In this document: one piece after another, positions 1 through 41,217 of the stretch
How the letters are laid out: every line of letters starts with the position of its first letter
Position numbering within the stretch: position 1 is the first letter of the stretch
Source of the DNA: a virus
Strand: one strand, 5' to 3'
Length of the DNA stretch: 41,217 nt
Virus record (IMG/VR): IMGVR_UViG_3300049432_000009
Span: 1-41,217 of that record
Notes under the pieces: generated by a model
The model's input: only the letters and a program-made list of their open reading frames with translations
Database searches by the model: none
What the model was told of the DNA's origin: nothing
Translations under genes and position numbers: made by a program

Positions 1-127
1 CCGCCCTCTCCACCTTCGCCAGCCTCCATGACAGCATCGCCGTACAGGGACCGGTTGAAGGCGAGCAGCGCCTCAATACCGCCGGGGGCTCGCAGGTCAA
101 TGCCGTGCGGGCCGATCAGTGGCTTCT
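1..127. repeat. Terminal direct repeat, left copy
   Basis: These 127 bases are identical to the last 127 of the window. The repeat lies wholly inside the scaffold-protein gene and carries no element of its own. A 127-base identical overlap is what a de Bruijn assembler with k=127 leaves when it closes a circular contig, so it is most simply an assembly overlap and not a biological terminal repeat. The unique genome length is then about 41,090 bp. Confidence 0.95.
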
Positions 128-134
128 TACTCAT
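1..134 (-). CDS. Scaffold protein, N-terminal part (gene crosses the map break)
   Basis: This piece is the first 44 codons of the scaffold gene, whose remainder is at 40598-41217. The ATG at 134 is preceded by GGAGG seven bases upstream, a clear ribosome binding site, and the frame runs through the map break into the acidic, coiled-coil protein at the other end. Joined on the circle the protein is 208 residues. Starting only at the ATG inside the right-hand copy (41119) would lose the first 35 residues, which begin MSKKPLIGPHGIDLR. Position between the MuF gene and the capsid gene fits a scaffold. Confidence 0.85.
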   Translation of the reverse strand, partial: MSKKPLIGPHGIDLRAPGGIEALLAFNRSLYGDAVMEAGEGGEG

Positions 135-186
135 TGGTGCCTCCATCGCAGAGGTAAGACCCATCAGCCTCGCGCTGAAAGGTTGG

Positions 187-1440
187 TTACTGACCGCCCA
201 TGGATTTACGGGCGGTGATCTTCGCCGCAGCGTCACCGTTCACGATGATGTTGCGGAAGTCGTTTTCGGCAGCAGCGGCCAGTTGGGGCGTGAGCTTGGC
301 TTTGCCGAACGGGTTACGCCCGGCCTGCACCGCATCCCAGTTCGCCTGGGCATCGAACTTGCGCCGCTCAGCGGCCGTCATCGTCGCCCTCACTGCCGGG
401 TTGCGCTCGCCGGTCCTGCGCGCCTCCAGAACGGCCTCACGGACGCCCACGCGGGTTCCGCCCCGCCCTAGCGCGCCGAAGCCGTCAGCCTGCCCGCGGA
501 GCACGCCCGTTGGGTTCTGGCCGCCGGGCAGGATGTACCCGTTCTGCTCGAGCAGCCGCAGCGTCTCCGCACGTGGCAGGCCCCGCGAGTAGATCCCCTC
601 CGGCGTGAGCCTCGGGGGCCGGCCGCGCCCAAAGTTTCCGCGCCGCGACGTGCCCTCGGAAGTGACGAGCCCGCCAGGCTTCGTGCCACGGTTAGCGTTG
701 ACCACCTGGAAGATGTCAGCGCCGTCGCGAATAGCATCTGCGGCAGGCTTGCCGAACTGCTTTTCCTGCGCCTCAGCGTCCAGGCTGCGGAAGTATTCGT
801 AAGGGTCCGTCGTCATATCCCCGGCGATGTTCTCCGTAGACGGGATGTGCCGGCAGTCGCACCGCGGGTGTCGGCGGAAGCCCGCATTCCAGCGGAAGAA
901 CTTGCCGGCGAGGACCACGCAGCGCGGGCAGGACGGCACAGACAGCATCCGCACGTACCCGACCCGTGGGCGGGCGGCAATATCCACCGACGCAGCAGCG
1001 CGGCCCGTGTCAGCGACCATCGTCTGCACGTTCCGGTCCAGCAAGGCCCGACCAGCGTTCAACGCCTGCGACGGCTGCATCCCCTGCGAAATGGCTGACT
1101 TCACCTGAGTAACAGGCGAGTACAGCAAACCGGACAGGGACCGGCCGTCTGGGGCAGAACCGACGAACCCGGCAGGGTCCACGAACGACGTCGGGGCCGA
1201 ATAGGTGCCCTGCGCCGCGAGGCTGGACGCCCCATACCCGGACCCAAGTACCGCGGCCTGAAACTGGACCTGCTCGAGGGCCGGCTGCAACCCGGCAATG
1301 GACCGCACCCACGAACCGGAAAGGTCTGCCGGATTCAGACGCCGCCAGAACCGCCGGCTGATGCCGAGAGCAAGGATCTCAAGCTCCCGCATCGCCCGGT
1401 CATAATCTGCCGCAGCGTCAGGAAAGCTCGTCTCCACCAT
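187..1440 (-). CDS. MuF-like minor capsid protein
   Basis: This 417-residue protein has the phage Mu gpF-type minor head signature near its middle: a metal-binding-like set C171, C174, H191, C194, C196 and H198 (SCPRC ... HPRCDCRHIP). MuF proteins are minor head components that sit by the portal and in some phages are injected or take part in head maturation. The gene starts with ATG at 1440 and overlaps the portal end by 23 bases, consistent with translational coupling. The Gly/Arg-rich C-terminal half has no fold I recognise; no toxin or protease domain is evident there. Confidence 0.85.
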   Translation of the reverse strand: MVETSFPDAAADYDRAMRELEILALGISRRFWRRLNPADLSGSWVRSIAGLQPALEQVQFQAAVLGSGYGASSLAAQGTYSAPTSFVDPAGFVGSAPDGRSLSGLLYSPVTQVKSAISQGMQPSQALNAGRALLDRNVQTMVADTGRAAASVDIAARPRVGYVRMLSVPSCPRCVVLAGKFFRWNAGFRRHPRCDCRHIPSTENIAGDMTTDPYEYFRSLDAEAQEKQFGKPAADAIRDGADIFQVVNANRGTKPGGLVTSEGTSRRGNFGRGRPPRLTPEGIYSRGLPRAETLRLLEQNGYILPGGQNPTGVLRGQADGFGALGRGGTRVGVREAVLEARRTGERNPAVRATMTAAERRKFDAQANWDAVQAGRNPFGKAKLTPQLAAAAENDFRNIIVNGDAAAKITARKSMGGQ

Positions 1441-2836
1441 TTCCGCCGATCTTCGCAGCCAGGGCGTTCACGCCCGCGTCCTGTCGGTCCATGTCCGAAT
1501 TGGAGTTCTCCACCCACTCGGCCACCTTCGGAGGTGTCGCATCCGGCAGCATCGACCAAGCATCCCTGCGGGACATTCCCGACGTGATGAGCTTCCCAAC
1601 GCCGTCAACGATCTGCGCGAACGACTGAACCTCAGACGAGCCCCAGATAACCTCGGACGCGACATCGACGCTCGATTCGCCGCGGGCCCGGGCCGCGAGC
1701 CGCATCACCGACTCCAGCGACTCACCGGCCGCCATCTGCAAGTCCGTGATGAGCGACTGGAAGGTCGACTCGGCGCCGGCCATGCCGTCGCCTGTCAGGT
1801 TCGCCATCTTCGTCAGCGAATACTGCGGCGGGATCTGACCGGTAGAGAAGAACGTATTCAGGAACGTGTCGTAAACCTTGATGTAGTTGTCCAGGTTCGA
1901 CTCGGGAAGGTCAAAAACCTTCGTCAGCTCACCCGGGAACACCAGCGCCCGGTCCACGCCCAGCCGCCCCGGGGTGTTCAGCACCGGGATAGGCTGGCCG
2001 TTCAGATCCAGCACGGGCGTACCGTCCGAGTTCTTGCGGACGATGACGTTGCCCTTGTTGTCCCGCGCCACCGGATCGAAGCCCGTAAACACGCGCTGCC
2101 GGTAAGCGGAGAACTGCATCGCCAGCAGAGTGTTGAACCGAATCGTGTTGATCGCGTCCTGCTGCGGCATCAGCTTGTCAATCGGCGCGTGCGGCACCCC
2201 GTCCGCGTCCACGTTGAAGTCGAAAGTCACGAACGGCAGGCCGCCGAGGTTATGCCGACCCATCGCCGTCATGCCCCAGTCCTTCACGGCCTTACTCTGC
2301 GTGAACTGGACCCACTCGGTATCCGTGTAGACGTAGGCGTTCAACACTCCGTCAAGGCCCACGATCTGCTTGACCGCGAACAACCCCTCGAACGGGTCAT
2401 CAGGGTTCGGCTCGATCCACACCCGCTTACCGTTCTCCGGGCGGATCTTCGGCGTCTTCGGCGTGGCGCGGACAGGCGTCACGGACATGATCCCGCGGCC
2501 GTGGATGTACATCTGCTTGTAGACGATCTTCTGGCGCGAATCCAGCTTGTTAGGCTGCCAAATCTCGTTCCATGCCGTGAGGTCCGCCTTGTCATTCCGG
2601 CCAGTGCGGAATCCGTCAGCCTGCATCCTCTGCACCGGTGCGTTCATCGCAATCTCAAGGAAATTCGCGATGGACTGCGTTTGCAGAGACGTGTACTCCG
2701 TGTTCACGCCCTCAGGTGCGAACGGCATGTCCTGCTTGCCCTCAACGTAGTCCTGCCGGCGCTGCCATGCTCCCGCCTGGGCGCTCAACCGGTTCAGACC
2801 CAGTTCCAGGTAGGTACGTGCAAGCTTGGCGTCCAC
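1418..2836 (-). CDS. Portal protein
   Basis: This 472-residue protein has the SPP1 gp6-like portal layout: an N-terminal helical segment (LELGLNRLSAQAGAWQRRQD), a stem and wing region, and conserved stretches such as LGGLPFVTFDFN and a C-terminal PxxAGESLESVMRLAARA-like helix. Portal dodecamers form the DNA entry vertex of the head and dock terminase. The start is GTG at 2836 with AGGGG seven bases upstream. It lies between terminase and MuF, the usual order in HK97-type actinophages. Confidence 0.92.
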   Translation of the reverse strand: MDAKLARTYLELGLNRLSAQAGAWQRRQDYVEGKQDMPFAPEGVNTEYTSLQTQSIANFLEIAMNAPVQRMQADGFRTGRNDKADLTAWNEIWQPNKLDSRQKIVYKQMYIHGRGIMSVTPVRATPKTPKIRPENGKRVWIEPNPDDPFEGLFAVKQIVGLDGVLNAYVYTDTEWVQFTQSKAVKDWGMTAMGRHNLGGLPFVTFDFNVDADGVPHAPIDKLMPQQDAINTIRFNTLLAMQFSAYRQRVFTGFDPVARDNKGNVIVRKNSDGTPVLDLNGQPIPVLNTPGRLGVDRALVFPGELTKVFDLPESNLDNYIKVYDTFLNTFFSTGQIPPQYSLTKMANLTGDGMAGAESTFQSLITDLQMAAGESLESVMRLAARARGESSVDVASEVIWGSSEVQSFAQIVDGVGKLITSGMSRRDAWSMLPDATPPKVAEWVENSNSDMDRQDAGVNALAAKIGGNGGDELS

Positions 2837-2855
2837 GCCACCACCCCTTATTCCT

Positions 2856-3503
2856 TTAGTTGAAGCCGTACACCGCGTTCGAAATGCGGGCGTTCGCCTG
2901 GTAAGCGTCCGTCCAGCCCTCTTCGCGGGCGTCGGATGCGGCCGTGTGGGCCAGAATCCGGGCCATGGCCGCGTCGATCTTCTGATGATTGGTCGGTTTG
3001 ATCAGCACGTACTGCTGGCCCGGCTTAGCCGCCTTGCGGGCATTCGCAAGGTGCAGCCCAGCGATAGGGCAGCCGTCATGGGAGATCCGCGTGGTAGCGA
3101 GGTCAATCTCGAACCGCTTGATCTCCGCGTACATGGCCTTGATCCGGTTCGTGGCCCACTCAAAGACGTGGTTCTCGCCGTACTTCAGCGACCAGTCGCC
3201 AATCTCGGAGTACCAGTCCTGGGGGTCGCAATAGAACCGCTCGACCCGGTACCTCTCGAAAAGCTCATCAACGGCGGCATGCACCTCGCCGCGGGGAATC
3301 TGGCCGCCCCACTCCGCTGGATTCCACACCGCCGGGCGCCGATCAGGCCCATAACGCGGCGTGAACGTGAACCCATCGATGGTCTCAGCCTGGATAGCCG
3401 TGTAGTCGTCGTTCTCGGAACCGTCGAAGCCGAGGCAGACCGCGGCGCCGTCGTCAGGATTCGGAAGCCATGGGCGTTGCGTAAGCTGCATCCCACAACC
3501 CAT
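2856..3503 (-). CDS. terL: Terminase large subunit, nuclease domain (second frame)
   Basis: This 215-residue frame holds the RNase H-like nuclease half of a large terminase, the part that cuts concatemers. Candidate metal-binding acids are D27 in LGFDGS, D93 in FYCDP and D177 in KIDAAMA. It overlaps the ATPase frame (3454-4527) by 50 bases and is in the +1 frame relative to it. Either it is a separately translated gene (ATG 3503, or ATG 3491 with AAGGA eleven bases upstream), or it is joined to the ATPase by ribosomal or mutational frameshifting. Homology to full-length terminases would continue from ATPase residue 350 into residue 10 of this frame. Confidence 0.88.
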   Translation of the reverse strand: MGCGMQLTQRPWLPNPDDGAAVCLGFDGSENDDYTAIQAETIDGFTFTPRYGPDRRPAVWNPAEWGGQIPRGEVHAAVDELFERYRVERFYCDPQDWYSEIGDWSLKYGENHVFEWATNRIKAMYAEIKRFEIDLATTRISHDGCPIAGLHLANARKAAKPGQQYVLIKPTNHQKIDAAMARILAHTAASDAREEGWTDAYQANARISNAVYGFN

Positions 3504-4527
3504 CCTTCAGCCACGCGCCAGAACCGGACACAAGCCGGTTCCCGAAGAACCGTTCCGCCTGCGCCCTGTCCGTCTCCATCAGCTCCGAAGCTTCACCCTC
3601 GATAGAGTCGAGATTGACCCACGGCGAACCCTCATAGACGAACCTGTGAATCCGAGCACGGTCCCGCTTGTTCCCATAGGAGAGCTCGGCCGGCGGCTGC
3701 CGGAAGAACTTGAAAACGTCCTTCGACTGCGACTCATAGGTCCGCTGCGCCGTCGAGTTCTCCGCCGGATCCCACGCGTTCGTCGTCTCAATCGTGCGGC
3801 CACCCATACCGGCAGCACCACGACGCTGAGTCTCCGCAACCTTGATCATCTTGTTCGTCTTCGTATACAGGCCAGACTCATCCTGGAACGCAAACGAAAT
3901 CGGGTTACCAAGCTTCGACTGAGCATTCGACGTCACAGCATCGATCCGGTCCATGTCCTCATCGCCGGACTCACCAACGATCCGGATGAAATCCTCACGA
4001 ATCAGCAGCAGATCAGCCAAAGGACCCAGCCGGATCATCGCCTTCAGCGGGCGAAGAATGTTATCGACCTGATCCTCAGAGGTGGCCGTCAACTGGATCA
4101 GCGGCGACGGATGCCGGATCCCCTTAGGCTCACCCTCAAGGTATTCGTACGTCCACCCGCACGAGCAGCCATTAGCGGCGCACTCGTAGAGCTCGCCAGC
4201 CTCAGCCCAACCATTGAACACGGACGGACCCACAGCCTCGCCCGTCGTCACGGCCGCCGCCCAAGGGCCCTTGCCGGTCTTCTGAGGCGCCACGACCTGC
4301 GAACGCCGGTAGACGAACGCCTGGTTCAGCAGAGGACGATCAGGAACCCACAAAGCATCGGGACGGACCCGGTAATGGTTCGCCGTGCACCAAAACTGCC
4401 AGTCAGACTGCCGAAACTCAGCCCCGCGGGCGAACCCATCAGGGACACGGCAATGATGAGCGATCCAAGCGTCCAGCAAGTCGCCGAGCGTGGGGAAGTC
4501 AACGAGGAAACCCTCAGCCGCCGCCAT
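3454..4527 (-). CDS. terL: Terminase large subunit, ATPase domain (first frame)
   Basis: This 357-residue frame is the packaging-motor ATPase. A variant Walker A lies at residues 79-88 (VAPQKTGKGP), Walker B at 211-218 (SFAFQDES, with D216 and E217), and a coupling motif ETTNAW at 247-252. It runs normally to GLWDAAYA (residue 350), then after seven more codons hits a stop, while the nuclease half continues in the +1 frame. It overlaps the small subunit gene by 14 bases. A full-length terminase of this kind is normally about 500-570 residues in one chain. Confidence 0.9.
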   Translation of the reverse strand: MAAAEGFLVDFPTLGDLLDAWIAHHCRVPDGFARGAEFRQSDWQFWCTANHYRVRPDALWVPDRPLLNQAFVYRRSQVVAPQKTGKGPWAAAVTTGEAVGPSVFNGWAEAGELYECAANGCSCGWTYEYLEGEPKGIRHPSPLIQLTATSEDQVDNILRPLKAMIRLGPLADLLLIREDFIRIVGESGDEDMDRIDAVTSNAQSKLGNPISFAFQDESGLYTKTNKMIKVAETQRRGAAGMGGRTIETTNAWDPAENSTAQRTYESQSKDVFKFFRQPPAELSYGNKRDRARIHRFVYEGSPWVNLDSIEGEASELMETDRAQAERFFGNRLVSGSGAWLKDGLWDAAYATPMASES

Positions 4528-4978
4528 TGACGGCCCTCAGCCGGCGAGCCGGTGCAGCCTTAGCTTCAGGAGCGGAAGTCTTCTCGGAGCGCTTCTCCGT
4601 AACCTCATCAGCAGCAATCGCCCAGCCGTTTTCCCGGAGCCCTGCAGGGGTCAAGCCGATCTGATCGCCCAGCCGGTGAACCTGGCCAAGAAAAGCCGCC
4701 GGCACGTCACCCTCAGAACGCACAGACCAGCGGCAATACATCGCCACCGTCCGGATACGCCACGGCTCAGCGGCCCACGCGGCAGCTTGCGGAGTGACCC
4801 AAAGATCGGCCCACACCTCAAGCTCGCGAGGCGTCGCTTCCGGCAGGTCAAACTCGGGAACATCGCCCGTGAAACCCTCCGAAGGCAGCGCAGTGAACTT
4901 GACGCCCCGGGCGTCAGAACGGCCAGAACGAGGATCAGCTTGCGGCCCGGAACGATTACGTGCTCCACCCTTCGTCAT
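4514..4978 (-). CDS. terS: Terminase small subunit
   Basis: This 154-residue protein starts with a basic, Gly-rich N-terminus (MTKGGARNRSGPQADPRSGR). It then has the pattern typical of actinophage P27-type small terminases, LPEATPRELEVWADLW ... AAAWA ... RTVAMYCRW, followed by a short charged tail. Small terminases recognise the packaging site and recruit the large subunit. The ATG at 4978 has GAGGTAG upstream. Its leader contains a strongly folded RNA (5004-5134). Confidence 0.85.
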   Translation of the reverse strand: MTKGGARNRSGPQADPRSGRSDARGVKFTALPSEGFTGDVPEFDLPEATPRELEVWADLWVTPQAAAWAAEPWRIRTVAMYCRWSVRSEGDVPAAFLGQVHRLGDQIGLTPAGLRENGWAIAADEVTEKRSEKTSAPEAKAAPARRLRAVNGGG

Positions 4979-5003
4979 GACTACCTCCTCGCGCTTTGCA
5001 TGG

Positions 5004-5134
5004 TTACGAGATCGGCACTGACGGGAATTGGACCCGCATCCACTGCCCCGGCATTAGGTTGGACACCGTATTCCACGACTAGCCGCGTGGGGTGTAGCCA
5101 TTCCAATAGGCTACAGACAGTGCCGACCTCGTAA
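5004..5134 (-). ncRNA. Structured tRNA-like RNA upstream of terminase
   Basis: On the minus strand a 17-bp stem (5118-5134 with 5004-5020; the only non-Watson-Crick pair is G-U on this strand, but A-C on the other) encloses three hairpins in cloverleaf order. These are a D-arm-like hairpin with a 7-bp stem and a GG-containing loop (5093-5115); an anticodon-like hairpin with a 5-bp stem (5073-5090) and an 8-base loop containing CTA; and a T-arm-like hairpin (5021-5037, loop TCCAATT). ACACC/GGTGT (5091-5095 with 5063-5067) can extend the middle arm. The stem is too long and the middle too large for a standard tRNA. Its 3' side ends 26 bases before the terminase small-subunit start. It could be an odd tRNA, a leader RNA, or part of a packaging site. 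Confidence 0.5.
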
Positions 5135-5223
5135 ACTTGGGAAACTCTGAACCCTCCGCACCACCGAGCGACCTCACCGGCGGTCTGGCGCCGAGGGTCC
5201 GTTTAGGGGGTGCCCCCCACCCT

Positions 5224-5556
5224 TCAGGGCCGCGGGTGCGCTGCTCGGCCGGCTGCTGCGCGGTTGCAGCGGTTGGCGTGTTCGGGCCCGTTGTACTTGG
5301 TGCGGTCGTTGTCGTCGTGGCCTAGGTCCCATGCTTGGCCGGGCAGGATGAGTTCGCCGCAGCGGGAGCATGGCACTGAGCCTGTCGCTACTCGTGGAGC
5401 CCATTGTCTGCGGAGCGCTTGATGCTCGACGCCATAGCCTCGTTGGTTGCTGTTGCCTCGCGCCTTGTCCGCTTCGGCTTGGTGTGTGGTGCATAGGGTG
5501 GCTGTCGTGATGGCTGGGCATCCTGCCTTGGTGCAGATGCGCTTGGCCCTTGGCAT
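5224..5556 (-). CDS. HNH endonuclease (packaging-associated)
   Basis: This 110-residue protein has a full HNH core: C63-x2-C66, the catalytic block DLGHDD (D77, H80), and EHANRCN (H93, C97, N98). The N-terminus carries a second Cys set (C8, C13, C22, H25). HNH proteins encoded beside terminase in HK97-like phages take part in DNA cleavage during packaging and are typical of cos phages; that role here is inferred from the position just upstream of the terminase pair. The ATG is at 5556. Confidence 0.88.
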   Translation of the reverse strand: MPRAKRICTKAGCPAITTATLCTTHQAEADKARGNSNQRGYGVEHQALRRQWAPRVATGSVPCSRCGELILPGQAWDLGHDDNDRTKYNGPEHANRCNRAAAGRAAHPRP

Positions 5557-5559
5557 CAG

Positions 5560-5763
5560 CTACACCGTGACTGTGTCGTAGTCGATGTGGTAGTCGGGCC
5601 CGAAGTCGAGGGTGTCGGCGCAGTGTTGGCAGAAGTACAGGGTGCCGAGGCTAGGCAGGATGACCTTGGCCTTGGCCCATGCGCTCGGGTGACGGTCGCA
5701 TCGTTGGTTGTCCATGCCTTCCTTCTTCCATGCGCCGGCGCTGTAGACGACGTGCGCCGTCAT
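5560..5763 (-). CDS. Small DUF7455-like zinc-binding protein
   Basis: The coding frame is read from the ATG at 5763, which has GGGAGG eight bases upstream, giving 67 residues. The core NQRCDRHPSAWAKAKVILPS followed by GTLYFCQHCA resembles the short actinobacterial DUF7455 family, with a Cys/His pair on each side of two strands (C22, H25, C45, C48). An internal ATG at 5715 with GGAAGG upstream would give only the core (51 residues). The function is unknown. It sits between a 43-residue gene and the HNH gene. Confidence 0.65.
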   Translation of the reverse strand: MTAHVVYSAGAWKKEGMDNQRCDRHPSAWAKAKVILPSLGTLYFCQHCADTLDFGPDYHIDYDTVTV

Positions 5764-5774
5764 GCCGTGCCTCC

Positions 5775-5906
5775 CTAGTAGAACTGTCCGGTTGCGTCTA
5801 CGTCGCCTTCCCATCCGCAGCAGCAGACGCCGCGGGTGAAGTGCAGGTTGTCGGTGTAGTACTCGACCATGTGGAGGTTGAAGAGGCGGTGCAGGAAGCG
5901 GCGCAT
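5775..5906 (-). CDS. Small hypothetical protein, 43 residues
   Basis: A short frame begins with ATG at 5906 right after AGGAGG (eight bases upstream, a near-perfect ribosome binding site) and ends 11 bases before the next start. The protein (MRRFLHRLFNLHMVEYYTDN...) has a basic helix at the N-terminus and a C-C-C-G-W segment (residues 28-32) near the end. No family is recognised. The strong site and exact spacing to the next gene make it a real gene rather than chance. Confidence 0.65.
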   Translation of the reverse strand: MRRFLHRLFNLHMVEYYTDNLHFTRGVCCCGWEGDVDATGQFY

Positions 5907-5979
5907 CGTTCCTCCTGAATGGTGACCTACTGGCCTGGCCGCGGTTCATCAGTGGTTGGTCGGCACGGCGGTCGATCAG

Positions 5980-6040
5980 TGGGCTGGCGGGACTCGAACC
6001 TGCAGCGACTATGGGGGGTCGTCGCTCACCATGCAGCCCG
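5980..6040 (-). tRNA. Degenerate tRNA-like element
   Basis: On the minus strand there is a canonical T-arm core (GGTTCGAGTCC, in 5991-6003). A 6-bp acceptor-like pairing (GGGCTG/CAGCCC) flanks it, and an anticodon-like stem GCGAC/GTCGC lies in the middle. The whole element is only 61 bases, with no proper D-arm, one A-C mismatch in the T-stem, and an 8- to 11-base anticodon loop (CCCCCATA in the smaller form). It is best read as a tRNA remnant or tRNA mimic; a working tRNA is doubtful. Confidence 0.35.
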
Positions 6041-6059
6041 TGCCCGTAGTCGGGGCACG

Positions 6060-6090
6060 AAAAAGGACCGGCCTGCTTCGGCTCGGTCCT
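6060..6090 (-). terminator. Intrinsic terminator ending the early operon
   Basis: Minus-strand stem AGGACCG/CGGTCCT (6084-6090 with 6064-6070) with a GC-rich inner part is followed by a T run (6060-6064). It lies downstream of the last early gene (stop at 6138) and before the tRNA-like and late genes, so it separates early from late transcription. Confidence 0.8.
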
Positions 6091-6137
6091 GGCGGTAGAG
6101 AGACTTTCGCCCTCAACGATCTAACTTTAACAGACCT

Positions 6138-6743
6138 TCAACCAATGGTCGAATGTTGTGGTTGCGGCGTGTCTGCTGCGGCTCTGAGCCATCGGAGTTC
6201 GTCGCCGGTCCATTGTGCTCCGCATCCGATGCACGCGGCGCTCCATGCCGAGGGCGGGGCGATTGTGTCTGCGTCGGCGTCCCAGTATGTGACGGCGAGG
6301 CAGGGTTCGCGTTCTGGGCCGTGGAACCGTTGGCCGCAGGCTGGGCAGGGGATGCTTGGCCGCCAGGGTGGGTGGGCGGCTTCGAGGACGGCCTGTATGT
6401 CTGCCACCCAATCGGTGGTCACGCGCTCGAGGTAGGCGATCCATTCGGTGGACGTGATGACAGCCCAGGACTTGATGAGGTTGACGAGCCCGCCGCGGTA
6501 TTCGGTGCCGGTCATTTCGAAGTGTTCGGCGAGGGCTTGTTCCTTGATCGCTGTTTCGAGTTCCACGGCTTTGGAGTTGACTACCATCCCGGCCCCGCCT
6601 TTGCCTCCTCCGGCAGCGCCTAGTGTTGACCCGCTCGCGGCTCGTAGTTCAGCCAGGAGTGGGGGCGACTTCACGTAGGCGCCGGCGTCGTCGCGGCGTA
6701 GGTGTTCGCTTGTGAGCTGGTGGATGTTGTCGGCCAGGCTCAT
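6138..6743 (-). CDS. Phage protein with C-terminal zinc-ribbon-like Cys pairs
   Basis: This 201-residue protein is read from the ATG at 6743, which follows GGAGGA and overlaps the upstream stop (ATGA). The N-terminal half is helical, with a Gly/Ala-rich patch at residues 42-53 (LGAAGGGKGGAG). The C-terminal part has C133-x2-C136 and C171-x2-C174, a likely zinc ribbon. No enzymatic family is recognised. It is the last gene of the early operon, directly before the terminator. Confidence 0.75.
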   Translation of the reverse strand: MSLADNIHQLTSEHLRRDDAGAYVKSPPLLAELRAASGSTLGAAGGGKGGAGMVVNSKAVELETAIKEQALAEHFEMTGTEYRGGLVNLIKSWAVITSTEWIAYLERVTTDWVADIQAVLEAAHPPWRPSIPCPACGQRFHGPEREPCLAVTYWDADADTIAPPSAWSAACIGCGAQWTGDELRWLRAAADTPQPQHSTIG

Positions 6744-7117
6744 GGTTCCTCCTGTGTGTCGCGTTCGCCGGTGAGTAGCGCGGTGAGGTCGTTGACGGTC
6801 ATGAGAACGAACTGTTCGCCGGGGCTGGTGGTGCCGCGGCGTTTGGCGATGACTATTCCTGCGATGGCGTCGTCGTTGCCTCGTTCGGTTTCGGCTTCGG
6901 CTGTCCATGGTCCTGGCATGAGCCGGCCGCCGTAGTCTTTGCATTCGATGACGATCCGGCCGCCCATGTGCCGGAGACCTCCGATGTCGCCCCGGTCCTT
7001 CACGCCGTTTTTCACTCGCCGGTCGATCCGGTCGTCGATGTGCTCGGCAAGATAGTCCGCGATGGTCCGCTCGAACGTGCTTCCGGCCTTCTTCGCGCTG
7101 GCCCTTGTGCGGGTCAT
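6740..7117 (-). CDS. PD-(D/E)XK nuclease, Holliday-junction-resolvase-like
   Basis: This 125-residue protein has the restriction-endonuclease-like fold signature: D44 in DRGDIGG, then IVIECKDY with E58 and K60. The size and the layout with an N-terminal helix (SAKKAGSTFERTIADYLAEH) match small phage resolvases or repair nucleases that clear branched DNA before packaging; the substrate is inferred. The ATG at 7117 follows AGGAGGA and overlaps the upstream stop; a much longer upstream-open frame has no such start signals. Confidence 0.8.
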   Translation of the reverse strand: MTRTRASAKKAGSTFERTIADYLAEHIDDRIDRRVKNGVKDRGDIGGLRHMGGRIVIECKDYGGRLMPGPWTAEAETERGNDDAIAGIVIAKRRGTTSPGEQFVLMTVNDLTALLTGERDTQEEP

Positions 7118-7458
7118 TCGTCCTCCTGAACGACTGAAGCCGCCCCGGTTGGGACGGCTTCGATGGTTTCGGCTCGTTGTCTGAGCCATAGGACGGCGTG
7201 TTCGGCGCCGCCGTATGCGGTTTCGAGTGGGTAGGCGTCGGACGCTTCGCGGAGGGCTTGGGCTTTGATGGCTGCGATTTCCTCGTGCGTGCAGTACCTG
7301 CCTTGGCTGCGGCCGGTGCGGTGACGCCATTCGCGCTGGTAGTCGGTGTGGGCGACCTTGCAGGCCATGCATTGTTTTTCGCCGGCGCGGACGTGCGCGT
7401 TCCAGCCCGCCGTGGTCCCGCAGTTGGGACGCGTGGTGGGTTTCGCCTTGGCTGTCAT
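7114..7458 (-). CDS. Small Cys-containing, putative DNA-binding phage protein
   Basis: This 114-residue protein opens with CGTTAGWNAHVRAGEKQC-type spacing (C13 ... C30-x2-C33), followed by a Tyr/Arg-rich stretch. This resembles a small zinc-containing motif found in many actinobacterial and actinophage proteins. The C-terminal half is predicted helical (HEEIAAIKAQALREASDAYP). The role is unknown. It is coupled to both neighbours by ATGA overlaps. Confidence 0.7.
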   Translation of the reverse strand: MTAKAKPTTRPNCGTTAGWNAHVRAGEKQCMACKVAHTDYQREWRHRTGRSQGRYCTHEEIAAIKAQALREASDAYPLETAYGGAEHAVLWLRQRAETIEAVPTGAASVVQEDE

Positions 7459-7721
7459 TTGCGTAGCTCAGCGAGGCAGCGTGTGAGGTCGAGTGATGCG
7501 CGGCGGAGTGCGCCCGTTTCCTTTGAGCCATAGGAGTAGTCGTAGGGTGATGACCCTTCGGCCGGGCGGGGTCCGTCGTAGCCCTGCTTCTCTCGCGTGT
7601 TGTAGAAGTCGTCCCGGTGTTGGGCTTCAGCATTCAGCCGGCTGAGGGCTTCGTTACCGACCTTGATGAATCGGGCTGCTTCCGCCTGTGCGGCGATGAT
7701 CTTGTCTCGTGTCATGCTCAT
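7455..7721 (-). CDS. Hypothetical protein, 88 residues
   Basis: The frame is read from the ATG at 7721, which overlaps the upstream stop (ATGA); a longer upstream frame is an overlap artefact. The protein begins with a helix (MSMTRDKIIAAQAEAARFIK), has a polar, Tyr/Pro-rich middle and ends in a helix with one Cys. No family is recognised. Its own stop overlaps the next start, so it is part of the coupled early chain. Confidence 0.65.
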   Translation of the reverse strand: MSMTRDKIIAAQAEAARFIKVGNEALSRLNAEAQHRDDFYNTREKQGYDGPRPAEGSSPYDYSYGSKETGALRRASLDLTRCLAELRK

Positions 7722-8047
7722 TGGTCGTTCCCGCTTTCGGCTATTTGGTCTGCGCGGCATCCGCCGCAGTTGTGTTTGTAGTAGCTGATGTGCATCTCGC
7801 AGTTTTCTGGCTTGGGTAGGTGGCTCTTGGCGTTTTCTGGCCAGAAGCGTTGGTCGGTGAAGATGCAGCCGGGGGTTTCGACTATCGGGTCCCTGGCTGC
7901 GTTGACGGCTGCTGTTGCGATGTCCGCGAAGGGTGCGGGGTGGGTGTGGTTGCGTTCGAAGACCTTGAGCATGGCCGGTGTTGACCATCGTGGGCGGATC
8001 TCGTGGAGCATGACGGCCAAGGCCTTGGCCTGGCTTTCGGTGATCAA
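7718..8047 (-). CDS. Hypothetical protein, 109 residues
   Basis: TTG at 8047 is chosen as start because AAGGAAGGA sits six bases upstream; the TTG at 8065 would lie on that ribosome site itself. The protein begins with a helical segment (ITESQAKALAVMLHEIRPRW). It has a possible zinc cluster near the end (C-E-M-H ... H-N-C-G-G-C). No family is recognised. It is the first gene after a 236-base noncoding stretch that may be an origin, so its promoter may lie there. Confidence 0.6.
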   Translation of the reverse strand: MITESQAKALAVMLHEIRPRWSTPAMLKVFERNHTHPAPFADIATAAVNAARDPIVETPGCIFTDQRFWPENAKSHLPKPENCEMHISYYKHNCGGCRADQIAESGNDQ

Positions 8048-8090
8048 AATTGGTCCTTCCTTCAATCAGCCGTCTCGGGCCTCTCGCGTT

Positions 8091-8267
8091 ACTTAGGTGA
8101 CGATTGATTGAAAACTTTCACCATCTCTTCTTTAGAACTGAAGTAGAGACTTAGGTGAGAAGAGGTACCTACGTAAGTAGGTACTCTTAACTCTGCCGCT
8201 CTACTTGCCGGGCTTTTGCCGCGGCTAATTGGCGGCAATTGCCGCTCGGTTTGCCGCTTTTGCCGCT
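8091..8267. other. Candidate replication origin: iterons plus AT-rich stretch
   Basis: The 236 bases from 8048 to 8283 hold no clear gene. TTGCCG(C) recurs in the same direction at 8205, 8216, 8239, 8251 and 8260, with TGCCGCT at 8194 as a sixth partial copy. GCGGCAATTGCCGC (8232-8245) is a palindrome. Next comes an AT-rich part (8101-8160), a hairpin GTACCTAC-GTAA-GTAGGTAC (8165-8184), and ACTTAGGTGA twice (8091-8100, 8149-8158). Iterons, AT-rich DNA and an adjacent winged-helix gene are the usual parts of an initiator-dependent origin; the call is an inference. An 11-codon frame with an AGAAGAG site (ATG near 8124, minus) is also present. Confidence 0.4.
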
Positions 8268-8283
8268 CCGGAACTGGGCGGTT

Positions 8284-8721
8284 TCATGCCCCGAGTTCCG
8301 CGTCTTTCAGCCACTTTTCTCCGTCCACTGCTGCTTGTTGGCAGTGCTCGCATGCTTCGACGTAAATTCGTCGCTTTTCGTGGTTGGTGACGTGGGCGCC
8401 GCGGCGGCCGACTTTTGCCCGTTTTTCGGAGAGTTCCACGGCGTCTGTCTGGTGCTTCCCGTAGTCGTGCAGCTGGTAAGTTCGGGCGTCGACCTTGTGG
8501 ATGAGGCCTCCGTCCAGCAGTTCGCGCAGTGGGCCGTCTCCGCGGGCTTTGCACGTCCTGGTGGACATCACGCCGCCCTTCTGCTGCTTCTTGGCCTTGA
8601 GGATGAGGCTGAGGTGCAGGAGTTGGGCGGAGTCGGAGAGCTCATCGATCTTCGGGTTATCGAAGTAGTCGACGTCGACCTTCGCCCACAAGCGCCGGTC
8701 TTTCTCTTCCGGCTCCGGCAT
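8284..8721 (-). CDS. Winged-helix replication-initiator-like protein
   Basis: This 145-residue protein has the short winged-helix pattern seen in phage replication-type DNA-binding proteins: LWAKVDVDYFDNPKIDELSD, then AQLLHLSLILKAK, then LRELLDGGLIHKVDARTYQL. A basic tail with a Cys/His cluster (HVTNHEKRRIYVEACEHC) follows. It probably binds DNA near the repeats that lie directly downstream (8194-8267). The phage encodes no recognisable helicase, primase or polymerase, so this is the best candidate initiator. The start is ATG at 8721. Confidence 0.65.
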   Translation of the reverse strand: MPEPEEKDRRLWAKVDVDYFDNPKIDELSDSAQLLHLSLILKAKKQQKGGVMSTRTCKARGDGPLRELLDGGLIHKVDARTYQLHDYGKHQTDAVELSEKRAKVGRRGAHVTNHEKRRIYVEACEHCQQAAVDGEKWLKDAELGA

Positions 8722-8735
8722 TGCTTGTCCTTTCT

Positions 8736-10178
8736 TCAGTACGCCTGCAGGGTTTCGGCCATGCAGGCGACGAGGTCTCGGGCGGCCGGGGGAGTGACGG
8801 CGTTGCCGGCCATCTTGACCTGTTCGCGTTTGTTGCCGAGCATGATGTATTCCTTCGGGAAGGCCATGCCGGCCTTGATCTCGTGCGGCTCCAGCATCCG
8901 GAACTCGCAGTCGTCCACTTCCGGGACCTTCCACTCGGCCAGGCCGTGGTGGAGCCCGTTCGCGGCGAACGTGTCGAGCGGCTGCCCGACGTCCTTGGGC
9001 GCGTTGGTGCCGCGGAGTGTGGTGATCATCGCGAACCGGTCGTGCGTGGTGATGGTCGGGATGGCTTTGGATACCTTGTGCATCGTGCCGTTGCCGTAGT
9101 ACTCCATCAGCATGTGTTCCCGGGGTGGGGTCAGGAGCCCTGTTTCGTTTCGGGTGGTCTGTGTCCGCATGGCGTCGGTGACGCGGGCAGCTTCCTTCCC
9201 GATGCGGCCTTCGACGGGGACCAGCAGCGATCGCGTGTAGCTCGTCGTCTGCGTCTGGAAGGGTTCCTTGTTCACGGCGCTGATGATCTGCGATCCGCGG
9301 ACGGAGTCGATCGATACGGGTTCCGCGCCGAACTTGGCTAGGCCTGCCTGGATCCGTGCGATGGTCTTGGGTGAGAGATCCCTTTTCCTGTCGCCGATGC
9401 GCTGGCCTTTGAGGGACCAGTCGATGGCGTGGGACGCTGGCAGCCAGCCCGGCTCAACGATCTGGTTGCGGCAGGCCACTTTGGGGCAGCGGTAGGCGTA
9501 CTGGGCCCGGTAGCGGCCCCACTGCTCGGACTTCTTGAAGACCTGCATGGCGTTCACGACTTCGTCGCAGCTCGAGCAGTATGCCTTGGGGCGGAAGTAC
9601 TTCTCGACGTCGGGCGCCGGGTTGCCCTTGAGCCAGAAGAGGACGTACATGCGGTCCCGGGACTGCGGTGCGGGCAGGCCGCCGTGCTGCGCGTGCATGC
9701 TGTTCAGGTACTGGATGCGGTGGTCGTAGCCGAGGGATTTCATGGCCATTAGCCAGGCGTCGAACATGACCCATTTGGCGGCGTCCACGACGTTCTCGGT
9801 GATGACGGCCCGGTAGCGGTGGACTTCGGCGAAGCGCGGCACGTCCCACATGGTGGCGCGGGAGCGGTCGGCGGCTTCATCGGGCAGGGTATCCCCGAAG
9901 ATGTCGGGCTGGTTGGTGATGCGTTTGCGGCCCTTGGCTACGGAGTGGTTCGTGCATTCGGGGGAGGCCCAGAGGATGTCGCTGGTGGCAATGTACCGCG
10001 GGTCCGTTTCTTTGATGTCAGCCTGGACGTGCACGGTGTCGGGGTGGTTGGCGTTGTGGGACTCGAGTGCCTTGTCCCAGTGGTTCAGGGCGGTGCGGAC
10101 GCTTATCCCGGCGAGCGACGTCGCTCCGGTGCTGGATCCGCCGGCGCCACAGAACATGTCGGTCATGGTGAGTGTCAT
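8736..10178 (-). CDS. DNA (cytosine-5) methyltransferase
   Basis: This 480-residue enzyme would transfer methyl from S-adenosylmethionine to cytosine C5. Motif I is at 7-18 (DMFCGAGGSSTG). Motif IV is at 70-78 (WASPECTNH, nucleophile C75; the usual PPC is PEC here). Motif VI is at 126-130 (ITENV), motif VIII at 172-176 (QSRDR), and motif X near the end (KMAGNAVTPPAARDL). A four-Cys insertion (C201, C204, C231, C236) looks like a zinc ribbon in the target-recognition region. With no restriction partner nearby, self-protection against host restriction is the likely role. Confidence 0.93.
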   Translation of the reverse strand: MTLTMTDMFCGAGGSSTGATSLAGISVRTALNHWDKALESHNANHPDTVHVQADIKETDPRYIATSDILWASPECTNHSVAKGRKRITNQPDIFGDTLPDEAADRSRATMWDVPRFAEVHRYRAVITENVVDAAKWVMFDAWLMAMKSLGYDHRIQYLNSMHAQHGGLPAPQSRDRMYVLFWLKGNPAPDVEKYFRPKAYCSSCDEVVNAMQVFKKSEQWGRYRAQYAYRCPKVACRNQIVEPGWLPASHAIDWSLKGQRIGDRKRDLSPKTIARIQAGLAKFGAEPVSIDSVRGSQIISAVNKEPFQTQTTSYTRSLLVPVEGRIGKEAARVTDAMRTQTTRNETGLLTPPREHMLMEYYGNGTMHKVSKAIPTITTHDRFAMITTLRGTNAPKDVGQPLDTFAANGLHHGLAEWKVPEVDDCEFRMLEPHEIKAGMAFPKEYIMLGNKREQVKMAGNAVTPPAARDLVACMAETLQAY

Positions 10179-10633
10179 TTGGTGCTCATTTCTTTCCGTT
10201 TTGTGTGCCGCTTGACTTCTTCGGCCGCCGCCAGCGCTGGCTGACTTAGGATGGCGTGCTGCGCTCGTGCGTAGTCTTCGCCTTTTTCGAAGCCTGAACG
10301 GTGGGCGCGTTCAGCCAATGCGCGGGCTTGGTCGTAGGCGAGTTCCCGGATGAGCGGGGCCTGCTCTTCGGCATGACGGATTACTGCATCAGCTTCGGAT
10401 TGTGCGCGGTCGAGGTCCGCGAGAGCTTCAGTTAGTCGGGCTCGTTTGTCTTCGAGCCGCTCGCGCTCTTCGGAGATCTTGGCTTCGATGTTGGCGTTGC
10501 GTTGGCGGAGTTGCTTCGCGGTCTGGGCGAGTGCTCGGCCTTCGGCGTAGAGCCGTTCAACTTCGACGCGTTCGCGTTCGATCGCCGTTTTGGCCGCTTG
10601 TGTTGCCGTCGCGGCACCTCGGGTATAAGTCAC
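10175..10633 (-). CDS. Coiled-coil protein
   Basis: This 152-residue, highly charged protein is almost entirely helical, with long Glu/Arg/Ala heptads from about residue 15 to 125 (IERERVEVERLYAEGRALAQ...). No catalytic motif is visible. The start is GTG at 10633, overlapping the upstream stop (GTGA), and its own stop overlaps the methyltransferase start. The function is unknown. Confidence 0.7.
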   Translation of the reverse strand: MTYTRGAATATQAAKTAIERERVEVERLYAEGRALAQTAKQLRQRNANIEAKISEERERLEDKRARLTEALADLDRAQSEADAVIRHAEEQAPLIRELAYDQARALAERAHRSGFEKGEDYARAQHAILSQPALAAAEEVKRHTKRKEMSTK

Positions 10634-10803
10634 TTCCCTCTCATCTCTTTCATGACGTTGCCGATGGCTTGGTTGGCTGTTGGGTCGGCATGGACGTTTG
10701 GGCTGTTGCGGCTGGGTGCCCGTTGGTCCCAGTGGCAGGCGCAGTTCCGGGCTTGAGCGCAGCCGTATGGGGTCCAGCAGCAGCCGCGGGCGCAGGGGGT
10801 CAT
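10630..10803 (-). CDS. Small Cys-rich protein, 57 residues
   Basis: A 57-residue frame from ATG 10803 begins MTPCARGCCWTPYGCAQARN and has Cys at positions 4, 8, 9, 15, 21 and 23, a compact cluster that may bind zinc. The N-terminal rest is polar. It overlaps the stop of the redoxin gene (ATGA) and the start of the coiled-coil gene (GTGA), so it closes the gap between them exactly. No family is recognised. Confidence 0.65.
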   Translation of the reverse strand: MTPCARGCCWTPYGCAQARNCACHWDQRAPSRNSPNVHADPTANQAIGNVMKEMRGK

Positions 10804-11111
10804 GCTGCGCTGTCTGCCCGGTGGGTGATGTGCTTTTTGATCATCTGGGGTTGCAGCCCGGACCAGATGACGTCTCCCGATTCGGTGGATGCGATGACGA
10901 CTGGCATTTGTCGGTAGCCGAGGATCTCGGTGACGTAGTGATAGGCGGTGGCGTCCTTCTGCACGTCGACCTCGGTGTAGTAGATGTTGTTCTCGTCGAG
11001 CTTCTCTTTGGTTTTGCGGCAGCCGAAGCAGTCCTCTTTGCTGTACAGGACGACGGCGACTCCATCGCGTGCCTGGATGTACTGGGTGAGTTCGGTGGGC
11101 TGGGTGGTCAA
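10800..11111 (-). CDS. NrdH-like glutaredoxin
   Basis: This 103-residue thioredoxin-fold protein carries the redox pair C28-F-G-C31 after a first strand (VAVVLYSKEDC). It also has the cis-proline loop QMPVVI (P70) and the WSGLQP segment at 83-88 typical of NrdH redoxins. Such proteins give electrons to class Ib ribonucleotide reductase and phages carry them to boost deoxynucleotide supply; no reductase gene is present, so it would act on the host enzyme. The start is TTG at 11111 with AAAGGA seven bases upstream. Confidence 0.85.
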   Translation of the reverse strand: MTTQPTELTQYIQARDGVAVVLYSKEDCFGCRKTKEKLDENNIYYTEVDVQKDATAYHYVTEILGYRQMPVVIASTESGDVIWSGLQPQMIKKHITHRADSAA

Positions 11112-11128
11112 GGTTGGTCCTTTCGAAA

Positions 11129-11157
11129 GCGGCGCCCGACGTGTGGCCGGGCGCCGC
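11129..11157. other. GC-rich 10-bp hairpin
   Basis: Exact inverted repeat GCGGCGCCCG (11129-11138) with its complement at 11148-11157 lies between the terminator at 11166 and the redoxin start at 11111. Minus-strand RNA would follow it with a short T run, so it may be a second, weaker terminator or a leader hairpin for the redoxin gene. Confidence 0.5.
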
Positions 11158-11165
11158 GGGGCAAC

Positions 11166-11188
11166 AAAAAGCCGCCCATGGGCGGCTT
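11166..11188 (-). terminator. Intrinsic terminator inside the early operon
   Basis: The 20-base palindrome at 11169-11188 (arms AAGCCGCCCA, inverted) is followed on the minus strand by a T run, an intrinsic terminator just after the 49-residue zinc-ribbon gene. Downstream early genes would need readthrough, antitermination or a local promoter. Confidence 0.8.
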
Positions 11189-11193
11189 GTGGT

Positions 11194-11343
11194 TTATCGG
11201 CAGTCGCGGCATTCGGTAAGGTGTTTGTCGCGGGAGGGTTGCCCGAGCCGGAAGATGATTCCGCAGCGGGTGCAGACGCGTTGGTTGGCGAGTAGGTCTG
11301 GCCGGTACGGGGTTGAGCGGGCTCGGAGGGTCGGGGTGGGCAT
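11194..11343 (-). CDS. Small zinc-ribbon protein, 49 residues
   Basis: A 49-residue frame from ATG 11343 starts two bases after the SSB stop. It has C24-x2-C27 and C45-x2-C48 (VCTRCGIIFRL ... TECRDC), a compact zinc ribbon with a basic N-terminus. It probably binds nucleic acid or a protein partner; the exact role is unknown. A terminator follows its stop directly. Confidence 0.65.
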   Translation of the reverse strand: MPTPTLRARSTPYRPDLLANQRVCTRCGIIFRLGQPSRDKHLTECRDCR

Positions 11344-11345
11344 GG

Positions 11346-11822
11346 CTAAAAAGGCGGCTCAGTGTCAGCAGGGCCCTTACCCCATCCGCCAGCGTTCGAG
11401 ACGCCCGGTGTCGCCCACGGGTCTTCCGTGATGGCGTTCTCCGTGCGCTCATTGGCTGCGTAGGCCTGTCCGTGGAAGGTGAGGTCTTTGCCGATGGATT
11501 CGACGCGGATCTCGTCGGCGGATCGCTTCTCGCCCTCCTTGGTTTCGTATTCGCGTGTGGTGAGTTCGCCGTAGACGATGATGCTGTCGCCCTTCTTGAG
11601 CATGTTGGCGATGTTCTCGGCGCGGGTGAGCTTGCCCTGGTTCCACGCGGCACAGCGCCAGAACTTAGTTGGCTGGTCCTTCCACTCGTTGCTGTTCTTG
11701 TCGAACTTGGACGCTTGCGAAGCGAGGGTGAAGTTCACAACGCCAGCACCGGAGGGAGTGAAGCGCAGCTCGGGCTCGGTGGTCAGTCGGCCTCGGACGG
11801 TTAGGTTGGTCTCGTTGCTCAT
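11346..11822 (-). CDS. ssb: Single-stranded DNA-binding protein
   Basis: This 158-residue OB-fold protein starts NLTVRGRLTTEPELRFTPSG and continues through the classical SSB core (FWRCAAWNQGKLTRAENIANMLKKGD...). It ends in a Gly-rich linker and the acidic tip ADTEPPF, the peptide that recruits replication and repair partners. The ATG at 11822 is chosen because it overlaps the stop of the previous gene (ATGA) and starts the family core; an upstream ATG adds a His-rich, non-homologous extension. It would coat single strands made by the exonuclease and during replication. Confidence 0.93.
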   Translation of the reverse strand: MSNETNLTVRGRLTTEPELRFTPSGAGVVNFTLASQASKFDKNSNEWKDQPTKFWRCAAWNQGKLTRAENIANMLKKGDSIIVYGELTTREYETKEGEKRSADEIRVESIGKDLTFHGQAYAANERTENAITEDPWATPGVSNAGGWGKGPADTEPPF

Positions 11823-12037
11823 TTCATGTCTTCCCAGTAGATGATGATGTTCTCGTCGTCCGCATCGACCCATACGGCATCGTCACCGCTGTATGACACT
11901 CCCGGCCCAGCGTCCTTATTCATGTCCTGCTTGGCGGCGCTGAACGCCTTACCGACCTCGGCCCAGTTCGCAGACTCTTTGGGGATGACGTACTCATGGC
12001 GGACGGTGGTCGTCGTCCGATGCTCGTAGGCGGCCAC
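11819..12037 (-). CDS. Small acidic phage protein, 72 residues
   Basis: The GTG at 12037 starts a 72-residue protein (MAAYEHRTTTTVRHEYVIPK...) with a central charged helix and an acidic tail (DDENIIIYWEDMK). No family is recognised. It is two bases from the previous gene and its stop overlaps the SSB start, so it is translated with the recombination cluster. Confidence 0.65.
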   Translation of the reverse strand: MAAYEHRTTTTVRHEYVIPKESANWAEVGKAFSAAKQDMNKDAGPGVSYSGDDAVWVDADDENIIIYWEDMK

Positions 12038-12039
12038 GT

Positions 12040-12597
12040 TTAGCCTTCCTTTACTTGGGTACGGATGTATTCAAGGGCTTCCGCGTCGGCGCCGGCAGCT
12101 TTGGCGTCGATCCAGATGGCGCGCAACGTGTCAGGATCGCCTTCAGCGGCGTCTGCAAGGCCACGCCAGTCCTTGGCGGGTTCAGCCGGCGCGACAGCTT
12201 TGGGCGCGTCGGGTAGCGGTTGCACGGTAAACATGGCGGACTTGCCGCGTTTGATGAGCAGCGGCACTTTGAGGGGCTTGTCGATGCCGCTCATGTGGCT
12301 GATGCGCGTGCCACCGACCGTGTCGCCGCCGAACTGCACGGCCGGGTCGCAGTACAGGGTGACACGCTGGCCAACGTAAGCGGAGGTCTTGCCGCCCCAT
12401 GCAGCAACGATTACCCTTCGCATGGATTTGCCCGGCCGCCACACGCGGGGGAACCCTTCAAGGTGGAAGTTGAACGGCTGCTCAGGGTTACCCTTGCTGA
12501 CCTGCTCAATCGTGAAGGTGCGGGGGCCGCTAAGCAGGTCCACAGCATCAAGCTGGTCACTCTTCGGCGCCAGGCTTTCGGTCATGTCGAGGTCCAT
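12040..12597 (-). CDS. Recombination-cluster protein of unknown function
   Basis: This 185-residue protein has a mixed alpha/beta core (GPRTFTIEQVSKGNPEQP ... VTLYCDPAVQFGG ... VPLLIKRGKSAMFTVQPLP) and a short C-terminal helix pair (LADAAEGDPDTLRAIWIDAK). It lies exactly between the YqaJ exonuclease and SSB, with no spacing to the former. Such a place is where an annealing or exonuclease-partner protein often sits, but no Redbeta/RecT or Erf signature is clear, so that role is only a possibility. The ATG is at 12597. Confidence 0.7.
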   Translation of the reverse strand: MDLDMTESLAPKSDQLDAVDLLSGPRTFTIEQVSKGNPEQPFNFHLEGFPRVWRPGKSMRRVIVAAWGGKTSAYVGQRVTLYCDPAVQFGGDTVGGTRISHMSGIDKPLKVPLLIKRGKSAMFTVQPLPDAPKAVAPAEPAKDWRGLADAAEGDPDTLRAIWIDAKAAGADAEALEYIRTQVKEG

Positions 12598-13419
12598 TTA
12601 GAAGATCTCCATTTCGGGGAATAGATCGACGCGTTCGGTCTGGGGGAGGTTCGCGGTTGCGGTGCGGTAGTTGGCGATCATCACTTCCGCTACGGACTCC
12701 AGTTGTTCGGCGGCCTCCTTGATGACTGCGAACCATTGAGGGTGAGGGAGGACCCGCTTGTGCCATAGGGGCATCCCGCCGTTGTAGGAGATGAAGTCGA
12801 TCCATTCGCGGCCGGACACCAGGAGTCCGGCCTGGCATTGGGCCATGTGCTCTGGCGGGACTTTGTCGGCCAGGATCGTGGCGAGGTGCTTCTTCTGCCG
12901 GGGCGACTTGATCTCGATCAGCCCGTCATCACCCACAAGTCCGTCTGGGCTGAAGCCGATTCGGTAGCCTCCGAAGTCGCGCACCATGAAGCCGATCTCA
13001 GTGACGGGTGCATAGTGCTCGGCGTACTTGTCTCGGGCGAAAGGCTCAGACAGGGTCCCGCGCTCCATATCACGGCTCGGGAACACCTGCTCTACATGTC
13101 CAGTAATCCGCTCGGCCACAAGCGTTGAGACGATTGCGCGGGCCGTGTCACTGGCTGCGACGCTGTATACGGGTGGCAATTCACCGGCCCTTGCTGCCCG
13201 CTCGTCGTGGGGTGTTTTGATCGGCGTCGGCACCTTCCGCGCCGAGCTGATGCACGCCTCAGCCGGGAGTGCCAGGCATTTAGGGCACTCGACGGTGAGC
13301 GCGTCCGGCGCACCCTTGCTAATGAGCTGGCCGACGACGGATGCGGTGACGAGGCCGCAGCGTGCGGCGAGCCATTCGTCACTGCCTTGTTCGAGTTCGG
13401 TGTATACGTGGAGTGTCAT
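12598..13419 (-). CDS. YqaJ/lambda-Exo family exonuclease with zinc-ribbon insert
   Basis: This 273-residue nuclease is read from ATG 13419 (CAGGAA upstream, ATGA overlap). It starts with WLAARCGLVTASVVG, a YqaJ-type motif. The catalytic part has GTLSEPFARDKY (E124), GFSPDG (D159) and LIEIKSP (E169, K171). It would resect double-stranded ends for homologous recombination. An unusual insert at 45-73 carries C45-x2-C48, C56 and H71 (CPKCLALPAEAC ... PHDER), a small actinobacterial zinc-ribbon pattern placed between the start of the fold and the active site. Cleavage activity is likely; the insert may aid DNA binding. Confidence 0.9.
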   Translation of the reverse strand: MTLHVYTELEQGSDEWLAARCGLVTASVVGQLISKGAPDALTVECPKCLALPAEACISSARKVPTPIKTPHDERAARAGELPPVYSVAASDTARAIVSTLVAERITGHVEQVFPSRDMERGTLSEPFARDKYAEHYAPVTEIGFMVRDFGGYRIGFSPDGLVGDDGLIEIKSPRQKKHLATILADKVPPEHMAQCQAGLLVSGREWIDFISYNGGMPLWHKRVLPHPQWFAVIKEAAEQLESVAEVMIANYRTATANLPQTERVDLFPEMEIF

Positions 13420-13724
13420 CGTGTGAGTTCCTGTTTCTCTTGCCAGGCGTCGAAGCGGTCCGTCTGCGGCTTCCACCCGGAGGTGACGTGTTCCTGTTCC
13501 TGCGGCGTCGGGTCGGGCTCGGGGACCTGCGAGAACGCGTAGGTGAGCGCGTCCCGGTGGGTGTGGAATGTTTTGAAGATGTGGTGGCTGGTGGCGACCC
13601 ACGGTTTGTCGTGGGTGGCGACGCGTGTTCCGCAGCGGGTGTAGTTGGCGTTGACGACGCCGATGGCGGCGGGCCGCGTGTCCCACCATTCGGGGTCCAC
13701 GATTCGTGGTTTACGGCTGTTCAT
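13416..13724 (-). CDS. Hypothetical protein, 102 residues
   Basis: The ATG at 13724 is chosen because AGGAG lies eight bases upstream; the longer upstream frame crosses a terminator. The protein has a compact, Trp- and His-rich core (DPEWWDTRPAAIGVVNANYT ... DALTYAFSQV) and a charged C-terminal helix. No family is recognised. Its stop overlaps the exonuclease start, linking it to the recombination cluster. Confidence 0.7.
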   Translation of the reverse strand: MNSRKPRIVDPEWWDTRPAAIGVVNANYTRCGTRVATHDKPWVATSHHIFKTFHTHRDALTYAFSQVPEPDPTPQEQEHVTSGWKPQTDRFDAWQEKQELTR

Positions 13725-13743
13725 TGGTTGGCTCCTGGGCAAT

Positions 13744-13764
13744 AAAAAAGACCCTTGCGGGTCT
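13744..13764 (-). terminator. Intrinsic terminator with GCAA tetraloop
   Basis: Minus-strand stem AGACCC/GGGTCT (13759-13764 with 13749-13754), GCAA loop and a run of six T (13744-13749) form a textbook intrinsic terminator. It sits inside the early operon, just 20 bases before the next start (13724). Confidence 0.85.
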
Positions 13765-13782
13765 GTCGTTTGCGGTTGCTTT

Positions 13783-13911
13783 TCAGTTATCAGCCGTTGG
13801 CGGCTCGTAGGGGATGCCATACTCGGCGGCGAGTTCCGTGTAGATCGGGTCTTGCTGCTGCTGTTCGCGTTCGCGGGCTGAGCGGGCGGAGTGTTCTTGG
13901 AGGCTGCACAT
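13783..13911 (-). CDS. Small hypothetical protein, 42 residues
   Basis: The frame starts at ATG 13911, sharing a base with the previous stop (TGATG). The protein is helical and Gln-rich (MCSLQEHSARSAREREQQQQ), ending in a short acidic, Pro-containing tail. No family is recognised. It is the last gene before the terminator at 13744. Confidence 0.55.
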   Translation of the reverse strand: MCSLQEHSARSAREREQQQQDPIYTELAAEYGIPYEPPTADN

Positions 13912-14063
13912 CAGGTGTCCTTGTTTCCGTGTTGTGGGCATTCGGGGTTGGTGGGTTTGGGGTGAATGGGGGAGTACCTAGCTGGCGGGCAGTTGCAGCC
14001 TGTGTAGGTGTTGGTGCGGCGGGTCCACCAGTCGCCGCCGCATCCGGGTTTCGTGTTGGGCAT
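13911..14063 (-). CDS. Small Cys-rich protein, 50 residues
   Basis: The ATG at 14063 has AGGAGG seven bases upstream. The protein (MPNTKPGCGGDWWTRRTNTY...) has Cys at 8, 23, 25 and 42 and a C-terminal H, a possible zinc cluster, and is rich in Pro and Asn. No family is recognised. It overlaps the next gene by TGATG coupling. Confidence 0.55.
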   Translation of the reverse strand: MPNTKPGCGGDWWTRRTNTYTGCNCPPARYSPIHPKPTNPECPQHGNKDT

Positions 14064-14073
14064 CGTCGCCCTC

Positions 14074-14361
14074 CTATGTGTGGTCGTTCCGTTCCAACGC
14101 TTTGATGGTCGGACAGGGGTATCGGTCGGTGTCGCATTCGCCGCATAGCCATTCGATGTGTGAGCTGTTCGTCGTCGGGTTGTCGAACACTTCGACATCA
14201 AGTGCTACGTGCAGCGCTTTCACGGCGTCGAGTGCGGCTTGTTCTTTCCGGGCCAGGTCCAACAGGAACGCGACGTCGGTGGGCGTGATGGTGATGGCTC
14301 CCGGCGCTGCCGCAGCGAGCCTGGCGTCTATGGCGTCGAGCCGGCTTGTCAGGTCGGTCAT
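14074..14361 (-). CDS. Hypothetical protein, 95 residues
   Basis: From ATG 14361 the frame encodes a helical N-terminal half (MTDLTSRLDAIDARLAAAAP ... FLLDLARKEQAALDAVKALH). A C-terminal part with HIEWLCGECDTDRYPCP follows, containing a three-Cys, one-His cluster that may bind zinc. No family is recognised. The start overlaps the stop of the previous gene. Confidence 0.65.
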   Translation of the reverse strand: MTDLTSRLDAIDARLAAAAPGAITITPTDVAFLLDLARKEQAALDAVKALHVALDVEVFDNPTTNSSHIEWLCGECDTDRYPCPTIKALERNDHT

Positions 14362-14534
14362 GATGCTGCTCCCATTCCGATGTTCCAGCGAATCTGTGCC
14401 CGTTCGGCGGGTGTGAGCCGGTCCCAAGACTCTTTGGTGTGCCCTGACCGAGAGATGATGATCGCCTCGGCCGGGGTCAAGCGCTCGTCCGGGAGCTCAA
14501 TCGGTGTATGCTGCCGGGCCAACAACCACGTCAT
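14358..14534 (-). CDS. Small hypothetical protein, 58 residues
   Basis: The frame runs from ATG 14534 (MTWLLARQHTPIELPDERLT...) to a stop that overlaps the next start. The middle (PAEAIIISRSGHTKESWDRL) is amphipathic. A small regulatory or scaffold-type protein is possible; no family is recognised. Two exact ATGA overlaps support reality. Confidence 0.55.
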   Translation of the reverse strand: MTWLLARQHTPIELPDERLTPAEAIIISRSGHTKESWDRLTPAERAQIRWNIGMGAAS

Positions 14535-14905
14535 GACCGGGCCTCCGGTTCGTGCAGGACCGTCGCGGGGAGGTCGTCAAGCTCGGTGGAGTCAAGGCAC
14601 CACTCGTCACCGTCGGCTACAAACCACTCCGATTCGCTTTTCCACGTGCCATCCTTGACGGCCACTCGGGCATCCTCGCTAGTGCCGGACATGCGCACGA
14701 CGCTTCCAACGGGCAGCGCGTCTAGTTCCTCGGCGGTGGTGATGATGCGGGGCTTCCGGTAACCAGCAGCGAGGACCGCGTCGGCTGCGTATCCAGCCCA
14801 AGCAAGCTGCGAGCCCTGCAGTCGACGGTCGTCCCGCAGATCGACCTGCGTGTTGTTCCGGCGCGACGTGTAGATGACCTTCTTCAGTTCGTCTCGTGCG
14901 TTCAT
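14531..14905 (-). CDS. Hypothetical protein, 124 residues
   Basis: This protein (MNARDELKKVIYTSRRNNTQ...) has an N-terminal helix, then a beta-rich, acidic part (VGSVVRMSGTSEDARVAVKD ... WFVADGDEWCLDSTELDDLP). No catalytic motif is visible and no family is recognised. Both ends overlap neighbours by four bases (ATGA). Confidence 0.65.
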   Translation of the reverse strand: MNARDELKKVIYTSRRNNTQVDLRDDRRLQGSQLAWAGYAADAVLAAGYRKPRIITTAEELDALPVGSVVRMSGTSEDARVAVKDGTWKSESEWFVADGDEWCLDSTELDDLPATVLHEPEARS

Positions 14906-15048
14906 GCTGTGTGCTCCTCGGTGCGGGTGATGGTGGCGAGGAGTTCCGGGGGCAGCAATCGGAGCTTCGCGATCAGATGGGGGACCTGGGGTGGGAGGCC
15001 GAACGTTTCCGTGGACGGGATGGCGGTCAGGGCCGCCGTGGCGTTCAC
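14902..15048 (-). CDS. Small hypothetical protein, 48 residues
   Basis: A GTG-started frame (15048) encodes MNATAALTAIPSTETFGLPP and a Leu-rich helix (LIAKLRLLPPELLATIT). It starts two bases inside the preceding stop region and its stop overlaps the next start. Coupling supports a real gene; the function is unknown. Confidence 0.5.
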   Translation of the reverse strand: MNATAALTAIPSTETFGLPPQVPHLIAKLRLLPPELLATITRTEEHTA

Positions 15049-15188
15049 GCTGTCACCGCGTTCTCGGCGTCCTTCACTAGGGCGCGCAGCTCAGCCTTGA
15101 GCTCCCGAACCGTGATGTAGTCGGGCCCGTCGCTGTCCAGTGATTCAGCCTTGGCGAGCGCGGCCTGCAGGCTGGGGCGGCGGGTCAC
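15045..15188 (-). CDS. Small hypothetical protein, 47 residues
   Basis: The GTG at 15188 overlaps the upstream stop (GTGA). The protein is helical and basic (VTRRPSLQAALAKAESLDSD ... REL KAELRALVKDAENAV). No family is recognised. It is one of a string of tiny genes joined by four-base overlaps. Confidence 0.5.
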   Translation of the reverse strand: MTRRPSLQAALAKAESLDSDGPDYITVRELKAELRALVKDAENAVTA

Positions 15189-15325
15189 GCCGCTACCTGC
15201 GCTTCGGCTACGCCCTCGCGGTAACCGTCCGCGAACTCGAGCATCCGGACAGCGATCGTCAACTGCTCTGCCTCGTCGCGGAGCACTCGGGCATGCCAGG
15301 CTTCCGGGCCATTCCTCTTACTCAT
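15185..15325 (-). CDS. Small helical protein, 46 residues
   Basis: From ATG 15325 (GGGGGA upstream; the ATG at 15328 is an equal alternative) the protein reads MSKRNGPEAWHARVLRDEAE and continues as one long helix to the end. No family is recognised. The start lies inside the tail of the preceding gene. Confidence 0.5.
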   Translation of the reverse strand: MSKRNGPEAWHARVLRDEAEQLTIAVRMLEFADGYREGVAEAQVAA

Positions 15326-15722
15326 CATTCCCCCAAGGATTTTCGTCATCTTGTTCTTCATGCTTCGGGCAGTACTGCCCTTCTTCTTCGACCTCTTCCT
15401 CGCAGTACTCCGGGGGCTCAGGGTCGATGTAGTAGCGGCCGGCGAACGTCTGCGCCGGGCAGTAGAACGGGCCGGTCCGTTTGCCGTCTGGTGACCATGT
15501 GGACCATTGGGCCGTGCGGTAGTCGGCTCGGTCGCGGAAGACGCCGAGGAAGGCGTAGTCGGGCACTTCCAAGCCGGCGGCCCGGTGGTCTTTCATGTGC
15601 CGCAGCATCTCGGCCGCGTTCTTAGTTGAGAAGGACCTGCCACTGGGGCAGCCGCAACATTCAAAGGCGCTCATGGAGCCGAAGACGTAGATGTCCGCGT
15701 CACCGAATCTGCAGTAGCTCAT
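15318..15722 (-). CDS. Hypothetical protein with Cys-containing N-terminal domain, 134 residues
   Basis: The ATG at 15722 follows GAGGAC; the upstream ATG at 15734 lacks a site. The protein has an N-terminal fold with SYCRFGDADIYVFGS and FECCGCPSG, then a basic helix (NAAEMLRHMKDHRAAG), and a strongly acidic C-terminus (EYCEEEVEEEGQYC). The N-terminal pattern recurs in proteins of actinophages, role unknown. Confidence 0.7.
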   Translation of the reverse strand: MSYCRFGDADIYVFGSMSAFECCGCPSGRSFSTKNAAEMLRHMKDHRAAGLEVPDYAFLGVFRDRADYRTAQWSTWSPDGKRTGPFYCPAQTFAGRYYIDPEPPEYCEEEVEEEGQYCPKHEEQDDENPWGNDE

Positions 15723-15850
15723 TTGTCCTCGCATTCGATGCAGCCGGAGTTCGGGCCGTGGAGAAGATGAGCGTCCATCTCGTCATTGACCACAGCCCAG
15801 CGGATGAACACACCGGCGAGAACAGCGGCGGCGAGTACCAAGGCGATCAT
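15719..15850 (-). CDS. Small membrane protein, 43 residues
   Basis: The frame from ATG 15850 encodes a single hydrophobic helix (MIALVLAAAVLAGVFIRWAV) followed by a polar tail with two Cys. It is coupled on both sides by ATGA overlaps. It is probably a bitopic membrane protein; the function is unknown. Confidence 0.6.
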   Translation of the reverse strand: MIALVLAAAVLAGVFIRWAVVNDEMDAHLLHGPNSGCIECEDK

Positions 15851-16119
15851 CGGGCGACTCCTTCGGCCTTGCGGCGCCATGTGCGGATCACTCCGTGATG
15901 CCGGGACGGTGTGTTGGATGTCGTGTAGCCGGCGGCTTCGATGAGGCCTTGTGAACGGGCCGCAGAGAATGCCGCGCCGACCTGGTTCGGATGGGGCGGT
16001 TTCCGCATCTCCCGGGCCAGGTCATCCGCGGTCACGAGCGACTGGGAGTGGGAGAGTGCGATGATCGTCGCCACCGCATCCTCCGGCCAGGATGAATCCT
16101 CTAGGACTGCTGCTTGCAT
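15847..16119 (-). CDS. Winged-helix-like hypothetical protein, 90 residues
   Basis: The protein (MQAAVLEDSSWPEDAVATII...) has a pattern like a small winged helix: SLVTADDLAREM, then NQVGAAFSAARSQGLIEAAG, and a basic tail (RTWRRKAEGVAR). It may bind DNA. It overlaps the next gene upstream by 19 bases. Confidence 0.65.
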   Translation of the reverse strand: MQAAVLEDSSWPEDAVATIIALSHSQSLVTADDLAREMRKPPHPNQVGAAFSAARSQGLIEAAGYTTSNTPSRHHGVIRTWRRKAEGVAR

Positions 16120-16334
16120 GACGCTTCCCTTTCCATGTTGCGGATCGCGTCACGCGGGGTAGGGTCCGAGTGGCAGAAGATGCGCTCCCAGTCCGTACTG
16201 GTCATGCGCGCCTGGCGTTTGCAGAGCCCCAGCGCTACACGCTGGATCTTTGAGCGGGACCAGTGGTCCCCGCGGGCCTCAAGTTCGGCCGCGATGCGCT
16301 TCTCATATCCGGTGGTGGTCATGTTTTCGGGCAT
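16101..16334 (-). CDS. Hypothetical protein, 77 residues
   Basis: The ATG at 16334 has AAAGGGGG eight bases upstream. The protein is basic and helical (MTTTGYEKRIAAELEARGDH ... IQRVALGLCKRQARM), ending in polar residues. No family is recognised. About 80 noncoding bases (16335-16417) precede it, with no clear feature. Confidence 0.6.
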   Translation of the reverse strand: MPENMTTTGYEKRIAAELEARGDHWSRSKIQRVALGLCKRQARMTSTDWERIFCHSDPTPRDAIRNMEREASCKQQS

Positions 16335-16417
16335 GACGAATACCCCCTTTCTTCGTCAGTGGCGAACCTCTGAGCGGGTGATGCGGTGAGTGGTGCCCGA
16401 GTGGGCGGGATGCCTGA

Positions 16418-16645
16418 TTAGGCGAAAGGGTCGTGCTCTGGCTCTTTTGTCCAGTCGTCGGCGGCGTTCTTGCGCTCGCGGACCCATTCGACGAGGCGTG
16501 CGATGTCGTCCTGGTGGAGCATGATTCTTCTGTTGCTGAGTCTGGTGTTGATTCCGGATTCGCGGCAGTAGCGCCGGAGTTCGGTCTTGGTCATCCCGAG
16601 CTCCGGGGCGACTTCCTCCGGGGTGCGGAAGATGGGGGTGTTCAT
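16418..16645 (-). CDS. Excisionase-like helix-turn-helix protein
   Basis: This 75-residue protein from ATG 16645 has a MerR/Xis-type helix-turn-helix (TPEEVAPELGMTKTELRRYC ... INTRLSNRRIMLHQDDIARLVEWV). Its size and second place in the early operon fit a recombination directionality factor working with the integrase at 18347, but a plain regulator is possible. The start overlaps the previous stop (ATGA). Confidence 0.65.
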   Translation of the reverse strand: MNTPIFRTPEEVAPELGMTKTELRRYCRESGINTRLSNRRIMLHQDDIARLVEWVRERKNAADDWTKEPEHDPFA

Positions 16646-16896
16646 GCCGCTGCTCCGGTGAGTGTGGCCGGCAGGAGGGTGGAGGGTTGGACACTGAGGG
16701 CGGCGGCGATGCTGCCGACTTCGCGGATGGTGAGGGAGCGACCACCGGTGAGGCTGCGTCGCAGTGTGGGGTAGCTGATGCCTGTCTGGTCCGAGAGCGC
16801 CTTGACGTTGACGTTCCGGACGATGAGTGCGTTTGCGATGCGCTGGCCGATTTCTGCGTCTGTGGCGTCGGTTGCGCCGGTGGGGTAAGTAGCCAT
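16642..16896 (-). CDS. Cro-like XRE-family regulator
   Basis: This 84-residue protein has an XRE helix-turn-helix at about 30-65 (NVKALSDQTGISYPTLRRSL, then LTIREVGSIAAALSVQP). It is the first gene of the early operon and faces away from the plus-strand HTH gene at 17046, the usual cro/repressor arrangement. It probably controls the lytic switch by binding the repeats at 16887-16981; that is inferred. Confidence 0.8.
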   Translation of the reverse strand: MATYPTGATDATDAEIGQRIANALIVRNVNVKALSDQTGISYPTLRRSLTGGRSLTIREVGSIAAALSVQPSTLLPATLTGAAA

Positions 16897-16981
16897 GGAA
16901 TGACTCTAAGTAATCAAACGACGAATTGCAAGCATCAGCGCAAGTATCCAAGTAGTCGTTCGTTGAAAAAGACGAGTAGTC
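16887..16981. promoter_or_regulatory. Repeated AAGTA-type operators in the divergent intergenic
   Basis: Short related units occur at 16887 (AAGTAGCC), 16908 (AAGTAATC), 16942 (AAGTATCC), 16950 (AAGTAGTC) and 16974 (GAGTAGTC), all in the same direction, in an AT-rich stretch between two divergent HTH genes. A minus-strand promoter is possible (TTGCAA, 17-base gap, TAGAGT) before 16896. These are candidate operators for one of the two regulators; the match between units is loose. Confidence 0.4.
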
Positions 16982-17041
16982 AGATTTTGCGCAAGATTAG
17001 CTCAAGACGCTAATGAGTTCGCCGTTTGGCGATAAAGTTGT

Positions 17042-17049
17042 CCATATGG
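17042..17049. promoter_or_regulatory. CCATATGG palindrome 1, over the regulator start
   Basis: CCATATGG covers the start codon of the HTH gene at 17046, so a protein bound here would block its transcription or translation. It is the first of four copies of the same octamer between 17042 and 17573. Confidence 0.45.
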
Positions 17050-17288
17050 AGACCTACGGAGACAAGCTCGAAGCCGCACTCGCCCACCAAATCAGGGTCG
17101 AACTGGTCGACCGCGGCATGGAGCAGCAGGACCTGGCTGGCAAGGTAGGCATCAATCGCGTCACTATGAGCAACTACATGACCGGCAAGCGCAGCATCCC
17201 TATGCCCGTGTTCTTCAAAATCGCAGAGGCTCTGGGTGTCAGTCCTCAGGTGCTGATGCAGCGGACCGAGGCTCGCATATCGCAATGA
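17046..17288 (+). CDS. XRE-family lysogeny regulator 1
   Basis: This 80-residue protein has a clear XRE helix-turn-helix (MEQQDLAGKVGINRVTMSNY, then GKRSIPMPVFFKIAEALGVS). No peptidase or ligand domain is present, so it is shorter than a classical CI repressor. It is the first plus-strand gene of the immunity region and diverges from the Cro-like gene. Its ATG at 17046 lies in a CCATATGG palindrome; an ATG at 17013 is possible but has no ribosome site. It may be the lysogenic repressor. Confidence 0.75.
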   Translation: METYGDKLEAALAHQIRVELVDRGMEQQDLAGKVGINRVTMSNYMTGKRSIPMPVFFKIAEALGVSPQVLMQRTEARISQ

Positions 17289-17364
17289 GCTCCGAGGGGG
17301 GCACGCCGGCGGCCGCCGCGAGATCCCCCAAGTCTCGGACGGTCATGGCTTGGATGTTGGTCAT
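17239..17364 (-). CDS. Small antisense HTH-like ORF, 41 residues
   Basis: A minus-strand frame from ATG 17364 encodes a short helix-turn-helix-like peptide (MTVRDLGDLAAAAGVPPSEL in its middle). It overlaps the 3' end of the plus-strand regulator by 50 bases. The only upstream signal is a weak GAAG. It lies directly downstream (minus strand) of the LexA-type box at 17398. A real gene is uncertain, but the place would suit an SOS-induced antirepressor. Confidence 0.3.
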   Translation of the reverse strand: MTNIQAMTVRDLGDLAAAAGVPPSELIAICEPRSAASAPED

Positions 17365-17397
17365 TTCGCGCTTCACTTGGCACTACCCCCGATATGT

Positions 17398-17413
17398 TCG
17401 AACATTTGTTCTA
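17398..17413. promoter_or_regulatory. LexA-type SOS box
   Basis: TCGAACATTTGTTCTA contains GAAC-N4-GTTC, the core of the SOS box bound by LexA in Bacillus and mycobacteria (TCGAAC-N4-GTTCGA consensus); 14 of 16 positions including the N4 match. It lies between a plus-strand regulator (17624) and a minus-strand small ORF (17364). It suggests that host DNA damage may switch the prophage. Binding is inferred from the pattern alone. Confidence 0.55.
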
Positions 17414-17463
17414 AGAGACCTTACTGACGTCGACCGACAATTGCGCATCTCCCGTATGACATT

Positions 17464-17481
17464 GTGCCCCATATGGAGCAC
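17464..17481. promoter_or_regulatory. CCATATGG palindrome 2
   Basis: GTGCCCCATATGGAGCAC is an 18-base near-perfect palindrome (one C/A asymmetry) centred on CCATATGG. It shares its flanking GTGC/GCAC with copy 3, so the natural operator is likely longer than the octamer. Confidence 0.5.
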
Positions 17482-17541
17482 TACTCCCGCGTAACGCTAC
17501 CCCTGTGACCCATTCGGGGGGTAGCTTTGAATCAGACGTTT

Positions 17542-17559
17542 GGGGCCCATATGGGGCAC
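17542..17559. promoter_or_regulatory. CCATATGG palindrome 3
   Basis: GGGGCCCATATGGGGCAC has the same centre as copy 2, and its right arm reads GGGGCAC against GGAGCAC. It is 19 bases from copy 4, about two helical turns, as expected for cooperative binding, and lies upstream of the regulator at 17624. Confidence 0.5.
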
Positions 17560-17565
17560 CAGTAG

Positions 17566-17573
17566 CCATATGG
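17566..17573. promoter_or_regulatory. CCATATGG palindrome 4
   Basis: The octamer CCATATGG again, with weaker flanking symmetry, 50 bases before the ATG of the second regulator (17624). Together the two sites at 17547 and 17566 would control that gene's promoter. Confidence 0.45.
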
Positions 17574-17623
17574 GGTTATTCTGCGTCGTTAGGGTTTGTG
17601 AGCCTGTAAAGCGGGTAGTGTCC

Positions 17624-17854
17624 ATGATTGTGCCGACTGGAAAGCAAGCTGAGCCTGGATCGCTCGCACGCGCCTTTTCCGCGCACGTACGCATGGTCAT
17701 GGCAAGGGATCGTATTACGGCTAAGGCCCTCGCCGACGCCACGGGGATCTCCCGCAGCTACCTGGGCAAGCGGCTCCGGGACGAAGCACCTTTCACGCTC
17801 AATGACGTCGAAGCGATCAGTAAGGTACTCGGCATCGAACTGCCGGGTCTCTAA
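17624..17854 (+). CDS. HTH lysogeny regulator 2
   Basis: This 76-residue protein has a Cro/CI-type helix-turn-helix (ITAKALADATGISRSYLGKR, then FTLNDVEAISKVLGIELP). The ATG at 17624 gives the standard length; upstream starts add a low-complexity tail. There is no ribosome site of note. Its promoter region contains two CCATATGG palindromes, and it is followed by a strong terminator, so it is a single-gene unit just before attP. Confidence 0.7.
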   Translation: MIVPTGKQAEPGSLARAFSAHVRMVMARDRITAKALADATGISRSYLGKRLRDEAPFTLNDVEAISKVLGIELPGL

Positions 17855-17873
17855 CCGCAGACCGCAAGAACGA

Positions 17874-17907
17874 GCCCCATCCTCAAATGTCGAGGATGGG
17901 GCCTTTT
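17874..17907 (+). terminator. Intrinsic terminator after regulator 2
   Basis: Eleven-bp stem GCCCCATCCTC with its complement (17874-17884 with 17892-17902), a 7-base loop, and a TTTT run (17904-17907). It ends the immunity transcript upstream of attP. Confidence 0.85.
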
Positions 17908-17929
17908 CGTTCTCTATAGCGGCAGCAAA

Positions 17930-17951
17930 GTTGTTGGCGGCCGCCAACAAC
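17930..17951. repeat. Palindrome with two inverted arm-type sites
   Basis: A perfect 22-base palindrome (GTTGTTGGCGG followed by its exact complement) is made of two inverted copies of TTGTTGGCG. The same unit appears twice as a direct repeat on the other side of the attP core (18113, 18134). This is how integrase arm-binding sites are laid out. Confidence 0.6.
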
Positions 17952-18045
17952 ACCTAGAACAACATGGATGTAACCTAAGTAAAAACCGCGGAATGTAGCG
18001 GGAGCCTAGACACAACTGATGCTATAAAAATAGGCGAAAGGGGTT

Positions 18046-18067
18046 TTCAATTCCCCCCATCTCCACC
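18046..18067. other. attP core, tmRNA 3'-end-like
   Basis: TTCAATT followed by CCCCCCATCTCCACC resembles the T-arm and acceptor end of an actinobacterial tmRNA (ssrA). CATCTCC would pair with GGGGATG and gives U at position 70, needed for the G3-U70 pair that makes tmRNA chargeable with alanine, and A at 73. The phage bases just before it (GGGGTTT) depart from the host form, so the identity core would start near 18046. Integration into ssrA is inferred; a tRNA of the same acceptor end is the alternative. Confidence 0.6.
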
Positions 18068-18075
18068 TAAGATAG

Positions 18076-18110
18076 GCCCTAGATCCCAGTGATCTAGGGC
18101 TTTTCTTTTT
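18076..18110 (+). terminator. Intrinsic terminator beside attP
   Basis: Ten-bp stem GCCCTAGATC / GATCTAGGGC (18076-18085 with 18091-18100), CCAGT loop, then TTTTCTTTTT (18101-18110). It could serve as terminator of the lysogenic transcript or, after integration, of the tmRNA gene that is restored by the attP core lying directly before it. Confidence 0.8.
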
Positions 18111-18112
18111 GC

Positions 18113-18143
18113 TTGTTGGCGAGAAGCCCGATTTTGTTGGCGA
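18113..18143. repeat. Two direct arm-type repeats
   Basis: TTGTTGGCGA occurs at 18113-18122 and again at 18134-18143, 21 bases apart (two helical turns). The unit matches the halves of the palindrome at 17930-17951. Lying on the integrase side of the attP core, they are candidate P'-arm sites. Confidence 0.6.
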
Positions 18144-18168
18144 AAAACGGCTCAGCTAGGGGACAGGC

Positions 18169-18354
18169 ATGGGACAGCAACAGGACAGCACGGAAGCGAC
18201 CAAACGATACGAGGAAGCCCGCGCCAAGCTCGCATGGCTTTATGACCATGCCGACAGAACCGTTTCGGTTGATGTCTATCGGGCGCGGATTCGGGCAGCG
18301 CAGGACGCATCCAACTCCGCCCACGCCGCGATGCTGGCGGCTCGACGTGGCTAG
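18169..18354 (+). CDS. Small helical protein before integrase, 61 residues
   Basis: ATG 18169 follows GGGGACAGGC. The 61 residues form a helical hairpin (ATKRYEEARAKLAWLYDHAD ... ARIRAAQDASNSAHAAML). The stop overlaps the integrase start by eight bases, so the two are coupled. No family is recognised; a small integrase-side regulator or recombination factor is possible. Confidence 0.6.
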   Translation: MGQQQDSTEATKRYEEARAKLAWLYDHADRTVSVDVYRARIRAAQDASNSAHAAMLAARRG

Positions 18355-19507
18355 CATTCGAGTGCGAGAGAACGCGAAAGGCGAAGTCACTTCGTACACG
18401 GTCAATTGGCGCGACCCGGAGAGTGGCCTGGATGGGCGGTCATTCTCTGTAAAGAAGTATGGTTCTCGGGTAACGGCGCAAGACAAGGCTCAGGAGCTCA
18501 AGGACTTCCTCGACGCGAACGGGAACAGCTTCAAGCTCGCCGCCAAAGCCAAGGTCCGGAAGGACTCCACCGCGCCGACAGTCTACGAGGTCGTTGTACG
18601 CCACATCGACCTGCTGCGGAAGCCCCAGCCCGGGACCATCGCCAAGTACCGGCGCATGGCCGCGGCGCACATTGAAGGCTCAGAGCTCGGGTTGACGCCA
18701 GTGGACAAAGTCAACAAAGCCATGGTCATCGACTGGCTGGACGGACTCACGGTCCAGAGCCGCGCCAACCAGCCGACAGGACAGCCACTCGGACGCAAGA
18801 CCAAAGGGAACATCCACGCCGTACTGTCGGCCGCGTTCGCCACGGCCATAGACGAAGAGGTCATGCACCGCAACCCGGCCAAGGGCGTGTCCGAGGCTGA
18901 CCTGAACGAGGCGCGGGAGCCCGTCTACCTGTCACCCGAGGATCTGGTCATGCTGTCCGAACGGGTAGACCCTCACTACTCCCTGTTCATCCGATTCCTA
19001 TCCGGCACCGGCCTGCGCTACTCGGAGGCTACCGCGCTCCGTCGCCGCGACATTACGTTCAAGGGTGGCCGCGCCGAGGTCCGCGTCAGCCGCGCATGGA
19101 AGGCCGCCGGCAAGGGTGAGGAAATCGGCCCGCCGAAGTCAAAGAAGGGCAACCGGACGGTGACGTGCAACGCTGCGCTGTCTGCCGACCTGGACAAGCA
19201 TCTCAAGGAGTTGCGCCCGGACGACTTCGTGTTCCGGCGGCCGGACGGCGATTACGTCCGCAACTCCCGGTTCCATAAGGAGGTGTGGCAGCCGCTCATG
19301 GTGAAGCTATTGGAGGATGGGAGCCTGGACCGGAAGCCGTGGATCCATGAGATCCGCCACGCCCACTGCACGCACCTGCTCGAAGCCAAAGTGCCCGTCC
19401 ATGTTGTGCAGGCCAGGATGGGGCATGAGGACCCGCAGACGACGCTGCGCGTGTACGCACGCCTTTCCAAGGCTTCCGACGCTGCTGCAGCCGATGCGCT
19501 CGGGTGA
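18347..19507 (+). CDS. int: Tyrosine integrase
   Basis: This 386-residue tyrosine recombinase is read from GTG 18347, which overlaps the previous gene; the longer upstream frame runs back through attP and is not coding. The N-terminal arm-binding part (1-65) is followed by a core-binding domain (about 75-190). The catalytic domain has R224 (GTGLRYSEA), H334 and R337 (IHEIRH), H360 (MGHEDP) and the nucleophile Y370 (RVYAR). It would recombine attP with the host ssrA-like site. It lies next to attP, as usual. Confidence 0.95.
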   Translation: MASIRVRENAKGEVTSYTVNWRDPESGLDGRSFSVKKYGSRVTAQDKAQELKDFLDANGNSFKLAAKAKVRKDSTAPTVYEVVVRHIDLLRKPQPGTIAKYRRMAAAHIEGSELGLTPVDKVNKAMVIDWLDGLTVQSRANQPTGQPLGRKTKGNIHAVLSAAFATAIDEEVMHRNPAKGVSEADLNEAREPVYLSPEDLVMLSERVDPHYSLFIRFLSGTGLRYSEATALRRRDITFKGGRAEVRVSRAWKAAGKGEEIGPPKSKKGNRTVTCNAALSADLDKHLKELRPDDFVFRRPDGDYVRNSRFHKEVWQPLMVKLLEDGSLDRKPWIHEIRHAHCTHLLEAKVPVHVVQARMGHEDPQTTLRVYARLSKASDAAAADALG

Positions 19508-19510
19508 CGG

Positions 19511-19867
19511 CTACTCTGGCAGGAAGCCCGGCAGGCGCTTGCCCCACTGCACTGAGCGGAGGTTCTCAGGCGTGGCGTGGAACGCGATGATGTCCCACTC
19601 CGAAGCGGTCAGGCGCCGCACGGCGCGAGCCGGCATCCATGCGTCGTGGTAGTGGCCGTCGTCGTCCCTCCAGCGGACGAGGATCTGCTCACCTGCCCAG
19701 CGCATCGCCTCGCCGTACACACTGACCGTCTCGCCGCTGACAAGTGGCACCTGGGCCTCCACCACCGGCCAGTGCCCGTACTCCCACGAGTGGGCATCCT
19801 GTGGCTTGGCGTCGAGGCTGGGCTGTAGGTAGTCGTAGGTGACGCCGTCGAGCGTGAACGTGGGCAT
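19511..19867 (-). CDS. Hypothetical protein, 118 residues
   Basis: This minus-strand gene converges on integrase with three bases between them. The start ATG 19867 gives MPTFTLDGVTYDYLQPSLDA; the frame upstream adds a non-matching tail. The fold is mainly beta, with Trp-rich strands (HSWEYGHWPVVEAQVPLVSG ... ILVRWRDDDGHYHDAW). It is neither a phage hallmark nor recognised, so it may be a lysogenic-conversion gene. A hairpin lies in its leader. Confidence 0.65.
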   Translation of the reverse strand: MPTFTLDGVTYDYLQPSLDAKPQDAHSWEYGHWPVVEAQVPLVSGETVSVYGEAMRWAGEQILVRWRDDDGHYHDAWMPARAVRRLTASEWDIIAFHATPENLRSVQWGKRLPGFLPE

Positions 19868-19893
19868 GGCCCCCATCGTATCCAGACGCACAA

Positions 19894-19931
19894 ATAGCCC
19901 CCGCACCACCGAGAGGCAGTGCGGGGGCTAT
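19894..19931. other. Thirteen-bp hairpin in divergent intergenic
   Basis: ATAGCCCCCGCAC (19894-19906) pairs exactly with 19919-19931; no long T run follows on either strand. It sits between the divergent starts of the genes at 19867 and 19943. A leader attenuator or bidirectional signal is possible. Confidence 0.5.
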
Positions 19932-19942
19932 AAAGTGATCCA

Positions 19943-20092
19943 GTGAAACTCATCGGCGTTATCCGCACCAAAGAAACCAGCACCATCGAAGTCGAAGCGG
20001 CCACCTACCAGGAAGGCCGGGCAGCGTTGGAAGCGTCCGTGCCCGAGGGCTATCAGCTGCTGAACATCCGAACCGAGAAGGACCGACCGTGA
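19943..20092 (+). CDS. Small hypothetical protein, 49 residues
   Basis: GTG 19943 starts MKLIGVIRTKETSTIEVEAA and the protein ends in a helix with a basic tail. It is the first gene of a three-gene plus-strand unit; its stop overlaps the next start (GTGA). No family is recognised. Confidence 0.6.
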   Translation: MKLIGVIRTKETSTIEVEAATYQEGRAALEASVPEGYQLLNIRTEKDRP

Positions 20093-20343
20093 GCGACCAC
20101 GCGCCGAAGCGGAGGTTTCTCACCATTGAGCAGGTCGCCGAGGAGCTCAACGTTGGAGTTCCTGCTATTCGCGGCCTCCTGAAGTCTGGAGAGCTTCGAG
20201 GGATCCAAATCGGCGGCCGGGGCGTCTGGCGGATAGGAACTGCCGATGTCGAGGATTACATTACCCAGGCGTATCGGCGTACGGCCGAGAAGGTCGAATC
20301 CGGTGAAATTGCCGATCTTGAACAGGAGAACGATTCCGAATGA
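20089..20343 (+). CDS. Helix-turn-helix DNA-binding protein (excisionase/MerR-like)
   Basis: This 84-residue protein has a MerR/excisionase-type helix-turn-helix (FLTIEQVAEELNVGVPAIRG, then SGELRGIQIGGRGVWRI). The acidic C-terminal tail is not shared by typical Xis. It lies between a 49-residue ORF and a two-TM membrane protein and overlaps both by four bases, so it likely regulates or accompanies that operon rather than directing excision. Confidence 0.75.
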   Translation: MSDHAPKRRFLTIEQVAEELNVGVPAIRGLLKSGELRGIQIGGRGVWRIGTADVEDYITQAYRRTAEKVESGEIADLEQENDSE

Positions 20344-21434
20344 CGAAAGACGGCGCCGAGGCCCAGGAACAGGACGACCTCCACGACGCGCTGCAGGACC
20401 TTCTTCGAAACAAGGCCAATGCAGTACAGTCGCTTGTTTCCACCGTGCAGGACTCAGACCTTGTTCGGCTGAAACATGCCCTTGGCTGCATTGAGGGCTG
20501 GATGGAATATGCAGACATTTACCGACTGGCGCCGACCATTGTCCCGCCTTATGCTCCGGCGTTCCCCCAGCAACGCGTCAACCTCAGCCTGATACGCTGG
20601 CTCGCTCGAAATCTCGATGAGCTAGTGGTTCGCCTTGAGGACCAGGACTTTTCTACCAACACAAAGGAAAACATCCTCGGCTTGGATATGCGGCTGGTCG
20701 AAGAGACGGAGTCGTTGGTCCGTGAAATGGCAGCCCTTCAAGCATCGGAACGCTACTCGCAGCAGGATCTCCGCGACCTCACAGAGCGCATCGATCTCAT
20801 TAGGGGCCGCGTGGCAAATCTGAGAGAGGCTGTGCACCAGAGGATTCTGCGGACCGACAGGCTGTGGGCTTCCGTGGCTGCGGAAGAAGATGCTCGGAAA
20901 GCGAAAGAGTCCGCTGCCGAAGCCCAGCAGGCCGCTGGCATTACGGGAGATGCCGCGCTGTCCTCGTTCTATGCTGCCCTTGCCAAGGAGGAAAAGGACG
21001 CCGCCAACAACTTCCGTAAGGTCACCGTAATCATGGCCTTTCTCGGCGCGGCGGCCACAGCGTTGTTCGTCATGGGGCCGAGCGTTGGTCTGGGATGGTT
21101 GGACATACCGGCTGGAGACTACGTCCACCTCATCCAGAGGGCCGTGTTCGTTGCCGGCGTTTTTGGCTTGGCAGGCTATTTCGCCAGGCAGGCACACCAG
21201 CATCGTTCCATGGCGAACTGGGCTTCTGCCTTGTCAGTTCAACTCAAAACCTTCGACGCTTACGTGCGAGCAATTGAGAGCGCAGACGTGAAGGACGAGT
21301 TACGGAAGACCTTCGGCGCCAGGGTATTCGGAGATCACCCCGCTATGAAGGGTGAACCGAACGTAACCCCATCTGCGGCTGCAATGGATACCGCGGTAGG
21401 GTGGGCCGCCAAGCTCACCGGCGGAGGGAAGTGA
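20340..21434 (+). CDS. Coiled-coil protein with two transmembrane helices
   Basis: This 364-residue protein has a long helical, charged N-terminal part (about residues 5-215, with heptad-like Leu/Glu/Arg). Two hydrophobic helices follow near 230-245 (VTVIMAFLGAAATALFVMGP) and 265-280 (AVFVAGVFGLAGYF), joined by a short loop, and then a soluble tail. It is encoded in the lysogeny block, downstream of an HTH gene. A role in superinfection exclusion or another lysogen-expressed defence is an inference only; the fold is unfamiliar. Confidence 0.75.
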   Translation: MTKDGAEAQEQDDLHDALQDLLRNKANAVQSLVSTVQDSDLVRLKHALGCIEGWMEYADIYRLAPTIVPPYAPAFPQQRVNLSLIRWLARNLDELVVRLEDQDFSTNTKENILGLDMRLVEETESLVREMAALQASERYSQQDLRDLTERIDLIRGRVANLREAVHQRILRTDRLWASVAAEEDARKAKESAAEAQQAAGITGDAALSSFYAALAKEEKDAANNFRKVTVIMAFLGAAATALFVMGPSVGLGWLDIPAGDYVHLIQRAVFVAGVFGLAGYFARQAHQHRSMANWASALSVQLKTFDAYVRAIESADVKDELRKTFGARVFGDHPAMKGEPNVTPSAAAMDTAVGWAAKLTGGGK

Positions 21435-21450
21435 CCCAGTAACTGAAATA

Positions 21451-21476
21451 GGCCCCACCCTCAAAGGGGTGGGGCC
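21451..21476. terminator. Weak intrinsic terminator after membrane-protein operon
   Basis: Ten-bp stem GGCCCCACCC with complement (21451-21460 with 21467-21476). Only AAAT follows on the plus strand, so termination there would be weak. It marks the end of the operon that closes at 21434. Confidence 0.55.
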
Positions 21477-21526
21477 AAATCAGTTGGGGAACTTAACCGG
21501 TCTTATGGACCGCATATCATTGGTGC

Positions 21527-21715
21527 ATGCCCACCACTCTTTTCAACCTTCGCGTCCGCCTCCTGAATTGGAGATTGCGTCAGCGCAAGTGCCGAGAATG
21601 CCGAGCCGTCATTCCGGCAGGCAGTGGAACCGCACGCCTGCACTCGACGGGCCAGCCGATCTTTTGCAGCGAGCCGTGCCGTGATGAATGGCAGCACACT
21701 GTGAGCACTCCGTAA
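21527..21715 (+). CDS. Small zinc-ribbon-like protein, 62 residues
   Basis: From ATG 21527 the protein begins with a basic helix (FNLRVRLLNWRLRQRKCREC). It then has C22-x2-C25 and C47-x3-C51, a possible zinc ribbon. No ribosome site is clear. It is read from the same strand as the SGNH gene that follows. A small conversion gene is possible. Confidence 0.45.
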   Translation: MPTTLFNLRVRLLNWRLRQRKCRECRAVIPAGSGTARLHSTGQPIFCSEPCRDEWQHTVSTP

Positions 21716-21750
21716 ATGTCGCCTGACACTCATTCTTACTTGGGGGAACC

Positions 21751-22512
21751 ATGCATCGCCGTAATCGCCACCGACTGAAGCTCGCCGGGATCACCGCCGG
21801 CCTTGCTGGTGCAGTCGCCGTCGCCGCAGTGGTCGCGTCACTTGCACTGGCAACCCCCACGCCTCCACCACCTGCTTCTGACAAGGCAGCGTCCTACCTG
21901 GCGTCACCGAAGGTGAAGGTTGAGCCGTCCGTCATCGTCGCCATTGGCGACTCATACACAGGCGGCTCGAACGCGGGCGGATCCCGAGGGACGCCGAGCA
22001 ACTGGGTGGTTGCAGCAGCGAACAAGCTCCGCAAAGAGGGCCGCGAGATCATTGAAGTTGAGCGCGGCCTAGGTGGGTCCGGCTATGTGAACCGTGGCCC
22101 CATTGGTCAGGTGTTTGGCGAGATGATCCCCGACAACCTGCACCCGGAGACTGACGTGGCGGTGTTCTTCGGTAGCATCAATGACCAGGCTCAGCCGCTC
22201 GATAAGATCCGCACCGCCGCTGACAGGGCTTTCACGCATGCGAAGAAGGCTGCGCCAAACGCGAAGTTCGTTGTCGTGGCCCCGGCCTGGATGACCGCGG
22301 AAGTCCCTGAGGACATCGTGGCCATCCGAGACGCCCTCAAAGAGTTGGCCGCGAAGCACAAGTTCGCCTTCGTTGACCCCATCGAGGAGCGCTGGTTCCA
22401 GGATCGTCCTGATCTCATCGGGCAGGACAGTGTTCATCCGACAGATGCGGGGCACCTCTTCATGGCTGAAAAGATTACCCCGCACCTGAAAGCCGCGCTC
22501 CCCAAGAGCTAG
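21751..22512 (+). CDS. Secreted SGNH/GDSL hydrolase
   Basis: This 253-residue protein begins with a basic tip and a long hydrophobic helix (about residues 10-34), followed by a Pro-rich linker, so it is secreted or membrane-anchored. The SGNH blocks are GDSYTGG (S68), GGSGYV (block II), FGSIND (N144) and DSVHP (D226, H229). Such enzymes remove acyl groups from esters, sugars or envelope glycans. The ATG at 21751 follows GGGGGAA. It converges, with zero gap, on the virion SGNH gene, and both share GGSGYVN and FGSIND. A lysogen-made receptor modifier is suggested. Confidence 0.9.
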   Translation: MHRRNRHRLKLAGITAGLAGAVAVAAVVASLALATPTPPPPASDKAASYLASPKVKVEPSVIVAIGDSYTGGSNAGGSRGTPSNWVVAAANKLRKEGREIIEVERGLGGSGYVNRGPIGQVFGEMIPDNLHPETDVAVFFGSINDQAQPLDKIRTAADRAFTHAKKAAPNAKFVVVAPAWMTAEVPEDIVAIRDALKELAAKHKFAFVDPIEERWFQDRPDLIGQDSVHPTDAGHLFMAEKITPHLKAALPKS

Positions 22513-23727
22513 CTACGGCTTGACGATTTCCTGAATGAGCCGCTTGGCGAACTTCAGGTGACCTGCGATGCCTAAGTGCGCGGCGTCGATGAACAGCGCG
22601 GCGTCCCCCGAGTTGATCCATGCCTCCGTGAGCTGATCGAGCCACATGATGACGTTAGGTGCGGCGAGTGCCGCCGTTTTGATGGCGTCGTTGTTGGCGA
22701 TGTCAGCGGCTGATGGTGCGGTGTGGAGGTGCTGGACGCCGACAACGATCAGTTTCGTCTTCGGGCTGTTGGTCGCCATGTAGTCGTACACTTGCGTTGC
22801 CGCCGCCCCTACAGCGGAAGCGGCGTGCGCGCCGTCATTGATGGAACCGAAGATGATGGCGTAGTCAAGGTCCATGGCCGCGAGCTTCGCCAGGCGAGTG
22901 GCGTTGGTCATGGGGTAGGACGTGCCGGAAGGGCCGTCGTTGACGTAACCGGATCCGCCGTGACCGAGGCTGGCGACGTCCCAGCCGAGCCCGTAGCCGG
23001 TGAGGTATCCGAACAGCTTGTCATAGGACAGTCCGCCTGCCCCACCTACCCAGGAGTCACCGAAGATCGCGGCGCGGGTCTTGCGGTTCCCTGACGGCTT
23101 CCACAGATCGGAGACAGTGTTGTCGTAGTAGAAGTCCGAGAGCCGGATGTTCCACAGCTCGATCCTTATGCGGCGGACGGCGGCAAACGGGAACACGACC
23201 TTCAGAAAGGAGCGCCCGTCAGCGGTCGCCGCTCCCGAATATGCCAGACGCTCATCCACATAAACACGGATCGTCGATGATGCGAACGCGGCGGTGTAGA
23301 ACTGGATGCCGAACCCTGCCCCGGACAACATGAACTCGTGCTGCTGCGCGATGTTCTGCCATGACTCCGGCGCGTTCGCGGTGTTGGAAAGGTAGAAGCG
23401 CCCGAAGATGTCCACGGCTTCATAGATGCCCGCGACGTGCGCCACGGCAGTCGTGTCGTATGTCAACACGGTGGGGTACGGCAGCGGCGTGGACATTCCC
23501 ACGCCAGTCGTGAAAGTGACCGTTGGCGTCGGTGCGGTCGGTATCGCTGCGGGGTCGTTCGGCCTGACCCAGCCGAACGGCACGGTGGCGTCAGTGGAGG
23601 TGCTGATCAGGTCCAGAATTGTGGCATTTAGTGCCCCTCGGGTGGCGCTGCCGGAGTCGTTGATTTTGGCTGCCGCAGCAGTGTCGAGGCCCGCGGCGGT
23701 GATGCCTGGTGCGTCGAGAAAACTCAT
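22513..23727 (-). CDS. Virion-associated SGNH hydrolase (tail protein)
   Basis: The N-terminal half of this 404-residue protein is a virion-attachment and beta-rich part (about 1-215). The C-terminal half is an SGNH hydrolase: IFGDSWVGG (S225), GHGGSGYVN, FGSINDGA (N297) and DAAHLGIAGH (D381, H384). It is the last gene of the late tail operon, where tail fibre or tailspike proteins sit. It likely deacylates cell-wall or capsular sugars during adsorption. The ATG at 23727 follows TAGGAGA. Confidence 0.85.
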   Translation of the reverse strand: MSFLDAPGITAAGLDTAAAAKINDSGSATRGALNATILDLISTSTDATVPFGWVRPNDPAAIPTAPTPTVTFTTGVGMSTPLPYPTVLTYDTTAVAHVAGIYEAVDIFGRFYLSNTANAPESWQNIAQQHEFMLSGAGFGIQFYTAAFASSTIRVYVDERLAYSGAATADGRSFLKVVFPFAAVRRIRIELWNIRLSDFYYDNTVSDLWKPSGNRKTRAAIFGDSWVGGAGGLSYDKLFGYLTGYGLGWDVASLGHGGSGYVNDGPSGTSYPMTNATRLAKLAAMDLDYAIIFGSINDGAHAASAVGAAATQVYDYMATNSPKTKLIVVGVQHLHTAPSAADIANNDAIKTAALAAPNVIMWLDQLTEAWINSGDAALFIDAAHLGIAGHLKFAKRLIQEIVKP

Positions 23728-23739
23728 GGGGGTCTCCTA

Positions 23740-24465
23740 CTAGGTGATGGTAATCGCGGGCTGAACTGTGATGACGCCGGAACCGTTACGGGTGACGGCC
23801 GGCTGCGTGTAGGTGCGGATGACAGGATCGCCGTACGTGATCGACCAACCGTCGAGGGCTCCGAGCACCGCCGATGCGACACCGGTGAAGGTCCCTGCAG
23901 TTCCGTCCGGCCAGACGACGGCCGCCGAGATGGGGGCACCGTTCCCGTCCCGCGTGATGGGACCAGAGATCAGTACCTCCGGGGTGCGGGCCAGCTGCAG
24001 GTATGTGGCGTACCGCGTCGTGAGGTCCACGGATCCGGTCTCCCCGTCAACGGACGTGACCGTCGCTTGCGGCGCCGAGCTGGGCAGAGCAGCGGGCCCG
24101 GACGGGATAAGGGACAAGTCCACCTCTTTCTGTCCCTGGACGATCTGGAAGGATTGCGGCGGCAGGTGCTTCGACGCTCCGCCCTTCTCGTACTTGACCT
24201 TCGCTGTGTACGACCAGTTCGTGTACGCATTCCCGGCCTCATCCTGAAACCCCGGCTGGTTGGAATGCGGCAGCAGAAGCTGAGCGACGGTGCCTTCCGC
24301 CGGGGCGACGAGATCCACGAAATCCGCCAGCGGAGTACCCGTGGCCGTGTGGACCAGCCGGACACTGGGAGTGATCTCCAGCGAAACCTTCGCGGCGGAC
24401 CCTCCGAACGAAACGGGGGATTTCTTGTAGACAAGGCAGGTGGTGACGCCGGGCGGGATGGCCAT
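23740..24465 (-). CDS. Minor tail protein with duplicated C-terminal domain
   Basis: This 241-residue protein has an N-terminal beta domain (KVSLEITPSVRLVHTATGTP...) and a C-terminal module: VWPDGTAGTFTGVASA, a short strand pair, then YTQPAVTRN. The same module ends the neighbouring protein at 24474. It is probably a fibre-base or receptor-binding subunit. The ATG at 24465 follows TAGGAGC. Confidence 0.75.
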   Translation of the reverse strand: MAIPPGVTTCLVYKKSPVSFGGSAAKVSLEITPSVRLVHTATGTPLADFVDLVAPAEGTVAQLLLPHSNQPGFQDEAGNAYTNWSYTAKVKYEKGGASKHLPPQSFQIVQGQKEVDLSLIPSGPAALPSSAPQATVTSVDGETGSVDLTTRYATYLQLARTPEVLISGPITRDGNGAPISAAVVWPDGTAGTFTGVASAVLGALDGWSITYGDPVIRTYTQPAVTRNGSGVITVQPAITIT

Positions 24466-24473
24466 GGTTGCTC

Positions 24474-24833
24474 CTAGCTGACCGTGATCGGGGGGCGGTT
24501 AGTGACGTGGCCGGCGGCGTTGCGGGTGACGGCGGGCTGGGTGAAGGTGACGGTGGGAGATCCGGTGCGGGTGACCGTGTAGGCATCCACCGCGCCGGGG
24601 AAGGTCTCGGACGCGGTCCCGGAGTACACGCCGGCCGCCCCGTCAGGCCACTCGACCGTTGCCGACACAGCAGCTCCGCTGGCGTCCCTGGCCACGGACC
24701 CGGAGAACAATTGGGACGGGTCGCGGGCGAGCTGCAGCAACGCCGATTCAAGATCCGCTTCGAGCTGGTTCAAACGTGCAGCATTCAGGGGCGTGTTTCC
24801 GGGGGCACCATCGGCCCAGTTTCGTTTCGGCAT
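24474..24833 (-). CDS. Minor tail protein, short, sharing C-terminal domain
   Basis: This 119-residue protein has a helical N-terminus with a coiled coil (LNAARLNQLEADLESALLQL). Its C-terminal module (EWPDGAAGVYSG ... FTQPAVTRN) is the same as that of the 241-residue neighbour. The helical part may trimerise the fibre. It is one base overlapping with the S74 fibre gene end. Confidence 0.75.
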   Translation of the reverse strand: MPKRNWADGAPGNTPLNAARLNQLEADLESALLQLARDPSQLFSGSVARDASGAAVSATVEWPDGAAGVYSGTASETFPGAVDAYTVTRTGSPTVTFTQPAVTRNAAGHVTNRPPITVS

Positions 24834-25885
24834 CAGGACTCCTGAATCGTGTAGGGCAAAGGATCGGGTTCAACAGCGGGCGCCCCTGGCGCTGGCATGT
24901 TTGGCTTGGGCGTCGTGGTGGGCAGCGGTGGCCGGCCTTCGAGTGCGCGGATCCGGTTTTCGTGATCACGGAGAACGTCTTGGTGCGCGACGGCCAGCAG
25001 GTCGTAGCGGAGCCCGTCGATCTTCCCGTCGAACCATGTCAGGAGCTCCGGGACGTGCCCGGCGACCTGTTCGGCGATGAGCCCGTATTCGTTCTTCCGT
25101 CCGGGGACCTGCTGCACCGGCCCTTCCGCGGGCTGCCCGTCGGCGGTGAGGACCGGAGGGTACGTCGTCTTCCGGTCGTAGACCACCGGGACGAGTTCGA
25201 GAACCTTGGCAGGGTCGAGGTTATGGGCACGGGCGTTCTCCTTGTACTCGATCGAGGACGTGTTACGCCCGAACTTGTACCCGCCGTTGTTACCGACCCA
25301 GAGGGCGTAGAACTCGGTGCCGCCGACGTTGTTCGTCCACCCGTATTGCGACCCGTCAGCCTGCCCGGCATGAGTGGCTTCTGAGGCGTTGGTCGCATTC
25401 GTTGCATTCGTAGCGTTGGTGGCGTTCGCCGCGTTAGTGGCGTTGGCCACCGCGGAGGTAATGTCACCGCCCGGATGGGCATGGGAGGACGGTGGGAACG
25501 TGCTGGGCTTGCCCGACACGCTGGCCCACGTCGTGGTCTGCGCGCCGACCTGCACCCACGTTGACCCGACCAGCACCTCAACACCGTAGGACCCGGGCGC
25601 GGTTTCCAGCAGGGCGCCGAAGCGTGCCACGGGGGCGGAGCCGGCGGCGTTGTACGCCACGAACGTGCCCGTCACCGGGTCAACCTGCACCCCGAGCGTC
25701 CCGTCCTCACGGTTGAACTGCATCAGCCCGTTCACGAGCACCCCGTCAGGGATGACGCCGATACCCGCGGTGGCGAGGACGTTCGCGGCGGTGAACTGCT
25801 GCACCTGCCGCTCAAGGTCTTTGATACGGCGGGCTTGTGCGTCCTCGCCCGGGAACTGTGAGCCGGGGAGTCCTGGCTGGGCCAT
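24833..25885 (-). CDS. Tail fibre with C-terminal S74 intramolecular chaperone
   Basis: This 350-residue fibre has an N-terminal coiled coil (17-32) and an SHAHPGGDIT segment typical of fibre shafts. A run of Asn-Ala-Thr triplets (about 147-167) comes next. The C-terminal peptidase S74 region is YKFGRNTSSIEYKENAR with a Ser-Lys dyad (S210/S211, K215), a conserved EYGLIAEQV strand, and a closing coiled coil (HQDVLRDHENRIRALEG). S74 domains trimerise fibres and cut themselves off. It begins right after the tail-hub gene. Confidence 0.82.
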   Translation of the reverse strand: MAQPGLPGSQFPGEDAQARRIKDLERQVQQFTAANVLATAGIGVIPDGVLVNGLMQFNREDGTLGVQVDPVTGTFVAYNAAGSAPVARFGALLETAPGSYGVEVLVGSTWVQVGAQTTTWASVSGKPSTFPPSSHAHPGGDITSAVANATNAANATNATNATNATNASEATHAGQADGSQYGWTNNVGGTEFYALWVGNNGGYKFGRNTSSIEYKENARAHNLDPAKVLELVPVVYDRKTTYPPVLTADGQPAEGPVQQVPGRKNEYGLIAEQVAGHVPELLTWFDGKIDGLRYDLLAVAHQDVLRDHENRIRALEGRPPLPTTTPKPNMPAPGAPAVEPDPLPYTIQES

Positions 25886-26983
25886 TTAGTCGATCCCTTC
25901 AATAGCCGTCACATCAACAAGGGGCGTGACGGTCGTGTCCGTGAGTTCCCAGCCCACGGCGCGGGCAACCCCGCTGATGCCGTCCGGCCATGCCGGGGCG
26001 GTCAGGTCGAACCCGATGTCGTCGCCGATGCCCCAGTCCACGCCGAGGCGTGGCGCTTCTTCCCGGTTCGCTGTCATGGTCAGAGCCACGGTCCCGTCCT
26101 TCATCGACGCCAGGGCACGTTTCGCGTACGAGTCGAGCGTCGGGACGTTCGGCTCTGACACCGAGGGCGTGTATCTGTATTCGAAGCGGGGCCGCAGATC
26201 AGCGGTGTTCGTCTGATGTGCGGACTGCGGCCGGGCATCAGCGACACCCGAAGACACTGCCATCACATCGTTAGCGCCCTCACCCTCGCCGTACCCCTCG
26301 TGGAGGGTCGCGGCGGTCACGGACCCGGGAAGGTAGAACTGCGCGGCCGGCCCCAACCCGGACGGCGCCGCAACGCCGACCCGGTCACCAACGGTCAGCA
26401 CAAGGCCGAGCGTGGACGTGTTCACCCACTCCCACCTGACGGTCCACTCCGGCCCGCCGTCTAGCCCTGACAGGTCCGAGAGGACCGAGTAGAGGGTCCT
26501 GTCGTCCGCGTCCGCGTAGGCCGCATTTCGCGGCGCCCCGTTCCCTCCGAGGATCTCAACCCGGATCGGCAGGCCACGCTTGGCCCCGGTCTTCGCGTAC
26601 TTCTCCACGAGCGTTTTCACGATGATGTTCTGCGCGATCTGCGAGAACTGCTCGTTCCCCACATAGACCCGGTCGAAGTACGCCTCAGCGGTGGTGAGCG
26701 CGAACTTGACGTCAGGGCCGTCGTCGGTGTCCCGGTCCTTCACCATCCCGCCCCACAGCGGCCTCTGGTCGTTGTTCACATCCGGCTCGTCCAGGGCCAC
26801 GAGGAACGCGGCGCCCTTCCGGGTGGCTTGCCGCCAGTTCGACGGCGCCCCGTCCAGCGGAAGCGACGCTGTCTGCGTCTCGTACCGCATGAGTGTCTGC
26901 TTCAACGCCCCACCGGCACGGAGCGTGGGGAGGTCCGCGATGATGCTCCCTGTGTTCGCGTTCACGGCAACCCATGAGAGCAT
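25886..26983 (-). CDS. Minor tail protein, tail-hub type
   Basis: This 365-residue protein has the SPP1 gp19/gp20-like hub layout common in actinophages: an N-terminal strand pair (LSWVAVNANTGSIIADLPTL), a middle with EQFSQIAQNIIVKTLVEKYA, and a C-terminal beta part (GVDWGIGDDIGFDLT). It would connect the tail tube to the fibres. It is unusual in lying after the lysis genes, away from the distal tail gene at 30446. The ATG is at 26983. Confidence 0.8.
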   Translation of the reverse strand: MLSWVAVNANTGSIIADLPTLRAGGALKQTLMRYETQTASLPLDGAPSNWRQATRKGAAFLVALDEPDVNNDQRPLWGGMVKDRDTDDGPDVKFALTTAEAYFDRVYVGNEQFSQIAQNIIVKTLVEKYAKTGAKRGLPIRVEILGGNGAPRNAAYADADDRTLYSVLSDLSGLDGGPEWTVRWEWVNTSTLGLVLTVGDRVGVAAPSGLGPAAQFYLPGSVTAATLHEGYGEGEGANDVMAVSSGVADARPQSAHQTNTADLRPRFEYRYTPSVSEPNVPTLDSYAKRALASMKDGTVALTMTANREEAPRLGVDWGIGDDIGFDLTAPAWPDGISGVARAVGWELTDTTVTPLVDVTAIEGID

Positions 26984-26992
26984 CGTCGCCTC

Positions 26993-27268
26993 CTACTGTT
27001 TGGTGGTGGTTTTGGGTTCCGCGCCGAGGCCGATCTTGGTGAGCCATTCGTTGACGAACGGAACGGCCATGACGCGGGTGATGGCAGCCGATACGGCTAG
27101 CGCGGTGAGGCCCGCGCCTGTCGCCTGCTCCGGGGACTCGTTGGTCACGGCGGTGTAGAGCACCGGGGCGGCCAGTGCCGCGCCCGTGATGAACGCCAGC
27201 GCGGTGCGGGCGGTCGCCCGCCACGGATACTTGGTCTGCGAGGTCTTTTCGGCTGCATGGTCGCCCAT
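26993..27268 (-). CDS. Holin
   Basis: This 91-residue protein has two transmembrane helices (ALAFITGAALAAPVLYTAVT and TALAVSAAITRVMAVPFV), a charged N-terminus with basic residues, and a polar basic tail. That is the form of small two-TM holins. It is in the lysis cassette with the amidase. The ATG at 27268 has GAGA upstream. Confidence 0.72.
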   Translation of the reverse strand: MGDHAAEKTSQTKYPWRATARTALAFITGAALAAPVLYTAVTNESPEQATGAGLTALAVSAAITRVMAVPFVNEWLTKIGLGAEPKTTTKQ

Positions 27269-27277
27269 GTTGGTCTC

Positions 27278-27409
27278 CTAGAGTTTGCGTAGTTCCCGCC
27301 AGCGGTTCTGGCGGGTCATCGAGTACACGGCGCGGGCGACGTAGCCGCCCATGAAAGCGACCGCAGCCGCCGAACCAAACACCAACCCGGCAAGGGCTGC
27401 GTGACCCAT
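27278..27409 (-). CDS. Small membrane protein in lysis cassette, 43 residues
   Basis: ATG 27409 shares a base with the endolysin stop (TGATG). The protein is a single hydrophobic helix ([20 protein letters not shown]...) with a basic tail. It could be a second holin, an antiholin or a spanin-like accessory; nothing further can be said. Confidence 0.6.
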   Translation of the reverse strand: MGHAALAGLVFGSAAAVAFMGGYVARAVYSMTRQNRWRELRKL

Positions 27410-28374
27410 CAGGCGCCGCCCTTGAGGGTGATTTCCGTGGTGGTGGTTTCTTGCTTCTGCACGACGGACTCCACGCTGGACTCGAATGCGGCGGACACGC
27501 GCTTTTGGATCTCGTCGTAGTCCACGACGGTGCCGGGGTTGGCGGCCTGCTGGCGGGCTACCTCCTTGAGGGTTTCCACCTCCACCAGCAGCTGGCGCCC
27601 CAGGGTGTTGCTGTCCACCAGGTCGCGCCAGACGGTGGCCTGCTTGCCGTTGCGTTTGCCGCCGTCAAAGCCCCATACGGCCTTCTGGATGGCCTCCTTG
27701 CCGCGCTTGCCCTCAAGCACAGCCCACACTGACTGAGCGATGGTGTCCTTGAATTCCTTGATGTCCTTGAACATGTCCGTCCAATCTGTGGTTTTGCCTT
27801 GCGGGGCCAGGGCGGCGCCGCCGAGTGCTTGCTGTGTGTACTTGAAGAACTTGGCCCAGTCGAAGTCGACGCCTGGGTCGGAGCGGTGAACGCCGCTGTC
27901 GCCGTGGGCGCAAAAGCCTGGCACGCCGGCTCGCGCCTGCTCCCCGCTGATCCGCACCAGCGGGACCGTGATGCCGTACGTGGTGGCCATGTAGACCACA
28001 AAGTCCGCGGCCATGCGCCCCATGTTGATGTAGAAGCCCTCGCGGATGTCGTCCGGCATGGTGGCCCAGTCGGAGGTTTTGCACGCAGCCGCGATGCCCA
28101 CCGCCCAGTTATTGGTCTCGGTGTCCTGCCAGGTCTCCCACTCCCACGGGTAGTACCGGGCGATGTCCTGCCAATCGCAAGCTTGGTGGTAGCAGCCCCA
28201 GTCGGATCGGGTGCGGACAAGGTTGGTCAGGGAGTCCACCCCGGCCCGCCAGTTCCCCTGCGAGGTGTGGAGGATGGCCGTACCGGTGAGTTTGCCGCGG
28301 GTGCCGCGGCGCGGGTAGGTGCCCTGCGCGGTGTACGGGTTGGGCTGGTCCACCATCAGGTATCCAGTGGTCAT
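27409..28374 (-). CDS. Endolysin, N-acetylmuramoyl-L-alanine amidase
   Basis: This 321-residue enzyme has a type-2 (PGRP-like) amidase fold: [13 protein letters not shown] (H36) and [16 protein letters not shown] (H157 and D167). It would cut the bond between muramic acid and the first peptide residue of peptidoglycan. The C-terminal third (about 215-321) is helical and may bind the wall. The ATG at 28374 overlaps the previous gene stop (ATGA). Confidence 0.9.
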
Positions 28375-29123
28375 GGGATGACTCCTATCGGCGTTCCTGG
28401 TTCAGTGCGGCACACGCCGCCATCGCTTGTCGCGCCATCCGTGTAAGTGATAATCCAGCGGCCGTCATCCCCGCAGTGGGCGGACTGGATGCCGCGGCCC
28501 GCTGGCCCCGGCTCCCCTTGGGGCCCAGGGATTCCCGGCGCCCCGGCCGCTCCGGCCGGGCCTGGTGGTCCGGGGACGGTGGAGTCAGCCCCCGGCCGCC
28601 CGGCTGGTCCCGGCTCACCCTGAGGACCCGGAGGCCCCGGAACGTTAGAATCGTCCCCGTCGCTTCCAGGAGGGCCCTGAACCGTCAACCCCGCAAGGCC
28701 GTCATCCCCGTCATTTCCCGGCCGTCCTTGCGGCCCGGCAGGGCCGACAGGCCCCGGCACTGTGGAGTCCTTACCCGGGGGGCCTGCGGGTCCCGGATCC
28801 CCGTCACGTCCCGGCTCTCCGGGGTTCCCTTTGTCGCCCTTCGGGCCAGGCAAAGCTTCCGTGGGGTTTTCGAGGACGGTTTCGCCCTTGACGCACAGGT
28901 CCCGGTCGTTGATCATCAGCTTGCCCTGCTCTGCGCAGACCGTTCCGATGTCCTGCGCGAGCGTCTGGGCGTTGGCCTGCGCGGTGTGCTTATCCGCCGT
29001 GGCGGAGACCTTGTCATAGACCAGGATCCCGACGCCGGCGAGGACAGCCAGCAGGCACATGACCACGGCTAGAAACATCAGCCAGCGGGGCGGGAAGCCC
29101 AGCCGGTCCCTATGCTCGTTCAC
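28371..29123 (-). CDS. Membrane-anchored collagen-like protein
   Basis: This 250-residue protein has one N-terminal transmembrane helix ([20 protein letters not shown]), a short linker, then about 120 residues of Gly-X-Y collagen-like repeats ([20 protein letters not shown] and similar). The repeats contain three interruptions of the form DSTVPGP. The C-terminal end has [15 protein letters not shown]. Collagen-like tracts are common in phage tail and surface proteins, but a membrane anchor inside a lysis cassette is unusual. The start is GTG 29123 with a GTGA overlap. Confidence 0.75.
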
Positions 29124-29332
29124 GCTTCCTCCTCCTCGTCGCGACCCTCAGCCTTGCGGAGGTCGGCGCGTAGGTCCCGGTTCTCTTTGCGGAGAGCCGC
29201 GATGTCTTCCCTGAGTGCCTTCTGGATCTCCGCGTCGATCTTGCGGAAGATGAGGTACAGGCCGAGGGCGCCGCCAGTGGACAGGAGAACGCCGCCCACT
29301 GTTTTGATGAGTTCAAGAAGCTGGGGGTCCAC
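29120..29332 (-). CDS. Small membrane protein with charged helix, 70 residues
   Basis: GTG 29332 is chosen because GGGAGGA lies nine bases upstream; the longer frame enters the previous gene. The protein has a hydrophobic helix ([20 protein letters not shown]) and a long charged helix with coiled-coil pattern ([20 protein letters not shown]). It may be a holin partner. It opens the lysis cassette. Confidence 0.65.
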
Positions 29333-29355
29333 ACTGTTGTTCCTCCCTTGCCGCT

Positions 29356-30432
29356 TTAGGCTCCGACGTAGAGGACTTCGAGGAACGTCCCGTTGTAGCC
29401 GTTCGTGCCCCACGTGTTCGACGCGGACGTGGATGCTGCGGCCATGTAGAGCTTGTCGCCGGCCGTGAGGGGTGTCGTCACGGTGGTGTCGCCGAACCAG
29501 TCAGTGGTGTCCGATTTGTTGACCTGCACCGCACAGCCAGGGATGGTAGCCCCGCCGGAACCGACCTTGGAGATCGAACATGAGTGTTTGCCGGTCGCGC
29601 TTCCCGTGGTGTACAGCCTGACGGTCACCCGGTACAGGCCCGTCAACGGGATCACCAGAGAGTCCGTGGCGTTATCGAATGTCATGCCGCCGCGGAGTTC
29701 CTGCGCCGCGTCCATCTGCACTGTCACCGCCGTCGAGGTCGTCGACTGGCTCCCTGCCGTGCGGCCCATATGCCCGAACGGGACGTTGCCCATCGCCGGG
29801 CGCCACGTGACGCCGCTGCACACCTCCAGCGGGAAGCCGGTCAGGTCCAGCCGCTGCACAGTCAGCCCATCGTGCTTTTGCAAGGCGTCACGCTCAGCCA
29901 GCGAGAAAACCGGGAGGATCCCGCCAGCCGCCACGAACCGGGCCGGGTTCAGGGCAACGGTCGGGGAGCCGCCGCCCGCCTGCGGGACAGTGATCGTCCC
30001 GATCAGGAAGGACCGGGCAGGCAGCGCCGGCGCAACCGGTGACGCAGACGGGGTCCCAGCGAGATACACCACGGGAGCGGTTGTCGCCCCAGATCCGTCA
30101 CCCGCGGACGAATCGTTGATCTGGATGTAGACGATGTCCTTGCGGGTGTAGGTCGCGTCGGCGGCCGTAACCGCGCCGGTAATGTCGGCGTCCGAAGACC
30201 ACCCGTACATGCCCTGGTGGAACGTTGCGGCAGGGTCGATCATCGCCGCGCACGGCTTCAGCGTCCACTGGGTAGCCGTCGCCACCAGCGTGGTTATGTC
30301 AGTGCCTGGCCTGAACCCGGAGCGCCCACCCAAAGGCCTGATGGCACCGCCACCGTAGAGCGCCGCCTTAGCCTGCCGCTCCTGCTGCGCAGTGATAGCT
30401 ACCCCATCCGGGGCGAGGAAAGTAATAGTCAT
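29356..30432 (-). CDS. Minor tail protein with jelly-roll-like C-terminus
   Basis: This 358-residue protein has a mostly beta N-terminal domain (TITFLAPDGVAITAQQERQA ... QINDSSAGDGSG), and a C-terminal part with LTGLYRVTVRLYTTG, VNKSDTTDWFGDTTV and YMAAASTSASN. That C-terminal pattern is like C1q/TNF-type jelly-rolls found in phage receptor-binding proteins. It lies right after the distal tail gene, and a role in host contact is inferred. Confidence 0.7.
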   Translation of the reverse strand: MTITFLAPDGVAITAQQERQAKAALYGGGAIRPLGGRSGFRPGTDITTLVATATQWTLKPCAAMIDPAATFHQGMYGWSSDADITGAVTAADATYTRKDIVYIQINDSSAGDGSGATTAPVVYLAGTPSASPVAPALPARSFLIGTITVPQAGGGSPTVALNPARFVAAGGILPVFSLAERDALQKHDGLTVQRLDLTGFPLEVCSGVTWRPAMGNVPFGHMGRTAGSQSTTSTAVTVQMDAAQELRGGMTFDNATDSLVIPLTGLYRVTVRLYTTGSATGKHSCSISKVGSGGATIPGCAVQVNKSDTTDWFGDTTVTTPLTAGDKLYMAAASTSASNTWGTNGYNGTFLEVLYVGA

Positions 30433-30445
30433 ATGGGATGTGCTC

Positions 30446-31351
30446 CTACGCCCATGAAGGCTTGGTCGTGACGGTCAATTGCGCCGTCGATGAGTAGTTC
30501 TGTGCCGAAAACGCAATGTAGTTATCCCCGGGGTCGAGGGAGAACCAGCCACGCGAGGTCACGTAACCAGCCCTGGCCGACTGGCCCTGCGCGAGGATCT
30601 CGCGGCGGTCCATGTCCACCGTCACGAACTCACCCGCGGCGAGCTCGAGGGCAGTTGCGAACTGCAGGGACTGTTGCTTCCCGATGTGAGTGACAGTCCA
30701 CCCGCCGGCCGGGATCGGCCCGTCGATGCGGAGCCAGACCGGTGCCTGAGTGTTGCCGGGGTTGTTCACCCTGACCACGCCGGTGCCCGATACGCCAGTC
30801 CAGGTGCGCGGCCACGTCGAAGGCCGGATGAGGCCGCCGGCCGAGAACGGCAGAAGCGTTGAGTCGGTGATGAGGTCCCCGTACTTGCGCGGGTCCTTCG
30901 CCGAAATCAGCACCGAGTATGACGCCATGACGTCGGTAATCTCAGTGGGGATCACTTCGCCCTTGCGCTGCACCATGCAGTTCCGTATCCGGTCGGGATA
31001 GGCCACGATCATGGGGAACTCGGACAGTTTCACTGCCGCGCTTAACCGCTCCTCGGCGTCCAGCCGTGCCGCATTAGTTGGGGCCATGATCAGGCCCTCA
31101 ATGGTCATGATCCGCGCCGTGTAGAACGACTCGGACGCCGTGGCACCATGACCCCTGGCCCGCTGGGACAGTTCGAGTGTCGGCGCGGTGGAACCCCAGC
31201 CATCAAACTTACTGACCGTCCACCGCACCCCGAACCCGTCCAGAGCCCCGAGCACCAGATCGCCAAGGGCAATCATCAGCTCAGATTCACCACCGCCGAA
31301 GCCGGGGTAGAGGGAGGGGCTGGGATACGTTACTGGGCTTGGATAAGGCAT
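30446..31351 (-). CDS. Distal tail protein (Dit-like)
   Basis: This 301-residue protein follows the tape measure and has the distal-tail pattern: an N-terminal beta domain (LGALDGFGVRWTVSKFDGWG), the segment TARIMTIEGLIMAP, and a C-terminal galectin-like part (GDNYIAFSAQNYSSTAQLTV). It would form the first ring at the tail tip. The ATG is at 31351. Confidence 0.85.
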   Translation of the reverse strand: MPYPSPVTYPSPSLYPGFGGGESELMIALGDLVLGALDGFGVRWTVSKFDGWGSTAPTLELSQRARGHGATASESFYTARIMTIEGLIMAPTNAARLDAEERLSAAVKLSEFPMIVAYPDRIRNCMVQRKGEVIPTEITDVMASYSVLISAKDPRKYGDLITDSTLLPFSAGGLIRPSTWPRTWTGVSGTGVVRVNNPGNTQAPVWLRIDGPIPAGGWTVTHIGKQQSLQFATALELAAGEFVTVDMDRREILAQGQSARAGYVTSRGWFSLDPGDNYIAFSAQNYSSTAQLTVTTKPSWA

Positions 31352-31367
31352 CCCAGCCTCCTCTTCT

Positions 31368-34300
31368 CTAGGTTGATAGCGCCCGTTGGCGCCGGGCTAC
31401 TTCGTGGGCTGTAGCCACCGGATCCGCCTGCTCACTGATCGACCAGTTGTGCGTCACCGGCCCCGCCGCTGAGCCAGCCGTCGTCGCAGGGATGTTGAGG
31501 CGCGGCGCGGCGGCCGGAGCGTACCTATACCCGCCCGCCAGACCTTGACGGAAGCGCTGCACCGCAGCGTGGCCGCCCATGCGCCGGACCTCCTCAGCGG
31601 TGAACACATGCTCACCGTTGGACAGGAGCGCCGGCACGTCATCCGATGTCCCAGACCCGGGACCGTGGACCGGCCCGCCACCCGCACGCCTGATCGCCTT
31701 CGAGCCCAGAGCAACCCTGAGTGCGTTCTCCATGGACAAACCAATGCTCAGCATCGTCTTGCTGATGGCGCCCTGCTGCTGCTCGAGGCGCTTCACGAAA
31801 GCGTCCGCCGCCTGGATGCCGCCCTTCGACAAGGCGTCAGTGACCGCGTTACCCGCAGACGTAGACGCCTGATCGATCGCGGTCTTGGTTTTGTTCAGGG
31901 ACTTGACATCCGCCTTCGTCCCCGTCAGGAGAACATCGGCGGCCTTCGCGCCCTCAACCAAACCCATCTCCGCGATTTCCTGCACGATCGCGCCCGAGTA
32001 GCCCATCTGCTGCAGCCGCTTCAGCTTCCCAGCGAACGCCTGCACCCGTGACAGGTAGCTGGACGCCGACCCTTGGATGTCGGACATCTTCGCGGACCCG
32101 TACATGTTGCCGCGTTTCACCGCGTCACCGATGTTGAAGCCCCCGGCAAGGTTGTCCCTGATGCTATTCCGAACCTGCGTGAGGCCCTGCAACCGTGACT
32201 TGGCGGTTTCCAAGCTCTTCGTGAGCTTCTCGGATTGGGCGTGGAGGGACCGCATCTGCTGATCGGACCAGTTCGCCCGCTGATTGAGCGCCCCGGCCGA
32301 GCGCGGCACATTCCCGCTCGCAGCGACAGACCGGAGACGATCAGAGAACGAGTACGCGGACGATAGCGAATCATCGACCGTCCTGAAGGACTCACCCCGT
32401 GCGTGATCCAGTCGGAGCGCGTTCATCTGGTCAATCCGGTACTGGGCAGTGCGGCGCATCTCCTCACGGCGCTTCTTCTCAGCCGCTGCACGAGCCTTCG
32501 CTGTGACAGCGCCGCCAGCTGCGAACTTAGGCAACAGCCCGGCCTTCGCCATCGCCCGCATCCGCTCAACCGCACCATGGCCGCCCATCCTGGCGACTTC
32601 CTCAGCCGTCAGCACATGCTCACCATTGGAGAGCATCGCCGGGATGTCATCCGACGTCCCAGTGCCCGGTCCAAAGACAGGCCCACCAGCAGCCTTCTTC
32701 TTCGGCGCGAGGACGGTCCCGGTACCCACCGGCGGCGCCGAGGGATCCGCCTGGAACTTCTGCAGGATGGTCTGGGTCACCTGCGATAGCCGAGGGCGTG
32801 CAGCCCAATTCAAGTCCGCCTCAGCGGAGCTTGTCTGGGCTGCTGCGGTGATCGTCGCGATACGCTGCTTCCGGGCAGTCTGATCGATCTTCTGCCCGGT
32901 CGCGTCCGTACCCGTCTCCGAGACCTGGATCGTGCCATCCGGCAGGGTCGTCACGATGTAGCCGAGACCCTCCAAGCCCTTCCGAATCGCCGGGGACATC
33001 GGCTCCTTGATGATGACCGTCTTATCCGGAGTCTTCTGGATGGAGTCGTGCAGCAGCAGCAGGTTCTGGTTGACGCCCTGGATGGTGTTGTTGTCGGTGA
33101 TGTTGACCTCGGTCATCATCTTCGGCGGGATCGCCATGACAGAGTTGACGTAGGCCCATGCTGCCTCCGTCGTCGGGAAGTAGGCCTTCGCCACATCAAA
33201 CAGCGACTGCCTGGAGCCCTCCAGCGACGCCTTGAACTGGTCGTAGGACCCGCTCTGGTCGTACACCGTTTGGGCGACCTGGCTGCCCTGCGCAGCGATA
33301 CCGTTGAGCATCTTCAGGTTGTCCGCAGCGGTCTGGTTGAACTCGCCGGTCTTCTCGTTCAGGTAGTCGACACCGGCGCCGGCATTCTCGAAATTCTTAG
33401 CGGCGTCAGCAATGGCCTGATCAAACCCGAGCTGCGCATCCGACGCTGACAGGTTGGCGTTGTTGATGTTCAGCAACGACTCAACCAGATCGGCCGCCTG
33501 CTTAGCAGCCTGCTCAGCCGCCGTGCCAACATCCTTGATCGTCTCGGCTGCGACCGGAGCCGTAGCAGCAGCGTTCTTCTGCTCCGCTGACGCCGCCTTG
33601 AGTGCATCGTTATACGCCGGGAACTTAGCAGCCAGTTCCTCAACCGTCGCGCCCTGGCCCTTGGCGGCAGCCTCGATCTTCGCGAAAGCCTCGGCGGCAT
33701 CCTCGGCCTGCCCGCTGGACACCAGCCCGGCCAGGCTGTCATCGACCCTTTTGAAGGAGTCCTCAAGGATCTGCGATGAGCCCTTCACGCCGGTCATGGA
33801 GTTCACGATGGACTCGCCCCAGTCGTTGAAGTCCTGGTCTTTGTTCTTGTTGAACGTACGCTGCATCGCCGTGTTCAAGTCGTCAACGCCGCGGATCAGG
33901 TCGCCGCCGTCGCGGTCCTGAAACAGGGAGTCCAGCGCCTTGGCCGCGCCGGGGCTGTTGGATGTGACTTCCGCTAAAGCGTCAGCGACCCTGCCCATGC
34001 CGGTGTCGATCTTGGACATGTAGTCCGACTCGGCCAGCTTGGCCAAGACAGTGGCGAGCGTGCCGAGCGCAAGGGCTCCGCTGGCGGCCTTGGTAACGCC
34101 AGCGATGGCGCCACGCGCCTTGCTGCCGGCTGGGGCCAACCTATCGAACGCGTCTTTCGTTTCGACGATCTTGGGGATGACCGTGATCAGCCCGCCGCCT
34201 AGCAGCGCGGCGCCGCCCAGTAGCGCAGCCAGCCCAACTGCGGCGTTTAGGACAGGAGTGGGGATGTCGCCAATAGCGTCAACCAAGTCCTCAGCGCCCT

Positions 34301-35405
34301 GCACCAAGCCACGCAGCACCTCGTTGGCGCCACTGCCCGATTTGAGGAACACCGAGTCGATGGAGCCCGTCAACTTCTCAAAGTCGCCCGCGAGGTTATT
34401 TTGCATTCGGGAGGCAGTCTCAGCCGCGTAGCCCGCGTCGTTGACCGCGTCTTCCCATTTCTGGATCCCGCCAGCACCCTGCTCATAGAGCACCGAGGCG
34501 GCACGGATAGCGTCAGAACCAAAGATCGTTTCCATCGTCGCAATCCGCTGCTCATCCGTCAGCTTTGAGAGCGACCCCTGGAGCACGCCAGCATATTCGG
34601 ACAGGCCGATGAACTTGCCGTTAGAGTCGAAGGCGCTAATGCCCAACTCCTCCATGGCCTTAGCGGCCTCTTTGGAGTTCGGCGTCATGCCCGCGAGCAT
34701 CGTCTTGAACGATGTTCCGGCATCGGAGCCAGTTAGGCCGGCAGACGCGAACGCTGCCAGGCCGCCCGTTGTTTCCTCAATCGTCAGCCCAGTCTGAGAC
34801 GCCACAAGCCCGGACTGATTCAGCGCCTCGCCGAGATCGTGGACTGAGCCCTGGGCCTTGCCGGCGCCGGCCGCCAAAAGATCCGCAAGATGCGGCACCT
34901 TATCGCCGGAAAGCTTGAACTGCGTAAGGGCCGAAGCGCTAATTTCAGCGGCTTCCCCAACACTCAGGGCGCCAGCAGCAGCAAGGTCAAGCGAACCCTT
35001 CAGCCCGCCGCCAAGAACGTCCTTCGTGGACACGCCAGCCTTCGACAACTCCTCGATGCCCTTAGCCGCTTCAACAGCGGAGAACGCCGTATCTGCGCCG
35101 GCCTTTATGGCGGCATCGCGCAGCAATTCCATGTTCGCCGCGGTTTCATGAGTCGCGGCGTCGACACTCGACATTTGCTTGTCGAAGTCAGCGAACGACT
35201 TTACTGCCATCCCGACGCCAGCCAGCATCCCGGTACCCATGATTGCACCGGCCTTGCCGATGCGATCCATCGCGTCCTCGTTCTCGCGAGCGAAAGCAGC
35301 CGTGCGACTGGCGAAGTCCTTGGACGCCTGCTGCGCTGTCCGCAGGCCAGACACGAACCCCTGAACCTTCGCCTCAAGGCTGATGCTGATTGACCGGTCC
35401 GCCAC
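31368..35405 (-). CDS. Tail tape measure protein
   Basis: This 1345-residue protein is the longest in the genome, a hallmark of tape measure proteins, whose length sets tail length. The N-terminal region (about 1-380) matches the TP901 core pattern (ELSKAGVSTKDVLGGGLKGS ... GSDAIRAASVLYEQG), a hydrophobic helix lies near 390-415 (NAAVGLAALLGGAALLGGGL), and long helices fill the rest. A repeat of about 50 residues (TSDDIPAMLSNGEHV-like) occurs twice, near 32690 and near 31690. The start is GTG 35405 with AGGAGG six bases upstream. Confidence 0.95.
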   Translation of the reverse strand: MADRSISISLEAKVQGFVSGLRTAQQASKDFASRTAAFARENEDAMDRIGKAGAIMGTGMLAGVGMAVKSFADFDKQMSSVDAATHETAANMELLRDAAIKAGADTAFSAVEAAKGIEELSKAGVSTKDVLGGGLKGSLDLAAAGALSVGEAAEISASALTQFKLSGDKVPHLADLLAAGAGKAQGSVHDLGEALNQSGLVASQTGLTIEETTGGLAAFASAGLTGSDAGTSFKTMLAGMTPNSKEAAKAMEELGISAFDSNGKFIGLSEYAGVLQGSLSKLTDEQRIATMETIFGSDAIRAASVLYEQGAGGIQKWEDAVNDAGYAAETASRMQNNLAGDFEKLTGSIDSVFLKSGSGANEVLRGLVQGAEDLVDAIGDIPTPVLNAAVGLAALLGGAALLGGGLITVIPKIVETKDAFDRLAPAGSKARGAIAGVTKAASGALALGTLATVLAKLAESDYMSKIDTGMGRVADALAEVTSNSPGAAKALDSLFQDRDGGDLIRGVDDLNTAMQRTFNKNKDQDFNDWGESIVNSMTGVKGSSQILEDSFKRVDDSLAGLVSSGQAEDAAEAFAKIEAAAKGQGATVEELAAKFPAYNDALKAASAEQKNAAATAPVAAETIKDVGTAAEQAAKQAADLVESLLNINNANLSASDAQLGFDQAIADAAKNFENAGAGVDYLNEKTGEFNQTAADNLKMLNGIAAQGSQVAQTVYDQSGSYDQFKASLEGSRQSLFDVAKAYFPTTEAAWAYVNSVMAIPPKMMTEVNITDNNTIQGVNQNLLLLHDSIQKTPDKTVIIKEPMSPAIRKGLEGLGYIVTTLPDGTIQVSETGTDATGQKIDQTARKQRIATITAAAQTSSAEADLNWAARPRLSQVTQTILQKFQADPSAPPVGTGTVLAPKKKAAGGPVFGPGTGTSDDIPAMLSNGEHVLTAEEVARMGGHGAVERMRAMAKAGLLPKFAAGGAVTAKARAAAEKKRREEMRRTAQYRIDQMNALRLDHARGESFRTVDDSLSSAYSFSDRLRSVAASGNVPRSAGALNQRANWSDQQMRSLHAQSEKLTKSLETAKSRLQGLTQVRNSIRDNLAGGFNIGDAVKRGNMYGSAKMSDIQGSASSYLSRVQAFAGKLKRLQQMGYSGAIVQEIAEMGLVEGAKAADVLLTGTKADVKSLNKTKTAIDQASTSAGNAVTDALSKGGIQAADAFVKRLEQQQGAISKTMLSIGLSMENALRVALGSKAIRRAGGGPVHGPGSGTSDDVPALLSNGEHVFTAEEVRRMGGHAAVQRFRQGLAGGYRYAPAAAPRLNIPATTAGSAAGPVTHNWSISEQADPVATAHEVARRQRALST

Positions 35406-35459
35406 GGGGGCCTCCTATACTATGAAGTTCTCGGGTACGATGCAGCCATGAAGGACAAA

Positions 35460-35642
35460 ATGGGGGACCTCACGAAAGCGCCCGCAAAGGGCACGCCAAC
35501 ACTTCAAGCGGCGCTGCTGCTGCTTGTGATCGGCGCAGTGATAGCAATAGCCGGAGCTGCCGGCCTCGGCGGGGTCTTCATCCTCGGCGCCGTCGCATGC
35601 GGCATCGTCGGCCTGATCCAGCGAGACTCGGCGCCGCGCTAA
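35460..35642 (+). CDS. Plus-strand two-TM membrane protein (moron candidate)
   Basis: This gene runs against the late operon, between tape measure and tail chaperone, and its 3' end overlaps the chaperone end by four bases. It encodes about 60 residues with two hydrophobic helices (LQAALLLLVIGAVIAIAGAA and GGVFILGAVACGIVGLI). ATG 35460 is chosen for the AAGGA upstream; ATG 35448 has none. A -10-like TATACT lies at 35416. This is how morons (independently expressed added genes) look. Confidence 0.6.
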   Translation: MGDLTKAPAKGTPTLQAALLLLVIGAVIAIAGAAGLGGVFILGAVACGIVGLIQRDSAPR

Positions 35643-36519
35643 TCCTCAAGGCGGGGGATGAACATCAGCGCCCCGTAATCCGGCTGGTCCTGGTACGGTT
35701 CGGCCGCCCTCATCCGTGACGTTGTTGCGTGGCAACGCACCGGAAGCCCGGTCTTGTACTTCATCTCGTTCTTCGGATCAGTGCAGAGCGCTATCGGCCC
35801 ACCGCAAGCAGGACACGTCTCCGCCTGGAACTTCCGGAACGCCACCATGACCGTCTGCTCATGGTCATCCCACTCCGGCTCGGGGCGGGACGACACCAAC
35901 CTGGCGCCGTCGTACTCGTACACGGTTGCCGGCTCCCAGCCGTGGAACCTCTTGAGTGAGATCCCAAGGCTGGCCGCGGCCTCTACATCTGCTCTGAGCT
36001 CTGCGTCATCCTGAAGGCGCTGAGCGAAAAAGGGACATCGTTTCGCCCCGCATTCACACGCAGCACGGCCAGCACGAAATCCTCGTACTGGGAGTTCGTC
36101 ATGTCATCCGCGAGGGTACTCCACTCGTCGGTGGGGTTGAACGGCAGCGCCTCGCCCTTGCTGTTCTCCACCCCGACGATGGACTTCGGGATCGCCACGC
36201 CCATCACGGCCTCAACATTGAAGTTGTAGGCCTTGTCAGTGGAGTTACCCTCACGAGGGCCATGCTCAGCGGTGAGCTGCCCCCACTCGCCACGGGGCAG
36301 GCCACGCAGGACGAACGTGACCGTGGATTCCTTCATCCGCTCCTCGAGGTCCACGACCTTCTGGGCGTGATCTCTTGCCTGGCTGTTGAGCCGGTCGTCA
36401 GCGAGACGGCGCGTGTTGACGCTCGCGTACTCAGCCTCGGCCGCTTCGTGCTCAGCTTTCAGATCGCCATCCAGGCAGAACGGCACGCGGGTTTCAGGGC
36501 GCTTGATTGTCAGTGTCAT
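35639..36519 (-). CDS. Tail assembly chaperone, -1 frameshift product (GT-type)
   Basis: After codon 164 the ribosome can slip back one base at CCCTTTT (36028-36034) and continue in the second frame, giving about 293 residues with the tail FAQRLQDDAELRADVEAAAS ... KRFHGWEPATVYEYDGARLV and a Cys pair (CPACGG). The second frame has no ribosome site of its own and is open back to the slip point. This matches the lambda G/GT system; the ratio of short to long product is needed for tail assembly. Confidence 0.88.
35983..36519 (-). CDS. Tail assembly chaperone, short product (G-type)
   Basis: This 178-residue protein from ATG 36519 (AGGAGT upstream) is helical and charged, with EAEYASVNTRRLADDRLNSQ and a phage chaperone-like TVTFVLRGLPRGEWGQLTAE. 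It stops at 35983 unless frameshifting takes place. It lies between the major tail and tape measure genes, as tail chaperones do. The longer open frame upstream of 36519 lacks a start signal. Confidence 0.85.
   Translation of the reverse strand: MTLTIKRPETRVPFCLDGDLKAEHEAAEAEYASVNTRRLADDRLNSQARDHAQKVVDLEERMKESTVTFVLRGLPRGEWGQLTAEHGPREGNSTDKAYNFNVEAVMGVAIPKSIVGVENSKGEALPFNPTDEWSTLADDMTNSQYEDFVLAVLRVNAGRNDVPFSLSAFRMTQSSEQM
36028..36034 (-). promoter_or_regulatory. Slippery heptamer for -1 frameshift
   Basis: Minus-strand C-CCT-TTT fits X-XXY-YYZ with the frame of the short chaperone. Slipping one base back leads directly into the long open frame that ends at 35639. A further T follows the heptamer. 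Confidence 0.85.
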
Positions 36520-36529
36520 AGTGGGACTC

Positions 36530-36796
36530 CTAGATTCCAAAAGTTTCAGGGGTGGAGTGCGTGGGCACGGTGATGGTTTCGCGCAGGAGGCGGTCTTCGC
36601 CTTGGACAACGACGTATCCGCCCTTCCCGTTAGGCACGATGCTTTCGCAGGTGATCGCCTCGTCGGTGACGACGATCTCGGAGTCGAGAGGGATCCGCGC
36701 CGGGTCAAGCCCGTTATCCTCCAGCCACTGGGTGGCCTGCTGAAACTGGGGCGTTTCCCAAGCGATGTCGCGTGCTTGGATGGTTCTGGAAGCCAT
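36530..36796 (-). CDS. Hypothetical tail-region protein, 88 residues
   Basis: The ATG at 36796 has AGGAGT ten bases upstream. The protein (MASRTIQARDIAWETPQFQQ...) is mixed helical and beta with no motif I recognise. It lies between the major tail protein and the tail chaperones. Confidence 0.7.
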   Translation of the reverse strand: MASRTIQARDIAWETPQFQQATQWLEDNGLDPARIPLDSEIVVTDEAITCESIVPNGKGGYVVVQGEDRLLRETITVPTHSTPETFGI

Positions 36797-36857
36797 GATG
36801 CGTGGGACTCCTAAGTGTGTGGGACTGGATTAGTGGGACGAAAGGCAAGGGTGGTGA

Positions 36858-36896
36858 CCTGTCCGCCCGCGGTCCCACAACACACGGGCGGACAGG
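36858..36896 (-). other. Hairpin after the major tail gene
   Basis: Twelve-bp exact stem CCTGTCCGCCCG / CGGGCGGACAGG (36858-36869 with 36885-36896) with a 15-base loop starts six bases after the stop of the major tail gene (36902). No T run follows, so it probably protects the abundant upstream mRNA or lowers downstream transcription rather than terminating fully. Confidence 0.6.
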
Positions 36897-36901
36897 AGTT
36901 A

Positions 36902-37414
36902 CTACGCCACGGTCGTGGCGCTGATCTTCACCTGACCGGTCACGAACAACTTCTGCGCGATCTTGAACACGCTGTTCGCCTCCGGGGGAAGCTCCGAGTA
37001 CTCACCCGGAGTGATCGGATAAACGGTCACCTTCTGACCCGCGGCGAGCGCCGTGGTGTACGGAAGGCCCGTCCGGACCACGACGTACATCGGGGTGCCC
37101 GGGACCAGAGTGTCCTTGGCCTTGTTGAACGTCGCCGCGTTGGGCGAGTTCGTGTTGTCGATGTACTCCGCGTCCAGGCCGCGCTGAGAACGGCCCTTCT
37201 GCTCATACGTCTGCGTCGAGCACAAACGCTCATCAGTGACGACCTGCTCCGACAGGGACGGCTTCCAACCGGACGCCGTCAGGTAGCAGGAAATGTCAAC
37301 AGACGAAGCCGCGTTCAGCTCCGTGGCGACCTTCGGCGCGGACGTGTCAGCGATCGCCGTGACGAGCTTGACGAGGGTATTGCCGTCTGCTGGGGTGCTG
37401 GGAATGTCGGCCAT
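36902..37414 (-). CDS. Major tail protein
   Basis: This 170-residue protein has the compact beta fold typical of small siphovirus tail tube proteins (NTLVKLVTAIADTSAPKVAT, DISCYLTASGWKPSLSEQV, LVPGTPMYVVVRTGLPYT). It would form the stacked tail tube. It is followed by a hairpin and the tail chaperones, and has AAGGAG upstream of ATG 37414. Confidence 0.85.
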   Translation of the reverse strand: MADIPSTPADGNTLVKLVTAIADTSAPKVATELNAASSVDISCYLTASGWKPSLSEQVVTDERLCSTQTYEQKGRSQRGLDAEYIDNTNSPNAATFNKAKDTLVPGTPMYVVVRTGLPYTTALAAGQKVTVYPITPGEYSELPPEANSVFKIAQKLFVTGQVKISATTVA

Positions 37415-37417
37415 AAC

Positions 37418-37603
37418 TTAGGACTCCTTCTTGGTGTTGGCAGCCCTTGCTGGGCCGACGTTGTATTTCGGTAGGCGGGCAATGGGCGACGGTGGATAGG
37501 TGTCGCTCTTGACGGGCGTCAAGTGCCCTGCTTCGATGCGCCAGTCGCCTTCCTGCACATCAAACTCGTGGCCTGAGTCGCTGTCTTTCACTCGGATGAA
37601 CAT
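37418..37603 (-). CDS. Small hypothetical head-tail protein, 61 residues
   Basis: ATG 37603 is chosen for AAGGGG eight bases upstream; GTG 37612 lies on that site. The protein (MFIRVKDSDSGHEFDVQEGD...) is a small beta domain with a basic, disordered tail. It comes three bases before the major tail gene. No function is known. Confidence 0.65.
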   Translation of the reverse strand: MFIRVKDSDSGHEFDVQEGDWRIEAGHLTPVKSDTYPPSPIARLPKYNVGPARAANTKKES

Positions 37604-37627
37604 GATTTGCACCCCTTCCAGGGCATG

Positions 37628-37649
37628 AAAAAAGCGCCCCGTAAGGCGC
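37628..37649 (-). terminator. Intrinsic terminator upstream of the tail tube gene
   Basis: Minus-strand stem GCGCC/GGCGC with a 6-base loop is followed by a run of six T (37628-37633). It sits between the tail completion gene and the 61-residue gene, so the tail tube gene may have its own promoter or depend on partial readthrough. Confidence 0.75.
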
Positions 37650-37669
37650 GAAGATGGATTGATAGAGGA

Positions 37670-38074
37670 TCAGGTGCGGGAGCCGGTAAGCACCCAGTCG
37701 AACACTTGGTACAGCGGGTTGTTCGTTGTTCCCGGGATCGTCACGTCAGTGTCCGGCTGGATCGGCTGCTCATTCGGAACCGACTCAACCCGGCCAAGCA
37801 CCCAACCGGTGACGGCTGGCCGGGCTCCCTCCAACGAGTTGCTGAGCTTCTGCGCGATGATCCGCACCGACGCCGCTGACTCACCCACAACAGTGGTCCT
37901 GGACCGCAACTGCCGGGCGTGCACGTCACGGGCCAAAGCCCGCTCCGCAACGGTCGGGAAGTTCGTCAGCACGAACACATACGGGAACGACGGGCTAGCA
38001 GGGACCTTGTCCTTGTAGACCGTCACCCCGGTGATCAGGGCCTCGAACGCCGCAGCCAAGGCATCGCCGGTCAT
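37670..38074 (-). CDS. Tail completion (terminator) protein
   Basis: This 134-residue protein begins ALAAAFEALITGVTVYKDKV and has FPYVFVLTNFPTVAERALAR and the strand-rich end NPLYQVFDWVLTGSRT. These are typical of actinophage tail terminator proteins that cap the tail tube. The ATG at 38074 overlaps the previous gene by four bases. A terminator follows. Confidence 0.7.
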   Translation of the reverse strand: MTGDALAAAFEALITGVTVYKDKVPASPSFPYVFVLTNFPTVAERALARDVHARQLRSRTTVVGESAASVRIIAQKLSNSLEGARPAVTGWVLGRVESVPNEQPIQPDTDVTIPGTTNNPLYQVFDWVLTGSRT

Positions 38075-38454
38075 AACTGGCCCGCCCACTTCTCAGCGAG
38101 CGCCTCCAGCGCCGACTGCAACCGCGGCCCCTCGCTGCGTAGCGGCTTCTCAATGTCGCCAGTACCACCACCGCGGCTTGTGCCGAAGTAGTAGATGTTG
38201 CCCAGTGACCCGCCGCGCCGACTCTTGTCGGGGCCCACCACATACCGGGCCGTTCCGGGCGAATAGTGCGAGTCGTAGGAGATGGAGCCAGCCATGCCCT
38301 TGAAATGCCTGGACGAAGCGGCATCAGCGGCCATCTCCGACTTGACGTTCTGCGCACCCTTCTTGAGGACCGCGTCCACATCCTTGACCGCACTACCGGC
38401 AATTCGACCCAAATCGTGAGCGAGCTTCGTGAACTCAGCGGAACCGTCGCTCAT
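38071..38454 (-). CDS. HK97 gp10-like tail component / head-tail connector
   Basis: This 127-residue protein has the gp10-type pattern: a helix-rich N-terminus (LAHDLGRIAGSAVKDVDAVL) and the SPGTARYVVGPDKS segment. It would take part in joining tail and head. It starts at ATG 38454 and overlaps both neighbours. Confidence 0.7.
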   Translation of the reverse strand: MSDGSAEFTKLAHDLGRIAGSAVKDVDAVLKKGAQNVKSEMAADAASSRHFKGMAGSISYDSHYSPGTARYVVGPDKSRRGGSLGNIYYFGTSRGGGTGDIEKPLRSEGPRLQSALEALAEKWAGQL

Positions 38455-38846
38455 GACGTCACCTCCTGCACAGGAAGCCTGGCCGCCGTATCGAAACTGT
38501 CAGGCGTGAACCCCTCAACCCGATACTTCTTGCCAACCGTGAACGCGTTCAACAGGGACGCCGTCATATTCACGACATCCCCATCCTTCACGTCAGCGGC
38601 ATTTGCCGGGATCTTCACCACGCGGGAGACCTCCACGAACACTCGCCCGCCAGCCTCCGGAGAGGCCCGAGACGAGTTCTTGGACTGGACCTCACACTTG
38701 CCCGTATAGATCGTCTCGGACGACGCAGAAACGACGCCTGATTCAGGGTCCGTCACCGGCGCGCCTGGCCGGGTGATCGTGCACTGATCCACCATGCGCT
38801 TCTCCGCGGCCTTCCGGCCCCGCAGCAGCGCCGACTCGGCGCTCAC
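38451..38846 (-). CDS. Head-tail connector, DUF6093-like
   Basis: This 131-residue protein starts with GTG 38846 and has the pattern KAAEKRMVDQCTITRPG, then IYTGKCEVQ and KKYRVEGFTPDSFDTAARLP. Such proteins form the connector ring stacked on the portal. It is between the Gp19/Gp15-type adaptor and the gp10-like gene. Confidence 0.75.
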   Translation of the reverse strand: MSAESALLRGRKAAEKRMVDQCTITRPGAPVTDPESGVVSASSETIYTGKCEVQSKNSSRASPEAGGRVFVEVSRVVKIPANAADVKDGDVVNMTASLLNAFTVGKKYRVEGFTPDSFDTAARLPVQEVTS

Positions 38847-39244
38847 CCGCCCAGCCCCAGAACATACATCCCATACACCGGGACAACGCGGGGCATCAGC
38901 ATTTCCGCTTCGTCCGCCGACAAATACATCTCGCCGGACGAAATCGTGTTATCCAAGGTAGCCGCGTCGGTATGGTCATCGATGGACTCCGACCGGATCC
39001 GAAGACTCTCAGGGTTCTTCAGCACCCGGACGATCATGGAAGCCATGACGTCCTTCACGAGCTCCGGGTCCACCAGGGGAACCGTCGCCGGCACAACCGC
39101 CACCATGTCTGCGTCAAGGCCAGGGAACCTCGCCACGATCCGCAGCCACGCCCTATTGGACAAGCCTGAGACGAGCGCCTCTTCCTCTGCAGTCAGGGGG
39201 CGCCACACCTTCTCAATATCGGTTTGCGTTACAGAAACCGGCAT
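38843..39244 (-). CDS. Head-tail adaptor (Gp19/Gp15/Gp42-like)
   Basis: This 133-residue helical protein has RAWLRIVARFPGLDADMVAV and a helix with VKDVMASMIVRVLKNPESLR, typical of actinophage head-tail adaptor proteins (the SPP1 gp15 type). The ATG is at 39244. It overlaps the next gene by four bases (GTGA). Confidence 0.78.
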   Translation of the reverse strand: MPVSVTQTDIEKVWRPLTAEEEALVSGLSNRAWLRIVARFPGLDADMVAVVPATVPLVDPELVKDVMASMIVRVLKNPESLRIRSESIDDHTDAATLDNTISSGEMYLSADEAEMLMPRVVPVYGMYVLGLGG

Positions 39245-39257
39245 GACGCCCTCCTAC

Positions 39258-39569
39258 CTACTTGATCTTGGTTGCGCCGGTGTCGAGGTTGTGCTCGACC
39301 GTGACCTTCGTGCCGTCGGGCTTGGTGGCCTCGTAGGTCTCGATGCGGTGCTCGCTGGTGTCAACCTCTTCCTCCACCTTGGGCAGAGCAACGACAGCGT
39401 TCACGGTGCCGACCTTCAGCGCCTCGGGCCCCGGCCGCGGCGTCACCGAGGATGCCCGCTCGTTCGGGTCCGTGGTGTCCGCCGGCCCATCGCCAGGCGC
39501 GGTCACAGACGGCTTGGTGACGTCGGAATCGAGGGTCGTAACCTCTTCGGTCTTCTTCGATACAGCCAT
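39258..39569 (-). CDS. Hypothetical acidic head protein, 103 residues
   Basis: This protein has an N-terminal disordered, Thr/Ser/Asp-rich part (VTTLDSDVTKPSVTAPGDGP) and a short beta end (YEATKPDGTKVTVEHNLDTG). It is between capsid and adaptor genes. It may be a capsid decoration or accessory; no family is recognised. Confidence 0.65.
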   Translation of the reverse strand: MAVSKKTEEVTTLDSDVTKPSVTAPGDGPADTTDPNERASSVTPRPGPEALKVGTVNAVVALPKVEEEVDTSEHRIETYEATKPDGTKVTVEHNLDTGATKIK

Positions 39570-39587
39570 GATTAGCTACCTTCCTGC

Positions 39588-40541
39588 TTAGGCGTTGCGG
39601 ATGCCACGGAGACGGGCTGCGGCCTTGCCGCCGAACAGTGCCAGACCGCAGTAGAACTCGATGCGGGTCCGGTAAACCGGCTTCTCCTGAAGCTGGCCAA
39701 GGTCATCGACCATCACGCCACCGTTGGTCAGGCCGGTAACAGCCTGGTCGCCTTCGTCGTTGCCGAACTTCACGGCGTAGACAGAGGAGGCGTCCGTGGC
39801 GGTGCCCTGGGTTTCAGTCAGGGGCAGGATCGACGCGCCGGCGGAGGTGGCGCCCGGGTCAAGGATCGGGATGCCGTTCCAGGTCAGGACGCGCTTGCCG
39901 GTGATGTCTTCGCGGACAATGTCCACGCCGCCGATGCGGCGGCCGGCAGAACGGATCTTGCCGAGGATCGAAGAGTTGGCGTAGATCGCGCCGTTGTTGC
40001 CATCCAGACCCGGCACTGCGGCCACGAGGGCGTCCAGCGCGTCGAAGAACGCGTTCCGGGTCGAGTCGTCAGTGTTGATCGCCAGACCGTTGGTCGCAGC
40101 GTCAATGACCTGCGCACCGGTGAGGCGCTTCTTCAGACCGTCGAAGCCCTTGGGGTCCACGGCAACGTCTCCGTTGAAAAAGGTGTCCTGGAACTTGTAG
40201 GACGCGGCCTTGACCTTCATAGCGGTCTGGGTCGCCCGCTGGTCGTTCAGGTTGCCGCGGGTCTTCACGATGAAGCGGTCCACGTCCGCGTCACCACCGA
40301 GGATCACGAGACCCTCAGTCTTCTGGTTCACGGTACCTGTCGACTCGACGTAGGCCTCGTTCACCGAACGGAAGGCGACGCCCGGGAGGGTGCCCTCTTC
40401 GTTGTAGGCGTACGCGTTGCCCTCGATGTCCATGAGGGGGATGCGGTCAAGGACGGGGGATGCCTGGACAAAGGTTTCCAGCACACCGCGCTGGAGGGTG
40501 TTCTGCGACAGCGTTGCTGCCTGTGCAAGGGTGACAGCCAT
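39588..40541 (-). CDS. Major capsid protein (HK97 fold)
   Basis: This 317-residue protein has an N-arm (LAQAATLSQNTLQRGVLETF), the E-loop area (NAYAYNEEGTLPGVAFRSVN), and the strand DADVDRFIVKTRGNLNDQRA. The P-domain has NGAIYANSSILGKIRSAGR and a C-terminal YAVKFGNDEGDQAVTGLTNG. No long N-terminal delta domain is seen, in line with a separate scaffold protein. The ATG at 40541 follows AGAGG. Confidence 0.9.
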   Translation of the reverse strand: MAVTLAQAATLSQNTLQRGVLETFVQASPVLDRIPLMDIEGNAYAYNEEGTLPGVAFRSVNEAYVESTGTVNQKTEGLVILGGDADVDRFIVKTRGNLNDQRATQTAMKVKAASYKFQDTFFNGDVAVDPKGFDGLKKRLTGAQVIDAATNGLAINTDDSTRNAFFDALDALVAAVPGLDGNNGAIYANSSILGKIRSAGRRIGGVDIVREDITGKRVLTWNGIPILDPGATSAGASILPLTETQGTATDASSVYAVKFGNDEGDQAVTGLTNGGVMVDDLGQLQEKPVYRTRIEFYCGLALFGGKAAARLRGIRNA

Positions 40542-40597
40542 GGTGGCTTACCTCTTTCGTTTTGGATGGCCCGCAGGCTGTCTGCCCTTGGGTGTGG

Positions 40598-41217
40598 TTA
40601 CTTGCTGGAGCTCTCGTAAGCGTGCGTGAGTGTCCCAATTCCGGGAGACGTCTTCACTTCGGTGCCGCCGCGTGCACCGGCACCGGGGACTTCACCGACG
40701 CCACCGGATACGAAGGCTTTGGCGAACTCGTCCGCGTCAGCTTCGATCTCTTCCTTCGTGGAGCCCTGCAGCCGCAGCGCCGCCTTCAAGTCGAGGCCCT
40801 TAGCCGCCGCGACCTCGTACCGCAGGAGCTTCGCGTCACGCTCTGCGAGCGCGGCGTCCTTATCGCGGTCGGACTTCTCAAGCGCAGTGAATCGCTCGTT
40901 GCGCTTATCCTCCTCAGACTTGGTAGCGTCTTCGAGTTCGCGGATCCGCGCTTCACGGTCAGCGGCGAGCTTCTCGGCAGCTTTGCGGGCTTCGCGCTCG
41001 CTCAGTAACGCCTTCTTGCCGGGATCGCCCAGGGGCTCGTCGCCTTCGCCGGCAGGTTCGCCCTGCCCAGCATCAGCCGCACCCTCAGCTCCGCCCTCTC
41101 CACCTTCGCCAGCCTCCATGACAGCATCGCCGTACAGGGACCGGTTGAAGGCGAGCAGCGCCTCAATACCGCCGGGGGCTCGCAGGTCAATGCCGTGCGG
41201 GCCGATCAGTGGCTTCT
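40598..41217 (-). CDS. Scaffold protein (5' end beyond the map break)
   Basis: This portion encodes all but the first three codons of the 208-residue scaffold; its start lies at 134 in the left-hand copy. The Gly/Glu-rich N-terminal part (GEGGEGGAEGAADAGQGEP) is followed by a long coiled coil (EREARKAAEKLAADREARIR...). The C-terminal helix holds GSTKEEIEADADEFAKAF. Such proteins guide capsid assembly and leave or are cut before packaging. It ends 57 bases before the capsid gene. Confidence 0.85.
   Translation of the reverse strand, partial: KPLIGPHGIDLRAPGGIEALLAFNRSLYGDAVMEAGEGGEGGAEGAADAGQGEPAGEGDEPLGDPGKKALLSEREARKAAEKLAADREARIRELEDATKSEEDKRNERFTALEKSDRDKDAALAERDAKLLRYEVAAAKGLDLKAALRLQGSTKEEIEADADEFAKAFVSGGVGEVPGAGARGGTEVKTSPGIGTLTHAYESSSK
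41091..41217. repeat. Terminal direct repeat, right copy
   Basis: The last 127 bases duplicate bases 1-127 exactly. See the left copy for the reading as circular-assembly overlap. Confidence 0.95.

Follow-up and report, generated by a model that had tools for sequence, protein, structure and literature searches.

The tRNAs that phages encode have been proposed or shown to act as supplements or to evade tRNA-cleaving defenses (PMC10264068; PMC13096335). In actinophages, tRNAs, some of them odd, lie near the left ends of the genomes, and abundant RNAs have been recorded at genome ends (PMC13313380, PMC10986025, PMC3203893); e.g., in the Rhodococcus phages of cluster CA, a third tRNA, close to the left end, is ambiguous in its charging, and the tRNA genes are transcribed late (PMC13313380). 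Parts of the tRNA architecture also recur outside phages in the non-decoding mascRNA/menRNA (RF01684), which combines a T arm with an acceptor-like stem. Among phage RNAs of other kinds, the pRNA of phi29 folds as a three-way junction with two interlocking loops.

The window considered here, i.e., the entire 41,217-nucleotide stretch of viral DNA that was analyzed (IMG/VR record IMGVR_UViG_3300049432_000009), groups with temperate Arthrobacter-type phages in both protein and DNA comparisons, and its minus strand codes for a tRNA-shaped RNA. Along with its homologs, this RNA resembles class II tRNAs, which have a long variable arm (RF00005), in the order of its arms, the GG of the D loop, a T arm abutting the end stem, a UUCGAAU T loop in four of five members and, in two, a tandem arrangement with a tRNA-like gene. 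However, unlike those tRNAs, the family has a closing stem of 10–18 bp, an extra T-stem nucleotide (four of five members), no U33, an invariant loop that does not correspond to an anticodon and an invariant variable region, and tRNA models miss it. A parallel may also be drawn with the odd actinophage tRNAs, such as the third tRNA of the cluster CA phages (PMC13313380) and the tRNA-OTHER of Gordonia phage Smoothie, in the uncertain decoding and the frequent placement close to the left end or next to HNH and terminase genes; but those score as tRNAs or near-tRNAs, whereas the family has a core of its own, and the Smoothie tRNAs reach only 15–20 bits with the family model. The likeness to mascRNA lies in the T arm, the acceptor-like stem and what would be a non-decoding nature, but mascRNA is eukaryotic, around 60 nt in length and made from MALAT1.

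A tRNA-shaped fold with an extended closing stem

Read from 5134 to 5004, the minus-strand RNA has a minimum free energy of −65.6 kcal/mol as against −43.1 ± 3.8 for shuffled sequences (z −6; none of 200 shuffles as good). A 17-bp closing stem encloses, in order, UC, a D-like arm with GG, an anticodon-like arm, a long variable region and a T-like arm, and is followed by CCA (Table 1). The 22-nt inverted repeat at 4999–5020/5118–5139 is the best of all the inverted repeats in the window, and with the minus-strand fold it bears out the extent of 5004–5134 and the 17-bp closing stem that had been proposed in a preliminary description from the sequence alone. That description had further held the fold to appear only on the minus strand, at a four-way junction. 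The minus strand is clearly the better one, with the plus strand of 5004–5134 giving −56.4, an interior that folds in another way and a stem interrupted by an A/C mismatch, but "only" was a slight overstatement, as the plus strand still stands at z −4.9. Likewise, the tRNA-shaped multi-arm junction is real and covaries in four homologs, but it is one in which five helices meet, namely the closing stem and the D-, anticodon-, variable- and T-like helices.

A survey of 2.55 Mb of related DNA gave 132 hairpins resembling T arms, of which only that of this RNA is abutted by an uninterrupted 17-bp helix, the next best being of 10. In single-sequence folding, this T arm lies off the energy minimum for its region, and a rival pairing competes with it in energy models; real tRNAs in the same setting can behave likewise. 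The decisive support for the fold being real comes from its covariation with the four homologs.

Table 1. Coordinates of the RNA and its surroundings in the window, and of the tandem gene in two homologs
Feature	Position	Strand	Remarks
Closing (acceptor-like) stem, 5' strand, UUACGAGGUCGGCACUG	5118..5134	(-)	8 of 10 inner pairs changed on both sides among homologs
D-like arm UGUAG(CC)..(GG)CUACA, loop with GG	5093..5115	(-)	one compensatory pair
Anticodon-like arm CCACG-CGGCUAGU-CGUGG, no U33	5073..5090	(-)	3 of 5 pairs compensatory
Long variable region: hairpin GGUGUCCAACCU.AUGCC + GGGG.AGUGGA	5038..5072	(-)	near-invariant in five members
T-like arm GCGGG-UCCAAUU-CCCGU, abutting the closing stem directly	5021..5037	(-)	one compensatory pair
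Closing stem, 3' strand, CAGUGCCGAUCUCGUAA	5004..5020	(-)	fold and inverted repeat
CCA right after the stem	5001..5003	(-)	not kept in homologs
Putative small-terminase gene (4514-4978): RBS GAGGAGG (4990-4984) and ATG (4978-4976), shortly after the RNA	4976..4990	(-)	
Conserved cos region with left genome end 5173, beside the RNA and separate from it	~5149..5190	(-)	matches base 1 of Isolde
61-nt D-armless tRNA-like gene	L226 437-498; L227 just upstream of 1729	L226 (+); L227 (-)	shared core GCAGGGUGUACCUGCCGGG

Homologs in other phages

A scan of 2.9 million viral contigs with exact patterns, first of the anticodon-like arm and then of the variable region, identified homologs on four contigs (L223, L225, L226 and L227), which score 82.5, 96, 76 and 75 bits, respectively, with the first model. 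With the five-member family model, the members score 118–139 bits and the best non-members, mostly tRNAs and tRNA-like genes, at most 20; this model recovers the five known records as a positive control. The patterns match near-exact sequence only, and the size of the family is to be read as a lower bound; the five members represent four distinct sequences, i.e., four distinct rows in the alignment.

BLAST searches gave T-arm or chance matches only, both for the window RNA against phages, plasmids and 298 host-family genomes and for the RNAs of the homologs against annotated phages and plasmids, where the T arms were those of tRNAs. A covariance model of the single sequence (R1) found nothing in 175 related loci, and its weak matches in host genomes are tRNAs or chance; the family model found no member in 395 class and 396 order genomes. 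Several candidates were rejected: the matches to the patterns of the D arm (L194–L200, with no homolog among them), the closing stem (L213–L217) and the T arm (L086) are chance or other tRNA-like pieces, and L230–L234 have in common an 18-letter pattern only. No curated family of Rfam 15 reaches its gathering cut-off in the window, the sole name to surface being mascRNA at the best, non-significant E of 3.9. The RNA family is absent from Rfam 15 and apparently undescribed.

Compensatory changes around an invariant core

In the five-sequence alignment (four distinct rows), standard pairs occupy 98.4% of the cells as against 83.5% in shuffles, and 13 of the 31 pairs have changed on both sides as against 4.6. 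None of 500 shuffles reaches any of the covariation measures, and structures slid along the alignment yield at most two pairs changed on both sides. The changes fall in the closing, anticodon-like, D and T stems (counts in Table 1). Compensatory changes, which had been named at the outset among the checks for this RNA, are thus present, and by the proportion of paired cells and of pairs changed on both sides the sequences almost certainly make up a genuine, conserved family of tRNA-like RNAs.

The closing stems of distinct members are 20–55% alike, whereas the core is 76–90% alike; the stems also span 17, 10, 18 (with one mismatch), 11 and 11 bp in the five members. Within the core, two segments hardly vary, namely the loop CGGC(U)AGU, in which an inserted U is the sole difference, and GGUGUCCAACCU.AUGCCGGGG.AGUGGA. 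The hairpin of the variable region shows no covariation, being nearly the same in all five, and a candidate UCCA/UGGA pseudoknot fits all the sequences but never varies. The window alone among the members encodes CCA after the stem; CCA is also missing from many tRNA genes of actinobacteria. A fixed loop and core on a divergent closing stem is what would be expected of a scaffold that offers an unchanging binding surface, rather than of an adaptor centered on its anticodon.

Genomic settings and the question of a leader

In the window, HNH and terminase genes flank the RNA, and a tyrosine integrase gene lies elsewhere; no T-arm-like sequence was found near the integrase of the kind that tRNA-dependent lysogeny (PMC10865867) would involve. 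The left physical end of the genome can be placed at 5173, separate from the RNA, since base 1 of phage Isolde matches this position and nine viral contigs begin exactly there. The minus-strand RNA thus sits between cos and the start of the small terminase, and, together with the compensatory changes, this position upholds the early suggestion of a new RNA in the terminase leader. In relatives with as much as 98% identity in the large terminase, cos and the small-terminase start are separated by only around 30–40 nt and the RNA is missing, which points to either a recent gain in the window lineage or a loss in the relatives.

The cos-to-terminase leaders of the relatives have a structure of their own: of 90 distinct leaders, 56 contain exactly two tandem small hairpins with an invariant GCRAN loop (GNRA with an added base), 16–31 nt ahead of the small-terminase start (e.g., L024, L065, L098, L124 and L131). 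These hairpins occur 132 times in the sense orientation and once in antisense, their stems covary strongly, and they have no Rfam match in the eight relatives scanned. More of them cluster around 4.3–4.8 kb downstream, and a single similar hairpin lies at 165–179 (minus strand) of the window, after the head-protease gene. In appearance, the GCRAN hairpin is an RNA motif, as yet undescribed, that belongs to the late operons of actinophages.

The homologs occupy varied settings. In L226, a gene for a DNA-binding protein takes the small-terminase position a short distance downstream of the RNA, and the large terminase and portal genes come next; L227 has a DNA-binding protein of the same family and, apparently, the beginning of a similar terminase. 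The window and L226 differ in the PHROG family that their large terminases match. In L225, the RNA lies between repressor/ImmA genes and an integrase gene, and in L223 it adjoins the gene of a phage DNA polymerase and is encoded on the strand opposite its neighbors; this polymerase looks like a family-B enzyme and, from its sequence motifs, like a protein-primed one. These settings indicate that the RNA travels as a unit and independently of cos. Only 1–2 nt ahead of the family RNA in L226 and L227 is the end of a D-armless tRNA-like gene of 61 nt, a junction that would be expected if RNase P separates the two and that is thus indicative of tRNA-type processing. The two 61-nt genes have acceptors GGGACUG/CAGUCCC and UGGACUG/CAGUCCA, and both acceptor and T stem differ compensatorily between them.

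In the window, L226 and L227, the RNA shortly precedes a same-strand gene that takes the small-terminase position. This placement, with an RBS directly after the RNA and another structured RNA pair in the same slot of the relatives, would also suit a cis-acting leader that processes, stabilizes or regulates the terminase mRNA as an RNase P/RNase III or regulator-binding site. However, such a leader is hard to reconcile with the member between repressor/ImmA genes and integrase (L225), with that on the strand opposite its neighbors (L223) and with the nearest relatives doing without the RNA, and it is on the whole unlikely.

tRNA likeness and decoding

Every member has GG in the D-like loop, and by the tRNA hallmarks of a UUCRANY loop and G53–C61 the T arm qualifies as tRNA-like; its loop reads UUCGAAU in L223, L225, L226 and L227 and UCCAAUU in the window, and the T stem has an extra nucleotide in four of five members. 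The acceptor of tRNAs comprises 7 bp (8 in tRNA-His and tRNA-Sec), as against 17 bp in the window and 10–18 bp across the members, such that the stem is indeed longer than a tRNA acceptor. ARAGORN calls no tRNA at the RNA, and the Rfam tRNA model (RF00005) has no match in the window even at E 10.

As first described, CTA is present in the middle loop (CGGCUAGU). However, CUA occurs in the anticodon-like loop of two of the five members, the other three having CGGCAGU without it. The loop CGGC(U)AGU has 8 nt in two members and otherwise 7, with G at position 33 in all five, and TAG ends 17 of the 56 selected ORFs of the window as an ordinary stop. With CUA not conserved, U33 replaced and TAG in ordinary use, the amber-reading tRNA that had been envisaged is unsupported. 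An atypical translating tRNA of a broader kind, i.e., one with an enlarged variable region that reads amber, serine, cysteine or four-base codons, would be in keeping with the presence of D, anticodon-like and T arms, with an 8-nt loop that allows CUA or GCU to be read, with the tandem tRNA-like gene in L226/L227 and with the use of odd tRNAs by phages; nevertheless, beyond the G in place of U33, the loop is kept whole across its 7- and 8-nt versions, which would shift any anticodon, and the acceptor-stem length, the silence of ARAGORN and of the Rfam tRNA model and the role of TAG in the window likewise make translation by this RNA improbable. From sequence comparison, there is good reason to think that the family RNA does not decode codons.

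Aberrant tRNA-like genes in the phage group

Other tRNA-like elements are found in this group. A D-armless mini tRNA-like element of around 60 nt lies upstream of the HNH gene at 5980–6040 of the window (minus strand), with a T arm, an acceptor-like stem and a hairpin with the loop GACCCCCCATA; its relatives in L004 (~1904–1973) and L006 (~1843–1895) differ in acceptor sequence. The tRNA-like genes at 1293–1381 of L061 and 726–816 of L156 have very long anticodon stems and C-rich loops, and those at ~925–1030 of L057, ~1080–1200 of L099 and 1704–1811 of L124 have oversized middles; ARAGORN misses most of these five. At ~2170–2350 of L086 (minus strand), a perfect T arm is followed by CAGTGCCG, with a near-complementary CGACACTG around 150 nt upstream and no ARAGORN call; this may represent a further oversized tRNA-like gene or a tRNA with an interruption. 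Near its HNH/cos end, the phage group seems to abound in tRNA-like genes of aberrant form. A tandem duplication of the 3' half of a tRNA was also considered and is not significant (p 0.11).

Packaging, decay and cos

A packaging RNA with a role like that of the phi29 pRNA has some appeal in that both are phage RNAs of similar size with a long closing stem, three of the five members adjoin terminase genes, and the contig of a fourth has a DNA polymerase of the family-B phage polymerase group. But the five-helix tRNA-like junction with its T arm stands against the three-way junction of pRNA, Rfam gives no match, close relatives with the same terminase and packaging genes lack the RNA, and the L225 member lies by an integrase gene, making this role very improbable. 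A functionless relic, be it the remains of a tRNA gene or a mobile element bounded by inverted repeats, might be suspected from the strong terminal inverted repeat, the absence of the RNA in the nearest relatives and the abundance of odd tRNA-like genes in this group; however, it is scarcely credible in the face of the compensatory changes and invariant core in other phages; the repeat does not recur in the window, 298 host-family genomes contain it nowhere at full length, and no target duplication was seen. A cos DNA element or a DNA-level inverted repeat recognized by the terminase, i.e., the "part of cos" of the preliminary description, is contradicted despite the genome end being around 40 bp away, as the conserved cos with its end at 5173 lies outside the RNA and persists and functions in relatives that lack it, the fit is better on the minus strand than on the plus, covariation extends to the D, anticodon-like and T arms, and two members (L223 and L225) do not adjoin terminase genes.

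A non-decoding tRNA mimic as the probable reading

The combination of a family, a fold and non-decoding tRNA mimicry is, taken as a whole, probable. Such an RNA would be transcribed from the minus strand with the terminase operon or the neighboring genes, would be excised by host tRNA-processing enzymes in the manner of a tRNA and would act in trans as a stable, non-decoding tRNA mimic, with a protein contacting its invariant loop and variable region. It may serve as a mimic or decoy, or as a resistant mimic, for host proteins that act on tRNAs, e.g., tRNA-cleaving defense nucleases; this decoy function, drawn by analogy with the roles proposed or shown for phage tRNAs, is put forward tentatively. 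Somewhat less likely than not is the possibility of a dedicated class of phage effector RNAs, with the shape and processing of a tRNA, an invariant, possibly pseudoknotted domain and a loop that bind a host or phage protein, and a stand-alone gene that moves between unrelated phages. An effector of this kind may disarm a tRNA-cleaving defense or regulate late genes.

Phage tRNA genes have been widely discussed in terms of counter-defense, and tRNA programs see canonical cloverleaves only. A covarying tRNA-like family that such programs miss suggests that phage tRNA mimics form a layer hitherto hidden from view. Given a conserved, apparently non-decoding loop and an invariant core, the protein partner can be sought directly, and the question of why phages carry odd tRNAs becomes a concrete biochemical one.
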